Shown here piece by piece: positions 1 through 64,000 of a stretch of 64,000 bases of DNA. A program made the translations under genes and the position numbers. The DNA comes from Silanimonas sp. (GTDB lineage: Bacteria; Pseudomonadota; Gammaproteobacteria; Xanthomonadales; Xanthomonadaceae). Numbering within the stretch: the first letter of the stretch is position 1; each line of letters begins with the position of its first letter. Below the pieces are notes generated by a model. That model was not told the DNA's origin. It did not search any database and worked only from the letters and a program-made list of their open reading frames with translations. Location of the stretch: NCBI RefSeq assembly GCF_027531545.1, contig NZ_JAPZSC010000002.1, positions 1 to 64,000 on the forward strand, given 5' to 3'.

Positions 1-141
1 GAGATGGTGATGCCGGGCGACAACATCAAGATGGTGGTGACGCTGATCGCCCCCGTTGCGATGGACGAAGGCCTGCGCTTCGCGATCCGCGAAGGCGGCC
101 GCACCGTCGGCGCCGGCGTCGTGGCCAAGATCATCAAGTAA
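1..141 (+). CDS. tuf: Elongation factor Tu, C-terminal end (partial)
   Basis: This is the last 46 codons of EF-Tu, open at the left edge of the window. The frame contains [10 protein letters not shown], then [20 protein letters not shown], and ends VVAKIIK, which is the conserved end of domain 3. EF-Tu is the GTPase that carries aminoacyl-tRNA to the ribosomal A site in the cytoplasm. Its position directly before rpsJ matches the usual str-S10 order, so this is the str-operon copy if there are two tuf genes. Confidence 0.97.
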
Positions 142-145
142 TACC

Positions 146-187
146 TGGTGGCATCTCCCCGCCTGGCCGACGCCGGGCGGGGCACCA
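146..187 (+). other. Hairpin after tuf, no T-run
   Basis: CCCCGCC (157-163) pairs with GGCGGGG (176-182), and outer TGGTG (146-150) can pair with CACCA (183-187) across a one-sided internal loop. No T-run follows, so it is not a classical intrinsic terminator. It may protect the 3' end of the tuf message or pause polymerase. Confidence 0.45.
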
Positions 188-206
188 AGCGAAAGGAGGT
201 CCAAGG

Positions 207-248
207 ATGGGCTTCGTCTTCGCCGGACAGGGAAGCGTGGATCGTTAA
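207..248 (+). other. 13-codon minigene with a perfect Shine-Dalgarno
   Basis: AAAGGAGGT (191-199) lies 7 nt before an ATG that opens a 13-codon frame ([13 protein letters not shown]) ending in TAA. The ribosome-binding site is better than that of most real genes nearby, yet the frame is tiny. It lies upstream of the S10 promoter, so it could only be read on a transcript coming from tuf. FVFxGQGS recalls the start of FabD, which suggests either a leader peptide or a relic; chance is also possible. Confidence 0.2.
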
Positions 249-258
249 GCTGCTGTTG

Positions 259-288
259 TTGACGGCGGCTTGGCATCCCCTCTATACT
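259..288 (+). promoter_or_regulatory. Sigma-70-like promoter of the S10 cluster
   Basis: TTGACG (259-264) and TATACT (283-288) are separated by 18 bp. The -35 matches 5 of 6 consensus bases and the -10 matches 5 of 6. Transcription should start near 295, giving a leader of about 90 nt before rpsJ. This is one of the two best promoters seen in the window. Confidence 0.7.
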
Positions 289-296
289 CTCCCGTC

Positions 297-331
297 TCGG
301 CAGAACCGAATGGTTCTGTCGATGTTTTTTT
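297..331 (+). terminator. Terminator-like hairpin in the rpsJ leader (putative attenuator)
   Basis: An 11-bp stem (297-307 with 312-322, one G.T pair, loop GAAT) is followed after two bases by seven T (325-331). This has the form of an intrinsic terminator, but it begins within a few bases of the predicted start site from the promoter at 259-288. It could act as an attenuator of the ribosomal operon. Alternatively it ends read-through from tuf, and the true S10 start lies elsewhere. Confidence 0.65.
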
Positions 332-360
332 GGGGTTCGCGCCAGACGCGTGCGGCCCGT

Positions 361-372
361 CGCTCTTTAACT
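361..372 (+). promoter_or_regulatory. boxA-like element just before the rpsJ ribosome-binding site
   Basis: CGCTCTTTAACT shares the ten-base core GCTCTTTAAC with the boxA of E. coli rRNA operons (YGCTCTTTAACA), matching 11 of 12 consensus positions. It ends one base before the SD AGGAAA (374-379) of rpsJ. boxA RNA is bound by NusB together with NusE, and NusE is ribosomal protein S10, the product of the next gene. The placement suggests autogenous control by masking the ribosome-binding site, or loading of antitermination factors. Confidence 0.6.
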
Positions 373-385
373 CAGGAAACCGGCC

Positions 386-697
386 ATGGCGGACCAGAAA
401 ATCCGTATTCGCTTGAAGGCGTTCGATCACCGACTGATCGATCGTTCCGCGAGCGAGATCGTCGAAACGGCCAAGCGGACCGGCGCGCAAGTGCGCGGCC
501 CGATCCCGCTGCCGACGAAGATCGAACGTTATACCGTCCTCGTTTCTCCGCACGTCGACAAGGACGCGCGTGACCAGTACGAGACCCGCACCCACAAGCG
601 CGTCCTGGACATCGTTGATCCCAACGACAAGACCGTCGACGCCCTGATGAAGCTCGAACTCGCCGCTGGCGTGGACGTGCAGATCAAGCTGGCCTGA
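386..697 (+). CDS. rpsJ: 30S ribosomal protein S10 / NusE
   Basis: The 103-residue product has the standard S10 length and motifs: [14 protein letters not shown] at the start, [15 protein letters not shown] in the middle and [11 protein letters not shown] near the C-terminus. S10 sits in the 30S head. As NusE it also joins NusB on boxA RNA for antitermination. AGGAAA lies 6 nt upstream of the ATG. It is the first gene of the S10 cluster and its leader carries the promoter, terminator-like hairpin and boxA described separately. Confidence 0.99.
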
Positions 698-708
698 GGT
701 ACACGATC

Positions 709-1353
709 ATGAAGCACAGCATCGGTATCGTTGGGCGTAAGGCAGGCATGAGCCGGGTTTTCACTGCGGATGGCGCGTCCATCCCGGTCACCCTGATCGA
801 AGCCACCCCCAACCGCGTCACCCAGATCAAGACCGTCGAGACCGACGGCTACACCGCCGTGCAGGTCACCGCGGGCGACAAGCGCGCCTCGCTGGTGAAC
901 AAGCCGGAAGGTGGCCACTTCGCCAAGGCGAAGGTCGCTCCGGGTCGTGGCCTGTGGGAATTCCGCGTCGAAGCCAAGGACCTGGGTGCCTACGAAGTGG
1001 GCGCCGAGATCAAGGCGGACGTCTTCGCTGTCGGCCAGATGGTCGACGTGCAGGGCGTGACGAAGGGCAAGGGCTTCCAGGGCACCATCAAGCGCTGGAA
1101 CTTCACCATGGGTGACGCCACCCACGGTAACTCGCTCTCGCACCGCTCGCCGGGCTCGATCGGCCAGCGCCAGACGCCGGGTCGCGTGTTCCCGGGCAAG
1201 AAGATGTCGGGCCACATGGGCGCCGAGGTTCTCAGTGTCCAGAATCTCGAAGTCGTCAAGGTCGACGTCGAGCGCGGCCTCATCGCGATCCGTGGCGCCG
1301 TTCCCGGTGCGCCGGGTGGCGACGTGGTCGTCCGTCCGGCCAGCAAGGGTTAA
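709..1353 (+). CDS. rplC: 50S ribosomal protein L3
   Basis: The 214-residue product is L3, an early 50S assembly protein whose long loop reaches the peptidyl transferase centre. The signature [20 protein letters not shown] is followed by [18 protein letters not shown]. Gln153 in GSIGQ aligns with the glutamine methylated by PrmB in E. coli L3 (family knowledge; no PrmB gene is in the window). The start follows the rpsJ stop by 11 nt. Confidence 0.99.
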
Positions 1354-1363
1354 GGAGTAGACG

Positions 1364-1966
1364 ATGGAACTTTCCGTCATCAACGGCAAGGCGCTGTCGG
1401 TCAACGACGCCGTCTTCGGCCGTGAATTCAACCAGGACCTCGTGCACCAGGTCGTCGTTGCTTACCGCAACGCCGGTCGCGCGGGCACCAAGGCGCAGCT
1501 GACGCGTTCGGAAGTCCGCGGCACGACCAAGAAGTTCAAGAAGCAGAAGGGCGGTGGCGCTCGTCACGGCGACTACCGCGCTCCGATCTTCGTGGGCGGC
1601 GGCGTGACCTTCGCGGCCAAGCCGCGCAGTTTCGCGCAGAAGGTCAACAAGAAGATGTACCGCGGCGCCATGGCCGTGATCCTGTCCGAGCTCGCTCGCC
1701 AGGGTCGCCTGATGGTCGTCGAGGGCTTCGACGTCGACGCGCCCAAGACGCAGGGCCTCGTTGCCAAGCTGGCCGACATGAAGGTCGGCACCCGCACGCT
1801 GATCGTGTCGGAGCAGGCGAGCGAGAACCTGTACCTGGCCGCGCGCAACATCCCGTACGTGGAAGTGCGCGACGTGCAGGGCCTGGACCCGGTGTCGCTG
1901 GTCGGTGCCGACTCGGTCGTCATCACCGCCGAGGCCGTCAAGCTGATCGAGGAGTGGCTGGCATGA
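1364..1966 (+). CDS. rplD: 50S ribosomal protein L4
   Basis: The 200-residue L4 shows the family motif [19 protein letters not shown] followed by [13 protein letters not shown], the extended loop that lines the exit tunnel. In E. coli L4 represses its own S10 operon by attenuation and translational block in the leader, so the terminator-like leader hairpin here is a candidate target (inference). Its TGA overlaps the ATG of rplW as ATGA. AAGGAG lies just before the start. Confidence 0.99.
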
Positions 1967-2256
1967 TCAACGAGAGCCTGTTTTCGGTCCTCCGCGCCCC
2001 GAAGGTGTCGGAAAAGACCGCCCGTCTCGCCGAGAGCAACCAGTACGTCTTCGAAGTCGCCAAGACGGCGACCAAGGCTGACGTCAAGGCGGCGATCGAG
2101 CACCTGTTCAACGTCAAGGTGCTCGCGGTGAACGTCGCGAACATCAAGGGCAAGTCGAAGGCGTTCCGCCAGCGTGCTGGCCGTCGCTCCGACAAGCGTA
2201 AGGCGTATGTCCGTCTGGCCGAAGGCCAGACGCTCGACGTCACCGCCAAGGCCTGA
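1963..2256 (+). CDS. rplW: 50S ribosomal protein L23
   Basis: The 97-residue protein starts [19 protein letters not shown] and carries [20 protein letters not shown], both typical of L23, the exit-tunnel protein that docks trigger factor and SRP. The ATG at 1963 overlaps the rplD stop as ATGA and yields the usual family length. A GTG nine bases upstream would add three residues inside rplD and is less likely. Confidence 0.98.
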
Positions 2257-2268
2257 GGATAAAGACCC

Positions 2269-3096
2269 ATGGCAGTCATGACTTTCAAGCCGACCTCGCC
2301 TGGCCGCCGCGCCATGGTCAAGGTCGTGAACCCCGACCTCCACAAGGGCGCCCCGTTCGCGGCCCTCGTCGAGAAGAAGGGCAAGACCGGTGGCCGTAAC
2401 AACCACGGTCGCATCACCACCCGCCACATCGGCGGTGGCCACAAGCAGCATTACCGCATCATCGACTTCAAGCGTGACAAGGAAGGCATCGCCTCCCGCG
2501 TCGAGCGCCTCGAGTACGATCCGAACCGCACGGCGCACATCGCGCTCCTGTGCTACGCGGACGGCGAGCGCCGCTACATCATCGCGCCGAAGGGCCTGCA
2601 GGTCGGCGACCAGCTGATCTCCGGCAAGGACGCGCCGATCAAGGTCGGCAACACTCTGCCGCTGCTCAACATGCCGATCGGTGCCACCGTGCACTGCGTC
2701 GAGATGAAGCCGGGCAAGGGCGCCCAGCTGGCGCGCGCCGCCGGCGCCGGCGTCCAGCTGATCGGTCGCGAACACGGCTACGCCACCCTGCGCCTCCGCT
2801 CCGGCGAGATGCGCAAGGTGCCGGTCGATTGCCGCGCCACGATCGGCGAAGTCGGTAACACCGAGCACAACCTCGAGAAGCTGGGCAAGGCCGGTGCCTC
2901 CCGCTGGCGCGGCATCAAGCCGACCGTCCGCGGCGCCGCGATGAACCCGGTCGACCATCCGCACGGCGGTGGTGAGGCGAAGGCCGGCCAGGGCAACCCG
3001 CATCCGGTCAGCCCCTGGGGCCAGCCGTCGAAGGGTTACAAGACGCGTAAGAACAAGCGCACCGACAAGTTCATCGTGCGCGATCGTAGGGGTTAA
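2269..3096 (+). CDS. rplB: 50S ribosomal protein L2
   Basis: At 275 residues this is a full-length L2, a primary 23S rRNA binder needed for subunit joining and peptidyl transfer. It shows [19 protein letters not shown] near residue 41 and the diagnostic [14 protein letters not shown] near residue 223, which contains the histidine region implicated in activity in E. coli L2. It continues into rpsS after 6 nt. Confidence 0.99.
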
Positions 3097-3102
3097 TCGG
3101 CC

Positions 3103-3378
3103 ATGCCACGTTCACTCAAGAAGGGCCCGTTCGTCGACCACCACCTCGCCAAGAAGGTGGAAGTCGCTTCAGCGGCCAACAGCAAGAAGCCGATCAAGAC
3201 CTGGTCGCGTCGTTCGATGATCCTGCCGGAAATGATCGGCCTGACCATTGCCGTGCACAACGGCAAGGCGCACATCCCGGTTCTGGTCAACGAGAACATG
3301 ATCGGCCACAAGCTCGGCGAATTCGCGCTGACCCGGACCTTCAAGGGTCACGGCGGCGACAAGAAGTCGGGCAAGTAA
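3103..3378 (+). CDS. rpsS: 30S ribosomal protein S19
   Basis: The 91-residue protein opens [20 protein letters not shown] and contains [20 protein letters not shown], standard for S19. It binds in the 30S head near S13 and contacts the A-site finger. It lies 6 nt after rplB and just before rplV. Confidence 0.99.
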
Positions 3379-3388
3379 GGAGATGACC

Positions 3389-3730
3389 ATGGAAGCGAAA
3401 GCCATCCTGCGCTCGACGCGCATCTCCCCGCAGAAGGCCCGCCTGGTCGCCGACCAGGTCCGGGGCCTCTCGGTCGCCCGCGCTCTTGCGCTGTTGCAGT
3501 TCAGCGACAAGAAGGCCGCCGGCATCATCCGCAAGGTCGTCTACTCGGCGGCTTCGAATGCCGAGAACAACCTTGGCGCCGATGTCGACGAACTGAAGGT
3601 CGCCACGATCATGATCGACGAGGGTCCGGTGTTGAAGCGCTTCGGCGCCCGCGCGAAGGGCCGTGGTACCCGCATCCTCAAGCGCACCAGCCACATCACT
3701 GTGGTCGTGGGCTCCGGCAAGAAGGCGTAA
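3389..3730 (+). CDS. rplV: 50S ribosomal protein L22
   Basis: [20 protein letters not shown] at the N-terminus and [18 protein letters not shown] at the C-terminus identify L22, whose beta-hairpin narrows the exit tunnel and is a macrolide-resistance site in other bacteria. The second ATG (3389) is chosen because AAGGAG (3377-3382) lies 6 nt upstream. The ATG at 3383 directly abuts the SD and cannot use it. The product is 113 residues. Confidence 0.98.
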
Positions 3731-3740
3731 GGACGAGATT

Positions 3741-4436
3741 ATGGGTCACAAAGTTCATCCGACCGGTATCCGTCTTGGCATCGCCAAAGACTGGAACTCC
3801 AAGTGGTACGCGAACAAGAAGGAATTCGCCGGCTACCTCGCCGCGGACCTGAAGGTTCGCCAGATGCTTCGTGAGAAGCTGGCGCAGGCCGGCATCTCCA
3901 AGATCCTGATCGAGCGTCCGAGCAAGTCGGCGCGCGTGACGATCCACACCGCCCGCCCGGGCGTCGTGATCGGCAAGCGCGGCGAGGACATCGAGAAGCT
4001 GCGCAAGCAGGTTTCGGACATCATGGGCGTCCCGGCGCACATCAATGTCTCCGAAGTCCGCAAGCCGGAACTCGATGCGCAGCTGGTCGCCGAATCGATC
4101 GCCCAGCAGCTGGAGCGTCGCATCATGTTCCGTCGCGCCATGAAGCGCGCCGTGAGCAACGCGATGCGCCTCGGCGCGCTCGGCATCAAGGTCAACGTCG
4201 CCGGCCGCCTGAACGGCGCCGAGATCGCGCGTTCGGAGTGGTACCGCGAAGGTCGCGTGCCGCTTCACACGCTGCGCGCCGACGTCGACTACGGCTTCGC
4301 CGAAGCCCGCACCACCTTTGGCGTCATTGGCGTCAAGACGTGGGTCTACAAGGGCGAAATCTTCGACTTCTCGCAAGTCGGCCAGGAAAAGACCGAAGAG
4401 CGCGCGGAACGTCCGTCGCGTGGTCAGGCCAAGTGA
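3741..4436 (+). CDS. rpsC: 30S ribosomal protein S3
   Basis: The 231-residue product starts [20 protein letters not shown]. It has a KH domain with the GxxG loop in [17 protein letters not shown] near residue 74, and the C-terminal signature [21 protein letters not shown]3 forms part of the mRNA entry channel and its helicase activity. The reading frame is open far upstream inside rplV, but the ATG at 3741 preceded by AAGGA gives the family start. Confidence 0.99.
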
Positions 4437-4447
4437 GGTAACGAGCC

Positions 4448-4861
4448 ATGTTGCAACCCAAGCGAACTAAATATCGCAAGCAGTTCAAGGGCCGTAACGA
4501 GGGCCTGAGCTGGTCGGCGAACGCCGTCAGCTTCGGCGAGTACGGTCTGAAGGCTACCGAACACGGCCGCCTCACCGCCCGCCAGATCGAATCGGCCCGC
4601 CGTACGATCAGCCGCTACGTGAAGCGCGGCGGCAAGCTCTGGATCCGCGTGTTCCCGGACAAGCCGATCACCCAGAAGCCGATCGAAGTCCGAATGGGCG
4701 CCGGTAAGGGTAACGTCGAGTACTGGGTCGCCCAGATCCAGCCCGGCCGGATGCTCTACGAGATGGAAGGCATCCCGGAGGACCAGGCCCGCGAAGCGAT
4801 GCGCCTCGCCGCCGCCAAGCTCTCCGTCAAGACCACTTTCGTGACCCGGACGGTGCGCTAA
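4448..4861 (+). CDS. rplP: 50S ribosomal protein L16
   Basis: The 137-residue product contains [36 protein letters not shown] and [19 protein letters not shown], all L16 signatures. L16 organises the A-site tRNA elbow region of 23S rRNA. Its TAA overlaps the rpmC ATG by one base (TAATG), so the two are translationally coupled. Confidence 0.99.
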
Positions 4862-5046
4862 TGGAACTTCAGGAACTGCGTCAGAAGTCGGCCGAAGAGC
4901 TGAAGGCCCACCTGCTGGAGCTCCGCAAGGAGCAGTTCTCTCTGCGCATGCAGAAGACGACGAACCAGCTGGCGAAGACCCACGAGATCAGCCGTGTCCG
5001 CCGCGAAATCGCGCGCGTCAACACGCTGCTGACCCAGAAGAACTAA
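4861..5046 (+). CDS. rpmC: 50S ribosomal protein L29
   Basis: The 61-residue alpha-helical protein ([20 protein letters not shown], then [20 protein letters not shown]) is L29, which sits next to L23 at the tunnel exit. The start overlaps the rplP stop by one base. Confidence 0.98.
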
Positions 5047-5056
5047 GGGATAGGCC

Positions 5057-5320
5057 ATGAGCGATAACGCCACCCCGCTGCGCACGGTCGAAGGCCGTGT
5101 CGTCAGCAACAAGATGAACAAGACGGTCACGATCCTGGTCGAGCGCCAGGTCAAGCACCCGCTGTACGGCAAGTACATCCGCCGTTCGACGAAGCTGCAC
5201 GCCCACGACGAAGCCAATGCCTGCAACGAAGGCGACGTCGTCCGCGTGACCGAATGCGCCCCGATGTCGAAGACCAAGAACTGGCGCGTCGTCGAGATCG
5301 TCTCGAAGTCGGCCGAGTAA
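5057..5320 (+). CDS. rpsQ: 30S ribosomal protein S17
   Basis: The 87-residue product carries [20 protein letters not shown] and [20 protein letters not shown], the OB-fold signature of S17, a primary 16S rRNA binder in the 30S body. It is placed between rpmC and rplN as in most bacteria. Confidence 0.99.
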
Positions 5321-5334
5321 GAGGAGCCTGAGCC

Positions 5335-5703
5335 ATGATCCAGACGCAGAGCTACCTCGAAGTCGCCGACAACTCCGGTGCCAAGGAACTGATGTGCATC
5401 AAGGTGCTTGGTGGTTCCAAGCGCCGCTATGCCCACATCGGCGACATCATCAAGGTCACCGTGAAAGACGCGATCCCGCGCGGCAAGGTCAAGAAGGGCG
5501 AGGTCTACAACGCCGTCGTCGTGCGCACCCGCAAGGGCGTGCGCCGCGCCGATGGCTCGCTGATCCGCTTCGACGCGAACGCCGCCGTGCTGCTGAATAA
5601 CAAAGAAGAGCCGATCGGCACCCGCATCTTCGGACCCGTGACCCGTGAACTCCGCAACGAGAAGTTCATGAAGATCGTGTCCCTGGCGCCTGAAGTGCTG
5701 TAA
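5335..5703 (+). CDS. rplN: 50S ribosomal protein L14
   Basis: The 122-residue protein begins [20 protein letters not shown] and ends with [12 protein letters not shown], as L14 does. L14 is at the subunit interface and in other bacteria binds the silencing factor RsfS. The SD GAGGAG precedes the start. Confidence 0.99.
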
Positions 5704-5718
5704 GCCGGAGACGAAACC

Positions 5719-6033
5719 ATGAACCGTATCCGCAAGGGCGACCAGATCGTCGTCATCACCGGCAAGGACAAGGGCAAGAAGGGCGAAATCACCCGCGTTG
5801 CCGGTGATCGCGTCATCGTCGCCAACATCAACGTGGTGAAGCGCCACACCAAGGCGAACCCGCAGGCCGGCCAGGCCGGCGGCATCGTCGAGCGCGAAGC
5901 CCCGATCCATATCTCCAACGTGATGCTGTTCAACCCGGCGACGGGCAAGGGCGACCGCGTTGGCTTCAAGGTGCTCGAGGATGGACGCAAAGTGCGTGTG
6001 TTCCGCTCGAGCGGTGAGGCGATCGACGCCTGA
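5719..6033 (+). CDS. rplX: 50S ribosomal protein L24
   Basis: At 104 residues with an N-terminal KOW motif ([20 protein letters not shown]) and [20 protein letters not shown], this is L24, an assembly-initiating 50S protein near the tunnel exit. It lies 15 nt after rplN. Confidence 0.99.
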
Positions 6034-6044
6034 GGAATGCCCCG

Positions 6045-6587
6045 ATGAACACCCGGCTTGAAAAAATCTACAAGGACACCGTGGTGCCGAAGCTCATGAA
6101 AGAGTTCGGCTACACCAATCCGATGCAGGTGCCGAAGATCACCAAGATCACGCTGAACATGGGCGTGGGCGAGGCGGTCGGCAACAAGAAGATCCTCGAG
6201 AACGCCGTGGCCGACCTGGCCACGATCACCGGCCAGAAGCCGGTGACGACCAAGGCCCGCGTCTCGGTCGCCAGCTTCAAGATCCGCGAAGGCTGGCCGA
6301 TCGGTACGAAGGTGACCCTGCGTCGCGCCAAGATGTATGAGTTCCTCGACCGCCTGATCAGCGTCGCCCTGCCGCGCGTCCGCGACTTCCGCGGCGTGTC
6401 GGGTCGTGCGTTCGACGGCCGTGGCAACTACAACATGGGCCTGAAGGAGCAGATCATCTTCCCAGAGATCAACTTCGACCAGGTCGACGCCCTGCGCGGC
6501 ATGGATATCGCGATCACCACGACCGCGAAGACCGACGCCGAGGCCAAGGCCCTGCTCGCCGCCTTCAACTTCCCGTTCCGCAACTGA
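6045..6587 (+). CDS. rplE: 50S ribosomal protein L5
   Basis: The 180-residue protein contains [40 protein letters not shown] and the C-terminal [11 protein letters not shown] of L5. It binds 5S rRNA with L18 and L25 in the central protuberance. In E. coli the rplE translation-start region is the target of repression by S8; no such site was identified here by eye. Confidence 0.99.
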
Positions 6588-6603
6588 CCTTTAGGATCCA
6601 ATC

Positions 6604-6909
6604 ATGGCCAAGACCAGCATGGTGAACCGCGAGGTCAAGCGCGAGAAGCTTGCCAAGCGTTATGCCGCCAAGCGCGCCGAGCTCAAGAAGCTGATCGCCA
6701 ACCCGGCGACCGGCTACGAAGAGAAGATCGACGCCGTCAACAAGCTCGCGAAGCTGCCGCGCGATTCCTCGGAGTGCCGCCAGCGCAACCGCTGCGCCCT
6801 GTCGGGTCGTTCGCGTGGCGTCTACCGCAAGTTCGGCCTCGGCCGCAACAAGCTCCGCGAAGCCACCATGCGTGGCGACGTCCCCGGCCTCCGCAAGGCG
6901 AGCTGGTAA
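6604..6909 (+). CDS. rpsN: 30S ribosomal protein S14
   Basis: The 101-residue long form contains [20 protein letters not shown], then [20 protein letters not shown] and GLRKASW. It lacks the two CxxC pairs of the short zinc-binding S14, so it is the zinc-independent form. It is the last gene before the intra-cluster terminator at 6947-6972, and the 117-nt gap to rpsH is much longer than the other gaps in this part of the cluster. Confidence 0.99.
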
Positions 6910-6946
6910 GACAAAAAGCTGCTATCCTAGGCGGCTTGCTGAACCC

Positions 6947-6972
6947 ACCCGGCCGGAGACGGCCGGGTTTTT
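6947..6972 (+). terminator. Intrinsic terminator inside the spc part of the cluster
   Basis: ACCCGGCCG (6947-6955) and CGGCCGGGT (6960-6968) form a 9-bp GC-rich stem with a GNRA-type loop (GAGA), followed by a run of T (6968-6972). It starts 38 nt after the rpsN stop and lies between two co-directional ribosomal genes, so it must be partial, be read through by antitermination, or be followed by a separate promoter for rpsH. No convincing promoter was seen in 6973-7026. Confidence 0.75.
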
Positions 6973-7026
6973 CCACTGAACCTGTTCGCGAAAGCGGATA
7001 TCGGTGCTACTCATAAGGAACTCTCC

Positions 7027-7422
7027 ATGAGCATGACTGATCCCATCGCTGACATGCTGGTGCGCATCAAGAACGCGCTGGCTGTCCGCAAGACCACGGT
7101 GAAAATGCCGTCGTCCAAGATCAAGCTGTCCCTTGCCAACGTCCTGAAGGCCGAAGGCTACATCCTCGACGTGCGCCAGGCTGGCGACGCCAAGAAGCCG
7201 GAACTCGAAATCGTTCTGAAGTACTTCGAAGGCAAGCCGGTCATCGAGCGCCTCGAGCGCTTCTCGCGTTCGGGCCTCCGCCAGTACCGCGGCAAGGACG
7301 CGCTCCCGAAGGTCCTCGGCGGCCTCGGCGTGTCGATCATCTCGACGTCCAAGGGCATCATGACCGACCGCGACGCACGCCAGCAGGGCGTGGGCGGCGA
7401 AGTCCTGTGCCTCGTGGCCTGA
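7027..7422 (+). CDS. rpsH: 30S ribosomal protein S8
   Basis: The 131-residue product starts [20 protein letters not shown] and ends with [19 protein letters not shown], matching S8. S8 binds helix 21 of 16S rRNA and is the autogenous repressor of the spc operon in E. coli. Here it is the first gene after the internal terminator, so it also heads any separate downstream transcript. AAGGA lies 7 nt before the ATG. Confidence 0.99.
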
Positions 7423-7438
7423 TGCAGGAGAACTGACC

Positions 7439-7966
7439 ATGTCCCGCGTCGCCAAGAAGCCGATCGCCCTCCCGAAGGGCGTTGAAATCACCTCCACCGC
7501 CGAGCAGTTCAGCGTCAAGGGCCCGAAGGGCACCCTGTTCCTGGCCAAGCCGCAGGGCGTGGACCTGAAGAACGAGAATGGTGTGGTCACGATGGTCGCG
7601 GCGAACGCCGACGCCATCCCGATGGCCGGCACCGCGCGTGCCATCCTTTCGAACATGGTGAAGGGCGTTTCCGAAGGCTTCCAGCGCAAGCTGGAGCTCG
7701 TCGGCGTCGGTTACCGTGCCGCGATGCAGGGCAAGGACCTGAGCCTGTCGCTCGGTTTCTCGCACCCGGTCGTGTTCATCACCCCGGAAGGCATCACCAT
7801 CACCACGCCGACGCAGACGGAGATCCTGATCGCCGGCGCCGATGCGCAGTTGGTGGGCCAGGTCGCGGCCAAGATCCGCGCGTTCCGCTCGCCGGAACCG
7901 TACAAGGGCAAGGGCGTCCGTTACTCGGGCGAGAACGTCATCATCAAGGAAGCCAAGAAGGCCTAA
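7439..7966 (+). CDS. rplF: 50S ribosomal protein L6
   Basis: The 175-residue protein has two L6 repeats and the C-terminal signature [21 protein letters not shown]6 sits at the base of the L7/L12 stalk near the sarcin-ricin loop. It lies 16 nt downstream of rpsH. Confidence 0.99.
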
Positions 7967-7996
7967 GGGTCTTCAGCTTCCAGAAGGTATCCAGTC

Positions 7997-8350
7997 ATGG
8001 AAAAGAAAATCGCCCGCCTGCGTCGCGCCAAGTCGACGCGCCTGCACATCCGCACGCTGGGCATCGCCCGCCTGTCGGTCCTGCGCACCGGTCAGCACCT
8101 GTACGCCCAGATCTTCACGGCCGATGGCTCGAAGGTCCTCGCGGCTGCTTCGACCCTTGAAGCCGACGTCAAGTCGGGCCTGAAGGGCAGCAAGAACCTT
8201 GAAGCCGCCGCCAAGGTCGGTGCCGCCATCGCCGCCAAGGCGAAGGCTGCCGGCATCGAGTCCGTCGCGTTCGATCGTTCGGGCTACCGCTACCACGGCC
8301 GCATCAAGGCGCTCGCCGATGCGGCCCGCGAAGGCGGCCTGCAGTTCTAA
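7997..8350 (+). CDS. rplR: 50S ribosomal protein L18
   Basis: The 117-residue protein has the L18 pattern: basic N-terminus ([20 protein letters not shown]), [20 protein letters not shown] and the C-terminal [20 protein letters not shown]. It carries 5S rRNA to the 50S subunit with L5. The 30-nt gap from rplF and the 95-nt gap to rpsE are wider than usual for this operon. Confidence 0.99.
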
Positions 8351-8367
8351 GCGTCATCGATGCACCC

Positions 8368-8391
8368 AGGCGCGGGGTGGATTCCGCGCCT
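8368..8391 (+). other. Hairpin between rplR and rpsE
   Basis: AGGCGCGG (8368-8375) pairs with CCGCGCCT (8384-8391) around an 8-nt loop. No T-run follows. It may be a processing or pausing site; nothing else was recognised in this gap. Confidence 0.4.
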
Positions 8392-8445
8392 CAAACAACT
8401 ATAAGCGGCGCAAAGCCGTAAATTCCCTCATTACGAGAGTCCATC

Positions 8446-8973
8446 ATGAGCAGCAATGAAAGCCGCGATCGTCGCGACCGCGAAGGCGCAGACGACGGCA
8501 TGATCGAAAAGCTGATCGCGGTCAACCGCGTCAGCAAGACCGTCAAGGGCGGTCGCCAGTTCACCTTCACCGCGCTGACGGTCGTCGGCGACGGCGCCGG
8601 CAAGATCGGCTTCGGCTACGGCAAGGCCAAGGAAGTCCCGGTTGCCATCCAGAAGTCGATGGAATACGCCCGCAAGGCGATGGTCAACGTCGACCTGAAC
8701 GATGGCACCCTGTGGCACCCCGTCAAGGCCAACCATGGCGCGGCGGCTGTCTACATGCAGCCGGCGTCGGAAGGTACTGGCGTGATCGCCGGCGGCGCCA
8801 TGCGCGCCGTGCTGGAGGCGGTCGGCGTCAAGAACGTGCTGGCGAAGGCTACCGGTTCGCGTAACCCGATCAACCTGGTCCGTGCCACCGTGCGCGGCCT
8901 GTCGATGATGCACTCGCCGGCCAAGATCGCGGCCAAGCGTGGCAAGAAGCTCGAGGAGATCCTCCATGGCTAA
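8446..8973 (+). CDS. rpsE: 30S ribosomal protein S5
   Basis: The 175-residue product has a double-stranded RNA-binding N-terminal half ([39 protein letters not shown]) and the C-terminal [14 protein letters not shown] of S5. S5 contributes to decoding fidelity and the mRNA entry pore. Its end overlaps rpmD by 8 nt. Confidence 0.99.
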
Positions 8974-9148
8974 CAAGACCGTCAAGGTCCGCCTGGTGCG
9001 CGGCCTCCGTGGCACCCAGCAGCGCCACCGCCTCTCGGTGCGCGCGCTCGGCCTGAACAAGCTCAACGACGTCCGTGAGCTGATCGATTCGCCGCAGGTC
9101 CGCGGCCTGATCAATCAGCTCCACTACCTCGTCCGCGTCGAGGCTTAA
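8966..9148 (+). CDS. rpmD: 50S ribosomal protein L30
   Basis: This 60-residue protein ([20 protein letters not shown], then [20 protein letters not shown]) is L30. The ATG at 8966 has GAGGAG (8953-8958) 7 nt upstream inside rpsE and gives the standard length. Upstream in-frame codons would only add a basic tail read from rpsE. Confidence 0.97.
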
Positions 9149-9158
9149 GGAGAATCCC

Positions 9159-9593
9159 ATGCGTCTCAACACCATCACTCACGCCGAAGGCGCCCGCAAG
9201 GAGCGCACCCGCGTTGGTCGCGGCATCGGTTCGGGCCTCGGCAAGACTTGCGGCCGCGGCCACAAGGGTTCGTTCGCTCGCGCCGGCAAGGGCAAGATCA
9301 AGCCGGGCTTTGAAGGCGGCCAGATGCCGATGCAGCGTCGTCTGCCGAAGATCGGTTTCCGCTCCAAGATGTCGCACGAGTCGGCCGAGGTCCTGCTGTA
9401 TCAGCTGGCCATGCTCGACGTCGAGGTGATCGACATCGTCGCCCTTCGCGCCGCCAAGCTGGTCTCGGTCGACGCCAAGAAGGTGAAGGTTGTGAAGAAG
9501 GGCGAGCTGACCAAGAAGCTCACCATCAAGGGCCTGCTGGTGACCGCAGGTGCGAAGGCGGCGATCGAAGCCGCCGGCGGATCGGTGGAGTAA
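9159..9593 (+). CDS. rplO: 50S ribosomal protein L15
   Basis: The 144-residue product has the glycine-rich N-terminal extension ([20 protein letters not shown]) and [18 protein letters not shown] of L15, a late 50S assembly protein. SecY follows after 4 nt. Confidence 0.99.
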
Positions 9594-9597
9594 TCGC

Positions 9598-10995
9598 TTG
9601 GCCTCGAACGCGGCGACGATGATGGGCGGACTCGGTAAGTTCAAGGAACTGAAGGACCGCCTGCTGTTCGTGCTTCTTGCGTTGATCGTCTTCCGGGTCG
9701 GGAGCTTCATTCCCGTCCCGGGCGTCAACCCGGAAGCCATGTTGGCCCTGTTCGAAAACCAGGGCGGCATCGTGGACATGTTCAACATGTTCTCCGGTGG
9801 CGCCCTGTCGCGTTTCAGCATCTTCGCGCTGAACGTGATCCCCTACATCTCGGCGTCGATCATCGTCCAGCTGCTCGGGCAGGTCTACGAGCCGTGGAAG
9901 GCGCTGAAAAAGGAAGGCGAGTCGGGCCGTCGCAAGCTGACCCAGTACTCGCGTTACGGTGCGGTCTTCCTCGCGATCGTGCAGGCGGGCAGCATTGCCA
10001 CGGCGCTTCAGGGCTCGGCGGCTGCTGGCGGCCAGCCAGTCGTCTACAGCCCGGGCATGGGTTTCGTCTTTACGGCGGTGGTTTCGCTGACGGCCGGCAC
10101 GATGTTCCTCATGTGGCTGGGTGAGCAGATCACCGAGCGCGGCATCGGCAACGGCATTTCGCTGATCATCTTCGCGGGTATCGTCGCCGGCCTTCCGGGC
10201 GCGCTGATCGACACCATGCGCCAGGTGAACGCCGGCGAGATCAGCTGGCCGGCCATCCTCGTGATCGCCGTGCTCGTGCTGGGCGTCGTCTACTTCGTGG
10301 TGTTCATGGAGCGCGGCCAGCGCCGGATCACCGTGCACTACGCCCGCAAGCAGGGCGCGCGCCAGGGCTACAACAACCAGAGCTCGCACCTGCCGCTGAA
10401 GCTCAACATGGCCGGCGTCATCCCGCCGATCTTCGCTTCGAGCCTCATCATGCTGCCGGCCACCATCACGGCGTGGACGGGTGGCGCCGGCGCGGCGGAA
10501 GCCGCCGCCGCGGCGACCGGCGCGGGCTGGCAGGCCCAGGTCACGCTCGCCTTGCAGAAGGTCGCGACGGCGCTGGCGCCGAACGAGCCGCTGCACATGC
10601 TCCTGTTCGCTGGCCTGATCATCGGCTTCGCGTTCTTCTACACGGCGCTGGTGTTCAACAGCCAGGAAACCGCCGACAACCTCAAGAAGTCGGGCGCGCT
10701 CGTTCCGGGCATCCGTCCGGGCCGCGCGACTGGCGAGTACATCGATGGCGTGCTGACCCGCTTGACCATGATCGGCGCGCTCTATCTGGTCGCGGTTTGC
10801 CTGTTGCCGGAAGTGCTCCGCGCGACGTGGCAGGTTCCGTTCTATTTCGGCGGCACGTCGCTGCTGATCGTCGTCGTGGTGGTCATGGACTTCACGGCGC
10901 AGGTGCAGGCGCACCTCTATTCGCACCAGTACGACAGCCTTCTGAAGAAGGCCAATTTGAAGGGCGGTCCGCGCGGCGGCTTGGCGCGCGGATGA
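9598..10995 (+). CDS. secY: Protein translocase subunit SecY
   Basis: The product is the ten-helix channel subunit of the SecYEG translocon in the inner membrane. Signatures are [13 protein letters not shown], the plug region [27 protein letters not shown], and [15 protein letters not shown]; the cytoplasmic loops carry the basic SecA/ribosome contacts. A TTG start (9598) gives 465 residues beginning [15 protein letters not shown] and has GGAG 7 nt upstream, overlapping the rplO end. ATG codons at 9619 and 9622 lack an SD, so TTG is preferred, though not proven. Confidence 0.95.
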
Positions 10996-11205
10996 ATCGA
11001 GGCGGGCCCGCGCAAGAGTAGCGCGGGCGGCGAGGGGGCCTTCGGGCCTTGTCGCCAACCCCGATTTGTCGCCGGAGCATGGGCACACTCCCCATGCCGG
11101 GTTCGCCCCTGTTCAGGGGGCGGGCTTCATTTGAACCCTGAGCCAGTGTAAACTTTTCGATTCCTTGCGCCGCTAGCCGGCGACAAAACCAGTGGAGATC
11201 GCGTC
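10996..11205 (+). other. secY-rpsM spacer with several hairpins; no rpmJ
   Basis: Many bacteria have rpmJ here; no L36-like frame is present. CCCGCGC (11007-11013) pairs with GCGCGGG (11021-11027), and CCCCTGTTCAGGGG is a further inverted repeat near 11106-11119. A weak extended -10 (TGTAAACT near 11147-11154) could start an alpha-operon transcript, but no good -35 accompanies it. Confidence 0.4.
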
Positions 11206-11562
11206 ATGGCGCGTATTGCGGGTGTGAACCTGCCTGTCCAGAAGCATGTCTGGGTGGGCCTTCAGAGCATTTTCGGGATCGGGCGTACGCGCTCGCGCCT
11301 GGTCTGCACGGCCGCGGGTGTGAACCCGCATAGCAAGATCCGTGAACTGTCCGAGCCGGAAATCGAGCGCCTCCGCGCCGAGATCGGCAAGTACACCGTC
11401 GAAGGCGACCTGCGTCGCGAAGTCGGCATGTCGATCAAGCGCCTGATGGACCTCGGTTGCTACCGCGGCGTCCGTCACCGTCGTGGCCTGCCGCTCCGCG
11501 GCCAGCGCACCCGCACGAATGCCCGTACCCGCAAGGGTCCGCGCAAGGCGATCAAGAAGTAA
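11206..11562 (+). CDS. rpsM: 30S ribosomal protein S13
   Basis: The 118-residue product starts [20 protein letters not shown] and ends in the basic tail [21 protein letters not shown]13 lies in the 30S head and makes bridges to the 50S subunit. It heads the alpha group after a 210-nt spacer, so it may have its own promoter. Confidence 0.99.
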
Positions 11563-11574
11563 GGATCAGCCAAA

Positions 11575-11970
11575 ATGAATAAGCCGGCAGCTGCCAGCAA
11601 GACCAAGAAGAAGATCAAGCGCGTCGTCACCGATGGTGTGGCGCACGTGCAGGCTTCCTTCAACAACACGATCATCACGATCACCGACCGCCAGGGCAAC
11701 ACCCTGAGCTGGGCCACCTCGGGTGGTGCCGGTTTCCGCGGCTCGCGCAAGTCGACGCCGTTCGCGGCGCAGGTTGCCGCCGAGAAGGCGGGCAAGGCCG
11801 CGCTCGACTACGGCCTGAAGACGCTCGAAGTGCACGTGAAGGGCCCGGGTCCGGGTCGCGAATCGGCCGTCCGCGCGTTGAACAACGTCGGGTACAAGGT
11901 CACGAACATCATCGACGTCACGCCGATTCCGCACAACGGCTGCCGTCCGCCCAAGAAGCGTCGCGTCTAA
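11575..11970 (+). CDS. rpsK: 30S ribosomal protein S11
   Basis: The 131-residue protein contains [20 protein letters not shown] and [20 protein letters not shown], the S11 signatures. It forms part of the platform and the mRNA exit site. It is 12 nt after rpsM. Confidence 0.99.
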
Positions 11971-11988
11971 GGGCAAGGGGAAAATCAC

Positions 11989-12618
11989 ATGGCTCGTTAT
12001 ATCGGTCCCACCTGTAAGCTCGCGCGCCGCGAAGGCGCCGACCTCAGCCTCAAGTCCCCGGCCCGCGCCCTGGACAGCAAGTGCAAGCTCGAGCAGAAGC
12101 CCGGCGTGCACGGCCCCGTCGCCAAGAAGGGCAAGCTGTCGGATTACGCGACCCAGCTTCGCGAGAAGCAGAAGGTCAAGCGTATCTACGGCCTGCTGGA
12201 GCGCCAGTTCCGCAACTACTACAAGAAGGCCGCCAACCGGAAGGGCAACACCGGCGAGAACCTGCTGCAGATGCTTGAGCAGCGTCTCGACAATGTCGTC
12301 TACCGCATGGGCTTCGCCGTCACCCGTCCGCAGGCCCGCCAGCTGGTCTCGCACCGTGGCGTGCTGGTCAACGGCAAGTCGGTGAACCTGCCGTCGTACC
12401 AGGTCCGCGTCGGCGACCAGATCACGCTCACCGAGAAGGCGGCTGCCCAGCTGCGCGTCAAGGAAGCCGTGGCCCAGTCGCAGCAGATGGACCTCGTGCC
12501 GTCGTGGTGCACCGTCGACGCCAACAAGTTCTCCGGCACCTTCAAGGCTGTGCCTGATCGCGCCGACCTGCCGGCCGACATCAACGAAGCACTGATCGTC
12601 GAGCTGTACTCGAAGTAA
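11989..12618 (+). CDS. rpsD: 30S ribosomal protein S4
   Basis: The 209-residue product shows [20 protein letters not shown] and an S4 RNA-binding domain (residues about 97-160; [20 protein letters not shown]). S4 is a primary 16S binder and, in E. coli, the autogenous repressor of the alpha operon through a leader pseudoknot. No equivalent pseudoknot could be recognised by eye upstream of rpsM. Confidence 0.99.
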
Positions 12619-12638
12619 TTCTCCGGAGAACGCCGCCC

Positions 12639-13637
12639 ATGACGGTAAATGCCATCCAGATGCTGCGTCCCAAGGGTCCGCAGATCGAGCGCCTGTCGAC
12701 GACCCGCGCCCGCGTCGTCATCGAGCCGCTGGAGCGTGGTTACGGCCACACCATCGGCAACGCGCTGCGTCGCGTGCTGCTGTCCTCGATCCCGGGTTGC
12801 GCCATCACCGAGGTGGAAATCGATGGCGTGCTGCACGAGTACACCACGCTTGAAGGCCTTCAGGAGGACGTCCTCGACGTCCTGCTGAACCTCAAGGACG
12901 TGGCGATCCGTATGCACAACGTCGAGTCGACGATGCTCACCCTTCAGAAGAAGGGCCCGGGCGTCGTCACCGCCGCGGACATCAAGACCGACCACAACGT
13001 CGAGATCCTCAACGGCGAGCACGTGATCTGCACGCTGACGAAGGACACGGCGCTGAACATGCGCCTCAAGATCGAGCGCGGCTTCGGCTACCAGCCGGCT
13101 GCGGCGCGTCGTCGCCCGGACGAAGAGTCCCGTGCGATCGGCCGCCTCATGCTGGACGCCAGCTTCGCCCCGGTCCGTCGCGTGGCGTATGCCGTGGAAG
13201 CGGCCCGCGTCGAGCAGCGCACCGACCTCGACAAGCTCGTCCTCGACATCGAGACCAACGGCACGATCGATTCGGAAGAAGCCATCCGCACCGCCGCCAG
13301 CATCCTCACGGACCAGCTGTCGGTGTTCGGTGACTTCATCGTCCGCGGTCCGGCCTCGAGCAAGAGCGCGACCGGTGGTGTCGATCCGACCCTGCTGCGT
13401 CCGATCGACGACCTCGAGCTGACCGTCCGTTCGGCCAACTGCCTCAAGGCCGAGAACATCTACTACATCGGTGATCTGATCCAGCGCACGGAAGTGGAGC
13501 TGCTGAAGACCCCGAACCTGGGCAAGAAGTCGCTCACCGAGATCAAGGAAGTGCTGGCACAGCGCGGCCTCGCCCTCGGCATGAAGCTCGAGAACTGGCC
13601 GCCGGCCGGTCTCACCCAGGGCGTGATGATGGGCTAA
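12639..13637 (+). CDS. rpoA: DNA-directed RNA polymerase alpha subunit
   Basis: The 332-residue product has the N-terminal dimerisation domain ([20 protein letters not shown] near residues 34-53) and the alpha-CTD ([20 protein letters not shown] near residues 259-278). The CTD includes the arginine that contacts UP elements and the helix-hairpin-helix [17 protein letters not shown]. It assembles the polymerase core and is the target of many activators. It lies between rpsD and rplQ as in other gammaproteobacteria. Confidence 0.99.
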
Positions 13638-13665
13638 GGCCCACGATCGATAAGGAACCCAACCC

Positions 13666-14052
13666 ATGCGTCACCTCAACGCCGGCCGCAAGTTCAGCCG
13701 CACCAGCGCACATCGTGAAGCGATGTTCCGCAACATGGCTTCGTCGCTGTTCAAGCACGAGCTGATCCGTACCACCCTGCCGAAGGCCAAGGAGCTGCGT
13801 CGCATCGCCGAGCCGCTCATCACGATGGCCAAGACGGATGGCGTCGCCAACCGTCGTCTCGCCTTCTCGCGTCTGCGCGACAAGGAAGCGGTGGGCAAGC
13901 TGTTCGTCGAACTCGGTCCGCGCTACCAGGCGCGTCCGGGCGGCTACCTGCGCATCCTGAAGTGCGGCTTCCGTCCGGGCGACAACGCTCCGATGGCTTA
14001 CGTCGAGCTGGTGGATCGCCCGCGTGCCACCGAGGCTGTCGACGCCGAGTAA
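13666..14052 (+). CDS. rplQ: 50S ribosomal protein L17
   Basis: The 128-residue protein starts [20 protein letters not shown] and contains [20 protein letters not shown], both L17 signatures. It is the last gene of the cluster; a strong terminator begins about 25 nt after its stop. Confidence 0.99.
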
Positions 14053-14077
14053 GCGTCGAGCGCCGCGTTCTTCGAAG

Positions 14078-14105
14078 AAAAACCCCGGCTAACGCCGGGG
14101 TTTTT
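14078..14105 (+). terminator. Intrinsic terminator after rplQ
   Basis: CCCCGGC (14083-14089) and GCCGGGG (14094-14100) enclose TAAC. Five A precede the stem and five T follow it, so the paired region can extend to 12 bp. It ends the ribosomal cluster. Confidence 0.9.
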
Positions 14106-14215
14106 CGTTTGTGCCGTTCGCCGGCGGATTAAGCTAGCGCCGGTCTCCCGGCGCGATCGTGGTCGCGAGCAATCATCCCCCCCCCCGGCCCCGTTTTCAA
14201 AAGGCTTCTTGAAGC

Positions 14216-15409
14216 ATGAAGGCTCGCCCCCCCGCTCATGTGTACCTTGCTCTGGTTCTGGCAGTCGCGTTTTCGTCTGCAGCATCTGCATCGTGGTTGG
14301 TCCTGATCGATCAACAAGGAGCTACGCCCAATCGCGTCATCACCTATGCCGATGCTTTCGTCCACGATGAAAGTCCGTTACCTGTGCTCTCGAACCTCTC
14401 GGCCTTGAAGGAACTCGAGAGCATCAAGCGGGTCAGGCTGACGATGGTGTACGAGGCCTTGGATCGACCGTTCTGGATGCAGACGCGTTTGGACATCCGC
14501 TGCCCGAGCCTTTCTCTCGAACGACGCTCTCGCCGCGCGGCCTCAGGTGACGACAATCAGCCCACGCGCATGCCGGAAGCGGTGCTGTTCCGGATGCACG
14601 ACGGCCGCACGCGCGCCAAGAATTCGCCGGACATCACGCCGCTGGCCTCCGCCGAGTGGCAGTCCAGCGCCAACGAAACCATGAAGCGCGCGTATCAGGT
14701 GGCGTGCAATGCGCCTTTGGTCACCGCCGCGATCAACGGGTCGTTCGACGCGAACAACGTGTTGATTCCCGCCGTGTACCGCGAGCGGATGAGTCCGCTG
14801 GGGCTGGGGGAGACCCTGGTCGTGCCAAGCAGCCTGCTGCAAACGGAACTGGCTGAGCTGACGTGGTCGAAGATGTGGCCCGACGTGCAGATGCCGTCCA
14901 TCAGCCACGGCGCCCCGCTGACGGAGCAGGAAAGGCTGGCGTTGCGGCAGCGCCTCGAGGAGGCGCAGCGGAATCTGGAGGCACAGAAGGCGGCGGTGCT
15001 TGCCTCATTGGAGGAGCAGCAGGCGGAGTTCGACTTCCGTGACGAGGCCGCGCGCTTGCGCGGAGGTCGACGCACCAGCAAGACGGAAGCCGACATGCTG
15101 ATGGCTTGGCAAGGCAAATCCGAGCGCGATGTCGTGGTGGCGATGGGGGCCCCGCAGGTCAGCGAGGCGGCCGGGATCCGCTTCCTAGCTTACGGCCAGG
15201 ATTACGACAGCCGTTACGTTGTTCAGCGCGTTTACACCGGCCACAGCTGGGTCGAAGGGGTTTATCGGAGCTGCAACATCCAGTTCGTCCTGATTCCTGA
15301 CGGCCGGCGCGAGTTCAGGGTCGCGGATGTCGTCGTCACGGCGTTCAAGAGCGGCGACGGCTGGTCGCCCAACCTGTGCGCAGAGATGACCGAGGCCCCG
15401 CGCTCCTGA
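14216..15409 (+). CDS. Secreted protein of unknown function with a SmpA/OmlA-like tail
   Basis: The 397-residue protein begins with a probable Sec signal peptide (hydrophobic residues about 9-25, ASA-type site), so it is probably periplasmic. A coiled-coil stretch (EERLxLRQRLEEAQRNLEAQ-like) lies around residues 240-285. A C-terminal segment (MLMAWQGKSERDVVVAMGAP and onward, near residue 300) resembles the SmpA/OmlA pattern of a W-G-K start followed by a conserved G-x-P. The rest is not recognised. A ten-C tract lies about 30 bp upstream and a seven-C tract falls in codons 4-6. Confidence 0.8.
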   Translation: MKARPPAHVYLALVLAVAFSSAASASWLVLIDQQGATPNRVITYADAFVHDESPLPVLSNLSALKELESIKRVRLTMVYEALDRPFWMQTRLDIRCPSLSLERRSRRAASGDDNQPTRMPEAVLFRMHDGRTRAKNSPDITPLASAEWQSSANETMKRAYQVACNAPLVTAAINGSFDANNVLIPAVYRERMSPLGLGETLVVPSSLLQTELAELTWSKMWPDVQMPSISHGAPLTEQERLALRQRLEEAQRNLEAQKAAVLASLEEQQAEFDFRDEAARLRGGRRTSKTEADMLMAWQGKSERDVVVAMGAPQVSEAAGIRFLAYGQDYDSRYVVQRVYTGHSWVEGVYRSCNIQFVLIPDGRREFRVADVVVTAFKSGDGWSPNLCAEMTEAPRS

Positions 15410-15437
15410 GCGGGGCCTGGACGCCAGAGGGGGCGTC
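15393..15437. terminator. Two stacked hairpins between convergent genes
   Basis: AGGCCCCGC (15393-15401) pairs with GCGGGGCCT (15410-15418), spanning the stop of the + gene. GACGCC (15420-15425) pairs with GGCGTC (15432-15437) at the end of the - gene. Neither has a T-run. The arrangement suits a bidirectional stop, but function is inferred. Confidence 0.4.
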
Positions 15438-16014
15438 AGCCGCGCATGCAGTCGCGCAACTTCACTCGGCCCTCGTTGTACGAGGTGATGTTCACCCGAT
15501 AAACCTCCGCGCCGTTGAAGACGATGCCGATCGATTCCTCTGGGTTGCTGGCTTCGAGCATCGCGTTGATCTGCACCGGCACCATGAAGACATTCATCTC
15601 GCCATTGCTGTAGTGCATGGCGCGGGTCGTGTTGGGCGCTTCGTCGCTGAGGATGGTGATGCGCTGGAGGGCTCCATCCTGCGTTGAAGGAGGAATGCGT
15701 CGGCCAGTGAATACGACAAGGCCGATGCCCTTCTCGGCGTGCTCTTTCGTGGCCGGGCCGATGAGGCCGAAGGTGTCGCCGATCTCATCGTTGCTCGTGG
15801 TGCTGATGAACGAGACGACGCATCCCAATCCTTCGCTGTTGCCTTGGCCGATGTCCGCCCAGCCGCCGCCCGACGGGGCTTGCAGCTTGCTGGTGTCGAT
15901 GGCTTCGAGGGTGCTGTTGCCGAGGCCGAGCAGTTCCGGCGGGACTTGGGCGACGGCGGTGCCGGCAAGGACGGTGGTTAGGGTGAGAGCGGCGATCTGT
16001 GAGCGGGTCTTCAT
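15436..16014 (-). CDS. Secreted hypothetical protein
   Basis: The 192-residue product has a clear signal peptide (MKTRSQIAALTLTTVLAGTA, cleavage after AVAQ). The mature part contains GCVVSFISTTSNDEIGDTFG and RVNITSYNEGRVKLRDCMRG, with two cysteines that could form a disulfide in the periplasm. No family was recognised. It faces the previous gene tail to tail. Confidence 0.75.
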   Translation of the reverse strand: MKTRSQIAALTLTTVLAGTAVAQVPPELLGLGNSTLEAIDTSKLQAPSGGGWADIGQGNSEGLGCVVSFISTTSNDEIGDTFGLIGPATKEHAEKGIGLVVFTGRRIPPSTQDGALQRITILSDEAPNTTRAMHYSNGEMNVFMVPVQINAMLEASNPEESIGIVFNGAEVYRVNITSYNEGRVKLRDCMRG

Positions 16015-16219
16015 TGGGGGGAGTCTTCTTTTTTGGGTGGGAGCGGTGATGGTTGCAGATCACGCCGCGGACCTTAATCGCTGGCACGCCGGCGATCGCC
16101 GCAGCTGTTGGAAATGAACCGGCACCTTGCGTCTCGGTTCCTGCAGAAATCCGAAGTTTCGATACTCAAGGTTCTGGGTGCCTTCGAAAAGCGGGGCCGC
16201 GTGGCTTCAACGGCATGAG

Positions 16220-16243
16220 AACGGCGGCCGAGGGGCCGCCGTT
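16220..16243. other. Strong hairpin downstream of the 16265 gene
   Basis: AACGGCGGCC (16220-16229) and GGCCGCCGTT (16234-16243) make a perfect 10-bp stem around GAGG. It lies 22 nt past the stop of the - strand gene and probably stops its transcript or stabilises its 3' end, although no T-run follows on that strand. Confidence 0.5.
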
Positions 16244-16264
16244 GCATTGACGCTGGGGCGCGGA

Positions 16265-17251
16265 TCAGCAGCTGACGCCGCTGGCTGGGCCGAGGCGCGA
16301 CATCGTGTACTGGCCCGTCTGGCCATCCGACGTGCGCGTGTATCGCATGACGGCGGTGGAGCAGTTTGGGAATCGGAGATTCACCGTGCCCCATCCCGTC
16401 CGGGTGACATTAGCCGCGTTGAAGAGAGGCCCGAAACGGCCTCCGCGGGTCACGATCAACGGGACGTCGACCTGCGTGCCGTTCGGAGCCAGCGTGGCGT
16501 TGCCGACCAGCCACAACGGGTTGCCGGCATCGTCGAAGGTGTACCAGGAGACGAACACGCCCTTGTTGGCGCCGGCGTCGAAAAAGTCGACGAGGATGCC
16601 TTCGCCGCTACGTGCCGGGTCGAAGTAGGTGCCGTTGAGACGGCCCGCCATCGGCAGATCGCCGCTGCCGCCGGTCGTTCCGCCAATGGTCACCGCCTGC
16701 GTGGTGCCACGAAGGCGGAACTGGAAGCCGTTACGGAGGAGGACATTCGGATCTCGGGCTTGGGCGACGATGATCGTTCCCGCGCTGGGCAGGCGCTCGA
16801 ACTCCCAAGCGCCCTGATTGATTCCCATGCAGAAGCGTCCAGAGCACGCCCCCAAAGTTTCTGCATGGGAAACCGTACCTCCCTGAATGAGCTCGATGTC
16901 GCGATTGGCCAAGGTCGTGCTCACTGGCAAGCCCGGAAGATTCGGATCGCGAATCTGCTCGAACCGGACCATCAGAATCGGAAAGCTTGGATTGTTTGCG
17001 CAGTCCTGTCGCCACACGGCCAAACGAATGTTGCGTGTTCCGATGGAGGTAAAGGCTACGTCGACACGCTGCGCACTCGCGGGCGTAGGAAGGCGCTCAA
17101 AGCCGCGCGTCGGATCTGCAAAGGTTGGGTCAGATGCAAAGCAACCGGCGATATGGTCATCCCACCCATTCGGCGGGCTGGTCTGGGCGAATGCGGCAGT
17201 CGAAAGCAGGCCAGCCACCACGAGGGCGGCAGAAGAAATCAGTTTGTGCAT
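16265..17251 (-). CDS. Secreted protein with a repeat-type beta domain
   Basis: The start MHKLISSAALVVAGLLSTAA is a signal peptide ending AFAQ and gives 328 residues. The frame is open further upstream, but that part is low-complexity and overlaps dsbB on the other strand. The second half contains GTYFDPARSGEGILVDFFDA and VSWYTFDDAGNPLWLVGNAT, a pattern common in secreted proteins of this bacterial group, function unknown. Paired cysteines suggest disulfides. It is divergent from dsbB. Confidence 0.75.
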   Translation of the reverse strand: MHKLISSAALVVAGLLSTAAFAQTSPPNGWDDHIAGCFASDPTFADPTRGFERLPTPASAQRVDVAFTSIGTRNIRLAVWRQDCANNPSFPILMVRFEQIRDPNLPGLPVSTTLANRDIELIQGGTVSHAETLGACSGRFCMGINQGAWEFERLPSAGTIIVAQARDPNVLLRNGFQFRLRGTTQAVTIGGTTGGSGDLPMAGRLNGTYFDPARSGEGILVDFFDAGANKGVFVSWYTFDDAGNPLWLVGNATLAPNGTQVDVPLIVTRGGRFGPLFNAANVTRTGWGTVNLRFPNCSTAVMRYTRTSDGQTGQYTMSRLGPASGVSC

Positions 17252-17371
17252 TGGGGGATATCGTCCTTGGTGTGCGGATCCGGGGGTGGCCCGCGGGCGC
17301 GATTTTAGGGAACTGGCCGCGATTGCGGTAGTCGGAGCACAATCCCTTTTGACTTTCCCTGTGTGTTTCCC

Positions 17372-17887
17372 ATGCCGAACGCCAACCCCTTCACCTGGTC
17401 CTTCCGCCTGCAGATGCTGTTCGGCTTCGCCGTCTGCGCGGCCCTGCTCGGTTTCGCGCTCTACGTCGAGCACGGCATGTTCATGCTGCCGTGCCCGCTG
17501 TGCATCCTGCAGCGCTTCTTCTTCGCTGGGATGGGCCTGCTGGGCCTCGTCGCGGCCCTGCATAACCCCAGCGGTCGCGCGGGCCGGGGCGCCTACGGCA
17601 TCGCCATCGCCCTGCTGGCCGCGGTGGGTGGCAGCATCGCGGCGCGGCACGTGTGGCTGCAGTTGCAGCCGCCGAGCGGCTTCCCGAGCTGCAGCGGGCA
17701 GGGGCTCTCCTACATGCTCGAATCGCTGGGCCCCATCGACGCGTTGGCCGAGACGCTCTCGGGCTCGGCGGACTGCGCGAAGGTCGACTGGGCTTTCCTC
17801 GGCTTGTCGATGCCGGCCTGGACGCTGCTGTGCTTTGTGCTGCTGGGCCTCGGTGCGCTGGTGGCGGGCCTTCGCCGCCGCGGCTGA
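17372..17887 (+). CDS. dsbB: Disulfide bond formation protein B
   Basis: The 171-residue inner-membrane protein has four hydrophobic segments and the first periplasmic redox pair in PCPLCILQR (residues about 41-44). A second cysteine pair lies in the later periplasmic loop (FPSCSGQG ... SADCAKVDW). DsbB reoxidises DsbA and passes electrons to quinone. The ATG at 17372 is chosen over a GTG nine bases earlier; neither has a strong SD. Several disulfide-rich secreted proteins are encoded nearby. Confidence 0.95.
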   Translation: MPNANPFTWSFRLQMLFGFAVCAALLGFALYVEHGMFMLPCPLCILQRFFFAGMGLLGLVAALHNPSGRAGRGAYGIAIALLAAVGGSIAARHVWLQLQPPSGFPSCSGQGLSYMLESLGPIDALAETLSGSADCAKVDWAFLGLSMPAWTLLCFVLLGLGALVAGLRRRG

Positions 17888-17918
17888 GGCATGAGCTCAT
17901 GAAGTTGCGGATGTAATG

Positions 17919-17930
17919 GAGTCGCGACTC
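17919..17930. promoter_or_regulatory. Perfect palindrome over a putative promoter of the DAHP synthase gene
   Basis: GAGTCGCGACTC is a perfect 12-bp palindrome. Seventeen bases upstream of the extended -10 TGGCATAGT (17942-17950) puts the -35 region at 17922-17927, inside the palindrome. A second palindrome, ATGAGCTCAT, lies at 17891-17900. CTTTGG (17951-17956) and CCAAAG (17963-17968) can form a leader hairpin. An operator role is inferred. Confidence 0.35.
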
Positions 17931-17977
17931 GAATTCTCGCGTGGCATAGTCTTTGGCCAACCCCAAAGAGAACACCG

Positions 17978-19372
17978 ATGAACGCGCAGGATCGTCCCGT
18001 CACCCCCGTCAACGCGCCCGCTGCTTGGACGCGTTCGTCGTGGCGGACGAAAACGGCGCTGCAGCAGCCGAACTATCCGGACGCCGAGGCCTTGGCCGCG
18101 GTGGGGCGCGAGCTGGAGGCCCTCCCGCCGCTGGTCACGTCCTGGGAAGTGCTGGCGCTGAAGCGGCAGATCGCCGAGGCCGAGGTGGGCAAGCGCTTCA
18201 TCCTCCAAGGCGGCGATTGCGCCGAGAGCTTCGCCGACTGCGAAAGCGGCCTGATCTCGAACCGCCTCAAGGTGCTCCTGCAGATGAGCGTCGTGCTGGT
18301 GCACGGCCTGCGCCTGCCGGTGGTGCGCATCGGCCGCTTCGCCGGCCAGTACGCGAAGCCGCGCTCGGCCGACCTCGAAGAGCGCGATGGCGTGACGCTG
18401 CCGAGCTACCGCGGTGATTTCATCAACGCGCCGGAGTTCACGCCGGAAGCGCGCATTCCCGACCCACGCCGCATGGTGAAGGGCCACGCACGCTCGGCGA
18501 TGACGATGAACTTCGTGCGTGCGCTGATCGACGGTGGTTTCGCCGACCTTCACCACCCGGAGTACTGGGACCTCGGCTGGGTGGCGCGCTCGCCGCTGGC
18601 CGAGGAGTACCAGAAGATGGTGAGCGGCATCGGCGATGCCGTGCGCTTCATGGAGACGGTGACGGGCGGCCCCATCGACAACCTCAGCCGCGTCGACTTC
18701 TACACGTCCCACGAAGCGCTGCTGCTGCCCTACGAGGAAGCGCAGACGCGCCAGGTGCCGCGCCAGTGGGGCTGGTTCAACCTCAGCACGCATTTCCCGT
18801 GGATCGGCATGCGCACGGCGCAGCTCGATGGCGCGCACACCGAGTATTTCCGCGGCATCCGCAATCCGATCGGCATCAAGCTTGGGCCGTCGGTGACGCC
18901 GGACCAGGCCCTGCGCCTCGCCGACGTGCTGAACCCCGAGAACGAACCGGGCCGCCTCGTCTACATCCACCGCATGGGCGCCGGGAAGGTGCTCGAGAAG
19001 CTGCCGCCGCTGCTGGAAGCGATGAAGCGCGAAGGGCGCCGCGTGGCGTGGATGTGCGACCCGATGCACGGCAACACGGAGACGGCGGCGAACGGCTACA
19101 AGACGCGCCGCTTCGACAACATCCGTGCGGAAGTGGAGCAGAGCTTCGACGCGCATGCCGCCGCCGGAACGCGACTGGCCGGCGTGCATCTCGAACTCAC
19201 CGGCGAGAACGTCACCGAGTGCACGGGCGGTGCGCGCGAGCTGGTCGATTCCGACCTGGCCCGCGACTACCGCACCACGGTGGACCCGCGGCTCAACTAC
19301 GAGCAGTCGCTGGAGATCGCCATGCTGATCGTGCGCAAGCAGTCGCAGATCGCGCAGCCGGCATCGCTCTGA
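17978..19372 (+). CDS. Class II 3-deoxy-7-phosphoheptulonate (DAHP) synthase
   Basis: The 464-residue product belongs to the plant/actinobacterial-type class II family. It has LQGGDCAESFADCES at residue 77, with Cys81 in the metal-binding GDCAE motif, then RIGRFAGQYAKPRSAD, CDPMHGNTE and GVHLELTGENVTEC. It condenses phosphoenolpyruvate and erythrose 4-phosphate, the first step of the shikimate pathway, in the cytoplasm. Class II enzymes differ in sequence from AroF/G/H. The upstream palindromes and a short leader hairpin hint at transcriptional control. Confidence 0.95.
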   Translation: MNAQDRPVTPVNAPAAWTRSSWRTKTALQQPNYPDAEALAAVGRELEALPPLVTSWEVLALKRQIAEAEVGKRFILQGGDCAESFADCESGLISNRLKVLLQMSVVLVHGLRLPVVRIGRFAGQYAKPRSADLEERDGVTLPSYRGDFINAPEFTPEARIPDPRRMVKGHARSAMTMNFVRALIDGGFADLHHPEYWDLGWVARSPLAEEYQKMVSGIGDAVRFMETVTGGPIDNLSRVDFYTSHEALLLPYEEAQTRQVPRQWGWFNLSTHFPWIGMRTAQLDGAHTEYFRGIRNPIGIKLGPSVTPDQALRLADVLNPENEPGRLVYIHRMGAGKVLEKLPPLLEAMKREGRRVAWMCDPMHGNTETAANGYKTRRFDNIRAEVEQSFDAHAAAGTRLAGVHLELTGENVTECTGGARELVDSDLARDYRTTVDPRLNYEQSLEIAMLIVRKQSQIAQPASL

Positions 19373-19411
19373 TCGGATGACCGTCGCCTCGCCCCGTTCG
19401 GGGCGGGGGGC

Positions 19412-20272
19412 TCAGGGATTGCATTCCGGGCAGTGGCCCGCGTCGGCGACGGAGAGGCCATCGGCGCGAGGCCGGTTTTCGCGATGCCCGCAGACGCCGC
19501 AGGCGTGGATTTCGGCGCGGACGAGGTCGGTCGCTTCCCCACACAGTTCGCAAGGCAGCCCGAGTTGCGCGTCGATCCGGCCGAAGCCGGGCGCGCTGCA
19601 GCGGGGGCAGGGCGTGGCGAGGCGCTCGGCGAGACGCTGCCCCAGCCGGGCGAGGGCTGCGAGACGGGTCGGATTCACGTGCGCCCGCATATCGGCTTCG
19701 AGGCGCGCGAGGCCGTCATCGGAGCGCGCTGCCATGCGCTCGACCGCTTCGGCGACGGCGGCTGCGTCGATGAGGCCTTTGGCCACGGGCAGCGGCTCGC
19801 TCGCAGGCAGCGCCCAACGGTTCGGTTTCACGAGGGCGGCGTGGCCGGGCAGGCCGATCGCGGCGAGCACGGGCTGGAGGTCGTCCCCGGGCCGAAGCGC
19901 TTTCGAGACCCAGTTGGTGTCGTGGCCCGCGTGCTCGATGACCACCGTCTGGCCGTGGATGTCATCGACAAAGGTCAGCAGTTCCGTGTGCAGGGGCAAG
20001 AAGCCGAGCAGCGGATCGGGGCCGAAGCTGCCCTCGGTGGCGATGCCGAGTTTCAGCCCGCTGGCGGCCATGCCGCGCCGGGCTTTCTCGATGACAACCT
20101 CGTGCGCGGTCCCCGGCCGCTCGATGTCGCCGGCGAAGGTGCCGAGCGCATCGGTATCGATCGCGACGGTCTCGATCTGCAGGCCGAGCGCCGCCAGGGC
20201 TGGCGCCAACGCGTCGGCTTTGCCGTGCAGGGTGGCGAGTGCGACGCGGGGATCGGGGTAGGGCAGGGGCAT
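19412..20272 (-). CDS. DUF6671-type protein with cysteine-rich tail
   Basis: The protein contains RVALATLHGKADALAPALAA near its start, GTFAGDIERPGTAHEVVIEKA, and a catalytic-looking mid part (GIATEGSFGPDPL). It ends with four cysteine pairs (CPRC, CELC, CGVC, CPEC) that look like two zinc ribbons. This matches my recollection of family DUF6671, which has no known function. The ATG at 20272 puts the conserved N-terminus at residue 6; a GTG at 20329 would add 19 residues. It lies just after icd. Confidence 0.8.
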   Translation of the reverse strand: MPLPYPDPRVALATLHGKADALAPALAALGLQIETVAIDTDALGTFAGDIERPGTAHEVVIEKARRGMAASGLKLGIATEGSFGPDPLLGFLPLHTELLTFVDDIHGQTVVIEHAGHDTNWVSKALRPGDDLQPVLAAIGLPGHAALVKPNRWALPASEPLPVAKGLIDAAAVAEAVERMAARSDDGLARLEADMRAHVNPTRLAALARLGQRLAERLATPCPRCSAPGFGRIDAQLGLPCELCGEATDLVRAEIHACGVCGHRENRPRADGLSVADAGHCPECNP

Positions 20273-20350
20273 GCCGTGAGTGTCCGCCACATCGCGTCGA
20301 GGCGGCGCCGACGTGTCGGACGCCGCCACGCCGGTTTCCCGCGATGTCGC

Positions 20351-21862
20351 TTACTCGCCCTGCGCCTGCGAGTAGCCGCGCACGCCGTCGAAGGTGTACA
20401 GGTTCTCGGTCTTCACCGCGTCGAAGCCGGCATCGGCGATGCGCATCAGCAGGCGCGAGATGGCCTGGCCGTCCACCGTCTCCTTCAGGGCCGGGAAGCG
20501 GCAGCGCCAGTGGTCGGTGCGCAGCGTCTGCGGGTTGCCGTTCGGGTAGACCTTCACGCCGCGGTTGGTGATCAGCGCCAGGCGGAAGTCCTCGCCAGCG
20601 AGGCCTTCGAGCGCTGCGCCGAGTTCGTTCGGATCGCGGGTGTCGGTATCCCAGTTCAGGAACACATCGACGCCAACCAGCGCCTTCTTCGCATTGACGT
20701 GCGGCGGAATGCTGACGTCCGGGTGCACGAGCGATTCCGGCTCGCGCTCGGGGTAATCCACCGCGGCCATCTTCTTCGGCTGTTGGCCAAGGCGCGCGAT
20801 CACGGCCTCGGCGAACTCGCGGGTGCCGACTTTCCTGCGGCTCACGCCGTCGCGGTAGATATCGCCGGTGTGGAGGCCTTCTTCAAGCGTGCAGAGCCAG
20901 GCGTTGTGGATGTCGGTGGCGGGCTTCGCGCGGCCGAGGTGGACCAGCATCATCACCGCCGAAAGCAACAGGCCCGAGGGGTTGGCGATGTCCTTGCCGG
21001 CGATGTCCGGTGCGGAGCCGTGGACGGCTTCGAACATGGCGCAGTCGTGGCCGATGTTCGACGAGCCGGCGAGGCCGATCGAACCGGCCACTTCGGCGGC
21101 GACGTCGGAGAGGATGTCGCCGTAGAGGTTCGGGGTGACCACCACGTCGAAATCGGTAGGGCGGCTGGCCATGCGCGCCGTGCCGATGTCGATGATCATG
21201 TGGCTGGTCGCGATCTCCGGGTACTGCGGCGCGATCTCGTCGAAGACCTTGTGGAACAGGCCGTCGGTGAGCTTCATGATGTTGTCCTTGGTCATGCACG
21301 TGACCTTCTTCCGCCCGTGCGCGCGGGCGTACTCGAAGGCGTAGCGCACGATGCGCTCGCAGCCTGGGCGGGTGATCAGCTTCAGGCACTGCACCACCTC
21401 GTCGCTCTGGCGATGCTCGATGCCGGCGTAGGTGTCCTCCTCGTTCTCGCGGACGATCACGACGTCCATCGTCGGGTGCAGCGCGGTCACGTAGGGGTGG
21501 TAGGACACGCAGGGGCGCAGGTTGGCGTAAAGGCCCAGCGTCTTGCGCAGCGTGACGTTCACCGACTTGTAGCCGCCGCCCTGCGGCGTGGTGATCGGGC
21601 CCTTGAGGATGATCTTGTGCTGGTCGATGGCCTGCCAGGTGTCCTCGCCGATGCCGGCCATCAGGCCGCCTTCGTAGGCTTTCAGGCCGACCGTGACGGC
21701 GTGGAAGGCAAGGGCCGGGTCGGCGGCCTTGAGGATGGCCAGCGTGGCGTCCATGATCTCAGGACCGATGCCATCGCCGGCCGCGACCGGGATGGTGGTG
21801 GCCGGCAGCGCGGCGGGGACGTAGCGGGCCGGGGCAAGGGATTCAGCGAGGACGGCGGACAT
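20351..21862 (-). CDS. icd: NADP-dependent isocitrate dehydrogenase (long form)
   Basis: The 503-residue enzyme has IPVAAGDGIGPEIMDATLAI, the substrate motif SVNVTLRKTLGLYANLRPC, VVIVRENEEDTYAGIE and the metal/nucleotide segment VVTPNLYGDILSDVAAEVAG. A C-terminal extension of about 140 residues follows the core, as in the Thermus-type enzymes. It converts isocitrate to 2-oxoglutarate in the TCA cycle. Cofactor preference was not settled from motifs. GGAG lies 8 nt before the ATG. The next gene diverges from it with almost no spacer. Confidence 0.93.
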   Translation of the reverse strand: MSAVLAESLAPARYVPAALPATTIPVAAGDGIGPEIMDATLAILKAADPALAFHAVTVGLKAYEGGLMAGIGEDTWQAIDQHKIILKGPITTPQGGGYKSVNVTLRKTLGLYANLRPCVSYHPYVTALHPTMDVVIVRENEEDTYAGIEHRQSDEVVQCLKLITRPGCERIVRYAFEYARAHGRKKVTCMTKDNIMKLTDGLFHKVFDEIAPQYPEIATSHMIIDIGTARMASRPTDFDVVVTPNLYGDILSDVAAEVAGSIGLAGSSNIGHDCAMFEAVHGSAPDIAGKDIANPSGLLLSAVMMLVHLGRAKPATDIHNAWLCTLEEGLHTGDIYRDGVSRRKVGTREFAEAVIARLGQQPKKMAAVDYPEREPESLVHPDVSIPPHVNAKKALVGVDVFLNWDTDTRDPNELGAALEGLAGEDFRLALITNRGVKVYPNGNPQTLRTDHWRCRFPALKETVDGQAISRLLMRIADAGFDAVKTENLYTFDGVRGYSQAQGE

Positions 21863-21863
21863 T

Positions 21864-22304
21864 GTGCGATCTCCGAAACACGAAAAAGATGTCGTGAATA
21901 TTGAAGCGCGAAAACCCGTGCGGCGCAAGCCCGCGGGTGAGTCGCGCGTGAAGGCTTCGCCCGCGAAGCCCGCGGCGAAGGCTTCGCCCGCGACCAAGAC
22001 GGGAGCGAAATCGGCCGACACCGACGCCCCATGGACCTTCCTCAGCAACCACACCCATGTGCTGGTGTGCCTCGCGGCGGACGCGGAGCAGACGCTGCGC
22101 GACGTCGCTTCGAAGGTCGGCATCACGGAGCGCGCGGTGCAGCGCATCGTTGCCGAGCTGGAGGCCGCGGGCGCGCTGACGCGCGAGCGCGACGGTCGGC
22201 GCAACCGCTACCGGCTCGACACCTCGCTGCCGCTCCGCCACCCGCTCGAGAAGCACCGCAGCATCGGGGACGTCCTCGCACTCGTCCTCGGCAAGGGCCG
22301 ATGA
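21864..22304 (+). CDS. Winged-helix (MarR-like) transcriptional regulator
   Basis: The C-terminal part (WTFLSNHTHVLVCLAADAEQ, then VASKVGITERAVQRIVAELE and a wing with TRERDGRRNRYRL) is a compact winged-helix domain. An unusual Lys/Ala/Pro-rich N-terminal tail of about 50 residues includes a 17-bp direct repeat (GAAGGCTTCGCCCGCGA). The start is uncertain: GTG 21864 sits one base from the icd start, and GTG at 21894 or later is possible. It probably forms an operon with the kinase gene 4 nt downstream. Confidence 0.75.
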   Translation: MRSPKHEKDVVNIEARKPVRRKPAGESRVKASPAKPAAKASPATKTGAKSADTDAPWTFLSNHTHVLVCLAADAEQTLRDVASKVGITERAVQRIVAELEAAGALTRERDGRRNRYRLDTSLPLRHPLEKHRSIGDVLALVLGKGR

Positions 22305-22308
22305 CCGG

Positions 22309-25059
22309 ATGTCGGTAACGGATTCGAACCCACGGGCTTCGGGCGAGGTGCCGCGCGGCGGCGTGCTGCGCTGGCCGGGGGCCGAATTGGACTTGCGCAG
22401 CGCGCAGGTCCGTCGTGGGCGGCAACTGTTGGCCCTCGACCGCTCGTCGTACGAGGTGCTGCTTGCCCTGCTGCTGCGCGCCGGACAGGTGCTCGGCAAG
22501 GACGATCTGCTCGACGCGGCCTGGCCCGGGCGCGTCGTCTCGGAAAACTCGCTAGCCAAGGCCATCAGCCGGCTGCGTCGCGAGCTGGGCGACGAGGCCG
22601 GTGCGCCGTTGCAGTCGGTGCACGGTTACGGCTACCGCTGGGCGGGCGAGGTGCATTGGGTCGAGTCCGAAACACCGTTGCCCGCTCCCGCCGCCGAGCA
22701 CGACTGGGTCGGTGCGGCGGTGCCGAACCGGACGGGATGGACGTTCCGGCGCGTGCTCGGTCGCGGCGCCCACAGCACGGTGGTACTCGCCGATTCCCTG
22801 TCGGGCGAGGTGCCGAGGGCACTCAAGATCGGTCTCGGCGAAGAGGGCCTGCGCCACGTGCGCCGGGAGGTCGCCCTGCATCGCTACCTCGCCGCGATCA
22901 ACCACCGCGTGCCCGGCCTCGCGCCCGCGCTCGGCTGGCAGCTCGATGAGCCGCCCGTGTTCGTCGAATACCCGTACTTCGAGGACGGCGACTTGGCGCG
23001 CTGGATGGCCGCGCGGGCCCTCGGTGGCGGCGTGCCCCTCGAGCACCGCCTCGCCCTGCTCGCGCAGATCGCCGACACCCTGGGGGAGCTGCATGCCGCG
23101 GGCGTCGTCCACCAGGACCTGAAGCCGGGCAATGTCTTCCTCTCGCCGGACTCGTCGCTTGCCGAAGGCTGGCGCACGTCCTTGGCCGACCTCGGTGGCG
23201 GCCATGCCTCGCCGCTCTCGCAGCAGACGGAAGCGCTCCTCGACGCGGATGTTCTCGTCGATGCCCGCCAGGCCGCCGCACCGGGCGCGGGCGCCGCCCT
23301 CCACTCCGCCCCCGAGGTCCTGGCGGGCGGTCTGCCCACGCAGCGCAGCGATCTCTACGCCTTGGGCGTCCTCCTTTACCAGCTGGTCGTCGGGGACCTT
23401 CGGCGTCCGCTGGCGCCGGGCTGGGAGGCCGATGTCGATGATCCGCTGTTGCGCGACGACATCCGCGCCCTGGCCGCACTCCGGGTGGAGGAACGCACCC
23501 TGGGCGCCCAGCAGTTGGCGCTGCACCTGCGCCAGTTGCCGGCGCGGCGCCTCGCCGCCGAAGCCCACGACAAGGCCGCGGCCCGCGAGCGCCTCGCCGC
23601 GCAGCAACTGCAGCGCCAGCAGGTCCGGCTGCGCCTGCTGGGAGCCGCGACGGCGGCCCTGTTCGTCGGGTTGGCTGTCGCCAGTTGGGCGGGCTGGCTG
23701 GCGTGGGACGCGCGGCGCGACGAGGGCCTCCGGCGCAGCGAGGCTCAGGCGGTGCTCGGTTTCCTGACCGATGACATGCTCACGCGAGCTGATCCCTATC
23801 GCGGCGGGGATGCCGGGATCAGTTTGCGCGGGTCGCTCGATGCGGCGGCGGCGAAGATCGACGAGCGTCTGGGCGAACGCCCGCTGGTGGCCGCGGCGGT
23901 GCATGCCTCGGTCGCCGAGGCCTACGAGTCCTGGGGCGAGTACGCGAAGGCGGCGCGCCACCAGCGATGGGCGATCGAGCGCACCGAGGGGGTCAGCCCC
24001 GGTACGGAGTCGCTGGCAGGCCAGCAACGGCGGCTGTGCCAGTTGGAGAGGTTGTCCGGGAACCTGGAAGCGGCGCAGACCGCCTGCGACGCCGCCGCCG
24101 CCCACGATCGCAGCACGCTCGGCGCTGTTTCCGACGCCAGCCTCGTGGAGGGCGCGAAACTGCTCTACGAAAGCGGAAGATGCGGCGAGGTGGTCGGCCA
24201 ACTCGGGTCGCTCCTCGCCGACGAGCCGCGCCGGAACGGATTGCCCGCTGGCGTGGAAGCCGATGCCCGCTGGTTCATTGGCCTGTGCCAGAGCCGAATC
24301 GGCGAGGAAGGCGCGGCGGCGGAATCCTTCCGCGCGCTTGTCGCCCTGCGCGAACGCGAATCGGGGCCCGAGCATCCGCACACCGCTTGGGCGCTTTCCG
24401 ACTATGCCGAGGCGCTGGCCCGGGCCGGGCGTTTCGCCGAGGCGGACGCCATCCTCGAGCGTCTGGATCGTCTACTCCTGGATCGGCTCGGCCCCGATCA
24501 TCCGGACTCTCTGGCCGTCGAGTACCGCCAAGGCCTGGTCGCGGCTGGGCAGGGGAGGGACGAGGAGGCGACGGGCTCGTTCGGCCGCGCGCATCGCGGA
24601 TGGAGCCAAGCGCTGGGCGAGCGCCACATCCTGACGGTCTTGGCCGGTTCCGAGCTGGCCCGCAGCCTTGCCCGGCAGGGCGACCGCCCAGGCGCGAGCG
24701 CCGTGATGGCGCGACTCCAGTTGGTGGGACAGCCGGACACCTTCGGTCGCGATGCGCGGGCTGTCGATATCCACGAGCTCTGGGCCGAAACCCTGCTGCT
24801 GTTGGGGCGCACCGAGGATGCGGCTGTGGCCTTGGCCGGCTTCCAGGCGAGGGCCTCCGAGGTCCTGCCGGAGCACCACCCTCGCCTCGCCATGGCGCGT
24901 TGCTTCGAAAGCCAGATCGCGACGCGTCGGGGGCAGCTCGACCAGGCGGGTGTGGCCCTCAGCGCCTGCCGGCTGGGTCTCGCCCGGCTGGCTCCGGACG
25001 ATTACCGGCGTCGTGCTCTGGCGGATGCGGAACAGGCCGTGGATGCCATGATCCGTTGA
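22309..25059 (+). CDS. Fusion: OmpR/CadC-type DNA-binding domain, Ser/Thr kinase, membrane helix, TPR-like tail
   Basis: Residues about 20-112 form a Trans_reg_C winged helix (LLDAAWPGRVVSENSLAKAI, SVHGYGYRW). Residues 144-410 are a Hanks-type kinase with a complete catalytic set: glycine loop GRGAHSTV (151-158), Lys173, Glu187, HQDLKPGN (Asp270, Asn275), DLG (Asp294) replacing DFG, APE (334-336) and SDLYALGVLLYQL. A single membrane helix spans about 443-466. The remaining 450 residues are helical and TPR-like and should be periplasmic. This topology suggests a CadC-like sensor whose cytoplasmic part can both bind DNA and phosphorylate targets. Partner and signal are unknown. Confidence 0.85.
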   Translation: MSVTDSNPRASGEVPRGGVLRWPGAELDLRSAQVRRGRQLLALDRSSYEVLLALLLRAGQVLGKDDLLDAAWPGRVVSENSLAKAISRLRRELGDEAGAPLQSVHGYGYRWAGEVHWVESETPLPAPAAEHDWVGAAVPNRTGWTFRRVLGRGAHSTVVLADSLSGEVPRALKIGLGEEGLRHVRREVALHRYLAAINHRVPGLAPALGWQLDEPPVFVEYPYFEDGDLARWMAARALGGGVPLEHRLALLAQIADTLGELHAAGVVHQDLKPGNVFLSPDSSLAEGWRTSLADLGGGHASPLSQQTEALLDADVLVDARQAAAPGAGAALHSAPEVLAGGLPTQRSDLYALGVLLYQLVVGDLRRPLAPGWEADVDDPLLRDDIRALAALRVEERTLGAQQLALHLRQLPARRLAAEAHDKAAARERLAAQQLQRQQVRLRLLGAATAALFVGLAVASWAGWLAWDARRDEGLRRSEAQAVLGFLTDDMLTRADPYRGGDAGISLRGSLDAAAAKIDERLGERPLVAAAVHASVAEAYESWGEYAKAARHQRWAIERTEGVSPGTESLAGQQRRLCQLERLSGNLEAAQTACDAAAAHDRSTLGAVSDASLVEGAKLLYESGRCGEVVGQLGSLLADEPRRNGLPAGVEADARWFIGLCQSRIGEEGAAAESFRALVALRERESGPEHPHTAWALSDYAEALARAGRFAEADAILERLDRLLLDRLGPDHPDSLAVEYRQGLVAAGQGRDEEATGSFGRAHRGWSQALGERHILTVLAGSELARSLARQGDRPGASAVMARLQLVGQPDTFGRDARAVDIHELWAETLLLLGRTEDAAVALAGFQARASEVLPEHHPRLAMARCFESQIATRRGQLDQAGVALSACRLGLARLAPDDYRRRALADAEQAVDAMIR

Positions 25060-25089
25060 GCGAGCGGCTCAGATGTCACTCAACGCGTT

Positions 25090-25107
25090 GTTTCATAAGG
25101 CTTTCAT
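25090..25107 (+). promoter_or_regulatory. Pho-box-like direct repeat
   Basis: The 18 bases from 25090 match 13 positions of the E. coli Pho box CTGTCATAWAWCTGTCAY. The repeats have the 11-bp period typical of OmpR-family binding sites. A PhoB-type regulator, or the OmpR-like domain of the neighbouring kinase fusion, could bind here. There is no gene immediately downstream except possible small frames. Confidence 0.4.
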
Positions 25108-25315
25108 AACTCTTCAGAAATGCTCACGCTTGAGGAAAGCGCGGAGCCGCGGCGGTTTGGCATGGTCGCCTCACCCCGGGACGGGCAGTGGCGGTTCGAA
25201 GGGTGGGGACACCCGCATGGCAAGGAGCCAGCAAGGATGCCGATCGCGCTGTTCGCCCCCCAGGGCGATTCCACAGGAGGTGGAATCGAGGAGTTGCAGG
25301 GGTTCAGATGACCAC

Positions 25316-25350
25316 GAAGGCGCCGGTTCGGAACCGGCGCCTTCGACTTT
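25316..25350. terminator. Strong intrinsic terminator
   Basis: GAAGGCGCCGGTTC (25316-25329) and GAACCGGCGCCTTC (25331-25344) form a perfect stem, realistically with a TTCGGAA loop, followed by GACTTTT. It lies between the convergent kinase and amidase genes. Confidence 0.85.
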
Positions 25351-25389
25351 TCCGGGCTCCAACTTTCGAGTCGGCGACGACCGCCGCCC

Positions 25390-27018
25390 TCAGGGCTGCA
25401 GCGTGGGCCGGAAGTCCGGCGAGCGTCGCGCGCCTGCCAATCGGGCCTCGACGGCCGCTCCGAGTGCCAGAAGTCCCGCATCGCCATCCTTCGCTCCGAG
25501 CAGGCTCAGGCCGACCGGCAGGCCATGGATCTCGCCCATCGGCACCGTGAGGCTGGGGGTCCCGGCCACGGCGGCCGCGCCGTAGCCCGCGCTCGTGAAG
25601 TGGTCGCCCAGCACGGGGTCGATCGGCCATGCCGGCCCGGTGGTGGGGGCGATCAGCGCATCGAATCCGCCCTCCCGGAGCACCTTCAGCAACCCGTCTT
25701 CGCCCGCCAAACGCTTCGCCGACGCCCGTGCCTCCCGATAGGTGGGCTCGGTCAATGGCCCTTTCGCCTGCGCTTGTTCGAACAGTTCCTGCGCGAACCA
25801 GGGCATCGCCCGATCGGCGTTCGCGGTGTTCCAGGCGATGAGGGCCTCGAGGTCGGCCACCGGCGCCGGACCCTCGGCGAGGTAACGGTTCAACCCGTCC
25901 TTGAACTCGTAGAGCAGCACCGTGAGTTCGGCCTCGCCCCATTGGCCCCAAGTCGGGATCTCCGCATCGACCACCTCGGCGCCCGCCGCCCGAAGCCGGG
26001 CCACGGCGGCCTCGGTCGCGGCATCGAGGCCGGCGTGGCGGCCCATCGCCTGACGCAGCAGGCCGAAGCGCTTTCCGGCCAGCGGAGCGGTAGCGGCCGC
26101 GTCAGTCGTTTCCGGAGCGTCGGGCGTGGTGATCGGCTCAAGGCCCGACATCGCTTCCATCAGCGCGGCCGCGTCCGCGATCGAGCGCGCCATGGGCCCG
26201 GCGGTGTCCTGCGAGGCCGAGATCGGCACGATGCCGTCGCCCGGGATCACACCGACCGTCGGCTTGAAGCCGACCAGACCGTTCACCGCCGAAGGACAGA
26301 GGATGCTGCCGTCGGTCTCGGTGCCCACGCCGACCGTCGCGAGGCTGGCGGCGATGGCCGCGCCGGTGCCCGAACTCGAGCCGCAGGCGTTGCGGTCCAG
26401 CACGTAGGGGTTGCGCGTCTGGCCGCCTGCGCTGCTCCAGCCGGAGATCGAGTTCGTCGAGCGGAAGTTCGCCCATTCGCTCAGGTTCGTCTTCCCAAGG
26501 ATCACCGCTCCGGCCTTTCGCAGCGACGCCACCAGCGCGGCGTCGTCGGCGGGCACGTGGTTGGCGAGGGCCAGCGAGCCTGCCGTGGTGGGCAAGCCGG
26601 CGACGTCGATGTTGTCCTTCACCAGCACCGGGATGCCGTGCAGCGGCCCGCGGAGTTGGCCCGCCGCGCGCTCGGCGTCCAAGGCCTCGGCGTCGGCGCG
26701 GGCCGTGGGATTCAGCGCGATGACGGCGTTGAGCGTCGGGCCCGAATCGTCGATGGCGGCGATGCGCCCGAGGTAGGCGTCGACGAGGTCGGCGCTGCTG
26801 AACCGGCCCGCCACCATGCCGGCCTGTGCCTCGGCCACGGAGAGTTCGACGACGTCCACCTTCGGTGCCGCGGCGACCGTCGCCGGGGTGCCGGCATCAG
26901 CGGCGGGCGGTGCGTTCGATGCGTCCCCCTCGGTGCGGTTGGCGCAGCCTGAAAGACCGGCGGTGGTAACGAGGATGCTCGCGATGAGAACGGGCAGGGC
27001 GCGCGGACGGTTCGGCAT
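25390..27018 (-). CDS. Amidase-signature lipoprotein
   Basis: The 542-residue protein starts with a lipoprotein signal (residues 1-24, lipobox LSGC) and should be membrane-anchored in the periplasm. The amidase-signature triad is visible: Lys in PVLVKDNIDVAG, Ser in GSSSGTGAAIAAS with the preceding GGQTRNPYVLDRN, and the second Ser of the family in the same glycine-serine block; TETDGSILCP follows. It hydrolyses an amide of unknown identity. TGGAG lies 6 nt before the chosen ATG. It is a single gene. Confidence 0.9.
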   Translation of the reverse strand: MPNRPRALPVLIASILVTTAGLSGCANRTEGDASNAPPAADAGTPATVAAAPKVDVVELSVAEAQAGMVAGRFSSADLVDAYLGRIAAIDDSGPTLNAVIALNPTARADAEALDAERAAGQLRGPLHGIPVLVKDNIDVAGLPTTAGSLALANHVPADDAALVASLRKAGAVILGKTNLSEWANFRSTNSISGWSSAGGQTRNPYVLDRNACGSSSGTGAAIAASLATVGVGTETDGSILCPSAVNGLVGFKPTVGVIPGDGIVPISASQDTAGPMARSIADAAALMEAMSGLEPITTPDAPETTDAAATAPLAGKRFGLLRQAMGRHAGLDAATEAAVARLRAAGAEVVDAEIPTWGQWGEAELTVLLYEFKDGLNRYLAEGPAPVADLEALIAWNTANADRAMPWFAQELFEQAQAKGPLTEPTYREARASAKRLAGEDGLLKVLREGGFDALIAPTTGPAWPIDPVLGDHFTSAGYGAAAVAGTPSLTVPMGEIHGLPVGLSLLGAKDGDAGLLALGAAVEARLAGARRSPDFRPTLQP

Positions 27019-27082
27019 GGCGGGCTCCAGATACGGAAGCCTCGATGCTAATCGCGGCGGCACCCGCCGTGCCGTGAAGCGC

Positions 27083-27862
27083 TCAGCCGCGCAGCAGGTC
27101 GAAGGCGAGCTTGCCGATCAGCGCGGTGACCACGCCGAGGAACACGTAGCGCACGAAGCGCTGGCCCTTGCGGATGGCGAGGTGGCTGCCGATCCAGCTG
27201 CCCAGCATGTTGCCGAGGATCAGCGGCACGGCCAGCACCCAGACGACGAAGCCGCCGATGGCGAGCACGGTCCACGAGCTCACGTCGGCCGCGACGTTCG
27301 CCGCCTTCGACACGCCCGAGGATTTGAGGAAATCGAGGCCCAACGCGCTGACGAAGGCGAAGACCATGATCGTGCCGGTGCCCGGGCCGATCAGGCCGTT
27401 GTAGAACCCGCAGGCCGCGCCGACGCCGGTGGCCACCAGCGCCTCCTTCTCGAGCGGGTAGCGCCGGGATTCGACGAGGCCGAAGTCCTTGCGGAACGCG
27501 GTGTAGACCGCGAGCACGGCGCAGATCGCCAGTACGGTCCACTTCAGCAGTTCGGGGTCGAGACGCTTGGCGAACTGCACGCCGATGGCCGAAGCCACGA
27601 GCGCGCCGATGCAGGCGGGCACGACGATCTTGCGCTCGACGGGGATGCGCGAAAGGTAGTTCCAGGCCGCGACGCTGGTGCCGAGCATCGAGCTCGTGCG
27701 CTGCGTGCCGATCAGCTGGAGGATCGACAGGCCGGGGTGCAGGTTGAGCATCGCCGGCGTGAGGATCAGCCCGCCTCCGCCGACGATGCTGTCGAGCAGG
27801 CCGGCGGCGAGGCCGGCCAGCGCGGTCAACGCCAGCAGTTCGGGCGTGAGTTCGGCGAGCAT
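27083..27862 (-). CDS. TSUP family (TauE/SafE) membrane transporter
   Basis: The 259-residue protein has seven or eight hydrophobic segments and the two TSUP repeats, each with the family's glycine-rich turn (LLDSIVGGGGLILTPAML near residue 22, NGLIGPGTGTIMVF near residue 155). Such proteins export or import sulfite, sulfoacetate or other organosulfonates; the substrate here cannot be told. It lies 37 nt after typA on the same strand. Confidence 0.9.
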   Translation of the reverse strand: MLAELTPELLALTALAGLAAGLLDSIVGGGGLILTPAMLNLHPGLSILQLIGTQRTSSMLGTSVAAWNYLSRIPVERKIVVPACIGALVASAIGVQFAKRLDPELLKWTVLAICAVLAVYTAFRKDFGLVESRRYPLEKEALVATGVGAACGFYNGLIGPGTGTIMVFAFVSALGLDFLKSSGVSKAANVAADVSSWTVLAIGGFVVWVLAVPLILGNMLGSWIGSHLAIRKGQRFVRYVFLGVVTALIGKLAFDLLRG

Positions 27863-27899
27863 GGGGGACGGGCGCCGGGAAGCCGGCGCCCGCTTTGGA

Positions 27900-29729
<1,830 letters not shown>

Positions 29730-29782
29730 GGGGAGGCGGCGCCACGGGGGGCGCTGGAGCTCGGTCGGAAAGGAAGCCGGGG

Positions 29783-29815
29783 AGTATACCGGTCCGGATT
29801 GACGGGACGTTAACG
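29783..29815 (-). promoter_or_regulatory. Putative typA promoter
   Basis: On the - strand TATACT (29788 to 29783) is preceded, about 19 bp upstream, by TTAACG. The start site would be about 50 nt before the typA ATG. The -10 matches 5 of 6 consensus bases; the -35 is moderate. Confidence 0.45.
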
Positions 29816-29916
29816 CCGCCCGACCCGGTGGGGCCCGGTCAACCGGGGCTTAGGGCCCGGCCGGCAGGGCGGCACGGGTACACTGCGCGCCCTTTCCCGC
29901 ACGCCGGAGCGCGCCC

Positions 29917-30423
29917 ATGAGCACCGTCACCGCCACCTTCCACACCGCCCGCGGCCCGATCCAGGTCGCGCTTCACGCCGACAAGGCCCCGCTGACGGTC
30001 GCCAACTTCGTGAACCTGGTGCGCCGCAAGTTCTACGACGGCCTGAACTTCCACCGCGTCATCGCCGATTTCATGATCCAGGGTGGCTGCCCGCAGGGCC
30101 GTGGCACCGGCAACCCGGGTTACCGCTTCGAGGACGAGGTCGGCACCGGCCTGTCGCATGAGCGCGGCGTCCTGTCGATGGCCAACGCCGGCCCGAAGAC
30201 CAATGGCAGCCAGTTCTTCATCACCCACGTGCCCTGCCCGTGGCTGGACGGCAAGCACACCGTGTTCGGCAAGGTGCTCTCGGGCCTGGAGGTCGTCGAC
30301 AGCATCAAGACCGGCGACCTGATCGAGAAGGTCACGCTCGAAGGCGACGTCGATGCCGTGCTGGCCGCCAAGGCCGAGCGCGTCGCCGAGTGGAACAAGG
30401 TGATGGACGAAGCCGCTCGCTGA
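29917..30423 (+). CDS. ppiB: Cytoplasmic peptidyl-prolyl cis-trans isomerase (cyclophilin)
   Basis: The 168-residue protein has no signal peptide. It contains FYDGLNFHRVIADFMIQGGC with the catalytic Arg in FHRVI, LSMANAGPKTNGSQFFITHV, and PWLDGKHTVFGKVLSGLEVV, all cyclophilin motifs. It catalyses proline isomerisation in the cytoplasm and matches PpiB in length. TACACT at 29879 may be its -10. Confidence 0.96.
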   Translation: MSTVTATFHTARGPIQVALHADKAPLTVANFVNLVRRKFYDGLNFHRVIADFMIQGGCPQGRGTGNPGYRFEDEVGTGLSHERGVLSMANAGPKTNGSQFFITHVPCPWLDGKHTVFGKVLSGLEVVDSIKTGDLIEKVTLEGDVDAVLAAKAERVAEWNKVMDEAAR

Positions 30424-30439
30424 GCCGCCGCGCATCGCC

Positions 30440-30470
30440 GACAAAGCCGCCCCTCGGGCGGCTTTGTCGT
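30440..30470. terminator. Bidirectional terminator between ppiB and the 30480 gene
   Basis: GACAAAGCCGCCC (30440-30452) pairs with GGGCGGCTTTGTC (30456-30468) around CTC. AAA and TTT inside the stem ends make it usable in both directions between the convergent genes. Confidence 0.8.
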
Positions 30471-30479
30471 TTCCGGGGC

Positions 30480-31064
30480 TCAGAGCGGCTGGATCGAGTC
30501 GATCAGGGCCGCCACCGCGGCGGCGTCGCGGGGGTGGTAGTGCTCCACCGGCGCCTGCCAGTAGATCGTGGTGAGCTTGCCGTCGCGCTCAAACAGTGCG
30601 GCGGTGCCGGCGTAGCGCAGACCGCGCTGCGAGGCCATGGTGAATTCGAAGCGCAGGCCGTCGACGGTGCCGAAGTTCGCCGGGCGCAGATTGCTGGACT
30701 CGACCTCGGCCCAGCCCTGTTCGCGCAGGGCGGCGAGCAACAGCTCGTGCAGTTCGTCGGGGCGCAGGCCGGGCTGGTACCACGCACCTTGCGGGATGTT
30801 CCGACGCTCCCGCCCGAGGTGGAACACGTGCTCGCCCGGTCGGGTGCCGGTGATCAGGCGCAGCTGGTTCAGGGCGGTGCCATCGATGGTCCAGGCCTCC
30901 TGGCGCGGGCTGGCATAGCGCGCCCAATCGAGTGAGGTCTCGACCGTCATGCCCAGCACCTCGGTACGGCCGGCCGTCTGCAGGCGGCCGCCGGTGGCGC
31001 AGGCGGCAAGCCCCGCGAGGGCGAGCAGCAGCAGGGCGCTGCGCAGGGCGCAAGCGTTGGTCAT
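30480..31064 (-). CDS. Hypothetical lipoprotein
   Basis: The 194-residue product starts MTNACALRSALLLLALAGLA followed by the lipobox cysteine (LAAC, residue about 22), so it is lipid-anchored. It has DWARYASPRQEAWTIDGTAL and LRFEFTMASQRGLRYAGTAA; no family was recognised. Its ATG overlaps the stop of the M48 protease gene (ATGA), making it the third gene of a coupled operon. Confidence 0.8.
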   Translation of the reverse strand: MTNACALRSALLLLALAGLAACATGGRLQTAGRTEVLGMTVETSLDWARYASPRQEAWTIDGTALNQLRLITGTRPGEHVFHLGRERRNIPQGAWYQPGLRPDELHELLLAALREQGWAEVESSNLRPANFGTVDGLRFEFTMASQRGLRYAGTAALFERDGKLTTIYWQAPVEHYHPRDAAAVAALIDSIQPL

Positions 31065-32266
31065 GGCGCGAGGGCCTCGAGGTCGCGTTCGACGAACGCG
31101 CGGTCCGGGGCGTCCGGCCGCAGCTGGAGGTAACGGGCGAGGGCGTCGCGCGCACCGGCGGCGTCGCCGGCCGCACGCAGCGCGTAGCCGTGTTCGCGGA
31201 AGGCCGCAGTCGGGGCATCCGCCGCGGCGACCGCTTCGGCATGGAGGGCGGCGGCCTTTGCCGCGTCGCCTTCCCCACGACGAAGGCGGTGGGCTTCGCC
31301 CAAATAGTGCGCGGTGCGGCCCCGCCATGCGGGCGGTGCGTCGGCATGCAGTTCGCCGATCATCTGGATCGAGGCGGCGTAGCGGCGGCGCGTCAGTTCG
31401 TCGGACAGCCAGCCGTCGAGGAAAGGCTCGATGGCGGCCCGGTAGCGCTCGCGGCGCTCGGCCACGAGATCGAGGGGCGGGACGGCCTCGGCGGCCGTCG
31501 CCATCCGCCGATGCGCTTCGACGCGCGCTTCGGTCTCCGGGTGGCTGGCGAACACGGGATGGCGCCGTCGGCCGACCGTCGCGGCTTCCTCGCGCGCCAG
31601 TCGTTCCCATAGCGCGAGCCCCGCGTCCGGCCCGTAGCCCTGCGCGGCGGCGAATTCGAGACCCAGGGCATCCGCCTCGCGTTCGTGCTCCCGCGAGAAG
31701 CCCGACAGCCCGGCCATGCCGGCGAGCTGTGCGACACCGCCCACCAGCCCGACGCCAGCGCCCAGCGTGGCCAATCCGACGGTGCCCAACGTGGCGCTGC
31801 TGCGTTTGCTGGCCCGCCACTGCTGCAGTGAATGGCGCTGGCGGTAATGCGCGAACTCGTGGCCCAGCAGCACGGCGAGTTCGTCTTCCGAGCGCAGCCG
31901 CAGCAGGGCGCCGGTGAAGACGAGGGTCGCGCCGTTCGGCGCCATCGAGGCGTTGAACTCGGGGACGGTCAGCACGTAGAGCCGCAGGTCGCCGCAGTGT
32001 GGTCCGGCCACGCGGCAGAGCACGTCGCGCAGGTAGTCGTTGAGCGCGGCATCGCGTTCCACTTGCGGCAGGCCACGCAGTTCCTGCTCGGCGCGGTCCA
32101 TGCCGTACCAGAGCTCGGCCTCGGTGCTGCCCTCGGCCGGACGTTCGCCCGGCGCGATCGCTGGCGGCGCGATCGCTGGCGGCGCGGCGTCCGCACCGGG
32201 TGCGAACGCGGCGATGCCGAGCCCGAGACCCACGGCGAGCGCGAGTGGGCTGGCCAACAGCGTCAC
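31061..32266 (-). CDS. M48-family zinc metalloprotease
   Basis: The 401-residue protein has an N-terminal signal or anchor (GTG start, then about 25 hydrophobic residues). The HExxH site HEFAH is at residues 136-140, and the third zinc ligand lies in READALGLEFA. TPR-like helices fill the C-terminus. Homologues such as BepA and LoiP act on outer-membrane protein quality control. The GTG start overlaps the stop of the upstream gene as GTGA, which supports it over longer in-frame starts. A tandem GCGCGATCGCTGGCG repeat encodes PPAIAPPAIAP near residue 30. Confidence 0.9.
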   Translation of the reverse strand: MTLLASPLALAVGLGLGIAAFAPGADAAPPAIAPPAIAPGERPAEGSTEAELWYGMDRAEQELRGLPQVERDAALNDYLRDVLCRVAGPHCGDLRLYVLTVPEFNASMAPNGATLVFTGALLRLRSEDELAVLLGHEFAHYRQRHSLQQWRASKRSSATLGTVGLATLGAGVGLVGGVAQLAGMAGLSGFSREHEREADALGLEFAAAQGYGPDAGLALWERLAREEAATVGRRRHPVFASHPETEARVEAHRRMATAAEAVPPLDLVAERRERYRAAIEPFLDGWLSDELTRRRYAASIQMIGELHADAPPAWRGRTAHYLGEAHRLRRGEGDAAKAAALHAEAVAAADAPTAAFREHGYALRAAGDAAGARDALARYLQLRPDAPDRAFVERDLEALAP

Positions 32267-33018
32267 AGCGGCAGGTCTTCGAGCAGCAGTTCCACGCTCT
32301 TCCGCGCCTCGTCGCGTTCGCGCAAGTCGCCGCTCTGGCGCGCCAGCTGGTTGAACCACACCACCTTGCCCGTTCGCAGGTCGACGAGGGTGGCGATGCC
32401 GTGTTGCCGGCCGCCGCCGATGTCGAGGCCCGTGCCCATCGCCGCGCCGGCGATGAAGCCGAACACGCGCAGCGCGGTGCGGCCGCCGCTGGCGTAGCTG
32501 TCGCGCACGTAGGTGAACAGGGCGAAGTCCGCGTCGGTGGCCGCGCGGAGCTCCGTTACGCCGTCGCCGAGCGTCCAGTCCAGACGGGGCTGGCCGGCGG
32601 CGTCGCGCTTGGTGGCCAGCGCGCCGCCGGGCAGGAGGAATTGGCTGATCGACAGCGCCACCGCCTCGTTCAGCCGCACCACCTGGCCGAGGCGGGAGTC
32701 CGGGGCGAGGTCGTCGGGAATGTCGAAATCCGGGGCCTGCGGGGCGTTGGCGGCGGCGAGGTGGGCGCGCACCGCCTCAGCGTAGAAGCGTCGGGCGTCG
32801 CGGGACCACGCTTCGCGCGGTTCCAGCAGGCCGCCGGCGGTGATGAGGCTCAGCTCGATGTCGGGCTCGACCAGCACCAGCCTGCCGTCGATCCGGAGCG
32901 GGCGGCCGTCTTCCCCGGTGGCGGTCGACGGGCGGGTCTGGGCCGTGGCGATGACGCTCCAGAGCAGGCCCAGCACGAGGGCGGTGGCGAAGCGGCCGCG
33001 GGGGAAGCGGGCGGTCAT
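32263..33018 (-). CDS. Exported hypothetical protein
   Basis: Starting at the ATG 33018 the 251-residue product has a signal peptide (MTARFPRGRFATALVLGLLW, ending ATAQ). It contains LFTYVRDSYASGGRTALRVF, a hydrophobic GFIAGAAMGTG stretch, and IATLVDLRTGKVVWFNQLAR. The family was not recognised, though similar proteins commonly precede M48 proteases. It is the first gene of the coupled three-gene set ending in the lipoprotein. Confidence 0.8.
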   Translation of the reverse strand: MTARFPRGRFATALVLGLLWSVIATAQTRPSTATGEDGRPLRIDGRLVLVEPDIELSLITAGGLLEPREAWSRDARRFYAEAVRAHLAAANAPQAPDFDIPDDLAPDSRLGQVVRLNEAVALSISQFLLPGGALATKRDAAGQPRLDWTLGDGVTELRAATDADFALFTYVRDSYASGGRTALRVFGFIAGAAMGTGLDIGGGRQHGIATLVDLRTGKVVWFNQLARQSGDLRERDEARKSVELLLEDLPL

Positions 33019-33098
33019 GCACGGGTCCGGCGAGGGGCGTGGCCGGGAGCTTCGGTGATGCGGCACCGCCCCCGCAAGGCGGGCGCCGGGCGGCGCGG

Positions 33099-33107
33099 TG
33101 CTACACT
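33099..33107 (+). promoter_or_regulatory. Extended -10 promoter of the aminotransferase gene
   Basis: TGCTACACT is a TGn-extended -10 (TACACT). No good -35 is visible 17 bp upstream. The start would be near 33114, 30 nt before the ATG. Confidence 0.45.
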
Positions 33108-33143
33108 TTCGGGCTTACCGCCAACGCCGCCGAGGGGAGTCCG

Positions 33144-34343
33144 ATGCCGCAGCTCAGCCATCGAATGGGTCACGCCAAGCCCAGTGCCATCATGGCCGTG
33201 GCGGAGAAGGCGAAAGCCCTCAAGGCCCAGGGGCGCGACATCATCAGCTTCTCGATCGGCGTGCCGAACTTCCTCCCCGGCGAGCACGTCTACGCCGCTG
33301 CCCGCGAGGCGCTGGCCAAGGACAGCGGCCAGTACGGCAGCAACCGCGGCGCCGACGCGCTGCTGGACGCCTTCATCGCCCACATGGGCCGTCTCGGGCT
33401 GGCCGGCTACACGCGCAAGCACTGCGCCACCGGCGTGGGCGCCAAGCACCTGCTGTACAACCTGGCCGAAGCGCTGCTCGATCCGGGCGACACCATCGCC
33501 TTCGCCACCCCGTACTGGACGACCTACGTCGACATCGCCGACATCGTCGGCGCCAAGACGCTGTTGCTGCCGGCCCCGGCCTCGCAGGACTACAAGATCA
33601 CGCCGGCCCAGCTCGACGCCGCGCTGGCGCAGAAGCCGAAGGTCTACCTGTTCAACAACCCGTCCAACCCGACGGGCATGGTGTATTCGAAGGACGAGAT
33701 CGCCGCGCTGGCGGACGTGTTCGCGAAGCACCCGGACACCTGGATCATCAGCGACGACATCTACAACACGCTGGTGTTCGACGGCCTTGGTTACCACAAC
33801 ATCGTCAATTTCCGGCCCGAATTGCGCGAGCGCACGGTGTTCGTCGACTCGCTGTCGAAGACCTACGGCATGCCGGGTTGGCGCGTCGGCCTGATGGCCG
33901 GCCCCGAGGCCATTGCCCAGGCCATCACCACGCTCAATTCGAACCACATCACCAACTTGCCGGAAGTCGTCACCGCCGCCGCGGTGGCCGCGCTGGCCGG
34001 TCCGCAGGACGTGCCGCAGCAGAAGTGCCGGGAGTTCGAGGCCAAGCGCGACGTGGTGCTGGCCGCTCTCGCCGCCATCCCGGGCGTGAAGTGCCCGCGA
34101 CCGCAGGGCGCGTTCTACGTGTTCCCCGACATCAGCTGCGCCTTCGGCAAGTCGCATGGCGGCAAGCTCATCGCCAACGACGTCGACTTCTGCAACCTGC
34201 TGCTGGAAGCCGAGGGCGTCGCCTGCGTGCCGGGCTCGGCCTTCGGCGAGCCCAGCGCCCTCCGCATCAGCTACACCTGTCCCGATGCCCCGCTGAAGGA
34301 AGGCCTGCGCCGCATCCAGGCCTTCTTCGCCGCCCTCGTCTAA
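33144..34343 (+). CDS. Class I/II pyridoxal-phosphate aminotransferase, probably aspartate aminotransferase
   Basis: The 399-residue enzyme has the class I fold with [43 protein letters not shown] and the Schiff-base lysine in [16 protein letters not shown]. It ends with [18 protein letters not shown], which includes the substrate-binding Arg. Aspartate aminotransferase is likely, and it adjoins malate dehydrogenase, whose oxaloacetate it could convert. The ATG at 33144 has GAGGGGAG upstream; the longer open frame is not used. Confidence 0.9.
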
Positions 34344-34363
34344 TTCCCCACGGAGCCCTCCCC

Positions 34364-35350
34364 ATGAAGACCCCCGTCCGCGTTGCCGTCACCGGCGCAG
34401 CTGGCCAGATCGGTTATTCCCTCCTGTTCCGCATTGCCTCGGGCGAGATGCTCGGCAAGGACCAGCCGGTCATCCTGCAGCTGCTCGAGCTGCCGATGGA
34501 CAAGGCCCAGGCCGCGCTGCGCGGCGTGATCATGGAGCTCGAGGACTGCGCGTTCCCGCTGCTCGCCGGCGTGGTCGGTACGGCCGACCCGATGGTCGCC
34601 TTCAAGGACGCCGACGTCGCCCTGCTGGTCGGCGCCATGCCGCGCGGCCCGGGCATGGAGCGCAAGGACCTGCTGCTCAAGAACGCCGAGATCTTCACCG
34701 TGCAGGGCAAGGCGCTGGACGCCGTCGCCTCGCGCAACGTCAAGGTGCTGGTGGTCGGCAACCCGGCCAACACCAACGCCTACATCGCCATGAAGTCGGC
34801 GCCCTCGCTGCCGGCGAAGAACTTCACGGCGATGCTGCGCCTCGACCACAACCGCGCGCTGTCGCAGCTGTCGGCGAAGGCCGGCGTCGCCGTCGGCGAC
34901 ATCGAGAAGCTGATCGTGTGGGGCAACCACAGCCCGACCATGTACCCCGACTACCGCTTCGCCACCGTCGGCGGCGCCTCGCTGAAGGACAAGGTCGGCG
35001 ACGAGAACTGGAACCGCACCGACTTCATCCCGAAGGTCGGCAAGCGCGGCGCGGCGATCATCGAAGCCCGCGGCCTCTCCTCGGCCGCCTCGGCCGCGAA
35101 CGCCGCCATCGACCACATCCGTGACTGGGTGCTGGGCACGAACGGCAAGTGGACGACGATGGGCATCCCGTCCGACGGCAGCTACGGCATCCCGAAGGAC
35201 GTCATGTACGGCTTCCCGGTCACCTGCACGAACGGCCAGTACGAGATCGTCCAGGGCCTGGCCATCGACGACTTCTCGCGCGAAATGATGAACAAGACGC
35301 TGGCCGAGCTCGAGGAAGAGCGCAGCGGCGTGGCACACCTCCTCGGCTGA
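34364..35350 (+). CDS. mdh: Malate dehydrogenase
   Basis: The 328-residue cytosolic-type MDH starts with the NAD-binding [20 protein letters not shown]. It has [17 protein letters not shown] with the substrate arginines, [14 protein letters not shown], and the catalytic His in [15 protein letters not shown]. It oxidises malate to oxaloacetate in the TCA cycle. The TTCG-loop terminator follows. Confidence 0.97.
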
Positions 35351-35365
35351 TCGCCGGGAACAACG

Positions 35366-35392
35366 GAAAGGCGGCTTCGGCCGCCTTTCTTG
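35366..35392 (+). terminator. Intrinsic terminator after mdh
   Basis: GAAAGGCGGC (35366-35375) and GCCGCCTTTC (35380-35389) close a stable TTCG tetraloop, followed by TTG. The AAA/TTT ends allow some bidirectional use. Confidence 0.8.
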
Positions 35393-35413
35393 TCATTGCA
35401 CCAAGGAAAGACG

Positions 35414-36301
35414 ATGAGCATGAATTCCGCTGGCGCGCGCTTCCGCGCCGCCTTGGCCGCCGAATCGCCCTTGCAGGTGATTGGCGCCATCAACGCCAAC
35501 CACGCGCTGCTCGCCCAGCGCGCGGGCTACAAGGCGATCTACCTGAGCGGTGGTGGCGTCGCCGCCGGTTCGCTCGGCCTGCCGGACCTCGGCATCAGCG
35601 GCCTCGAGGACGTGCTGATCGACACGCGTCGCATCACCGATGTGTGCGACCTGCCGCTGCTGGTCGACATCGACACCGGCTTCGGTCCGAGCGCCTTCAA
35701 CATCGCCCGCACGGTGAAGAGCCTGATCAAGGCCGGCGCTGCCGCCTGCCACATCGAAGACCAGGTCGGCGCCAAGCGCTGCGGCCATCGTCCCGGCAAG
35801 GAAGTGGTGTCGACCGAGGAGATGGTGGATCGCGTCAAGGCCGCCGCCGACGCGAAGACCGACAAGGACTTCTTCCTCATCGCGCGCACCGATGCCATCC
35901 AGGTGCATGGCGTGGATGCGGCCATCGAGCGTGCCATCGCCTGCGTCGAAGCCGGGGCGGACGGCATCTTCGCCGAGGCCTCGTACGACCTCGAGACCTA
36001 CCAGCGCTTCGTCGATGCGGTGAAGGTGCCGGTGCTGGCCAACATCACCGAGTTCGGCAAGACGCCGCTGTTCACGCGTGAGCAACTGGCCTCGGTCGGC
36101 GTCGCGATCCAGCTGTATCCGCTGTCGGCGTTTCGCGCCATGAACAAGGCCGCCGAGGCCGTGTACACCGCGATCCGCCGCGACGGCCACCAGCAAGCCG
36201 TGGTCGATCTGATGCAGACCCGCGAGGAGCTCTACGAGCGCATCGGCTACCACGCGTTCGAACAGCAGCTCGATGCGCTGTTCGCCAAGAAGGGCGGCTG
36301 A
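35414..36301 (+). CDS. prpB: Methylisocitrate lyase
   Basis: The 295-residue enzyme of the isocitrate lyase/PEP mutase superfamily has [27 protein letters not shown], the active-site [12 protein letters not shown] loop with the catalytic Cys, and [13 protein letters not shown]. It splits 2-methylisocitrate to pyruvate and succinate in propionate breakdown. AAGGAAAG precedes the ATG at 35414. prpC lies 1.2 kb downstream, separated by a gene on the other strand; prpR, acnD and prpF are not in the window. Confidence 0.95.
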
Positions 36302-36312
36302 GGGGGCGAGCC

Positions 36313-37428
36313 TCAGCCCTCGCCGACGCGGAGCTCGCGCACCGTTTGGGTGCGCGAGGCGCCGCTGTCGAGCACGGTCTTTTCGATCCGGCTGAAATCG
36401 ATGGCCTTCAGGTCGAGCTTCCGCACCTGGCGGTCCCACATCGAGTGGAAATAGAACACGCGGTTGCGCAGGTCGGCCGCGGTGGTGATCTGCGTGGCGC
36501 TCACGATGTCCTCGGCGCGCTGCTCGGGCGCGCCCGTGCTGCCCACGGTGAGATTGAAGCTGTCGAGGATGCGGAAAGCCTCGAACACGGCCTCCGGGCC
36601 GTCCTTCAGCGGGCGTGCCGAGGCAGTCAGGGCGACAGCACGGACGAAGCGCGCCGGCGGCGTGAAATCGCCGGGCAGGCCACGCAACCCGGTGCCCGCA
36701 CCGAGCGGTGAGAAGGTGCGGCCGTCGATCGTGATCGGCTTCTCCGCGGCGGGCGACAGGCCGATGTGGTTGCGCAGGTTCGTCAGGTGCCAGTCGTAGG
36801 TGGGCGAATTGGTCACCACGCCGAGCAGGGCGTCGTGCACCTTGACCTGGCCACCCTCGATGATCTCGATGACGATCGCCGCGCCGCTGGCATCGGCCAC
36901 CTTCCAGTGGAAGGGCAGCGGGGCGCCGCCGAAGCGCGGGTCCTCGACATTGACCACGGTGACGTCGCGCAGGTGCTCGCGCACCTCGACCACCGTCGAG
37001 AACGAGGAGAGCATCCACTGCATGTAGTCGCCGACGCTCAGCGACTGGCTGCGACGCGCCGGCTCGAAGGGTGCGAAGCGGGCGAAATCCGGGAAGTAGT
37101 ACATACCCACATAGAGCCCTGCCTCGTTGAGGCCGTCCGGTCCGTAGGGCTCGCCGTAGGCCATCAGCGACACGAAGCCGTGCCGGCCCGTCCAGGCGTG
37201 GCCGTTCTCGCCTTCCGGGGTGCGCCCGTTGAACTGGTGGCCGCGCGGGAACAGCACAAGGTGGTCGTGGCTGGCGTCGCTCAGGGCCCATTCCACGGTG
37301 CGTGCGGTCACGACGCTGCCGTCGCCGGCGGTGAGCGAGATGCCGGTGCAGGCGAGTGCCACGGTGGACAGCGCTGAAGCGGCGACGAGGCAGGCGGCGG
37401 CGAGGGCGCGGCGGACGAGGCGTGGCAT
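36313..37428 (-). CDS. Ntn-hydrolase of the choloylglycine hydrolase / penicillin V acylase family
   Basis: The 371-residue protein has a signal peptide that ends ALA just before Cys27 ([20 protein letters not shown]), which should become the N-terminal nucleophile after cleavage. The conserved Arg in [21 protein letters not shown] and [20 protein letters not shown] support a linear-amide hydrolase in the periplasm. Gram-negative members cleave penicillin V or long-chain acyl-homoserine lactones; the substrate here is unknown. It sits opposite in strand between prpB and prpC. Confidence 0.88.
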
Positions 37429-37551
37429 GGGTGGGCCGTTCGGGTCGGGGCGGGAGGGGTGCGGCGGAGTATCGCAGGCGTCGGAGGGGGGTACGAGCAC
37501 CGCGTGCTGGCGATACCATGCGCGCCTCGACTCCCTGCTGGAACCGATCCG

Positions 37552-38703
37552 ATGAGTGACGCCGCGCCCACCCTCCCCAAGGCCAAGAAATCCGTCGCCC
37601 TGTCCGGCACCGCCGCGGGCAATACCGCGCTGTGCACCGTCGGCCGCAGCGGCAACGACCTGCATTACCGCGGCTACGACATCAAGGACCTGGCGGACCA
37701 CGCCGGCTTCGAGGAAGTGGCCCACTTGCTGGTGCACGGCGTGCTGCCGACGGCCAGCCAGCTGAAGGCCTACAAGGCCAAGCTGAAGCGCCTGCGCGGC
37801 CTACCGGCGATCGTCGCCGAAGCGCTCGAACTGGTCCCGGCCGCCGCCCACCCGATGGACGTGCTGCGCACCGGCTGCTCGGTGATGGGCACGGTGCTGC
37901 CGGAGCGCGAAGGCCACCCGGAAAACGAGGCCCGCGACATCGCCGACCGGCTCATCGCCAGCTTCGGCTCGATGCTGCTTTACTGGTGGCACTTCACCCG
38001 CAACGGTGACCGCATCCAGACCCAGACCGACGACGACTCGGTCGCCGCGCACTTCCTGCACCTGCTGCACGGCGAGCCGCCGAGCGCGCTGCACGCCCGT
38101 TCGCTGGATCGCTCGCTGGTGCTCTACGCGGAGCACGAATTCAACGCCAGCACCTTCACCGCGCGCGTCATCGCCGGCACCGGCTCCGACCTGTTCTCCT
38201 GCATCACCGGCGCGATCGGCGCGCTGCGCGGTCCAAAGCATGGCGGCGCCAATGAAGTCGCGATGGACATCATCGCCCGCTACGACAGCGCCGATGCCGC
38301 CGAAGCGGACATCCGCGCCCGCGTCGAGCGCAAGGAGATCGTGATCGGCTTCGGCCACCCGGTGTACACCATCGGCGACCCGCGCAACCCGATCATCAAG
38401 GGCATCTCGCGCGAACTGTGCAAGGACGGCGGCAATGAAGTGCTGTTCGACGTGTCCGAGCGCATCGAGACGCTGATGTGGGACATGAAGAAGATGTTCC
38501 CGAACCTCGATTGGTACAGCGCTTCGGCGTACCACATGATGGGCATCCCGACGGCGATGTTCACCCCGCTGTTCGTCATCGCCCGCACCACGGGCTGGAG
38601 CGCGCACGTCATCGAGCAGCGCCAGGACGGCAAGATCATCCGCCCGAGCGCGAACTACACCGGGCCGGAAGACCGCGCCTACGTGCCGATCGAGAAGCGT
38701 TGA
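37552..38703 (+). CDS. prpC: 2-Methylcitrate synthase (citrate synthase family)
   Basis: The 383-residue protein has the short-form citrate synthase motifs: [58 protein letters not shown] and [13 protein letters not shown], covering the catalytic His residues and Asp. Its length and closeness to prpB favour methylcitrate synthase, which joins propionyl-CoA to oxaloacetate. Ordinary citrate synthase activity cannot be excluded. The ATG at 37552 gives [19 protein letters not shown]. Confidence 0.92.
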
Positions 38704-38750
38704 GCGTGATCCCCTTCCGCCGGCCCCGTGCCGGCGGGTAGGGTGGGCCG

Positions 38751-39197
38751 ATGTACCCGCACTGGGATGCCAATCTGCTGATCGTCGGGGTGACGGTGCT
38801 GACCGTCGCCCTCGTCACCCTTGTGCACTACGAAGGCCTGGTGCTGATGTCGCGCTGGCTCTACCAGCGCAAGGAGGGCGAGCGTCGCCGCAAGGTGCTG
38901 TACGGCATCTTCGGGGTGCTGGCCCTGCACGTGGTCGAGATCTGGATCTTCGGCACCAGCACCTGGCTGCTGCTGATGTACCCGAACACCGGCACCATCG
39001 CCGGTGCGCACCCACCGCACCTGTTCGATGCGGTCTACCTGTCCGCGGTGAGCTTCACCACGGTGGGTTTCGGCGACCTGACGCCGGTCGGCCCCATCCG
39101 CTTCAAGGTCGGCACCACGGCCCTGACGGGCTTCGTGCTGATCGCCTGGTCGGCGTCCTTCACCTATCTGGAGATGGAGCGCTTCTGGAGGCGTTGA
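38751..39197 (+). CDS. Two-helix potassium channel
   Basis: The 148-residue inner-membrane protein has hydrophobic helices near residues 8-30 and 47-75, a pore loop with the selectivity filter TTVGFGDLTP (near 103-112), and a final helix near 120-138. It lacks a large cytoplasmic RCK or cyclic-nucleotide domain. It probably passes K+. A small GC hairpin (38717-38737) lies in the 47-nt gap after prpC. Confidence 0.88.
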   Translation: MYPHWDANLLIVGVTVLTVALVTLVHYEGLVLMSRWLYQRKEGERRRKVLYGIFGVLALHVVEIWIFGTSTWLLLMYPNTGTIAGAHPPHLFDAVYLSAVSFTTVGFGDLTPVGPIRFKVGTTALTGFVLIAWSASFTYLEMERFWRR

Positions 39198-39219
39198 GCC
39201 GGGCAGGTCGCCCAGGAGC

Positions 39220-39714
39220 TCAGCGCGATCCGCCCGCCGTGCCGGCGTCGTCGCCCGCCTCGTCGCGAGAGCGGAGGCGGTTCACCCGGAAGAAGGTGTG
39301 GTCGTCGATCGTGGCGACCTGCGGGTAGCTGGCCCAGCTCGGGTTGGCGATGCGCATGGCGGCGAAGTGGCTGGCACCGGGCACGACCTCGCGGCGCTCG
39401 GCGCGCGGGCGGTTCCATTCCTTCTGGGCGGCGAAGGCGACGGCGACGGCCTCTTCCCAGGCCTCGACGTTGTTCAGTCGGGTGCGCGGGGGAACCAGGG
39501 TCGGGGCGAACTGCTTGGGCGCCTTCACGACCGCGCAGACATCGTCACCCCACATGCCGGAGTCCCGGCGGCGCAGTGCGACCTCGGCGACGGCACGCTG
39601 GCCCAGTTCGGACTGGTTGCGGGCTTCGAGGTAAACCGTGGTGGCGAGGCAGAGCGGTTCGGCCTGGGCCGGGGGCAACAGCGTCGACAACCACATCAAA
39701 AACGAGAGTTCCAT
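39220..39714 (-). CDS. SleB-type cell wall hydrolase
   Basis: The 164-residue protein has a signal peptide (residues about 1-18) and CLATTVYLEARNQSELGQRA followed by VAEVALRRR, the Hydrolase_2 (SleB) signature with the catalytic Glu in YLEAR. It continues VCAVVKAPKQFAP and HTFFRVN. Such proteins are lytic enzymes acting on peptidoglycan in the periplasm. AAGGAAAGCC provides the SD for the ATG at 39714. Confidence 0.87.
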   Translation of the reverse strand: MELSFLMWLSTLLPPAQAEPLCLATTVYLEARNQSELGQRAVAEVALRRRDSGMWGDDVCAVVKAPKQFAPTLVPPRTRLNNVEAWEEAVAVAFAAQKEWNRPRAERREVVPGASHFAAMRIANPSWASYPQVATIDDHTFFRVNRLRSRDEAGDDAGTAGGSR

Positions 39715-40037
39715 GGCTTTCCTTGCTCCGTTGCGTCCGTGGCGTCCCGTGCGATGTGCGGCGCGGGCGGAGCCAGTGACTTGGCGTAATGGGGATGAAC
39801 GGGTCCAGGAGTTCTGTGCTGACCCGCCTTCCCGGTCCGCTGAAGCGGTGGGAAGCCCCCGAAGCGCCATGAGCCCGGGAGTCACGAGAACGCCGTACTG
39901 GCCAAAGGGCGGTCGGGCGAACGGGGCGAACCGTAGCCCGGTCTTTCCAAACCCGGGCTGAATGCCGATTTCATAAGTTTTTGAATTTGCTCGGGCTTTT
40001 ACTCTAGCCCGAGGCCGCGCAGTCCGATTTCCCGGGC
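39715..40037. other. Intergenic region rich in AGCCCGG/CCGGGCT words
   Basis: This 323-bp region holds the upstream region of the SleB-type gene and the end of fadH. AGCCCGG (39935-39941) pairs with CCGGGCT (39953-39959), and CTCGGGCT (39990-39997) pairs with AGCCCGAG (40006-40013). Related words also occur near 39871 and 40031. No gene was recognised. The second hairpin lies about 25 nt past the fadH stop and may end its message. Confidence 0.4.
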
Positions 40038-43401
<3,364 letters not shown>

Positions 43402-43422
43402 GGCGTTCTCCGGCAAGGCAGG

Positions 43423-43452
43423 AAAGCCCGGCGAAAGCCGGGCTTTTCTTTT
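43423..43452 (+). terminator. Intrinsic terminator after the OmpA-family gene
   Basis: AAAGCCCGGC (43423-43432) and GCCGGGCTTT (43437-43446) close a GAAA tetraloop, followed by a T-rich tract (TTCTTTTG). Confidence 0.9.
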
Positions 43453-43552
43453 GTGCGTCGTTCGTCGGGCATGGCCTCCGCGGCCTTGGCTTGCCGCACC
43501 TCGTCACGCTGCGTAAGCTCCCGCCCACGTTCAGTTGCACGGAGTTACCGCC

Positions 43553-43957
43553 ATGGCGTGTCGCCACGTCTTTTCGTTCGCCCTGACGGTCCTCGCCGCA
43601 TCGACGGTCCACGCCGCGCCGGCGATTGAGCTTTCCGGTGGCCCTGCTGCCAAGCCGTCCCAGTCGCCGGTGTCGGTGCAGGCCTTCCTAGAGCGCATCC
43701 GCCCGCCGGTGGCGGCCGCGCCCGCCGCCTCGGCGCCGGGCGGCTACGTGCCGCGCACCGCGCACGACAACTCGCCTTACCGCTTCGACATGACGCAGAA
43801 CGGCCGCCGCATGACCGCGGAAGAATTCGATGCGTGGATGAAGGCCCGCGGCATCCGCGTGGCGACCGGCAAGCCCGCCGGAAGCGAGCCGGCCGCCGCC
43901 GCTCCGGCCGCGGCCACCGCCCAGGCCTGCCAGCCGACGGCGACGACGTCCTGCTGA
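43553..43957 (+). CDS. Small secreted hypothetical protein
   Basis: The 134-residue product has a signal peptide (MACRHVFSFALTVLAASTVH, AAP site) and an Ala/Pro-rich mature part containing PYRFDMTQNGRRMTAEEFDA and WMKARGIRVATG. It ends with Cys residues in QACQPTATTSC. GGAG lies 8 nt before the ATG at 43553. No family recognised. Confidence 0.65.
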   Translation: MACRHVFSFALTVLAASTVHAAPAIELSGGPAAKPSQSPVSVQAFLERIRPPVAAAPAASAPGGYVPRTAHDNSPYRFDMTQNGRRMTAEEFDAWMKARGIRVATGKPAGSEPAAAAPAAATAQACQPTATTSC

Positions 43958-43961
43958 GGAA

Positions 43962-44993
43962 TCAGCGCTTCACGAAGCGGTAGTGGGCGACGCCCCACTC
44001 CGAACCGCCGGCGTAGCCGAACAGCTCGGCGCAAGCCATCCAGAACATCCGCCAGCGCTGCGCCCACACCGCGGCGTTCTTCGCGCCGTAGGTTTCGGCC
44101 AGCACGCGATGCACTTCCTCGGCGTGGCGATCCTGGTTCTCGAGCCAATGGTTCGCGGTCTTCTCGTAGTGGATGCCCGACAGCACCCAGCGCTGTTCGA
44201 TGCGCAGCGCACTCTGGAAGTGCAGCAGCGTGTCAGCGCTGGGCATCAGGCCGCCGGTGAAGAAATAGCGACCCATCCAGTTGTCCGAGCCCTCGGTCTC
44301 GAACGGGTACATCAGGCTGCGATGGCAGAAAATGTGCACGAAGAGCTTGCCGCCGGGCTTCAGCCAGCGCGCGATGTTGCCGAGCAGCGTGTCGTAGTTG
44401 CGCATGTGCTCGAACATCTCGATCGACACGCAGCGGTCGAAGGTCTCCGGGCTGAGGTCGAGCCGGTTCACGTCGGTGGTGATGATCTCGACGTTGGCCA
44501 GGCCGCGCACCGCGGCCTGCGCGAGGATGTGCTCGCGCTGCGTGCGTGAGTTGGAGACGCCGGTGATGCGGGAGTTCGGGAAGCGTTCGGCCATCCACAG
44601 CGTCAGCGAGCCCCAGCCGCAGCCGAGTTCGAGGATGCGCATGCCGTCCTTCAGCTCGGCGCGCTCGCCGTACAGCGCGAGCATCTTCTCCTCGGCCTCG
44701 TCGAGGGTCTCGTTGCCGTCCGGGTAGTAGCAGCCCGAGTACTTCAGGCGCTTGCCGAGGCTGAGCTCGAAGAAGCGCGTCGGCACTTCGTAGTGCTGCT
44801 CGTTGGCGGCGGCCGTCTCGATGGCGATCGGGCTGGAGCGCAGCTCGGAGAGCAGGGTGCGGAAGCGGGCATCGGCGCGGTCGAGGTCGCCGTCATGCTC
44901 GTCTCGAAGGCGCTGTTCGCAGAGTTTGCGAATGCCGTAGCGGGTCAGGAAGTCGGGCACGAGGCCGCGTTCGCACAGATCGATCAGCGCCAT
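43962..44993 (-). CDS. CFA-synthase-family methyltransferase, coclaurine-N-methyltransferase-like branch
   Basis: The 343-residue SAM-dependent enzyme has the SAM site ILELGCGWGSLTLWMAERFP. NEQHYEVPTRFFELSLGKRL with KYSGCYY, RCVSIEMFEHMRNYDTLLGN, and WLKPGGKLFVHIFCHRS with YFFTGG read like plant coclaurine N-methyltransferase rather than true CFA synthase. It may methylate an amine or an acyl chain. It is the last gene of the lipid operon, 6 nt after the DUF1295 gene. Confidence 0.88.
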   Translation of the reverse strand: MALIDLCERGLVPDFLTRYGIRKLCEQRLRDEHDGDLDRADARFRTLLSELRSSPIAIETAAANEQHYEVPTRFFELSLGKRLKYSGCYYPDGNETLDEAEEKMLALYGERAELKDGMRILELGCGWGSLTLWMAERFPNSRITGVSNSRTQREHILAQAAVRGLANVEIITTDVNRLDLSPETFDRCVSIEMFEHMRNYDTLLGNIARWLKPGGKLFVHIFCHRSLMYPFETEGSDNWMGRYFFTGGLMPSADTLLHFQSALRIEQRWVLSGIHYEKTANHWLENQDRHAEEVHRVLAETYGAKNAAVWAQRWRMFWMACAELFGYAGGSEWGVAHYRFVKR

Positions 44994-44999
44994 GGGTTC

Positions 45000-45794
45000 T
45001 CAGTTCGAAGAAGGGTCGGACGCCTTGGGCGGCCACGGGAAGAATGCACTGACTTCGTGCTGGTAGCGACGGTAGGCGTCGCCGCGGCTGCGCAGGGCCT
45101 GCGCCTCCGTCCACGGGATGCCGCTGACCCGCCACAGGAAGGCGAACATCACCACCGGGCCCAGCAGGCTCCACCAGAAGTGGGGGCCGCACCAGGCAAG
45201 CAGCACGTAAGCGAACCAGTGCACCCACTCGAAGAAGTAGTTGGGGTGGCGCGACCACGCCCAAAGGCCCACGCGGCACAGCTTGCCCCTGTTGGCCGGA
45301 TCGCTGCGGAAGGCATCGAGCTGGCGGTCTGCGAGGGTTTCACCGCCGATGGCGACGATCCACACCACCACGGCAAGCAGCATGATCGGGTCGATGCCGT
45401 CGGCGTCTCCCGAGGCGGCGGCGGTGAAGGGGATCGCGAACAACGCGACGATGAGCGCCTGCACCTGGAAGAACGCGAACCAGCGCAGCGGGGAATCGCC
45501 GATGGCGGCGCGCATGGCCTGGTAGCGGCCGTCCTCCGGTTCGCGCAGCACGCGATGCATCAGGTGCAGGCACAGTCGCGAACCCCAGACGCCACCGAAC
45601 ACGGCGACCAGGCCGCGCGGCAATTCATCACCCTCGCCGGCGAGGCCGGCGAACATCGCCGCCAGCGCCATCAGGCCGGCCCAGGCCACGTCGACCCAGC
45701 CGGCGTTGCGCACGCGCATCGAGAAGGCCCAGACGGCCGCCATACCGGCCGCGGCGCCGACCCACGTCAGCAGGATGATGGTCCAGAAGCTCAC
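45000..45794 (-). CDS. DUF1295 membrane protein
   Basis: The 264-residue product has six or seven hydrophobic helices and the DUF1295 signature WAWSRHPNYFFEWVHWFAY, seen in steroid-reductase and isoprenylcysteine-methyltransferase-like membrane enzymes. It probably reduces or modifies a lipid using the conserved Arg-His-Pro-Asn-Tyr. The GTG start overlaps the upstream stop as GTGA, so it is translationally coupled. Confidence 0.88.
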   Translation of the reverse strand: MSFWTIILLTWVGAAAGMAAVWAFSMRVRNAGWVDVAWAGLMALAAMFAGLAGEGDELPRGLVAVFGGVWGSRLCLHLMHRVLREPEDGRYQAMRAAIGDSPLRWFAFFQVQALIVALFAIPFTAAASGDADGIDPIMLLAVVVWIVAIGGETLADRQLDAFRSDPANRGKLCRVGLWAWSRHPNYFFEWVHWFAYVLLAWCGPHFWWSLLGPVVMFAFLWRVSGIPWTEAQALRSRGDAYRRYQHEVSAFFPWPPKASDPSSN

Positions 45795-46339
45795 GCCGCC
45801 GCGCCCTCGCTCGCGGCGGCGGCGGGCGCCGAGCGATGCAGGGCGTAAAGGGCAGGCATCGCCACGCCCCAGACCACGGCGAGCGCGGCCAGCGCGATCG
45901 GCAAACCGAGGCCGAATTCGACGGCGTCGAAGCCACGTGCCGCGCCCCAGTAGGCGAGGGGGCCGCCGAGGGCGCCGAAGGCGGCGGCCATCAGCCAGCG
46001 GCCGCGCAGGAAGGCCATGGAGTGGTTCAAGGTGAGCGCGAAGCCGGCCCACATCGCGAGGATCCACACCGGCGCGGCGCTTGCCCACGGCCACGGGCTG
46101 GCGAAGGCCAGCACGCCGGTGGCCGCCAGCAGCGAGTCGGCCACCACGCCCATCGACACGGCGATGGCGAGCATGCGCAGGTCGCCGCGCCGGTCCGGCG
46201 TCCAGGCGAAGTGGGCGGCGGCGTAGACCATGGCGGCCAGCGGGCCGGCCCACGGCAGGCCGTTCGCGGCGCCGATGACACTGGCGAACCACACGGCCTG
46301 GAAGCCGAGCACGTTCGCGATGAGGAACCCTTTCGGCAT
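45791..46339 (-). CDS. DUF2878 membrane protein
   Basis: The 182-residue protein starts MPKGFLIANVLGFQAVWFAS and has about five membrane helices (VYAAAHFAWTPDRRGDL, SMAFLRGRWLMAAAFGALGG), the DUF2878 pattern. Function is unknown, but the family is usually encoded with CFA-synthase-like and DUF1295 genes. The ATG overlaps the previous stop as ATGA. Confidence 0.85.
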   Translation of the reverse strand: MPKGFLIANVLGFQAVWFASVIGAANGLPWAGPLAAMVYAAAHFAWTPDRRGDLRMLAIAVSMGVVADSLLAATGVLAFASPWPWASAAPVWILAMWAGFALTLNHSMAFLRGRWLMAAAFGALGGPLAYWGAARGFDAVEFGLGLPIALAALAVVWGVAMPALYALHRSAPAAAASEGAAA

Positions 46340-47619
46340 CACACGGACTCGGGCGCGGGCATCCACGGGTCGCGGCGGTTCATCGGCCGCGCGAACAGCA
46401 GCTGCGAGACGCCGATCGAGCGCTCGAGGAAGCCGCCCTCGCAATAGGCGAGGTAGAACTCCCACATCCGCACGAAACGCTCGTCGTATCCCAGGGCGCG
46501 CACATCGGCGAGCTTCGCCATGAAGCGCTCGCGCCAGTGGCGCAGCGTCAGGGCGTAGCTCGGGCCGAAATCCTCCTGCGAGACGAGTCGGAGATCGGTG
46601 CTGCGGCCCATCGCGCCGGTGATGGCGCTGATGGAGGGGATGAAGCTGCCCGGGAAGATGTGGCGCTTGATGAAGTCGACCGAATGCAACGCCTGCTCGT
46701 AGCGGTGGTCCTCGATGGTGATGGCCTGGACCATCGCGAGGCCGTCCGGCTTCAGCAGCGACGCGCACTTGGCGAGGTAGGTATCGAGGTACTGGTGGCC
46801 GATGGCTTCGATCATCTCGATCGACACCAGCTTGTCGTAGGTGCCGGTGAGGTCGCGGTAGTCCTCGAGCAGCAGGGTCACGCGGTCGGAAAGCCCGGCT
46901 TTGGCCACGCGCTCGGTGGCCAGGGCGTGCTGCTCCTTCGAGATCGTCGTCGTGGTGACGCGGCAGCCGAAGTGTTTCGCGGCGTGCAGGGCCATGCCAC
47001 CCCAGCCGGTGCCGATCTCGACGAGGTGGTCCGACGGCTTGAGGTCGAGCTTGCGGCCGATGCGCTGGAGCTTGCGGAACGAGGCCGCTTCGAGCGTCTC
47101 GGTGGGATCCGCGAAGATCGCCGACGAGTACATCAGGTCGTCGGACAGGAACAGGCGGAACAACTCGTTGCCGAGGTCGTAGTGCGCGGCGATGTTCTTG
47201 CGCGAGCCCGCGCGGGTGTTGCGGCGGAACGCGTGCACGGCCTTGAGCAGCCAGCCGGACAGGCGGGCCATGCCGCCTTCCATCGCATCGAGCAGATCGC
47301 GGTTGAGCACCAGCAGGCGGATCAGGTCGACGAGTTCGTCGCAGCTCCACTGGCCGTCCATATAGGCCTCGGCCGCGCCGACGGAGCCGCCGGTGGCCAT
47401 GCGGGCATAGGCCTCGAGGTCGTGTACGCGCAGGCGCGCGATGGGCGCGCCTGCCGCCGGTTCGGTCTCGCCGAGGCGGGTCTCTCCCAGGGCGTCGCTG
47501 ATGATCAGGGTGCCATGGCGAAGGCCGCCGAGGCGCTCGAACAGGCGCGTGCGCAGCCAGCGCTCGTAGCTGCCCGATGAGGCGTTTTCGTTCGGCAGGG
47601 CGTCGGCGGGCAGGCTCAC
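46339..47619 (-). CDS. Cyclopropane-fatty-acid-synthase-like methyltransferase
   Basis: The 426-residue enzyme has the full CFA synthase layout. An N-terminal helical domain (HDLEAYARMATGGSVGAAEA) is followed by NIAAHYDLGNELFRLFLSDD, the SAM site LVEIGTGWGGMALHAAKHFG, VSIEMIEAIGHQYLDTYLAK and HIFPGSFIPSIS. It transfers a methyl or methylene from SAM to acyl double bonds at the membrane. In other bacteria homologues in this gene setting make methylated, not cyclopropane, acids. The GTG start overlaps the upstream stop as GTGA. Confidence 0.93.
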   Translation of the reverse strand: MSLPADALPNENASSGSYERWLRTRLFERLGGLRHGTLIISDALGETRLGETEPAAGAPIARLRVHDLEAYARMATGGSVGAAEAYMDGQWSCDELVDLIRLLVLNRDLLDAMEGGMARLSGWLLKAVHAFRRNTRAGSRKNIAAHYDLGNELFRLFLSDDLMYSSAIFADPTETLEAASFRKLQRIGRKLDLKPSDHLVEIGTGWGGMALHAAKHFGCRVTTTTISKEQHALATERVAKAGLSDRVTLLLEDYRDLTGTYDKLVSIEMIEAIGHQYLDTYLAKCASLLKPDGLAMVQAITIEDHRYEQALHSVDFIKRHIFPGSFIPSISAITGAMGRSTDLRLVSQEDFGPSYALTLRHWRERFMAKLADVRALGYDERFVRMWEFYLAYCEGGFLERSIGVSQLLFARPMNRRDPWMPAPESV

Positions 47620-48380
47620 AGGCGGGCGTCCGGATTGGGATGGGGGTGGAAGGGCACGCGCTTGAGGGTCAACTTCAAGGCCTGCCAGTAGATGGCCGCG
47701 GCCACCTTCACAGTGATGAATGGATACGCGGCGAGGCATGAAGCCAGCGTGTTGCCTCGCAGCGGGCGCCGCTCCAGGGTGAGGGTGGCGTCGAACTCCC
47801 GCGAATCGCCGCTCAGGACGTCCATGTGGATGTGCAGGTCCTCGCCCGGTGGCGTGAACACCCAGTGGTAGCGGCGGTCCATGGGCAGGAAGGGCGAGAC
47901 GTGGAAGGCCTTGTCGAAGCCGAAGTGCAGGGCACGGCCCTTCCGCTGGGCCTTCTCGGCGGGCAGCAGGTAGGCGTGGCGCTCGCCCCACGGGGTGTTG
48001 GTGATCTCCGCGAGGATCCAGTCGAGGGTCTCGCCGTCCTCGCGGTAGCCGTAGTAGAGGCTCACCGGGTTCTGCACGTAGCCGAAGTAGCGCAGGTGCG
48101 TCAGCACGCGGATGGGGCCGGGCGCCGGACGCCCGAGCTCGGCTTCGACCCGACGGCGCACGGCAACGTCCAAGGGCAGGGCGGCATCGCCGAAGTAGTC
48201 GCTGCGGCGGAACTCGGCGAGGTTGCGGCGGTTCACCGACCAGAACCAGCGCCGGTCGAACACGCGGTCGAGTTCGGCGAGGTCGAGCAAGGGTTGGAAG
48301 ATCCGGTAGCGGAAGGCGTTGTTCGCCACCGCGAAGCGGCGGTGCTGGACGCGGCCGACGTAGAGGGCGCTGTTCACCAT
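47616..48380 (-). CDS. DUF1365 protein
   Basis: The 254-residue product starts MVNSALYVGRVQHRRFAVAN with FRYRIFQPLLDLAELD, then THLRYFGYVQNPVSLYYGYR, ITNTPWGERHAYLL and FHVSPFLPMDRRYHWVFTPP, the DUF1365 signature. Function is unknown. It is regularly paired with an FAD amine oxidase and a CFA-synthase-like enzyme, suggesting a role in acyl modification. It overlaps the previous gene by 7 nt. Confidence 0.9.
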   Translation of the reverse strand: MVNSALYVGRVQHRRFAVANNAFRYRIFQPLLDLAELDRVFDRRWFWSVNRRNLAEFRRSDYFGDAALPLDVAVRRRVEAELGRPAPGPIRVLTHLRYFGYVQNPVSLYYGYREDGETLDWILAEITNTPWGERHAYLLPAEKAQRKGRALHFGFDKAFHVSPFLPMDRRYHWVFTPPGEDLHIHMDVLSGDSREFDATLTLERRPLRGNTLASCLAAYPFITVKVAAAIYWQALKLTLKRVPFHPHPNPDARL

Positions 48381-49615
48381 CGCACGCCGAGGCCTGCCGC
48401 GGCCTCGACGCCCGCGCGCATGCCGTCCTCGTGGAAGCCGAAGCCCCAGTACGCCCCGGCGAACCAGGTGTGGCGGCGGCCGTTGAGCTCGGTGCGGCGC
48501 TCCTGCGCGGCCACGCTGGCGTGGGTATAGACCGGGTGGTGGTAGGTCATCCGTGCGATCACCTTGGCCGGGTCGATGGCGGCGCTGCGGTTCAAGGTGA
48601 CCACGAAGGGCTCGGGCGACTCGAGGCCCTGCAGCAGGTTCATGCAGTAGCTCACCGAGCACTCGGCCTTCGGATCGGCCGGCACGAAGGCGTTCCATGC
48701 CGCCCAGGCCTTGCGGCGCGTGGGCAGGATCCGGCGGTCGGTGTGCAGCACCACCTCGTTGCGCTGGTAGGGCATGGCGCCCAGCACCTCGCACTCGAGC
48801 GCGTCGGCATCGCCGAGCAGCGCCAGGGCCTGGTCGCTGTGCGTGGCCACGACGATCGCGTCGAAGCGGTCTTCGCCGGCGACATGCTTGACCGTCACGC
48901 CAGCCTCGTCGCGGGTGATCCGCTGCACCGGGCAGGCGAGGCGGACGTCGACCGTCCAGCGCGCTTTCAGAGCCTCGACGTAGCTCGACGAACCGCCCTC
49001 GACCACGCGCCATTGCGGGCGGCCTTCCACCTGAAGCATCCGGTGGTGGTCCATGAAGCGCACGAGGTACTTGGCCGGGAAGTCGAGGATCGTCGCCGAG
49101 GGCGAGGACCACAGCGCCGAGGCCATCGGGATCAGGTGGGCGTCGCGGAACAGGGTGGAGTAGCGGTTCTGCTCGAGGTAATCGCCCAGCGACGGCCCCG
49201 GGCCCGGATCGGCCAGCAGGGCGCCAGCCTCGCGGTAGAAGCGCAGGATCTCGCGCACCATCCGGATGAAGGACGGCGAGAGCAGGTTGCGGCGCTGGCA
49301 GAACAGGGCGTCGAGGTTGGTGGCGTTGTATTCGAGGCCGGTGGCCTCGACCTGCGCCCCGAAGCTCATCGTCGTGTCTTTCGACGCCACGCCGAGCTCG
49401 TCGAACATCCGCGTCAGCAGCGGATAGTTGTGCGTGTTGTGGACGATGAAACCGGTGTCGACGCGATAGCGCTTCCCGGCCTGCTCGACGTCATGCGTGT
49501 GCGTGTGGCCACCGAGTCGCGCTTCGGCCTCGAACAGCACGACCTCGTGTTGGCGGGAGAGCAACCACGCGGAGGACAGGCCGGCGATGCCGCTGCCGAC
49601 GACGGCGACCCTCAC
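48374..49615 (-). CDS. FAD-dependent amine-oxidase-type oxidoreductase
   Basis: The 413-residue protein has the dinucleotide fold VRVAVVGSGIAGLSSAWLLS at the N-terminus, the second motif FEAEARLGGHTHTH, GFIVHNTHNYPLLTRMF, and the C-terminal FAGAYWGFGFHEDGM that contacts FAD. Related operon members in other bacteria desaturate or oxidise methylated acyl chains. The GTG start overlaps the desaturase stop as GTGA. Confidence 0.93.
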   Translation of the reverse strand: MRVAVVGSGIAGLSSAWLLSRQHEVVLFEAEARLGGHTHTHDVEQAGKRYRVDTGFIVHNTHNYPLLTRMFDELGVASKDTTMSFGAQVEATGLEYNATNLDALFCQRRNLLSPSFIRMVREILRFYREAGALLADPGPGPSLGDYLEQNRYSTLFRDAHLIPMASALWSSPSATILDFPAKYLVRFMDHHRMLQVEGRPQWRVVEGGSSSYVEALKARWTVDVRLACPVQRITRDEAGVTVKHVAGEDRFDAIVVATHSDQALALLGDADALECEVLGAMPYQRNEVVLHTDRRILPTRRKAWAAWNAFVPADPKAECSVSYCMNLLQGLESPEPFVVTLNRSAAIDPAKVIARMTYHHPVYTHASVAAQERRTELNGRRHTWFAGAYWGFGFHEDGMRAGVEAAAGLGVRW

Positions 49616-50568
49616 GCGGCCTCCGCGGTCGGCTTGCGGAAGGTGTCCGGCACCGGCTTCAGGTCCCAGACGATGCGGAATAGGCTGAGCGCCTTCAACG
49701 TGTAGTACGTGAAGTCGTACTCCCACCAGCGGAAGCCCTGCCGCGCCGAGCCCGGGTAGTGGTGGTGGTTGTTGTGCCAGCCCTCGCCGAAGGTCAGCAG
49801 GGCGAGGAACCAGTTGTTGCGCGAGTCATCGCGGGTGGCGAAGCGGCGGCGGCCGAAGCGGTGCGCGAACGAGTTGATCGTCACCGTGACGTGGAACAGC
49901 ACCACCGTGGAGACGAAGAAGCCCCAGATGAGCAGCTGGGGCCCATTGGTTTCCAGCGCCGGCGCGGCGGTTTCCAGCCAGCCACCGAGCAGGAAGAGGC
50001 CGACGGCAAGCAGCACGGGCACCAGGATGTCGAAGCGGTCGAGCAGGCGCAGCTCCGGGAACTTGGCGAGGTCCTTCACCGCATCGAGGTCGGTGCGGAA
50101 CGCCCCGCGGGTCAGGAACCAGCCCATGTGGCTGTACCAGAAGCCCTTGTGCTTCGGCGAATGCGGGTCGTGCTCGGTGTCGCTGGCGCGGTGGTGCTGG
50201 CGATGGTGCGCCGCCCACCACAGGGGGCCGCGCTGCACGCTGCTGGCGCCGACGACGCCGAACAGGAACTGCACCGGCCGCGAGGTCCGGAAGGCCTTGT
50301 GCGAGAAGTACCGGTGGTAGAAGCCGGTGATGGCGAACATGCGCAGCGCGTAAAGCGCCAGGGCCACGCCCACCGCGAAAGGACTGATGCCGACCCAGAT
50401 CACCCCGAGGCAGGCGAGATGCAGGCCGATGAAGGGGACGACGCGCAGCCAGTCGATGCGGGCGGAGGCTTCAGCATCCACCGGGTCGGCCGCGGAGGTG
50501 TCGAACCAGCGCAGGACGGCCGTCAGCGAACGACGCCAGAGGGAGGCGGGAGGGGCGGTTTCGGACAT
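49612..50568 (-). CDS. Membrane acyl-CoA / fatty acid desaturase
   Basis: The 318-residue membrane protein has the three histidine boxes of the delta-9-type di-iron desaturases: HRYFSH (near residue 85), HRQHHRASD (near 121) and GEGWHNNHHHYPG (near 262). At least four membrane helices flank them. It introduces a double bond into a saturated acyl chain and is the first enzyme of the lipid operon, which fits a role in supplying the olefin for the methyltransferases downstream. OsmC-like protein is encoded 55 nt upstream. Confidence 0.95.
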   Translation of the reverse strand: MSETAPPASLWRRSLTAVLRWFDTSAADPVDAEASARIDWLRVVPFIGLHLACLGVIWVGISPFAVGVALALYALRMFAITGFYHRYFSHKAFRTSRPVQFLFGVVGASSVQRGPLWWAAHHRQHHRASDTEHDPHSPKHKGFWYSHMGWFLTRGAFRTDLDAVKDLAKFPELRLLDRFDILVPVLLAVGLFLLGGWLETAAPALETNGPQLLIWGFFVSTVVLFHVTVTINSFAHRFGRRRFATRDDSRNNWFLALLTFGEGWHNNHHHYPGSARQGFRWWEYDFTYYTLKALSLFRIVWDLKPVPDTFRKPTAEAA

Positions 50569-50623
50569 GGCGCAAGCCTAGGGGAGCGGGCGGTGAGAGC
50601 GTGGTGAACCGGCGGCGGAAGGT

Positions 50624-51073
50624 TCAGCGCGGTTCGACGGCGACGTCGGCGCGGATCGAGCTGCCGATGAAGCAGTTCGCGTGCGCTCGCTCGTGCAGCT
50701 TCGCCAGCTCTTCGGCCGTCGGCTGCTTGTCGCCCGAGAACACGACCTTCGGCCGCAGCGTGATGCGGGTGATGGCCATCCGTCCCTCGGCGTTCTTGTC
50801 GAGCAGGCCCGAAGCCGCGTCGTCGTAGTGGTCGACCACGTAGCTGCGCTTTGCGCAGATCGCGAGGAAGGTGAGCATGTGGCAGGAGGACAGCGAGCCG
50901 ACCAGCAGGGTCTCCGGGTTCAGCGCCTCGGGGTTGCCGAGGAAGGCGGGTGCCGAGGAAGCGAGCGTATTCTGCCCGTTCTCGAACGTGAGTTCATGGT
51001 CGCGCGAGAAGGTCTCGTAGCTGAAGTCGCGGCCATGGCGCGACCAGCGCAGCGCGGCAGTGTGTTCGGACAT
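50624..51073 (-). CDS. OsmC-like peroxide reductase family protein
   Basis: The 149-residue protein has two conserved cysteines in LLVGSLSSCHMLTFLAICAK and HERAHANCFIGSSI, the OsmC/Ohr pattern, and PKVVFSGDKQPTAEELAKLH between them. Such proteins reduce organic or fatty-acid hydroperoxides. It precedes the desaturase in the same direction, so it may protect the unsaturated products, but the gap is larger than in the rest of the operon. Confidence 0.88.
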   Translation of the reverse strand: MSEHTAALRWSRHGRDFSYETFSRDHELTFENGQNTLASSAPAFLGNPEALNPETLLVGSLSSCHMLTFLAICAKRSYVVDHYDDAASGLLDKNAEGRMAITRITLRPKVVFSGDKQPTAEELAKLHERAHANCFIGSSIRADVAVEPR

Positions 51074-51165
51074 GGGCGCTTCCTCGGAAAGTCGCGCCAA
51101 GGCTACACTCCGCCGCCGCGTCGCACATGCGGAAACCGTCAACGGCATCCGAAGGGAGAGTGACG

Positions 51166-51951
51166 ATGAGGCGGACGCCGCGACCTCCGAAGGCCCCTGG
51201 TCGAGGCCCGCGCCGCGAGGCGCAGGGGCAGGGCACCGTCGTCCGGCATGGCGTGGCCCGCGTCATCTCCAAGGCTGGCCTCGCCTCGCGGACGCAGGCC
51301 GCGGCGTGGGTGCGCGAGGGCCGGGTCAGCGTCGACGGACGCGTCGTGTACGACCCCGAGCATCCGGTCCGCACCGGCGTGGACGAGGTCTGCGTGGATG
51401 GTCGGCCGCTGGGTTCCGAGGCGCGGGTCTATCTCGCCTTGAACAAGCCGCGCGGCCTTGTCACCACGGCGAGCGACGAGAAGGGCCGCGACACGGTCTA
51501 CCGCTGCTTCGACGGCGCCGGCCTGCCGTGGGTCGCGCCGGTGGGCCGGCTCGACCAGGCCAGCGAAGGCCTGCTGCTGTTCACCAACGACCCGGCGTGG
51601 GCCGCGCGCATCACCGATCCGGCTACCGGGCCGGACAAGACCTATCGCGTCCAGGTGGAGGGCGTGCCGGGCGACGAATCGCTCGCAGCGATGATGGCCG
51701 GCCTCGACGAGGGCGGTGAGCGGCTGTCGGCGAAGTCCGTGGCCCTGCTGAAGAGCGGCGGCAAGACGGCGTGGCTCGAGGTCGTGCTGGACGAAGGGAA
51801 GAATCGGCAGATCCGTCGCCTCGCGAAGGCCGCCGGCTTCCCGGTGCTGCGCCTCGTGCGCGTCGCCATCGGCGGGCTGGACCTGGGCGAGCTTCCGAAA
51901 GGAGGCTGGCGCAGGCTGAGCGACGACGAGGCCGCGGCCCTTCGAGGCTGA
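51166..51951 (+). CDS. rRNA pseudouridine synthase (RsuA/RluB/E/F family)
   Basis: From the ATG 51166 the product is 261 residues. A basic tail is followed by an S4 RNA-binding domain (VARVISKAGLASRTQAAAWV) and the catalytic domain with LALNKPRGLVTTASDEKGRD. The aspartate nucleophile is Asp130 in PVGRLDQASEGLLLFTNDP, and GKNRQIRRLAKAAGFPVLRL lies near the end. It isomerises uridine in rRNA; the exact site (RluB, E or F type) is not clear. GAAGGGAGAG with 7-nt spacing favours this start over 51127. Confidence 0.92.
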   Translation: MRRTPRPPKAPGRGPRREAQGQGTVVRHGVARVISKAGLASRTQAAAWVREGRVSVDGRVVYDPEHPVRTGVDEVCVDGRPLGSEARVYLALNKPRGLVTTASDEKGRDTVYRCFDGAGLPWVAPVGRLDQASEGLLLFTNDPAWAARITDPATGPDKTYRVQVEGVPGDESLAAMMAGLDEGGERLSAKSVALLKSGGKTAWLEVVLDEGKNRQIRRLAKAAGFPVLRLVRVAIGGLDLGELPKGGWRRLSDDEAAALRG

Positions 51952-51966
51952 GGCGTCGGGCGGTCC

Positions 51967-52365
51967 TCAGTGCGTCGAGCGGTCCGGTAGCGGCCGCCAG
52001 CGCGTGAGGCGCTTGGCGAGCAGCGCCGCCACGACGTCGTGGGCGCGCGCGTCCTGCGGGCCCCGGGCGTCCGGGCCTTTGCCCTTGTCCTGATTGCAGC
52101 GTCGGCAAGCCACCGCCAGGTTGCGCGGATCGTCGCGGTCGTCGCCCACCTGGGCGGTCAGCGCCGCCGCCGCGCGCAGGCCGAACCAGGCCTGCGGCAC
52201 CACGTGCTCCAGCGAACTTGCGCCGAGCGCCTCGCCATCGGCCGCCACCTGCAAGCGCGTGCGGCAGTGCAGGCAGCGCGTGGTCCAGGCGCCGTCGGCC
52301 GCCTGCATCGCCTCGGCGTCGGTGGCGACGGCAAGGCGGAACAGGTGGCGGAGCTTCGCCCGCAT
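51967..52365 (-). CDS. HNH endonuclease-like protein
   Basis: The 132-residue product has CLHC near residue 32, SLEHVVPQAWFGL and ACRRCNQDKG, which form an HNH zinc/metal finger core (His in EHVVP and Asn in RRCN). It is small and not linked to any restriction or phage gene, so a housekeeping nuclease role is possible. Its ATG overlaps the kbl stop (ATGA). Confidence 0.8.
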   Translation of the reverse strand: MRAKLRHLFRLAVATDAEAMQAADGAWTTRCLHCRTRLQVAADGEALGASSLEHVVPQAWFGLRAAAALTAQVGDDRDDPRNLAVACRRCNQDKGKGPDARGPQDARAHDVVAALLAKRLTRWRPLPDRSTH

Positions 52366-53579
52366 CAGCCCGTGATGACCCCGAGCTCGCGGCCGACCTT
52401 GGCGAAGGCGGCGATGGCGCGGTCGAGGTGTTCGCGGGTGTGCGCCGCGCTCATTTGCGTGCGGATGCGGGCCTGGCCCTTCGGCACCACCGGGAAGAAG
52501 AAGCCGATCGCGTAGATGCCCTCTTCGAGCAGGCGCGCGGCAAACTTCTGCGCCAGCGGGGCGTCGTAGAGCATCACCGGGCAGATCGGGTGCACGCCGG
52601 GCTTGATGTCGAAGCCGAGCTTGGCCATTTCCGCGCGGAAGTACGCGGTGTTCGCAGCCAGACGCTCGCGCAGGTCGCCGGCTTTGGCCAGCATGTCGAA
52701 CGCGGTGATGCCGGCGGCCACCACGTGCGGCGGCAGCGAGTTGCTGAACAGGTAGGGGCGCGAACGCTGGCGCAGCAGCTCGATCACATCCCGGCGACCG
52801 GTGGTGAAGCCGCCCAGCGCCCCGCCCATGGCCTTGCCCAGCGTGCCGGTGAAGATGTCGATCTTGTCCATCACGCCCTTCACCTCGGCGCTTCCGCGGC
52901 CGTTGGCGCCTAGGAAGCCGGTGGCGTGGCATTCGTCGATGTGGACCATCGCGCCGTACTTCGCGGCGAGCGCGGTGATCTCATCCAGCGGCGCGATGAA
53001 GCCGTCCATCGAAAACACGCCGTCGGTGGTGATCAGGATGTCGCGCACGCCGTCGGCGCGGGCCTGCTTGAGCTGCGCTTCCAGATCGGCCATGTCGCAG
53101 TTGGCGTAGCGGTAGCGCTTGGCCTTGCACAGGCGCACGCCGTCGATGATCGAGGCGTGGTTCAGGCTGTCGGAGATGATCGCGTCGGGTTCGCCCAGCA
53201 GGGGCTCGAACAGGCCGCCGTTGGCGTCGAAACAGGCGGCGTAGAGAATGGTGTCCTCGGTGCCGAAGAAGTCGGCGATCTTCGCCTCCAGCTGCTTGTG
53301 AAGGTCCTGCGTGCCACAGATGAAGCGCACCGAGGCCATGCCGAAGCCGTGGGTGTCCAGGGCCGCCTTGGCCGAGGCGATCACGTCCGGGTGGTCGGCC
53401 AGGCCCAGGTAGTTGTTCGCGCAGAAGTTCAGCACCGTGCGGCCGTCCTCGAGTTCGATCTCGGCCGACTGCGGGCTGGTGATGACGCGCTCGGCCTTGA
53501 ACAGGCCGGCGGCGCGGATCTCGGCCAGCTCGGCGGCATAGCGGGTGAGGGCGGGGGTGACGGGGGTGTTCGGGGCCAT
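52365..53579 (-). CDS. kbl: 2-Amino-3-ketobutyrate CoA ligase
   Basis: The 404-residue PLP enzyme has [51 protein letters not shown] and the lysine site [15 protein letters not shown]. With threonine dehydrogenase it converts threonine to glycine and acetyl-CoA. tdh is encoded 3 kb away on the same strand. CATAAT on the - strand (53615 to 53610) may be its -10. Confidence 0.96.
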
Positions 53580-53652
53580 GGCGATCGGGGTGCACGGGGC
53601 GGGGGCGGCATTATGGACCCGGGCCGGGATGTCTTCCGTTGTCCCCCGGTGC

Positions 53653-53682
53653 TTGACACAATTCACACTTGTAAAACATGTT
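53653..53682 (+). promoter_or_regulatory. Possible promoter of the response regulator gene
   Basis: TTGACA (53653-53658) is a perfect -35. The best -10 is weak: CATGTT at 53677-53682 after 18 bp. The AT-rich stretch between kbl and the regulator is probably a shared divergent control region. Confidence 0.35.
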
Positions 53683-53720
53683 GCGGAACCGGACTTCCCG
53701 ATCCGGTCACCCAGGGGACC

Positions 53721-54455
53721 ATGTCTCGCACTCTGCAAATCGGACTCGTCGAAGACGATCCCACCCAGGCCAAGATCATCTCGACGATGATCGAGAACTC
53801 GGGCATGGATTGCCTCCACTACGACACCGAGCTCGATTTCCGTCGCCGCATGGGGCCGGAATCGATCGACCTCCTGCTGCTCGACTGGAATCTGCCCGGT
53901 GTCTCGGGACTCGATCTGCTGCGCGAACTCCGGCAGACGAATGCGACGCTGCCGGTGATCTTCCTGACCGGCAACGATCAGGAATCCGACATCGTCACCG
54001 GCCTGCAGGCCGGCGCCGACGACTACATCGTGAAGCCGGCGCGCGCCGCCGAGCTGGTGGCGCGGATCAAGTCGGCCATGCGTCGCGCCGCGCCGCTCAG
54101 CAACGCCAACATCATCGAGGACGTCGAGCCCTTCGGCTTCGACCTTGATCGCCGCCGCCTCACGCTGCACGGCGAGCAGATCGAGCTCACCGACCGCGAA
54201 TTCGACCTGCTGGTCTTCCTGTTCCAGCGCCGGGGCAAGGTGGTTTCGCGCGAAACCCTGCTTTCGCAGGTGTGGCGCGTCGGTCCGAACGTGGCCACGC
54301 GCAGCATCGACACCTATGTGAGCCGTTTGCGCAAGCGCCTCGGCCTGCAGGGCGACAGCGAATGGCGCCTCGAGGGCATTTACCAGCACGGTTACCGTTT
54401 GGTGCGCAGCAGCAACGACGATCCGGCCGACCTCCCCGAAGCTGACGTCGGCTGA
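53721..54455 (+). CDS. OmpR-family response regulator (orphan)
   Basis: The 244-residue protein has a receiver domain with VEDDPTQAK, Asp55 in [17 protein letters not shown], Thr83 and Lys105 (YIVKPARAA). A winged-helix domain follows with [20 protein letters not shown] and [19 protein letters not shown]. All phosphorylation-site residues are present. No histidine kinase gene is next to it. Confidence 0.93.
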
Positions 54456-54509
54456 GTCCTCGGAAGGAGGCTCCGCGCGATGCCGGGGGTTCGGCATCGC
54501 GCTCCCGGC

Positions 54510-55904
54510 TCAGTACCCCGCGTCGAAGCTCGGCTGCCGCACGCTGAATTCGCGGGCCGGCCCGATCGACTGCTCCACCACGGCCCAACCGTCCGCCAGC
54601 AGCGCGGCGCGTGCCCGCGGGCTGGCGTCGCGCGCGAGCAGCAGGCGCTTGTCGGCCACCCGCGCGAGCGCCGGGTCGGCGAAGAAGTCGGCGGTCTCGG
54701 GCGTCCACTGCAGCAGGTCGACGGGCAGCGCCAGCCACAGCCGCTCCTCGCCATCGCGCAGTACGAGGGCTTCGCCGAAGATCTCGAAACGCGTCGGGAA
54801 GCGCGGCCGTGCCGCCACCATCAGCTGCAGCGCATCGACCACGAAACGGGCTTCGGCCTCGCGCTGCACGCTCGCCGCCAGGCCGAGGAAGCTCTCGCAG
54901 CCGCCCTGCGGCGCCAGCTCCAGCAGCGCATCGACGGCCTGCGTCTGCAGCGTCGGGCTGTAGCGCGAGTTGTCGAAGAAGGCGTCCTGCACGTCGGCAC
55001 GGCAGGCCAGCGGCGCAAGGCGCGCCGCGTTCCAGGCCTCGACTTCCTCCGGCGGCTTTTCCCACACCATGCGGTGGATGCGGCCGCTTTCGCCGAGCAC
55101 CGTGCCGGCGGCCCCGCCGACCTGCCCGAGACCGAAGCCCACGCCGCGCCGACCGACGAGGGCCGACCAGGCGAGCCGGTCCATCTCGGCGCCGAGCCAC
55201 GGGTTCGTGGAGTAGGGGTCGATGCCCAGTTCGCGGCCCAGTTCGCGCCGCGCCGCGTTGTAGCCGAGCCAGCGCTTCCCGAGCTTCAGCGCGACGCCGC
55301 CGCCCTTCTGCCACCAGGGTTCGGGCTCCGGCGGCAGCGGCTCCGCCTCGCGCGGGCGCAGGCTGGCGTCGAACAGGGCCTCGTCGGAGACGGCTCCATA
55401 GGCGCGCTCGCCCAGGTCGGAGGCCTGTCGTCCGTAGCGCGTGGCACGACGGCCGAACACCCGCAACATGCCGGCCGGCAGGCCGATGACGCTCTCCACT
55501 GGCCGGGTGACCACACCGGCCAGGGCCTCGCCGGTCTGCACCAGCGAAGAGGCCGCCGCGCGGCCCGCGGTGCCGGCCGCGCCCTGGGCGCGCAGGCGGC
55601 GCACCACCTCCATCTCGACGGCGCGGATCTCGAGCAGGTCGAGGCTTTCGACGCGCAACTGGGCGGGCTCGATGTCGTCCACGCCCGGGCCGTGAGGGCG
55701 CAGCACGAACTGCGCCATGCCGCCAACGATGGTCGCGCAGGGCGAGGCGCTGAAGTCCTCGGCGCCGAGCAGGGTGGGCGAGGCGAGCGCCGCCGCGGGA
55801 AGGGCATCCGGGCCGCAATCCGGGGCAGACGCGTGGGCAACGGCATGGGCGAACAGCAGGCCCGCCGCCAGCCAGGCGCGGGGTTCACGGAGAAGCGAAG
55901 GCAT
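54510..55904 (-). CDS. Large secreted hypothetical protein
   Basis: The 464-residue product has a signal peptide (WLAAGLLFAHAVAHASA) and a conserved-looking mature part with ELGIDPYSTNPWLGAEMDRL, WEKPPEEVEAWNAARL and a C-terminal RLWLALPVDLLQWTPETADFF. No family was recognised. The start directly abuts the acetyltransferase stop (TGAATG), so the two genes are co-transcribed. Confidence 0.8.
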   Translation of the reverse strand: MPSLLREPRAWLAAGLLFAHAVAHASAPDCGPDALPAAALASPTLLGAEDFSASPCATIVGGMAQFVLRPHGPGVDDIEPAQLRVESLDLLEIRAVEMEVVRRLRAQGAAGTAGRAAASSLVQTGEALAGVVTRPVESVIGLPAGMLRVFGRRATRYGRQASDLGERAYGAVSDEALFDASLRPREAEPLPPEPEPWWQKGGGVALKLGKRWLGYNAARRELGRELGIDPYSTNPWLGAEMDRLAWSALVGRRGVGFGLGQVGGAAGTVLGESGRIHRMVWEKPPEEVEAWNAARLAPLACRADVQDAFFDNSRYSPTLQTQAVDALLELAPQGGCESFLGLAASVQREAEARFVVDALQLMVAARPRFPTRFEIFGEALVLRDGEERLWLALPVDLLQWTPETADFFADPALARVADKRLLLARDASPRARAALLADGWAVVEQSIGPAREFSVRQPSFDAGY

Positions 55905-56339
55905 TCAGTCGAAGCGTTTTTCGAGGTAGTAGCGGGTGTAACCGGGCGGATTGTCCGCCTGCTGGCCGAACTGCCGGTAACCGAGCCGCTCGTAGAAGCC
56001 CAGCGCCTGGAACTCGATGGTTTCGAGGTACACGCCGAGCGCCCCGCGCTGGCGCGCCCAGTGTTCGGCCTGGTCGAGCAGCTGCATGCCGATGCCCGTG
56101 CGCCGGCGTTCCGGCAAGACGGCCAGCATGTCGACGTGCAGCCAACCCAACCCGTACTGGCCGGCCAGCCCACCGACGAGATCGTCCTCGGCGTCGAGCG
56201 CGGTGATCACCATCGGCAGCCAGTCGGGGCGGCCGATGAAGCGCGCGTTGTAGTCGCGAAGCATCTCGCGGATGGCGAGGGCCTTCTCGCCGTCGAGGTC
56301 GGGGTCGACGGCGATGCGGACGCTGGAGGCGGAGCACAT
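55905..56339 (-). CDS. GNAT family N-acetyltransferase
   Basis: The 144-residue protein has the GNAT core: LAVLPERRRTGIGMQLLDQA (acetyl-CoA pyrophosphate loop R-R-x-G-x-G) and YLETIEFQALGFYERLGYRQ. It acetylates an unknown small molecule or protein. The ATG at 56339 is used; an upstream in-frame start would add an Ala/Pro-rich tail. It lies 34 nt after tdh. Confidence 0.88.
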   Translation of the reverse strand: MCSASSVRIAVDPDLDGEKALAIREMLRDYNARFIGRPDWLPMVITALDAEDDLVGGLAGQYGLGWLHVDMLAVLPERRRTGIGMQLLDQAEHWARQRGALGVYLETIEFQALGFYERLGYRQFGQQADNPPGYTRYYLEKRFD

Positions 56340-56373
56340 GGGCGTGGCCTCGTGGGGAGGGGGATGCTGCGGG

Positions 56374-57408
56374 TCAGTTCCAGCTGCAGACGACCTTGCC
56401 GCAGATGCCGGCATCCATCAGGTCGAAGCCGCGCTGGAAATCGTCGATATGGATCTGGTGCGTGAGCACCTTCTGCAGCGGGAAGCCGGTGAGCACCATC
56501 TGCGTCATCTTGTACCAGGTCTCGTACATGCGCCGGCCGTAGATGCCCTGCACCGTGAGCCCCTTGAAGATGATCTTGTCCCAATCCACGCCCGTGCCCT
56601 TGGGCAGGATGCCGAGCAGCGCGATCTTGCCGCCGTGGTACATGCAGTCGAGCATGTCGTTGAAGGCGCGCGGGTTGCCGCTCATCTCGAGGCCGACGTC
56701 GAAGCCCTCCATGTGGAGGTCCTTCATGACGTCCTTCACCGACTGCTTCGAGACGTTCACGACCCGCGTGGCGCCCATGTCGGCGGCCAGCTTCAGGCGG
56801 AAGTCGTTGACGTCGGTGACGACGACGTTGCGCGCGCCGATGTGCTTGCAGATGCCGGCGGCGATGATGCCGATGGGGCCCGCGCCGGTGATCAGCACGT
56901 CCTCGCCGATGACGTCGAACTCGAGCGCGCAGTGCGCGGCGTTGCCGTAGGGGTCGAAGAACGCGGCCAGTTCCGACGGAATCTGGTCGGGGATCGGCCA
57001 CAGGTTCGATGCCGGCATGGCGATGTATTCGGCGAAGGCGCCGGCGCGGTTCACGCCGATGCCGACCGTGTGCGGGCACAGGTGTTGCTTGCCGGCGCGG
57101 CAGTTGCGGCAGACGCCGCAGACGATGTGGCCTTCCGCCGAGACGCGGTCGCCGACCTTGTAGCCGGTGACGCCGTTGCCGAGTTCGACGATGCGCCCGA
57201 CGAATTCATGGCCGATGACGAGGCCCGGCGTGATGGTGCGCTGGCTCCACTCGTCCCACTTGTAGATGTGCAGGTCGGTGCCGCAGATGGCGGTCTTCTC
57301 GAGCTTGATCAGCACCTCGTTGGGGCCGATCTGCGGGACCGGCACCTCTTCCATCCAGATGCCTTTTTCGGCGTGGCGCTTCACCAGCGCCTTCATCATC
57401 ATGCCCAT
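56374..57408 (-). CDS. tdh: L-threonine 3-dehydrogenase
   Basis: The 344-residue zinc dehydrogenase has [32 protein letters not shown], the structural-zinc block [15 protein letters not shown] and [20 protein letters not shown]. It converts threonine to 2-amino-3-ketobutyrate, which kbl then cleaves. GGGAG lies 7 nt before the first of four clustered ATGs (57408), which is therefore chosen. A perfect -10 TATAAT is upstream. Confidence 0.96.
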
Positions 57409-57445
57409 CAGCGTGCTCCCGGGGCCCTCGGCCCGAAGGTTGCCG

Positions 57446-57451
57446 ATTATA
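57446..57451 (-). promoter_or_regulatory. -10 element for tdh
   Basis: On the - strand TATAAT (57451 to 57446) is a perfect -10, lying over the stop codon of the upstream EAL-domain gene. No good -35 is visible. The leader would be about 30 nt. Confidence 0.4.
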
Positions 57452-59468
57452 CCGGCGCGTTTCCGCCCTCGCGGGGGGCGCCCTGGGCCGCTGGGGCGAT
57501 GCGCAGGCCGTCGGGCCAGCCGACCGCCGGGCGATGGAACAACCAGCCCTGCACCTTCGAGAAGCCTTGGGTCTGGCAGAAAGCCAACTGCTCGGGCGTC
57601 TCCACGCCCTCCGCCACGACCTCCAGGCCGAGCGAGCGGCCGAGCACGCCGATGGCCGCGGCGATGGCATTGCCGAAGCGGTCGCCGCTGCCGATGAAGC
57701 TGCGGTCGATCTTCAGCCGGTCGGCGCGCAGCTCGCGCAGGTGCGACAGCGAGGAATAGCCGGTGCCGAGGTCGTCGAGGGCGATGCGCACGCCCAGGGC
57801 GCGCAGCGCATCGACGATGTCGCGGGCGCGCGCAAGGTCGTGCATCGCGGCGGATTCGGTGATCTCCAGCTCCAGCAGGGCGGGCGGCAGCCGGTTGCGC
57901 CGCAACTGCGCCTCGACGGCCGCGGGCAGGCCGGAATCGAGCACCGAGGCCGCGGAGAGGTTCAGCGCCACGGGCACCTCCGGCAGGCCGGCCTCCTGGC
58001 GTTCGCGCAGGTGCCGGCAGACGCGGTCGAGCACCCAGCGGTCGATGTCGCCCATCAGGCCGCCGCGTTCGGCGGCCGGCAGGAAACGGCCCGGCGGGAG
58101 CACGCCCTGCACCGGGTGCCTCCAACGGATCAGCGCTTCCACGCCATCGAGATGGCCGGTGGCGACGTCGAAGATGCCCTGGTATTCGAGGAAGAGCTGG
58201 TCTTCGCCGATGGCGCGGTAGAGCGCGCCGACGATCTCGACCTCGTCGGCGTCGGAGCGCGCCTGCTCGGGCTCGAAGCGCAACATGTGCATGCCGGCGG
58301 CTTCGGCCTTCTCCTGCGCAAGGCAGGCGCAGGCCAGCAGGCTTTCGACGCTCTCGCGCTGCTGGCGGACGGCATAGCCGAAGCTCACGCCGACCGGATG
58401 GCCGAGGCCCTGGGCGACGGATTCCACTTCGCGACGGCGGGCCAGCACGTCGGCGTCGGCCAGCGAACCGTCGGCAGTGATGGCGATCGCGAGGCGGTCG
58501 CTGTCGATGCGGCCGATCGCGAGGAAGTGGTAGCTGCGCCCCGCGACCAAGGCCTCGCCCACGCGCTGCAGCGCCTCGCGTGCCCAGGCGGCGCCGAGGG
58601 TACGTTCCAGCATCGGGTAGCGCTGCAGGTGCACGGTCATCAGCGTGAGGGGGGCACCGCCCGCGGCCCCCTGGTCGATGCGCCGGAGGAAGCCGTGCCG
58701 GTTCGGCAGGCCCGTGTCCTCGTCGAAGTGCGCCATGCGTTCGGCGGTGAGCGTCTTGGCTTCGGCCATCGCCTGGGTGCGCTCCTGCACCCACACCAGC
58801 ATCGCGATGGCGAGCGCCATCACGCCGACGAGGCCGAACAGCTGCAGCCACACCGTCACGTCCGCACCCCAGGCCTGCCAGTCGCTTACGAGGGTGGTGA
58901 CGGCGTTGACGCCATTGCTGGCGGCGAGGATCGACAGCGACCCCACCACCAGCCATTGCCCGAGGGTTCGGCCGCTGATGGGCCGGTGTCGCGCCATCAG
59001 CACCACGAGGGCAGCGTAGGCCAGGGTCGTGATCAGTGAGCGTACGCCGACGCGCAGCGTGGTCCGCAGTTCCGCACTGCCCACGTCGAAGGCGCCGGGC
59101 CATGCGAGGGCGACGCCGATGACGAGCGCCGCGGCGATGCTCAGGCGGAAGGTGCCGGGGCGAAGCCCTTGCCGCAGCACCGTGAGGTACAGCGCGAGGG
59201 CGAGGAAGACGAGATGGATGATCGAGGCGGACTGCGATGCTGCGCTCACCAGCGTGCGCGTCAGGATCCACTGCGGCCCTTGCCCGGCCAGCCAGAACGA
59301 GAGCATGGACAGCGCTTGGAAGGCGCCGAGCGCGGCGAAGCTGGTGGCGAGGATGCGGCGCGACATCCGCAGCCGGTCGCCGCCCATCTGCGCCGCCACG
59401 GCCGCCATCGCGAAGGCGATCACCGCCTGCGTGATGCTGAGGAAAACCAGGATCTCGCTGCTTTCCAT
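57447..59468 (-). CDS. Membrane sensor with degenerate GGDEF and intact EAL domain
   Basis: Seven hydrophobic helices occupy residues 1-228. A GGDEF domain (about 245-405) keeps DEDTGLPNR, but its active motif is DSDRL (322-326), so cyclase activity is unlikely. The EAL domain (about 410-665) has every expected catalytic residue: Glu444 (EAL), Asn503, Glu535, Asp565-Asp566, Lys586, the AEGVE glutamates (620, 623) and Gln640. It is most likely a c-di-GMP phosphodiesterase at the inner membrane. It is 8 nt after a beta-barrel gene, so the two probably form an operon. Confidence 0.93.
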
Positions 59469-59476
59469 CGACGGAC

Positions 59477-60637
59477 TCAGCGCTCGATGCGGATGCCCAC
59501 GGCAAGCTGGTGCTCGCGTAGGAAGCGGTGGCCGAGCCGATGGCGGGTCTCGACGAAGAACGAGCGGCCGCCGGGGCGCACCCAGACCAGCCCGAGGCCG
59601 ACGTCGATCCACTGGTCGTCGGGTTCCTCGGTGGCGAAGCGCACCGGCGTGCGGCCCGCGTCGTCCACGAAGCGGACGGCGAGGGTGCGCGACGGGTCGT
59701 CGAGCTCGCGGATGGCGGTGAGGCGCGCGCTCGGCACCCAGACGCCGGAGGGCCGGGAGATCGCGCCGGACACCATCGCGTCGAGCTGGACCCGCCGGGT
59801 GCGGCGCTCGCGCGCCGGTACCGCCAGCGCCCATCCGGCGCCGCCCGATTCCGCGTAGGGCGCGATGCGAACCCGCGAATCGTCGATGCCGAGCCCGCTG
59901 TCGATCGAGATCGCGCCGAAGCTGTCGTTGCGCCGGACCGCCAATGCCGCGCCGCGCCGTCGGGTGTCGGTGCGTGCGCGGGCTTCGCTGTCGATGGTCT
60001 CCCCGCCAGGCAGGGCGTAGCGCACGCGGCGCCGGCTTTCGAGGCGGCCCTCGCTCCAGTCCGCTTGGGCCTCGAGGCGCCAGGTCGCCGAGGGCATCCA
60101 CGCCGCGACCAGCAGTGGGCCGTCGACCCGGGCGTCGAGCCGGCCGTCCGATGCGGTGTAGTCGAGTGTCTCGCGGACGGACTGCCAACCGCCGTCGAGG
60201 CTGAGCGTCGGCAACGGCTGCCAGCCCGCGCCCAGCAGCAGGCCGGTGCGTCCGGCCTCGAAACCGGCTTCGATCCGCCCCTCGCGCCGGTCGAGGCCGC
60301 GATCCAGCACGCTGGCCCAGACGCTCCAGCGCTGGGCCGATTCGTCGGTCCAGGGCGCCGACGGATCGGAGGTGCCGCCTTGCGTGTCGGCTACGCGTGC
60401 ATGCCCGGGCAGCTCCCCGAGCCGCTGCGCCTGGGCCGCGCCGTCGAAGCCGCCGGACCCGAAGGCGCCCAGCGCCGCGCAGCGCGTCGCGAGGTCACGA
60501 ACTGCGCCGGCGCAGATCGTCGGCAGCGCGGCGCGGAGGGCGTCGCTGGGGCTGGGCGCGGACTGGGCCCGCGCCTCGGGCAGGAGGGCCGACGCGACCA
60601 GAAGGCTTGCAAGGACGCTTTGCCCGCTGATTCCCAT
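59477..60637 (-). CDS. Autotransporter-type outer-membrane beta-barrel protein
   Basis: The 386-residue protein has a signal peptide (ending ARAQ, residue about 25) and alternating amphipathic strands ([40 protein letters not shown]), with [20 protein letters not shown] at the end, as in autotransporter beta domains. A passenger domain is short or absent. It is the upstream partner of the EAL-domain sensor. Family assignment is by pattern only. Confidence 0.7.
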
Positions 60638-60830
60638 CGCGTTGCTCCGTTCTGTTGAGCGGACACAGTAGAGGCCTTGGCGCAGCGGCGGAAGTCGCCG
60701 ACGGCCACGCCGCGTGAAATCGCACCCCCGACTTCCGGCAGGGGGGAGGGGGGAGGGGCCGGGCTAGACTCGGGAAGTTTCGTTCGCAAGCATTCCGCTG
60801 CGCCCAATTGTCCGAACCGGGGAACCCCTC

Positions 60831-63014
60831 ATGCGTCGACTTCCGCTTGCCGCCGCCGTCGCGGCCACGCTTTTCGCCTCCGCCGCCACCGCCCGCGAGG
60901 GCATGTGGGTACCCCAGCAGTTGCCCGAGATCGCCGGGCCGCTGAAGGACGCCGGCCTCGAGCTTTCGCCCGAGCAGCTCGCCAACCTCACTGGCGACCC
61001 GATGGGCGCCGTCGTCGCACTGGGCGGCTGCACGGCCAGCTTCGTCTCGCCGAACGGCCTTGTCGCCACCAACCACCACTGCGCCTACGGCGCCATCCAG
61101 CTGAACTCGACGCCCGAGAAGAACCTGATGGCCACGGGCTTCAACGCCGCGACGCCGGCCGATGAAGTCTCCGCCGGCCCGAATGCGCGCGTGTTCGTGA
61201 TGGACCAGATCACCGACGTCACCGCCGACATGCGCGCCGCGATCGCCGGCGCCGCGGATGGCCTCGCGCGCCAGAACGCGCTGGAGGCCAAGCAGAAGGC
61301 GCTGATCGCTGCCTGCGAGAGCGAGGCCGGCTTCCGCTGCACGCTGTACTCGTTCTTCGGCGGCCAGACCTTCCGCCTGTTCCGCCAGATGGAGATCAAG
61401 GACGTGCGCCTCGCCTACGCGCCGCCGTCCTCGATCGGCAACTACGGCGGCGAGGTCGACAACTGGATGTGGCCGCGCCACACCGGCGACTTCACCTTCT
61501 ACCGCGCCTACGTGGGCCCGGACGGCAAGCCGGCCGCGTTCTCGAAGGACAACGTGCCCTACCAGCCGAAGCACTGGCTGAAGCTCGCCGACCAGCCGCT
61601 CGAGGCCGGTGATTTCGTGATGGTGGCCGGCTATCCGGGCCAGACCAACCGCTACGCGCTGTTCGACGAGTTCCAGAACGTCGCCGGGTGGCAGTACCCG
61701 GTCGTCGGCCAGCACCTGAAGAACGTCGTCGCGATGGTCGAGGCGGCCGGCAAGGCCGACAAGGACGTGGAGGTGAAGTACGCCGCCACGATCCGCGGTT
61801 GGCAGAACGCGATGAAGAACTGGGACGGCCAGCTGGAAGGCTTCCAGCGCATCGATGCGCTGGCCACCAAGCAGGCCGAGGAGCAGGCCGTGCTCGACTG
61901 GCTCCGCGCTGGCGCCGCCGGCGCCGAAGGCCTCGATGCGAAGGCCGCTCTCGATGCGCACGCCGCGCTCGAAGCCCTCGCCGCCAAGGCCCGCGAGACC
62001 CGCGAGCGCGACCTCGTGCTCGGCCAGGTCGGCAACACGGGACTGCTGGGCAGCGTGCGCCAGCTCTACCGCCTCGCCGTCGAGAAGGCCAAGCCGGATC
62101 TCGAACGCGCGCCGGGCTTCCAGCAGCGCGACCTGCCGGGCATCGAAGGCGGCCAGCGCCAGCTGGAGCGGCGTTACGCCCGCAGCATGGAGACGCAGCT
62201 GATGGCCTACTGGCTGGGCCACTACGCCAAGCTGCCGGCCGCGCAGCGCGTGCCGGCGCTGGATGCGATCGTCGGCGACGGCAGCGAGGCGGCGATCAAG
62301 GCCGGCCTCGAGAAGCTCTACGCGGGCACCCAGCTTGAAGGCACCGACGCGCGCCTCGCGCTGCTGACGGCCGACAAGGCCACGCTGGACGCCAGCACCG
62401 ACCCGATGGTGAAGCTCGCGGCCGCGCTGCACCCGACGATGCTCGCCCTCGAGAACGAGGCGAAGTCGCGCGGCGGTGACAGCCTGCTGCACCGTCCGGC
62501 CTTCCTGGCCGCCGTGCAGGCCTACCGCAAGTCGAAGGGCGGCCACGTCTACCCGGACGCCAATCTCAGCCTGCGCATCACCTTCGGCAACGTGACGGGC
62601 TACACGCCGCGCGACGGCGTGGCCTACACCCCGTTCACCACGCTCGAAGGCCTCGCGGCCAAGGCGACGGGCACCGAGCCCTTCGACGCCCCGCAGGTGC
62701 AGCTCGACGCCATCCGCGAGCGTCGCCACGGCAACCGCGCCGACGCCGCGCTGGGCACCGTGCCGGTGAACTTCCTCTCCGACCTCGACATCACGGGCGG
62801 CAACTCCGGTTCGCCGGTGATGGACGCGCGTGGCCGTCTCGTTGGCCTCGCCTTCGACGGCAACTGGGAGTCGGTGAGCTCGAACTGGGTGTTCGACCCG
62901 AAGATGACCCGCATGATCGCCGTCGATTCGCGCTACATGATGTGGACGATGGAGCACGCCTACCCGGCGCCGCAGTTCGTCAAGGAGCTCGAGGACGCCG
63001 CCAAGGCGCGCTGA
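60831..63014 (+). CDS. S46-family dipeptidyl-peptidase
   Basis: The 727-residue protein has a signal peptide (ending ATA), and the mature start REGMWVPQQLPEIAGPLKDA is typical of DPP7/DPP11. The catalytic triad is seen as His in ATNHHCAYGAIQ, an Asp in EVDNWMWPRHTGD, and the serine in ITGGNSGSPVMDARG. The residue 18 after the serine is Gly (FDGNW), as in DPP7-type enzymes that prefer hydrophobic P1, whereas DPP11-type enzymes have Arg there (family knowledge). It probably digests oligopeptides in the periplasm. TAGACT (60765-60770) may be its -10. Confidence 0.95.
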   Translation: MRRLPLAAAVAATLFASAATAREGMWVPQQLPEIAGPLKDAGLELSPEQLANLTGDPMGAVVALGGCTASFVSPNGLVATNHHCAYGAIQLNSTPEKNLMATGFNAATPADEVSAGPNARVFVMDQITDVTADMRAAIAGAADGLARQNALEAKQKALIAACESEAGFRCTLYSFFGGQTFRLFRQMEIKDVRLAYAPPSSIGNYGGEVDNWMWPRHTGDFTFYRAYVGPDGKPAAFSKDNVPYQPKHWLKLADQPLEAGDFVMVAGYPGQTNRYALFDEFQNVAGWQYPVVGQHLKNVVAMVEAAGKADKDVEVKYAATIRGWQNAMKNWDGQLEGFQRIDALATKQAEEQAVLDWLRAGAAGAEGLDAKAALDAHAALEALAAKARETRERDLVLGQVGNTGLLGSVRQLYRLAVEKAKPDLERAPGFQQRDLPGIEGGQRQLERRYARSMETQLMAYWLGHYAKLPAAQRVPALDAIVGDGSEAAIKAGLEKLYAGTQLEGTDARLALLTADKATLDASTDPMVKLAAALHPTMLALENEAKSRGGDSLLHRPAFLAAVQAYRKSKGGHVYPDANLSLRITFGNVTGYTPRDGVAYTPFTTLEGLAAKATGTEPFDAPQVQLDAIRERRHGNRADAALGTVPVNFLSDLDITGGNSGSPVMDARGRLVGLAFDGNWESVSSNWVFDPKMTRMIAVDSRYMMWTMEHAYPAPQFVKELEDAAKAR

Positions 63015-63066
63015 GCCGCAATCGCCCGGCCTGCCCTTCGGGGCATGCCCGGGGCCTCGCACCGGG

Positions 63067-63096
63067 GGCGGCCGCAAGGCCGCCTTCGTCGTTTCC
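63067..63096 (+). terminator. Hairpin after the S46 peptidase gene
   Basis: GGCGGCC (63067-63073) and GGCCGCC (63078-63084) close a GCAA tetraloop, followed by TTCGTCGTTTCC. It is a weak-tailed intrinsic terminator. Confidence 0.5.
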
Positions 63097-63129
63097 GGCT
63101 ACGCTCGGGGCATCGAAAGGAGACAGCGC

Positions 63130-64000
63130 ATGCGGGTGATCTTCCACGGGGCGGCGGGCGAAGTGACGGGCTCCTGCCATGAGGTCGAGGCCGCCGGGCA
63201 TCGCGTGCTGCTCGATTGCGGCCTGATCCAGGGCAGCCGCGCCGACGAGGCGCGCAACCGCGAGGATTTCGGCTTCGATGCGTCCACCATCGATGCCGTG
63301 GTGCTGAGCCACGCGCACATCGACCACTGCGGCCGCCTGCCGCTGCTGGTGAAGCGTGGCTTCCGCGGGCCGATCTGGACCCAGCGCGCCACCGCCGACC
63401 TGCTGAAGGTGATGCTGGAGGATTCGGCGAAACTCGCGCAGGCCGACGCCGAGCGCGCGCGTCGGCGATTGCACGAAGGGCGCGGCGGTCGCGACGACGA
63501 GGAGGAGCTCGAGCCGCTGTACACGCTCGACGACGTCACCAAGACGCTCAAGCACGTGCGTGCGATCGACTACGACGCGCCGACCGCGCTGTTCCCTGGC
63601 CTCATGCTCACCCTGCGTGATGCCGGCCACATCCTCGGCTCCGCCAGCGTCGAGCTGGTCGAGACCGCCGCGGATGGCACGCGCCGGACCCTCGTGTTCT
63701 CCGGCGACCTCGGGCCCTCGGGCACGCCGATTCTCCGCGATGCCGCGCCGGTGCCGCACGCCGACCTGCTGCTGCTCGAATCCACCTACGGCGGGCGCTT
63801 GCACCGCGAGCGCGCGGCCACCGTCACGGAGCTCGGCGAGATCTTCGACGAAGCGTGGCGCGATCGCGGCAACGTCGTCATCCCGGCCTTCGCCGTCGGC
63901 CGCACGCAGGAACTGCTTTACGCGTTCGCCCAGCACTTCGACGACTGGGGCCTGGGCCGCTGGCAGATCTTCCTCGACAGCCCGATGGCCACCAAGGTGC
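63130..64000 (+). CDS. Beta-CASP metallo-beta-lactamase-fold RNase / mRNA processing-type hydrolase (partial)
   Basis: The frame runs off the right edge after 290 codons. It starts MRVIFHGAAGEVTGSCHEVE and has VLLDCGLIQG, the metal motif SHAHIDHCGRLP, DAGHILGSASVEL and LVFSGDLGPSG, then LLLESTYGGRLH and VIPAFAVGRTQELLYAF, the beta-CASP order. Relatives are exonuclease or 3'-end processing RNases. AAGGAGA lies 9 nt before the ATG. Confidence 0.93.
   Translation, partial: MRVIFHGAAGEVTGSCHEVEAAGHRVLLDCGLIQGSRADEARNREDFGFDASTIDAVVLSHAHIDHCGRLPLLVKRGFRGPIWTQRATADLLKVMLEDSAKLAQADAERARRRLHEGRGGRDDEEELEPLYTLDDVTKTLKHVRAIDYDAPTALFPGLMLTLRDAGHILGSASVELVETAADGTRRTLVFSGDLGPSGTPILRDAAPVPHADLLLLESTYGGRLHRERAATVTELGEIFDEAWRDRGNVVIPAFAVGRTQELLYAFAQHFDDWGLGRWQIFLDSPMATKV

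Follow-up and report, generated by a model that had tools for sequence, protein, structure and literature searches.

In bacteria, a sensing kinase and a DNA-binding regulator are usually apart, or the kinase is absent. In regulators of the ToxR/CadC type, an OmpR-type winged helix forms the N terminus and a single membrane helix leads to a C-terminal domain beyond it; no other cytoplasmic domain lies between the winged helix and the membrane. PknB-like Hanks-type receptor Ser/Thr kinases combine a kinase fold and its catalytic residues with a membrane helix after the kinase. In the actinobacterial systems EmbR/PknH and AfsR/AfsK, a regulator with an OmpR-type winged helix receives its signal from a Ser/Thr kinase that is a separate protein.

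The window analyzed here is a 64,000-nucleotide stretch of DNA from Silanimonas sp. that encodes a 916-residue protein with features of each of these systems. The protein has the N-terminal winged helix of a ToxR/CadC regulator, a single predicted membrane helix and a C-terminal domain that would lie beyond it, but a whole kinase domain (residues 139–418) is inserted between the winged helix and the membrane helix and the tail is a TPR solenoid. The protein departs from the ToxR/CadC layout because of this interposed kinase domain. It shares the kinase fold, the catalytic residues and the membrane helix after the kinase with PknB-like receptors and differs from them by its N-terminal DNA-binding domain and a Gln in place of the HRD Arg; its glycine loop and its activation segment are also shifted. 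As in EmbR/PknH and AfsR/AfsK, a kinase would act on an OmpR-type winged helix, here within one chain instead of between separate proteins. The protein should work like a membrane one-component regulator. The features of the locus, in window coordinates, are:

21864..22304, + strand: small winged-helix ORF, weakly MarR-like, true start uncertain (Pfam, neighborhood)
22309..25059, + strand: wHTH-kinase-TM-TPR protein, 916 aa (ORF, Pfam, AlphaFold2 model)
22360..22665, + strand: OmpR/CadC-type winged helix, residues 18–119 (Trans_reg_C, model, CadC chain 5ju7)
22543..22599, + strand: helix 79–97, taken as the recognition helix (AlphaFold2; role inferred from the OmpR-type fold)
22723..23562, + strand: Hanks-type kinase domain, residues 139–418 (Pfam, alignments, fold matches)
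23188..23190, + strand: codon of the DFG aspartate Asp294 (alignments; Gly in the G001 and G005 orthologues)
23635..23703, + strand: predicted membrane helix, about residues 443–465 (hydropathy, flanking charges)
23764..25056, + strand: TPR superhelix, residues 486–916, probably extracytoplasmic (Pfam, fold match)

The reading put forward here, for which the case is evenly balanced, is that the protein is a membrane-tethered one-component regulator whose kinase domain passes a signal from the outer TPR domain to the attached winged helix. It would be a ToxR/CadC-style transcription regulator in which a Ser/Thr kinase domain follows the DNA-binding head and precedes the membrane helix. The TPR domain would lie outside the cytoplasm and bind a ligand or partner, and the long juxtamembrane helix would carry the effect to the cytoplasmic kinase domain. 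The kinase domain would respond by ATP binding, dimerization or autophosphorylation, and this response would switch the winged helix of the same chain at its promoter. The kinase of the window protein is probably catalytic; in relatives that have lost catalytic residues, the domain would serve as a pseudokinase relay only. This proposal builds on a domain order, a single hydrophobic helix, a set of catalytic residues and a conserved family that sequence and model establish. With both domains in the same membrane protein, the family offers a direct way to test a Hanks-type kinase domain as an intramolecular transcription-factor switch. Same-genus orthologues with and without the DFG Asp, together with sister genomes in which the site is empty, make this test practical.

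Domain architecture and membrane topology

No in-frame start precedes the ATG of the ORF at 22309–25059, and 4 nt separate this ATG from the stop of ORF 21864–22304. Pfam places Trans_reg_C at residues 41–110 (E 1.1e-12; 48.3 bits versus a curated cut-off of 26.2), Pkinase at residues 146–363 (E 1.5e-13) and the best stretch of TPR_12 at residues 656–718 (E 2.5e-10), the latter two also above their curated cut-offs. Among solved chains, the winged helix is closest in sequence to the DNA-binding domain of CadC (5ju7; E 1.1e-6). An AlphaFold2 model of the 916-residue protein on a 68-sequence alignment has a mean pLDDT of 86.6 and a pTM of 0.54, values consistent with confident domains and an arrangement between them that is not confident. 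The model runs from a winged-helix fold through the kinase and a long helix across the membrane segment to helical repeats. The fold-search matches, which cover the kinase and TPR parts, align the kinase with solved kinase chains at Z 24.0–25.4 and the TPR part with APPBP2 chain 8jal_A at Z 28.6 (410 residues, rmsd 3.3). A sequence-only reading had proposed a single protein that joins a DNA-binding domain, a kinase, a membrane helix and a TPR tail; Pfam, model and hydropathy bear this out. Its assignment of the N terminus to the CadC/OmpR winged helices is confirmed by the Trans_reg_C match above cut-off, the model and the CadC chain. Lack of a recognition helix had been named as the observation that would count against it, and AlphaFold2 predicts helix 79–97, taken as this helix, at high confidence.

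One segment of the protein reaches a Kyte-Doolittle mean of at least 1.5 (19 residues from position 443, mean 1.88). A hydrophobic helix no more than 200 residues after the kinase is found in 77 of 82 relatives, which favors a relay role for the kinase domain; three of the five proteins without one are truncated or cut ORFs (L048_8, L123_2 and L146_2). The 15-residue flank of the helix is more positive on the kinase side than on the other side in all 77. Hydropathy and charge thus support a predicted topology with the DNA-binding head and kinase inside and the TPR domain outside.

Catalytic residues of the kinase domain

Alignment of the window kinase shows that K173, E187, H268, D270, K272, N275, D294 and G296 are all present. 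The domain has the VAIK Lys, helix-C Glu, catalytic Asp, Asn and DFG Asp expected of a Hanks-type kinase, and the earlier claim that the catalytic Lys, Glu, Asp and Asn are retained is correct (K173, E187, D270, N275) and extends to the DFG Asp, D294. Predicted kinase activity is plausible because these five residues are in place. A full GxGxxG loop and an HRD Arg are common in active kinases but not universal, and the window kinase lacks this pair of features. The glycine loop reads GRGAHS, with the first two glycines present and Ser156 at the third; the HRD Arg is replaced by Gln269 (HQD); and the DFG motif is DLG. The activation segment, GAALHSAPE, has an Ala before the APE motif where 61 of 82 relatives carry Thr. 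The 82 relatives also vary at these positions. The place of the HRD Arg is held by Lys in 59, Arg in 13, Gln in 9 and Gly in 1, and Gly occupies the first, second and third glycine positions of the loop in 60, 20 and 15 proteins, respectively. The window's own genome has six Pkinase matches, of which the window kinase is the weakest (54.7 bits versus 68.4–176.3), a point against the relay, and the window protein is the sole full-length match in that genome.

Family and distribution

The family was gathered by searches seeded with the window family and is not a random sample. Among first-round members, Trans_reg_C and Pkinase were matched in 34/34 and TPR_12 in 30/34, which favors the relay. 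The searches yielded 138 ORFs with both domains, and removal of 56 as repeated kinase sequences left 82 distinct proteins; L119, L120 and L121, which have a strong kinase and no winged-helix match, are left out of this set. The architecture therefore recurs across genomes and is not a one-off. L154, L155 and L156 have about 155 residues more between the winged helix and the kinase than the window protein.

Prevalence was measured with a profile spanning both domains at E 1e-40 or better in draws from the order, class and phylum, with the own genome counted in each; few candidates were scored per genome, so the counts are lower bounds. At least 56 of 398 genomes in the order draw match the two-domain profile (26 of 98 genera), including one, G1074, in which the kinase part alone and no winged helix was found. 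The class draw gave at least 4 of 369 genomes, two of them outside the order, and the phylum draw at least 6 of 398, three of them outside the class. Named holders are a Silanimonas metagenome-assembled genome (MAG), Lysobacter niastensis, Rhodanobacter lindaniclasticus, and Nevskia and Hydrocarboniphaga MAGs. A public Silanimonas MAG protein is 94% identical to the window protein, and G002, from the same genus, has a 94% match. The parts of the protein are of known kinds, and a search of open-access titles and abstract openings found no description of their combination, from which absence from print does not follow. The text of one census (PMC1183210) mentions neither CadC nor TPR.

Loss of catalytic residues in relatives

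Loss of catalytic residues in homologues had been named as the sign of a pseudokinase. The outcome is mixed: at least one of the five residues is lost in 11 of the 82 proteins, two of them from the same genus, and all five are kept in 71. Retention in these 71 counts for the relay reading and also against it, since phosphotransfer would then usually matter. The winged-helix profile is still matched by all 11 residue-loss proteins, which argues for the relay. The residue-loss label needs three changes on a quick tree that is rooted at the midpoint and has long branches, the longest being that of L044. The first is an eight-member group; in seven of its proteins a degenerate kinase is followed by a second kinase stretch, and the eighth is a truncated neighbor. 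This group appears to have lost its catalytic residues rather than never having had them. The seven tandem proteins (L045, L046, L047, L048:5655-9854, L122, L123 and L124) have the order winged helix, degenerate kinase, second kinase stretch. In the four second kinases inspected (L045, L046, L047 and L048), HRD, Asn and DFG are retained, and a hydrophobic helix follows the tandem in the same four proteins. The winged-helix scores of the eight-member group are low (32–44 bits versus 63–142 in the others), which weighs against the relay. The second change falls on L044 alone, a protein with a long branch, and the third on the Silanimonas pair G001/G005, nested among intact orthologues, in which the DFG Asp is replaced by Gly and DLKP by DLRP.

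Constraint among the Silanimonas orthologues

The winged helix is the best conserved part of the protein in the two more distant pairs. Identities between the window protein and G006 are 85.4% for the winged helix, 67.8% for the kinase and 53.1% for the TPR domain, and the corresponding values for G001 are 87.5, 61.2 and 54.8%; both sets favor a relay to a conserved DNA-binding head. The kinase dN/dS of the DFG-less pair G001/G005 (0.128) is close to the 0.132 of window/G002, which points the same way, and the differences between the G001 and G005 kinase domains are mainly synonymous despite the lost DFG Asp. Other comparisons go against the relay. The winged helix of G001/G005 is no better conserved than the kinase (96.9 versus 97.1% identity; dN/dS 0.111 versus 0.128), and a 55-residue stretch around the membrane helix in window/G002 is 98.2% identical versus 97.9% for the winged helix. 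The kinase dN/dS is 0.32 for window/G001 versus 0.162 for window/G006, and the higher value could reflect relaxed constraint, although dN is similar (0.312 and 0.285) and synonymous sites are near saturation. We read these substitution patterns as predicted DNA binding being a steady output and the kinase domain retaining a role without the DFG Asp.

The upstream MarR-like gene

The earlier description of a co-directional MarR-like regulator 4 nt upstream is correct as to position, and the likeness to MarR is weak (25.8 bits versus a cut-off of 24.6; HTH_24 gives 26.8 versus 21.9). The first ~50 residues of this ORF are basic, with many Ala and Lys, which makes its true start uncertain; the start adjoins a divergent gene that we take to be of the isocitrate-dehydrogenase type. 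The MarR-like gene lies directly upstream of the kinase gene on the same strand in 5/5 kinase-bearing Silanimonas genomes. The ORF was unmatched at all non-Silanimonas loci examined, some of which have little flanking sequence or are cut off by a contig edge. A homologue occurs in 18 of 60 relatives. In the same-genus genomes G003 and G007, the gene order is an isocitrate-dehydrogenase-type gene, the MarR-like gene, and then an amidase-type (G003) or permease-type (G007) gene, with the flanking types presumed from their translations. No match to the kinase protein lies between the MarR-like gene and the next gene in either. The kinase gene is a separable unit because these two genomes keep the gene order without it. 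G017 has the MarR-like gene with no adjoining kinase match within the stretch examined. A dedicated MarR-like partner is weakened by the 18/60 occurrence and the kinase-less sister genomes. At residue 106, the MarR-like protein has Thr in four of the five kinase-bearing genomes (Ala in G005) and Glu in the kinase-lacking G003 and G007; this pattern is a lead only, seen post hoc in a tiny sample of related genomes.

Alternative readings

One alternative is a receptor with two outputs, as in the sequence-only reading, in which the kinase phosphorylates separate proteins, perhaps the MarR-like neighbor, and the winged helix binds DNA independently. The five catalytic residues, the adjacency in all five kinase-bearing genomes and the post hoc Thr106 pattern in its small related sample favor such a receptor. 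The MarR-like protein as substrate, proposed in the sequence-only reading, is weakly supported: it gains from the adjacency and loses from the same gene occupying the same place without a kinase in two sister genomes. The absence of a kinase match beside it in G017, its presence in 18 of 60 relatives, the lack of a match at the non-Silanimonas loci examined, and the Thr106 retained in G001 although its kinase has lost the DFG Asp, make two outputs unlikely. Retention of the catalytic residues in 71 of 82 proteins would also suit a protein whose main output is the kinase, with the winged helix merely tethering the receptor to the chromosome or regulating its own gene. Many matches start near query residue 140 and extend into the TPR region, which suggests putative kinase-TPR proteins without a matching head. 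In the more distant Silanimonas pairs, however, the winged helix is the most conserved part, and it persists in proteins with lost catalytic residues; we regard this arrangement as quite improbable. A shade less probable again is the view of the window protein itself as a pseudokinase receptor, incapable of phosphate transfer. The Gln for the HRD Arg, the Ser for the third loop glycine, the missing activation-loop Thr and the loss of the DFG Asp in two of the four other Silanimonas orthologues point in this direction, but K173, E187, D270, N275 and D294 are retained in the window protein, G002 and G006.

The membrane-tethered regulator with a relaying kinase domain is thus the reading retained. 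A broader and more tentative version, which we consider somewhat doubtful, is a class of DNA-binding receptor kinases in which an outer TPR sensor would act through the kinase domain to control the winged helix of the same chain. Pseudokinase allostery would replace catalysis in several lineages, including the wHTH-pseudokinase-kinase-TM-TPR tandems with their JAK-like layout.

Other candidates and observations

An anti-phage defense role was rejected; the PADLOC matches, among the best 25 of 27, are on the kinase domain (top mad6, 3.2e-23). FxSxx_TPR and other NCBIfam identities were also rejected, with scores far below their cut-offs among the best 25 of 41 matches. Conserved neighbors as targets were set aside, the ORF families being clusters of mechanical ORFs made with no gene finder. 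One such family occurs at 13 loci, and 11 of its 13 ORFs lie upstream in the opposite orientation; a second, at 12 loci, has 19/19 ORFs so placed. One representative of each gave no Pfam match. The own genome also contains, on contig C11, a 1439-residue ORF (L174:934-5253) that has two kinase stretches and lacks a winged-helix match. Its first kinase has HRA instead of HRD. This protein may be a defense-type kinase, and the adjoining ORF is presumably coupling-protein-like.
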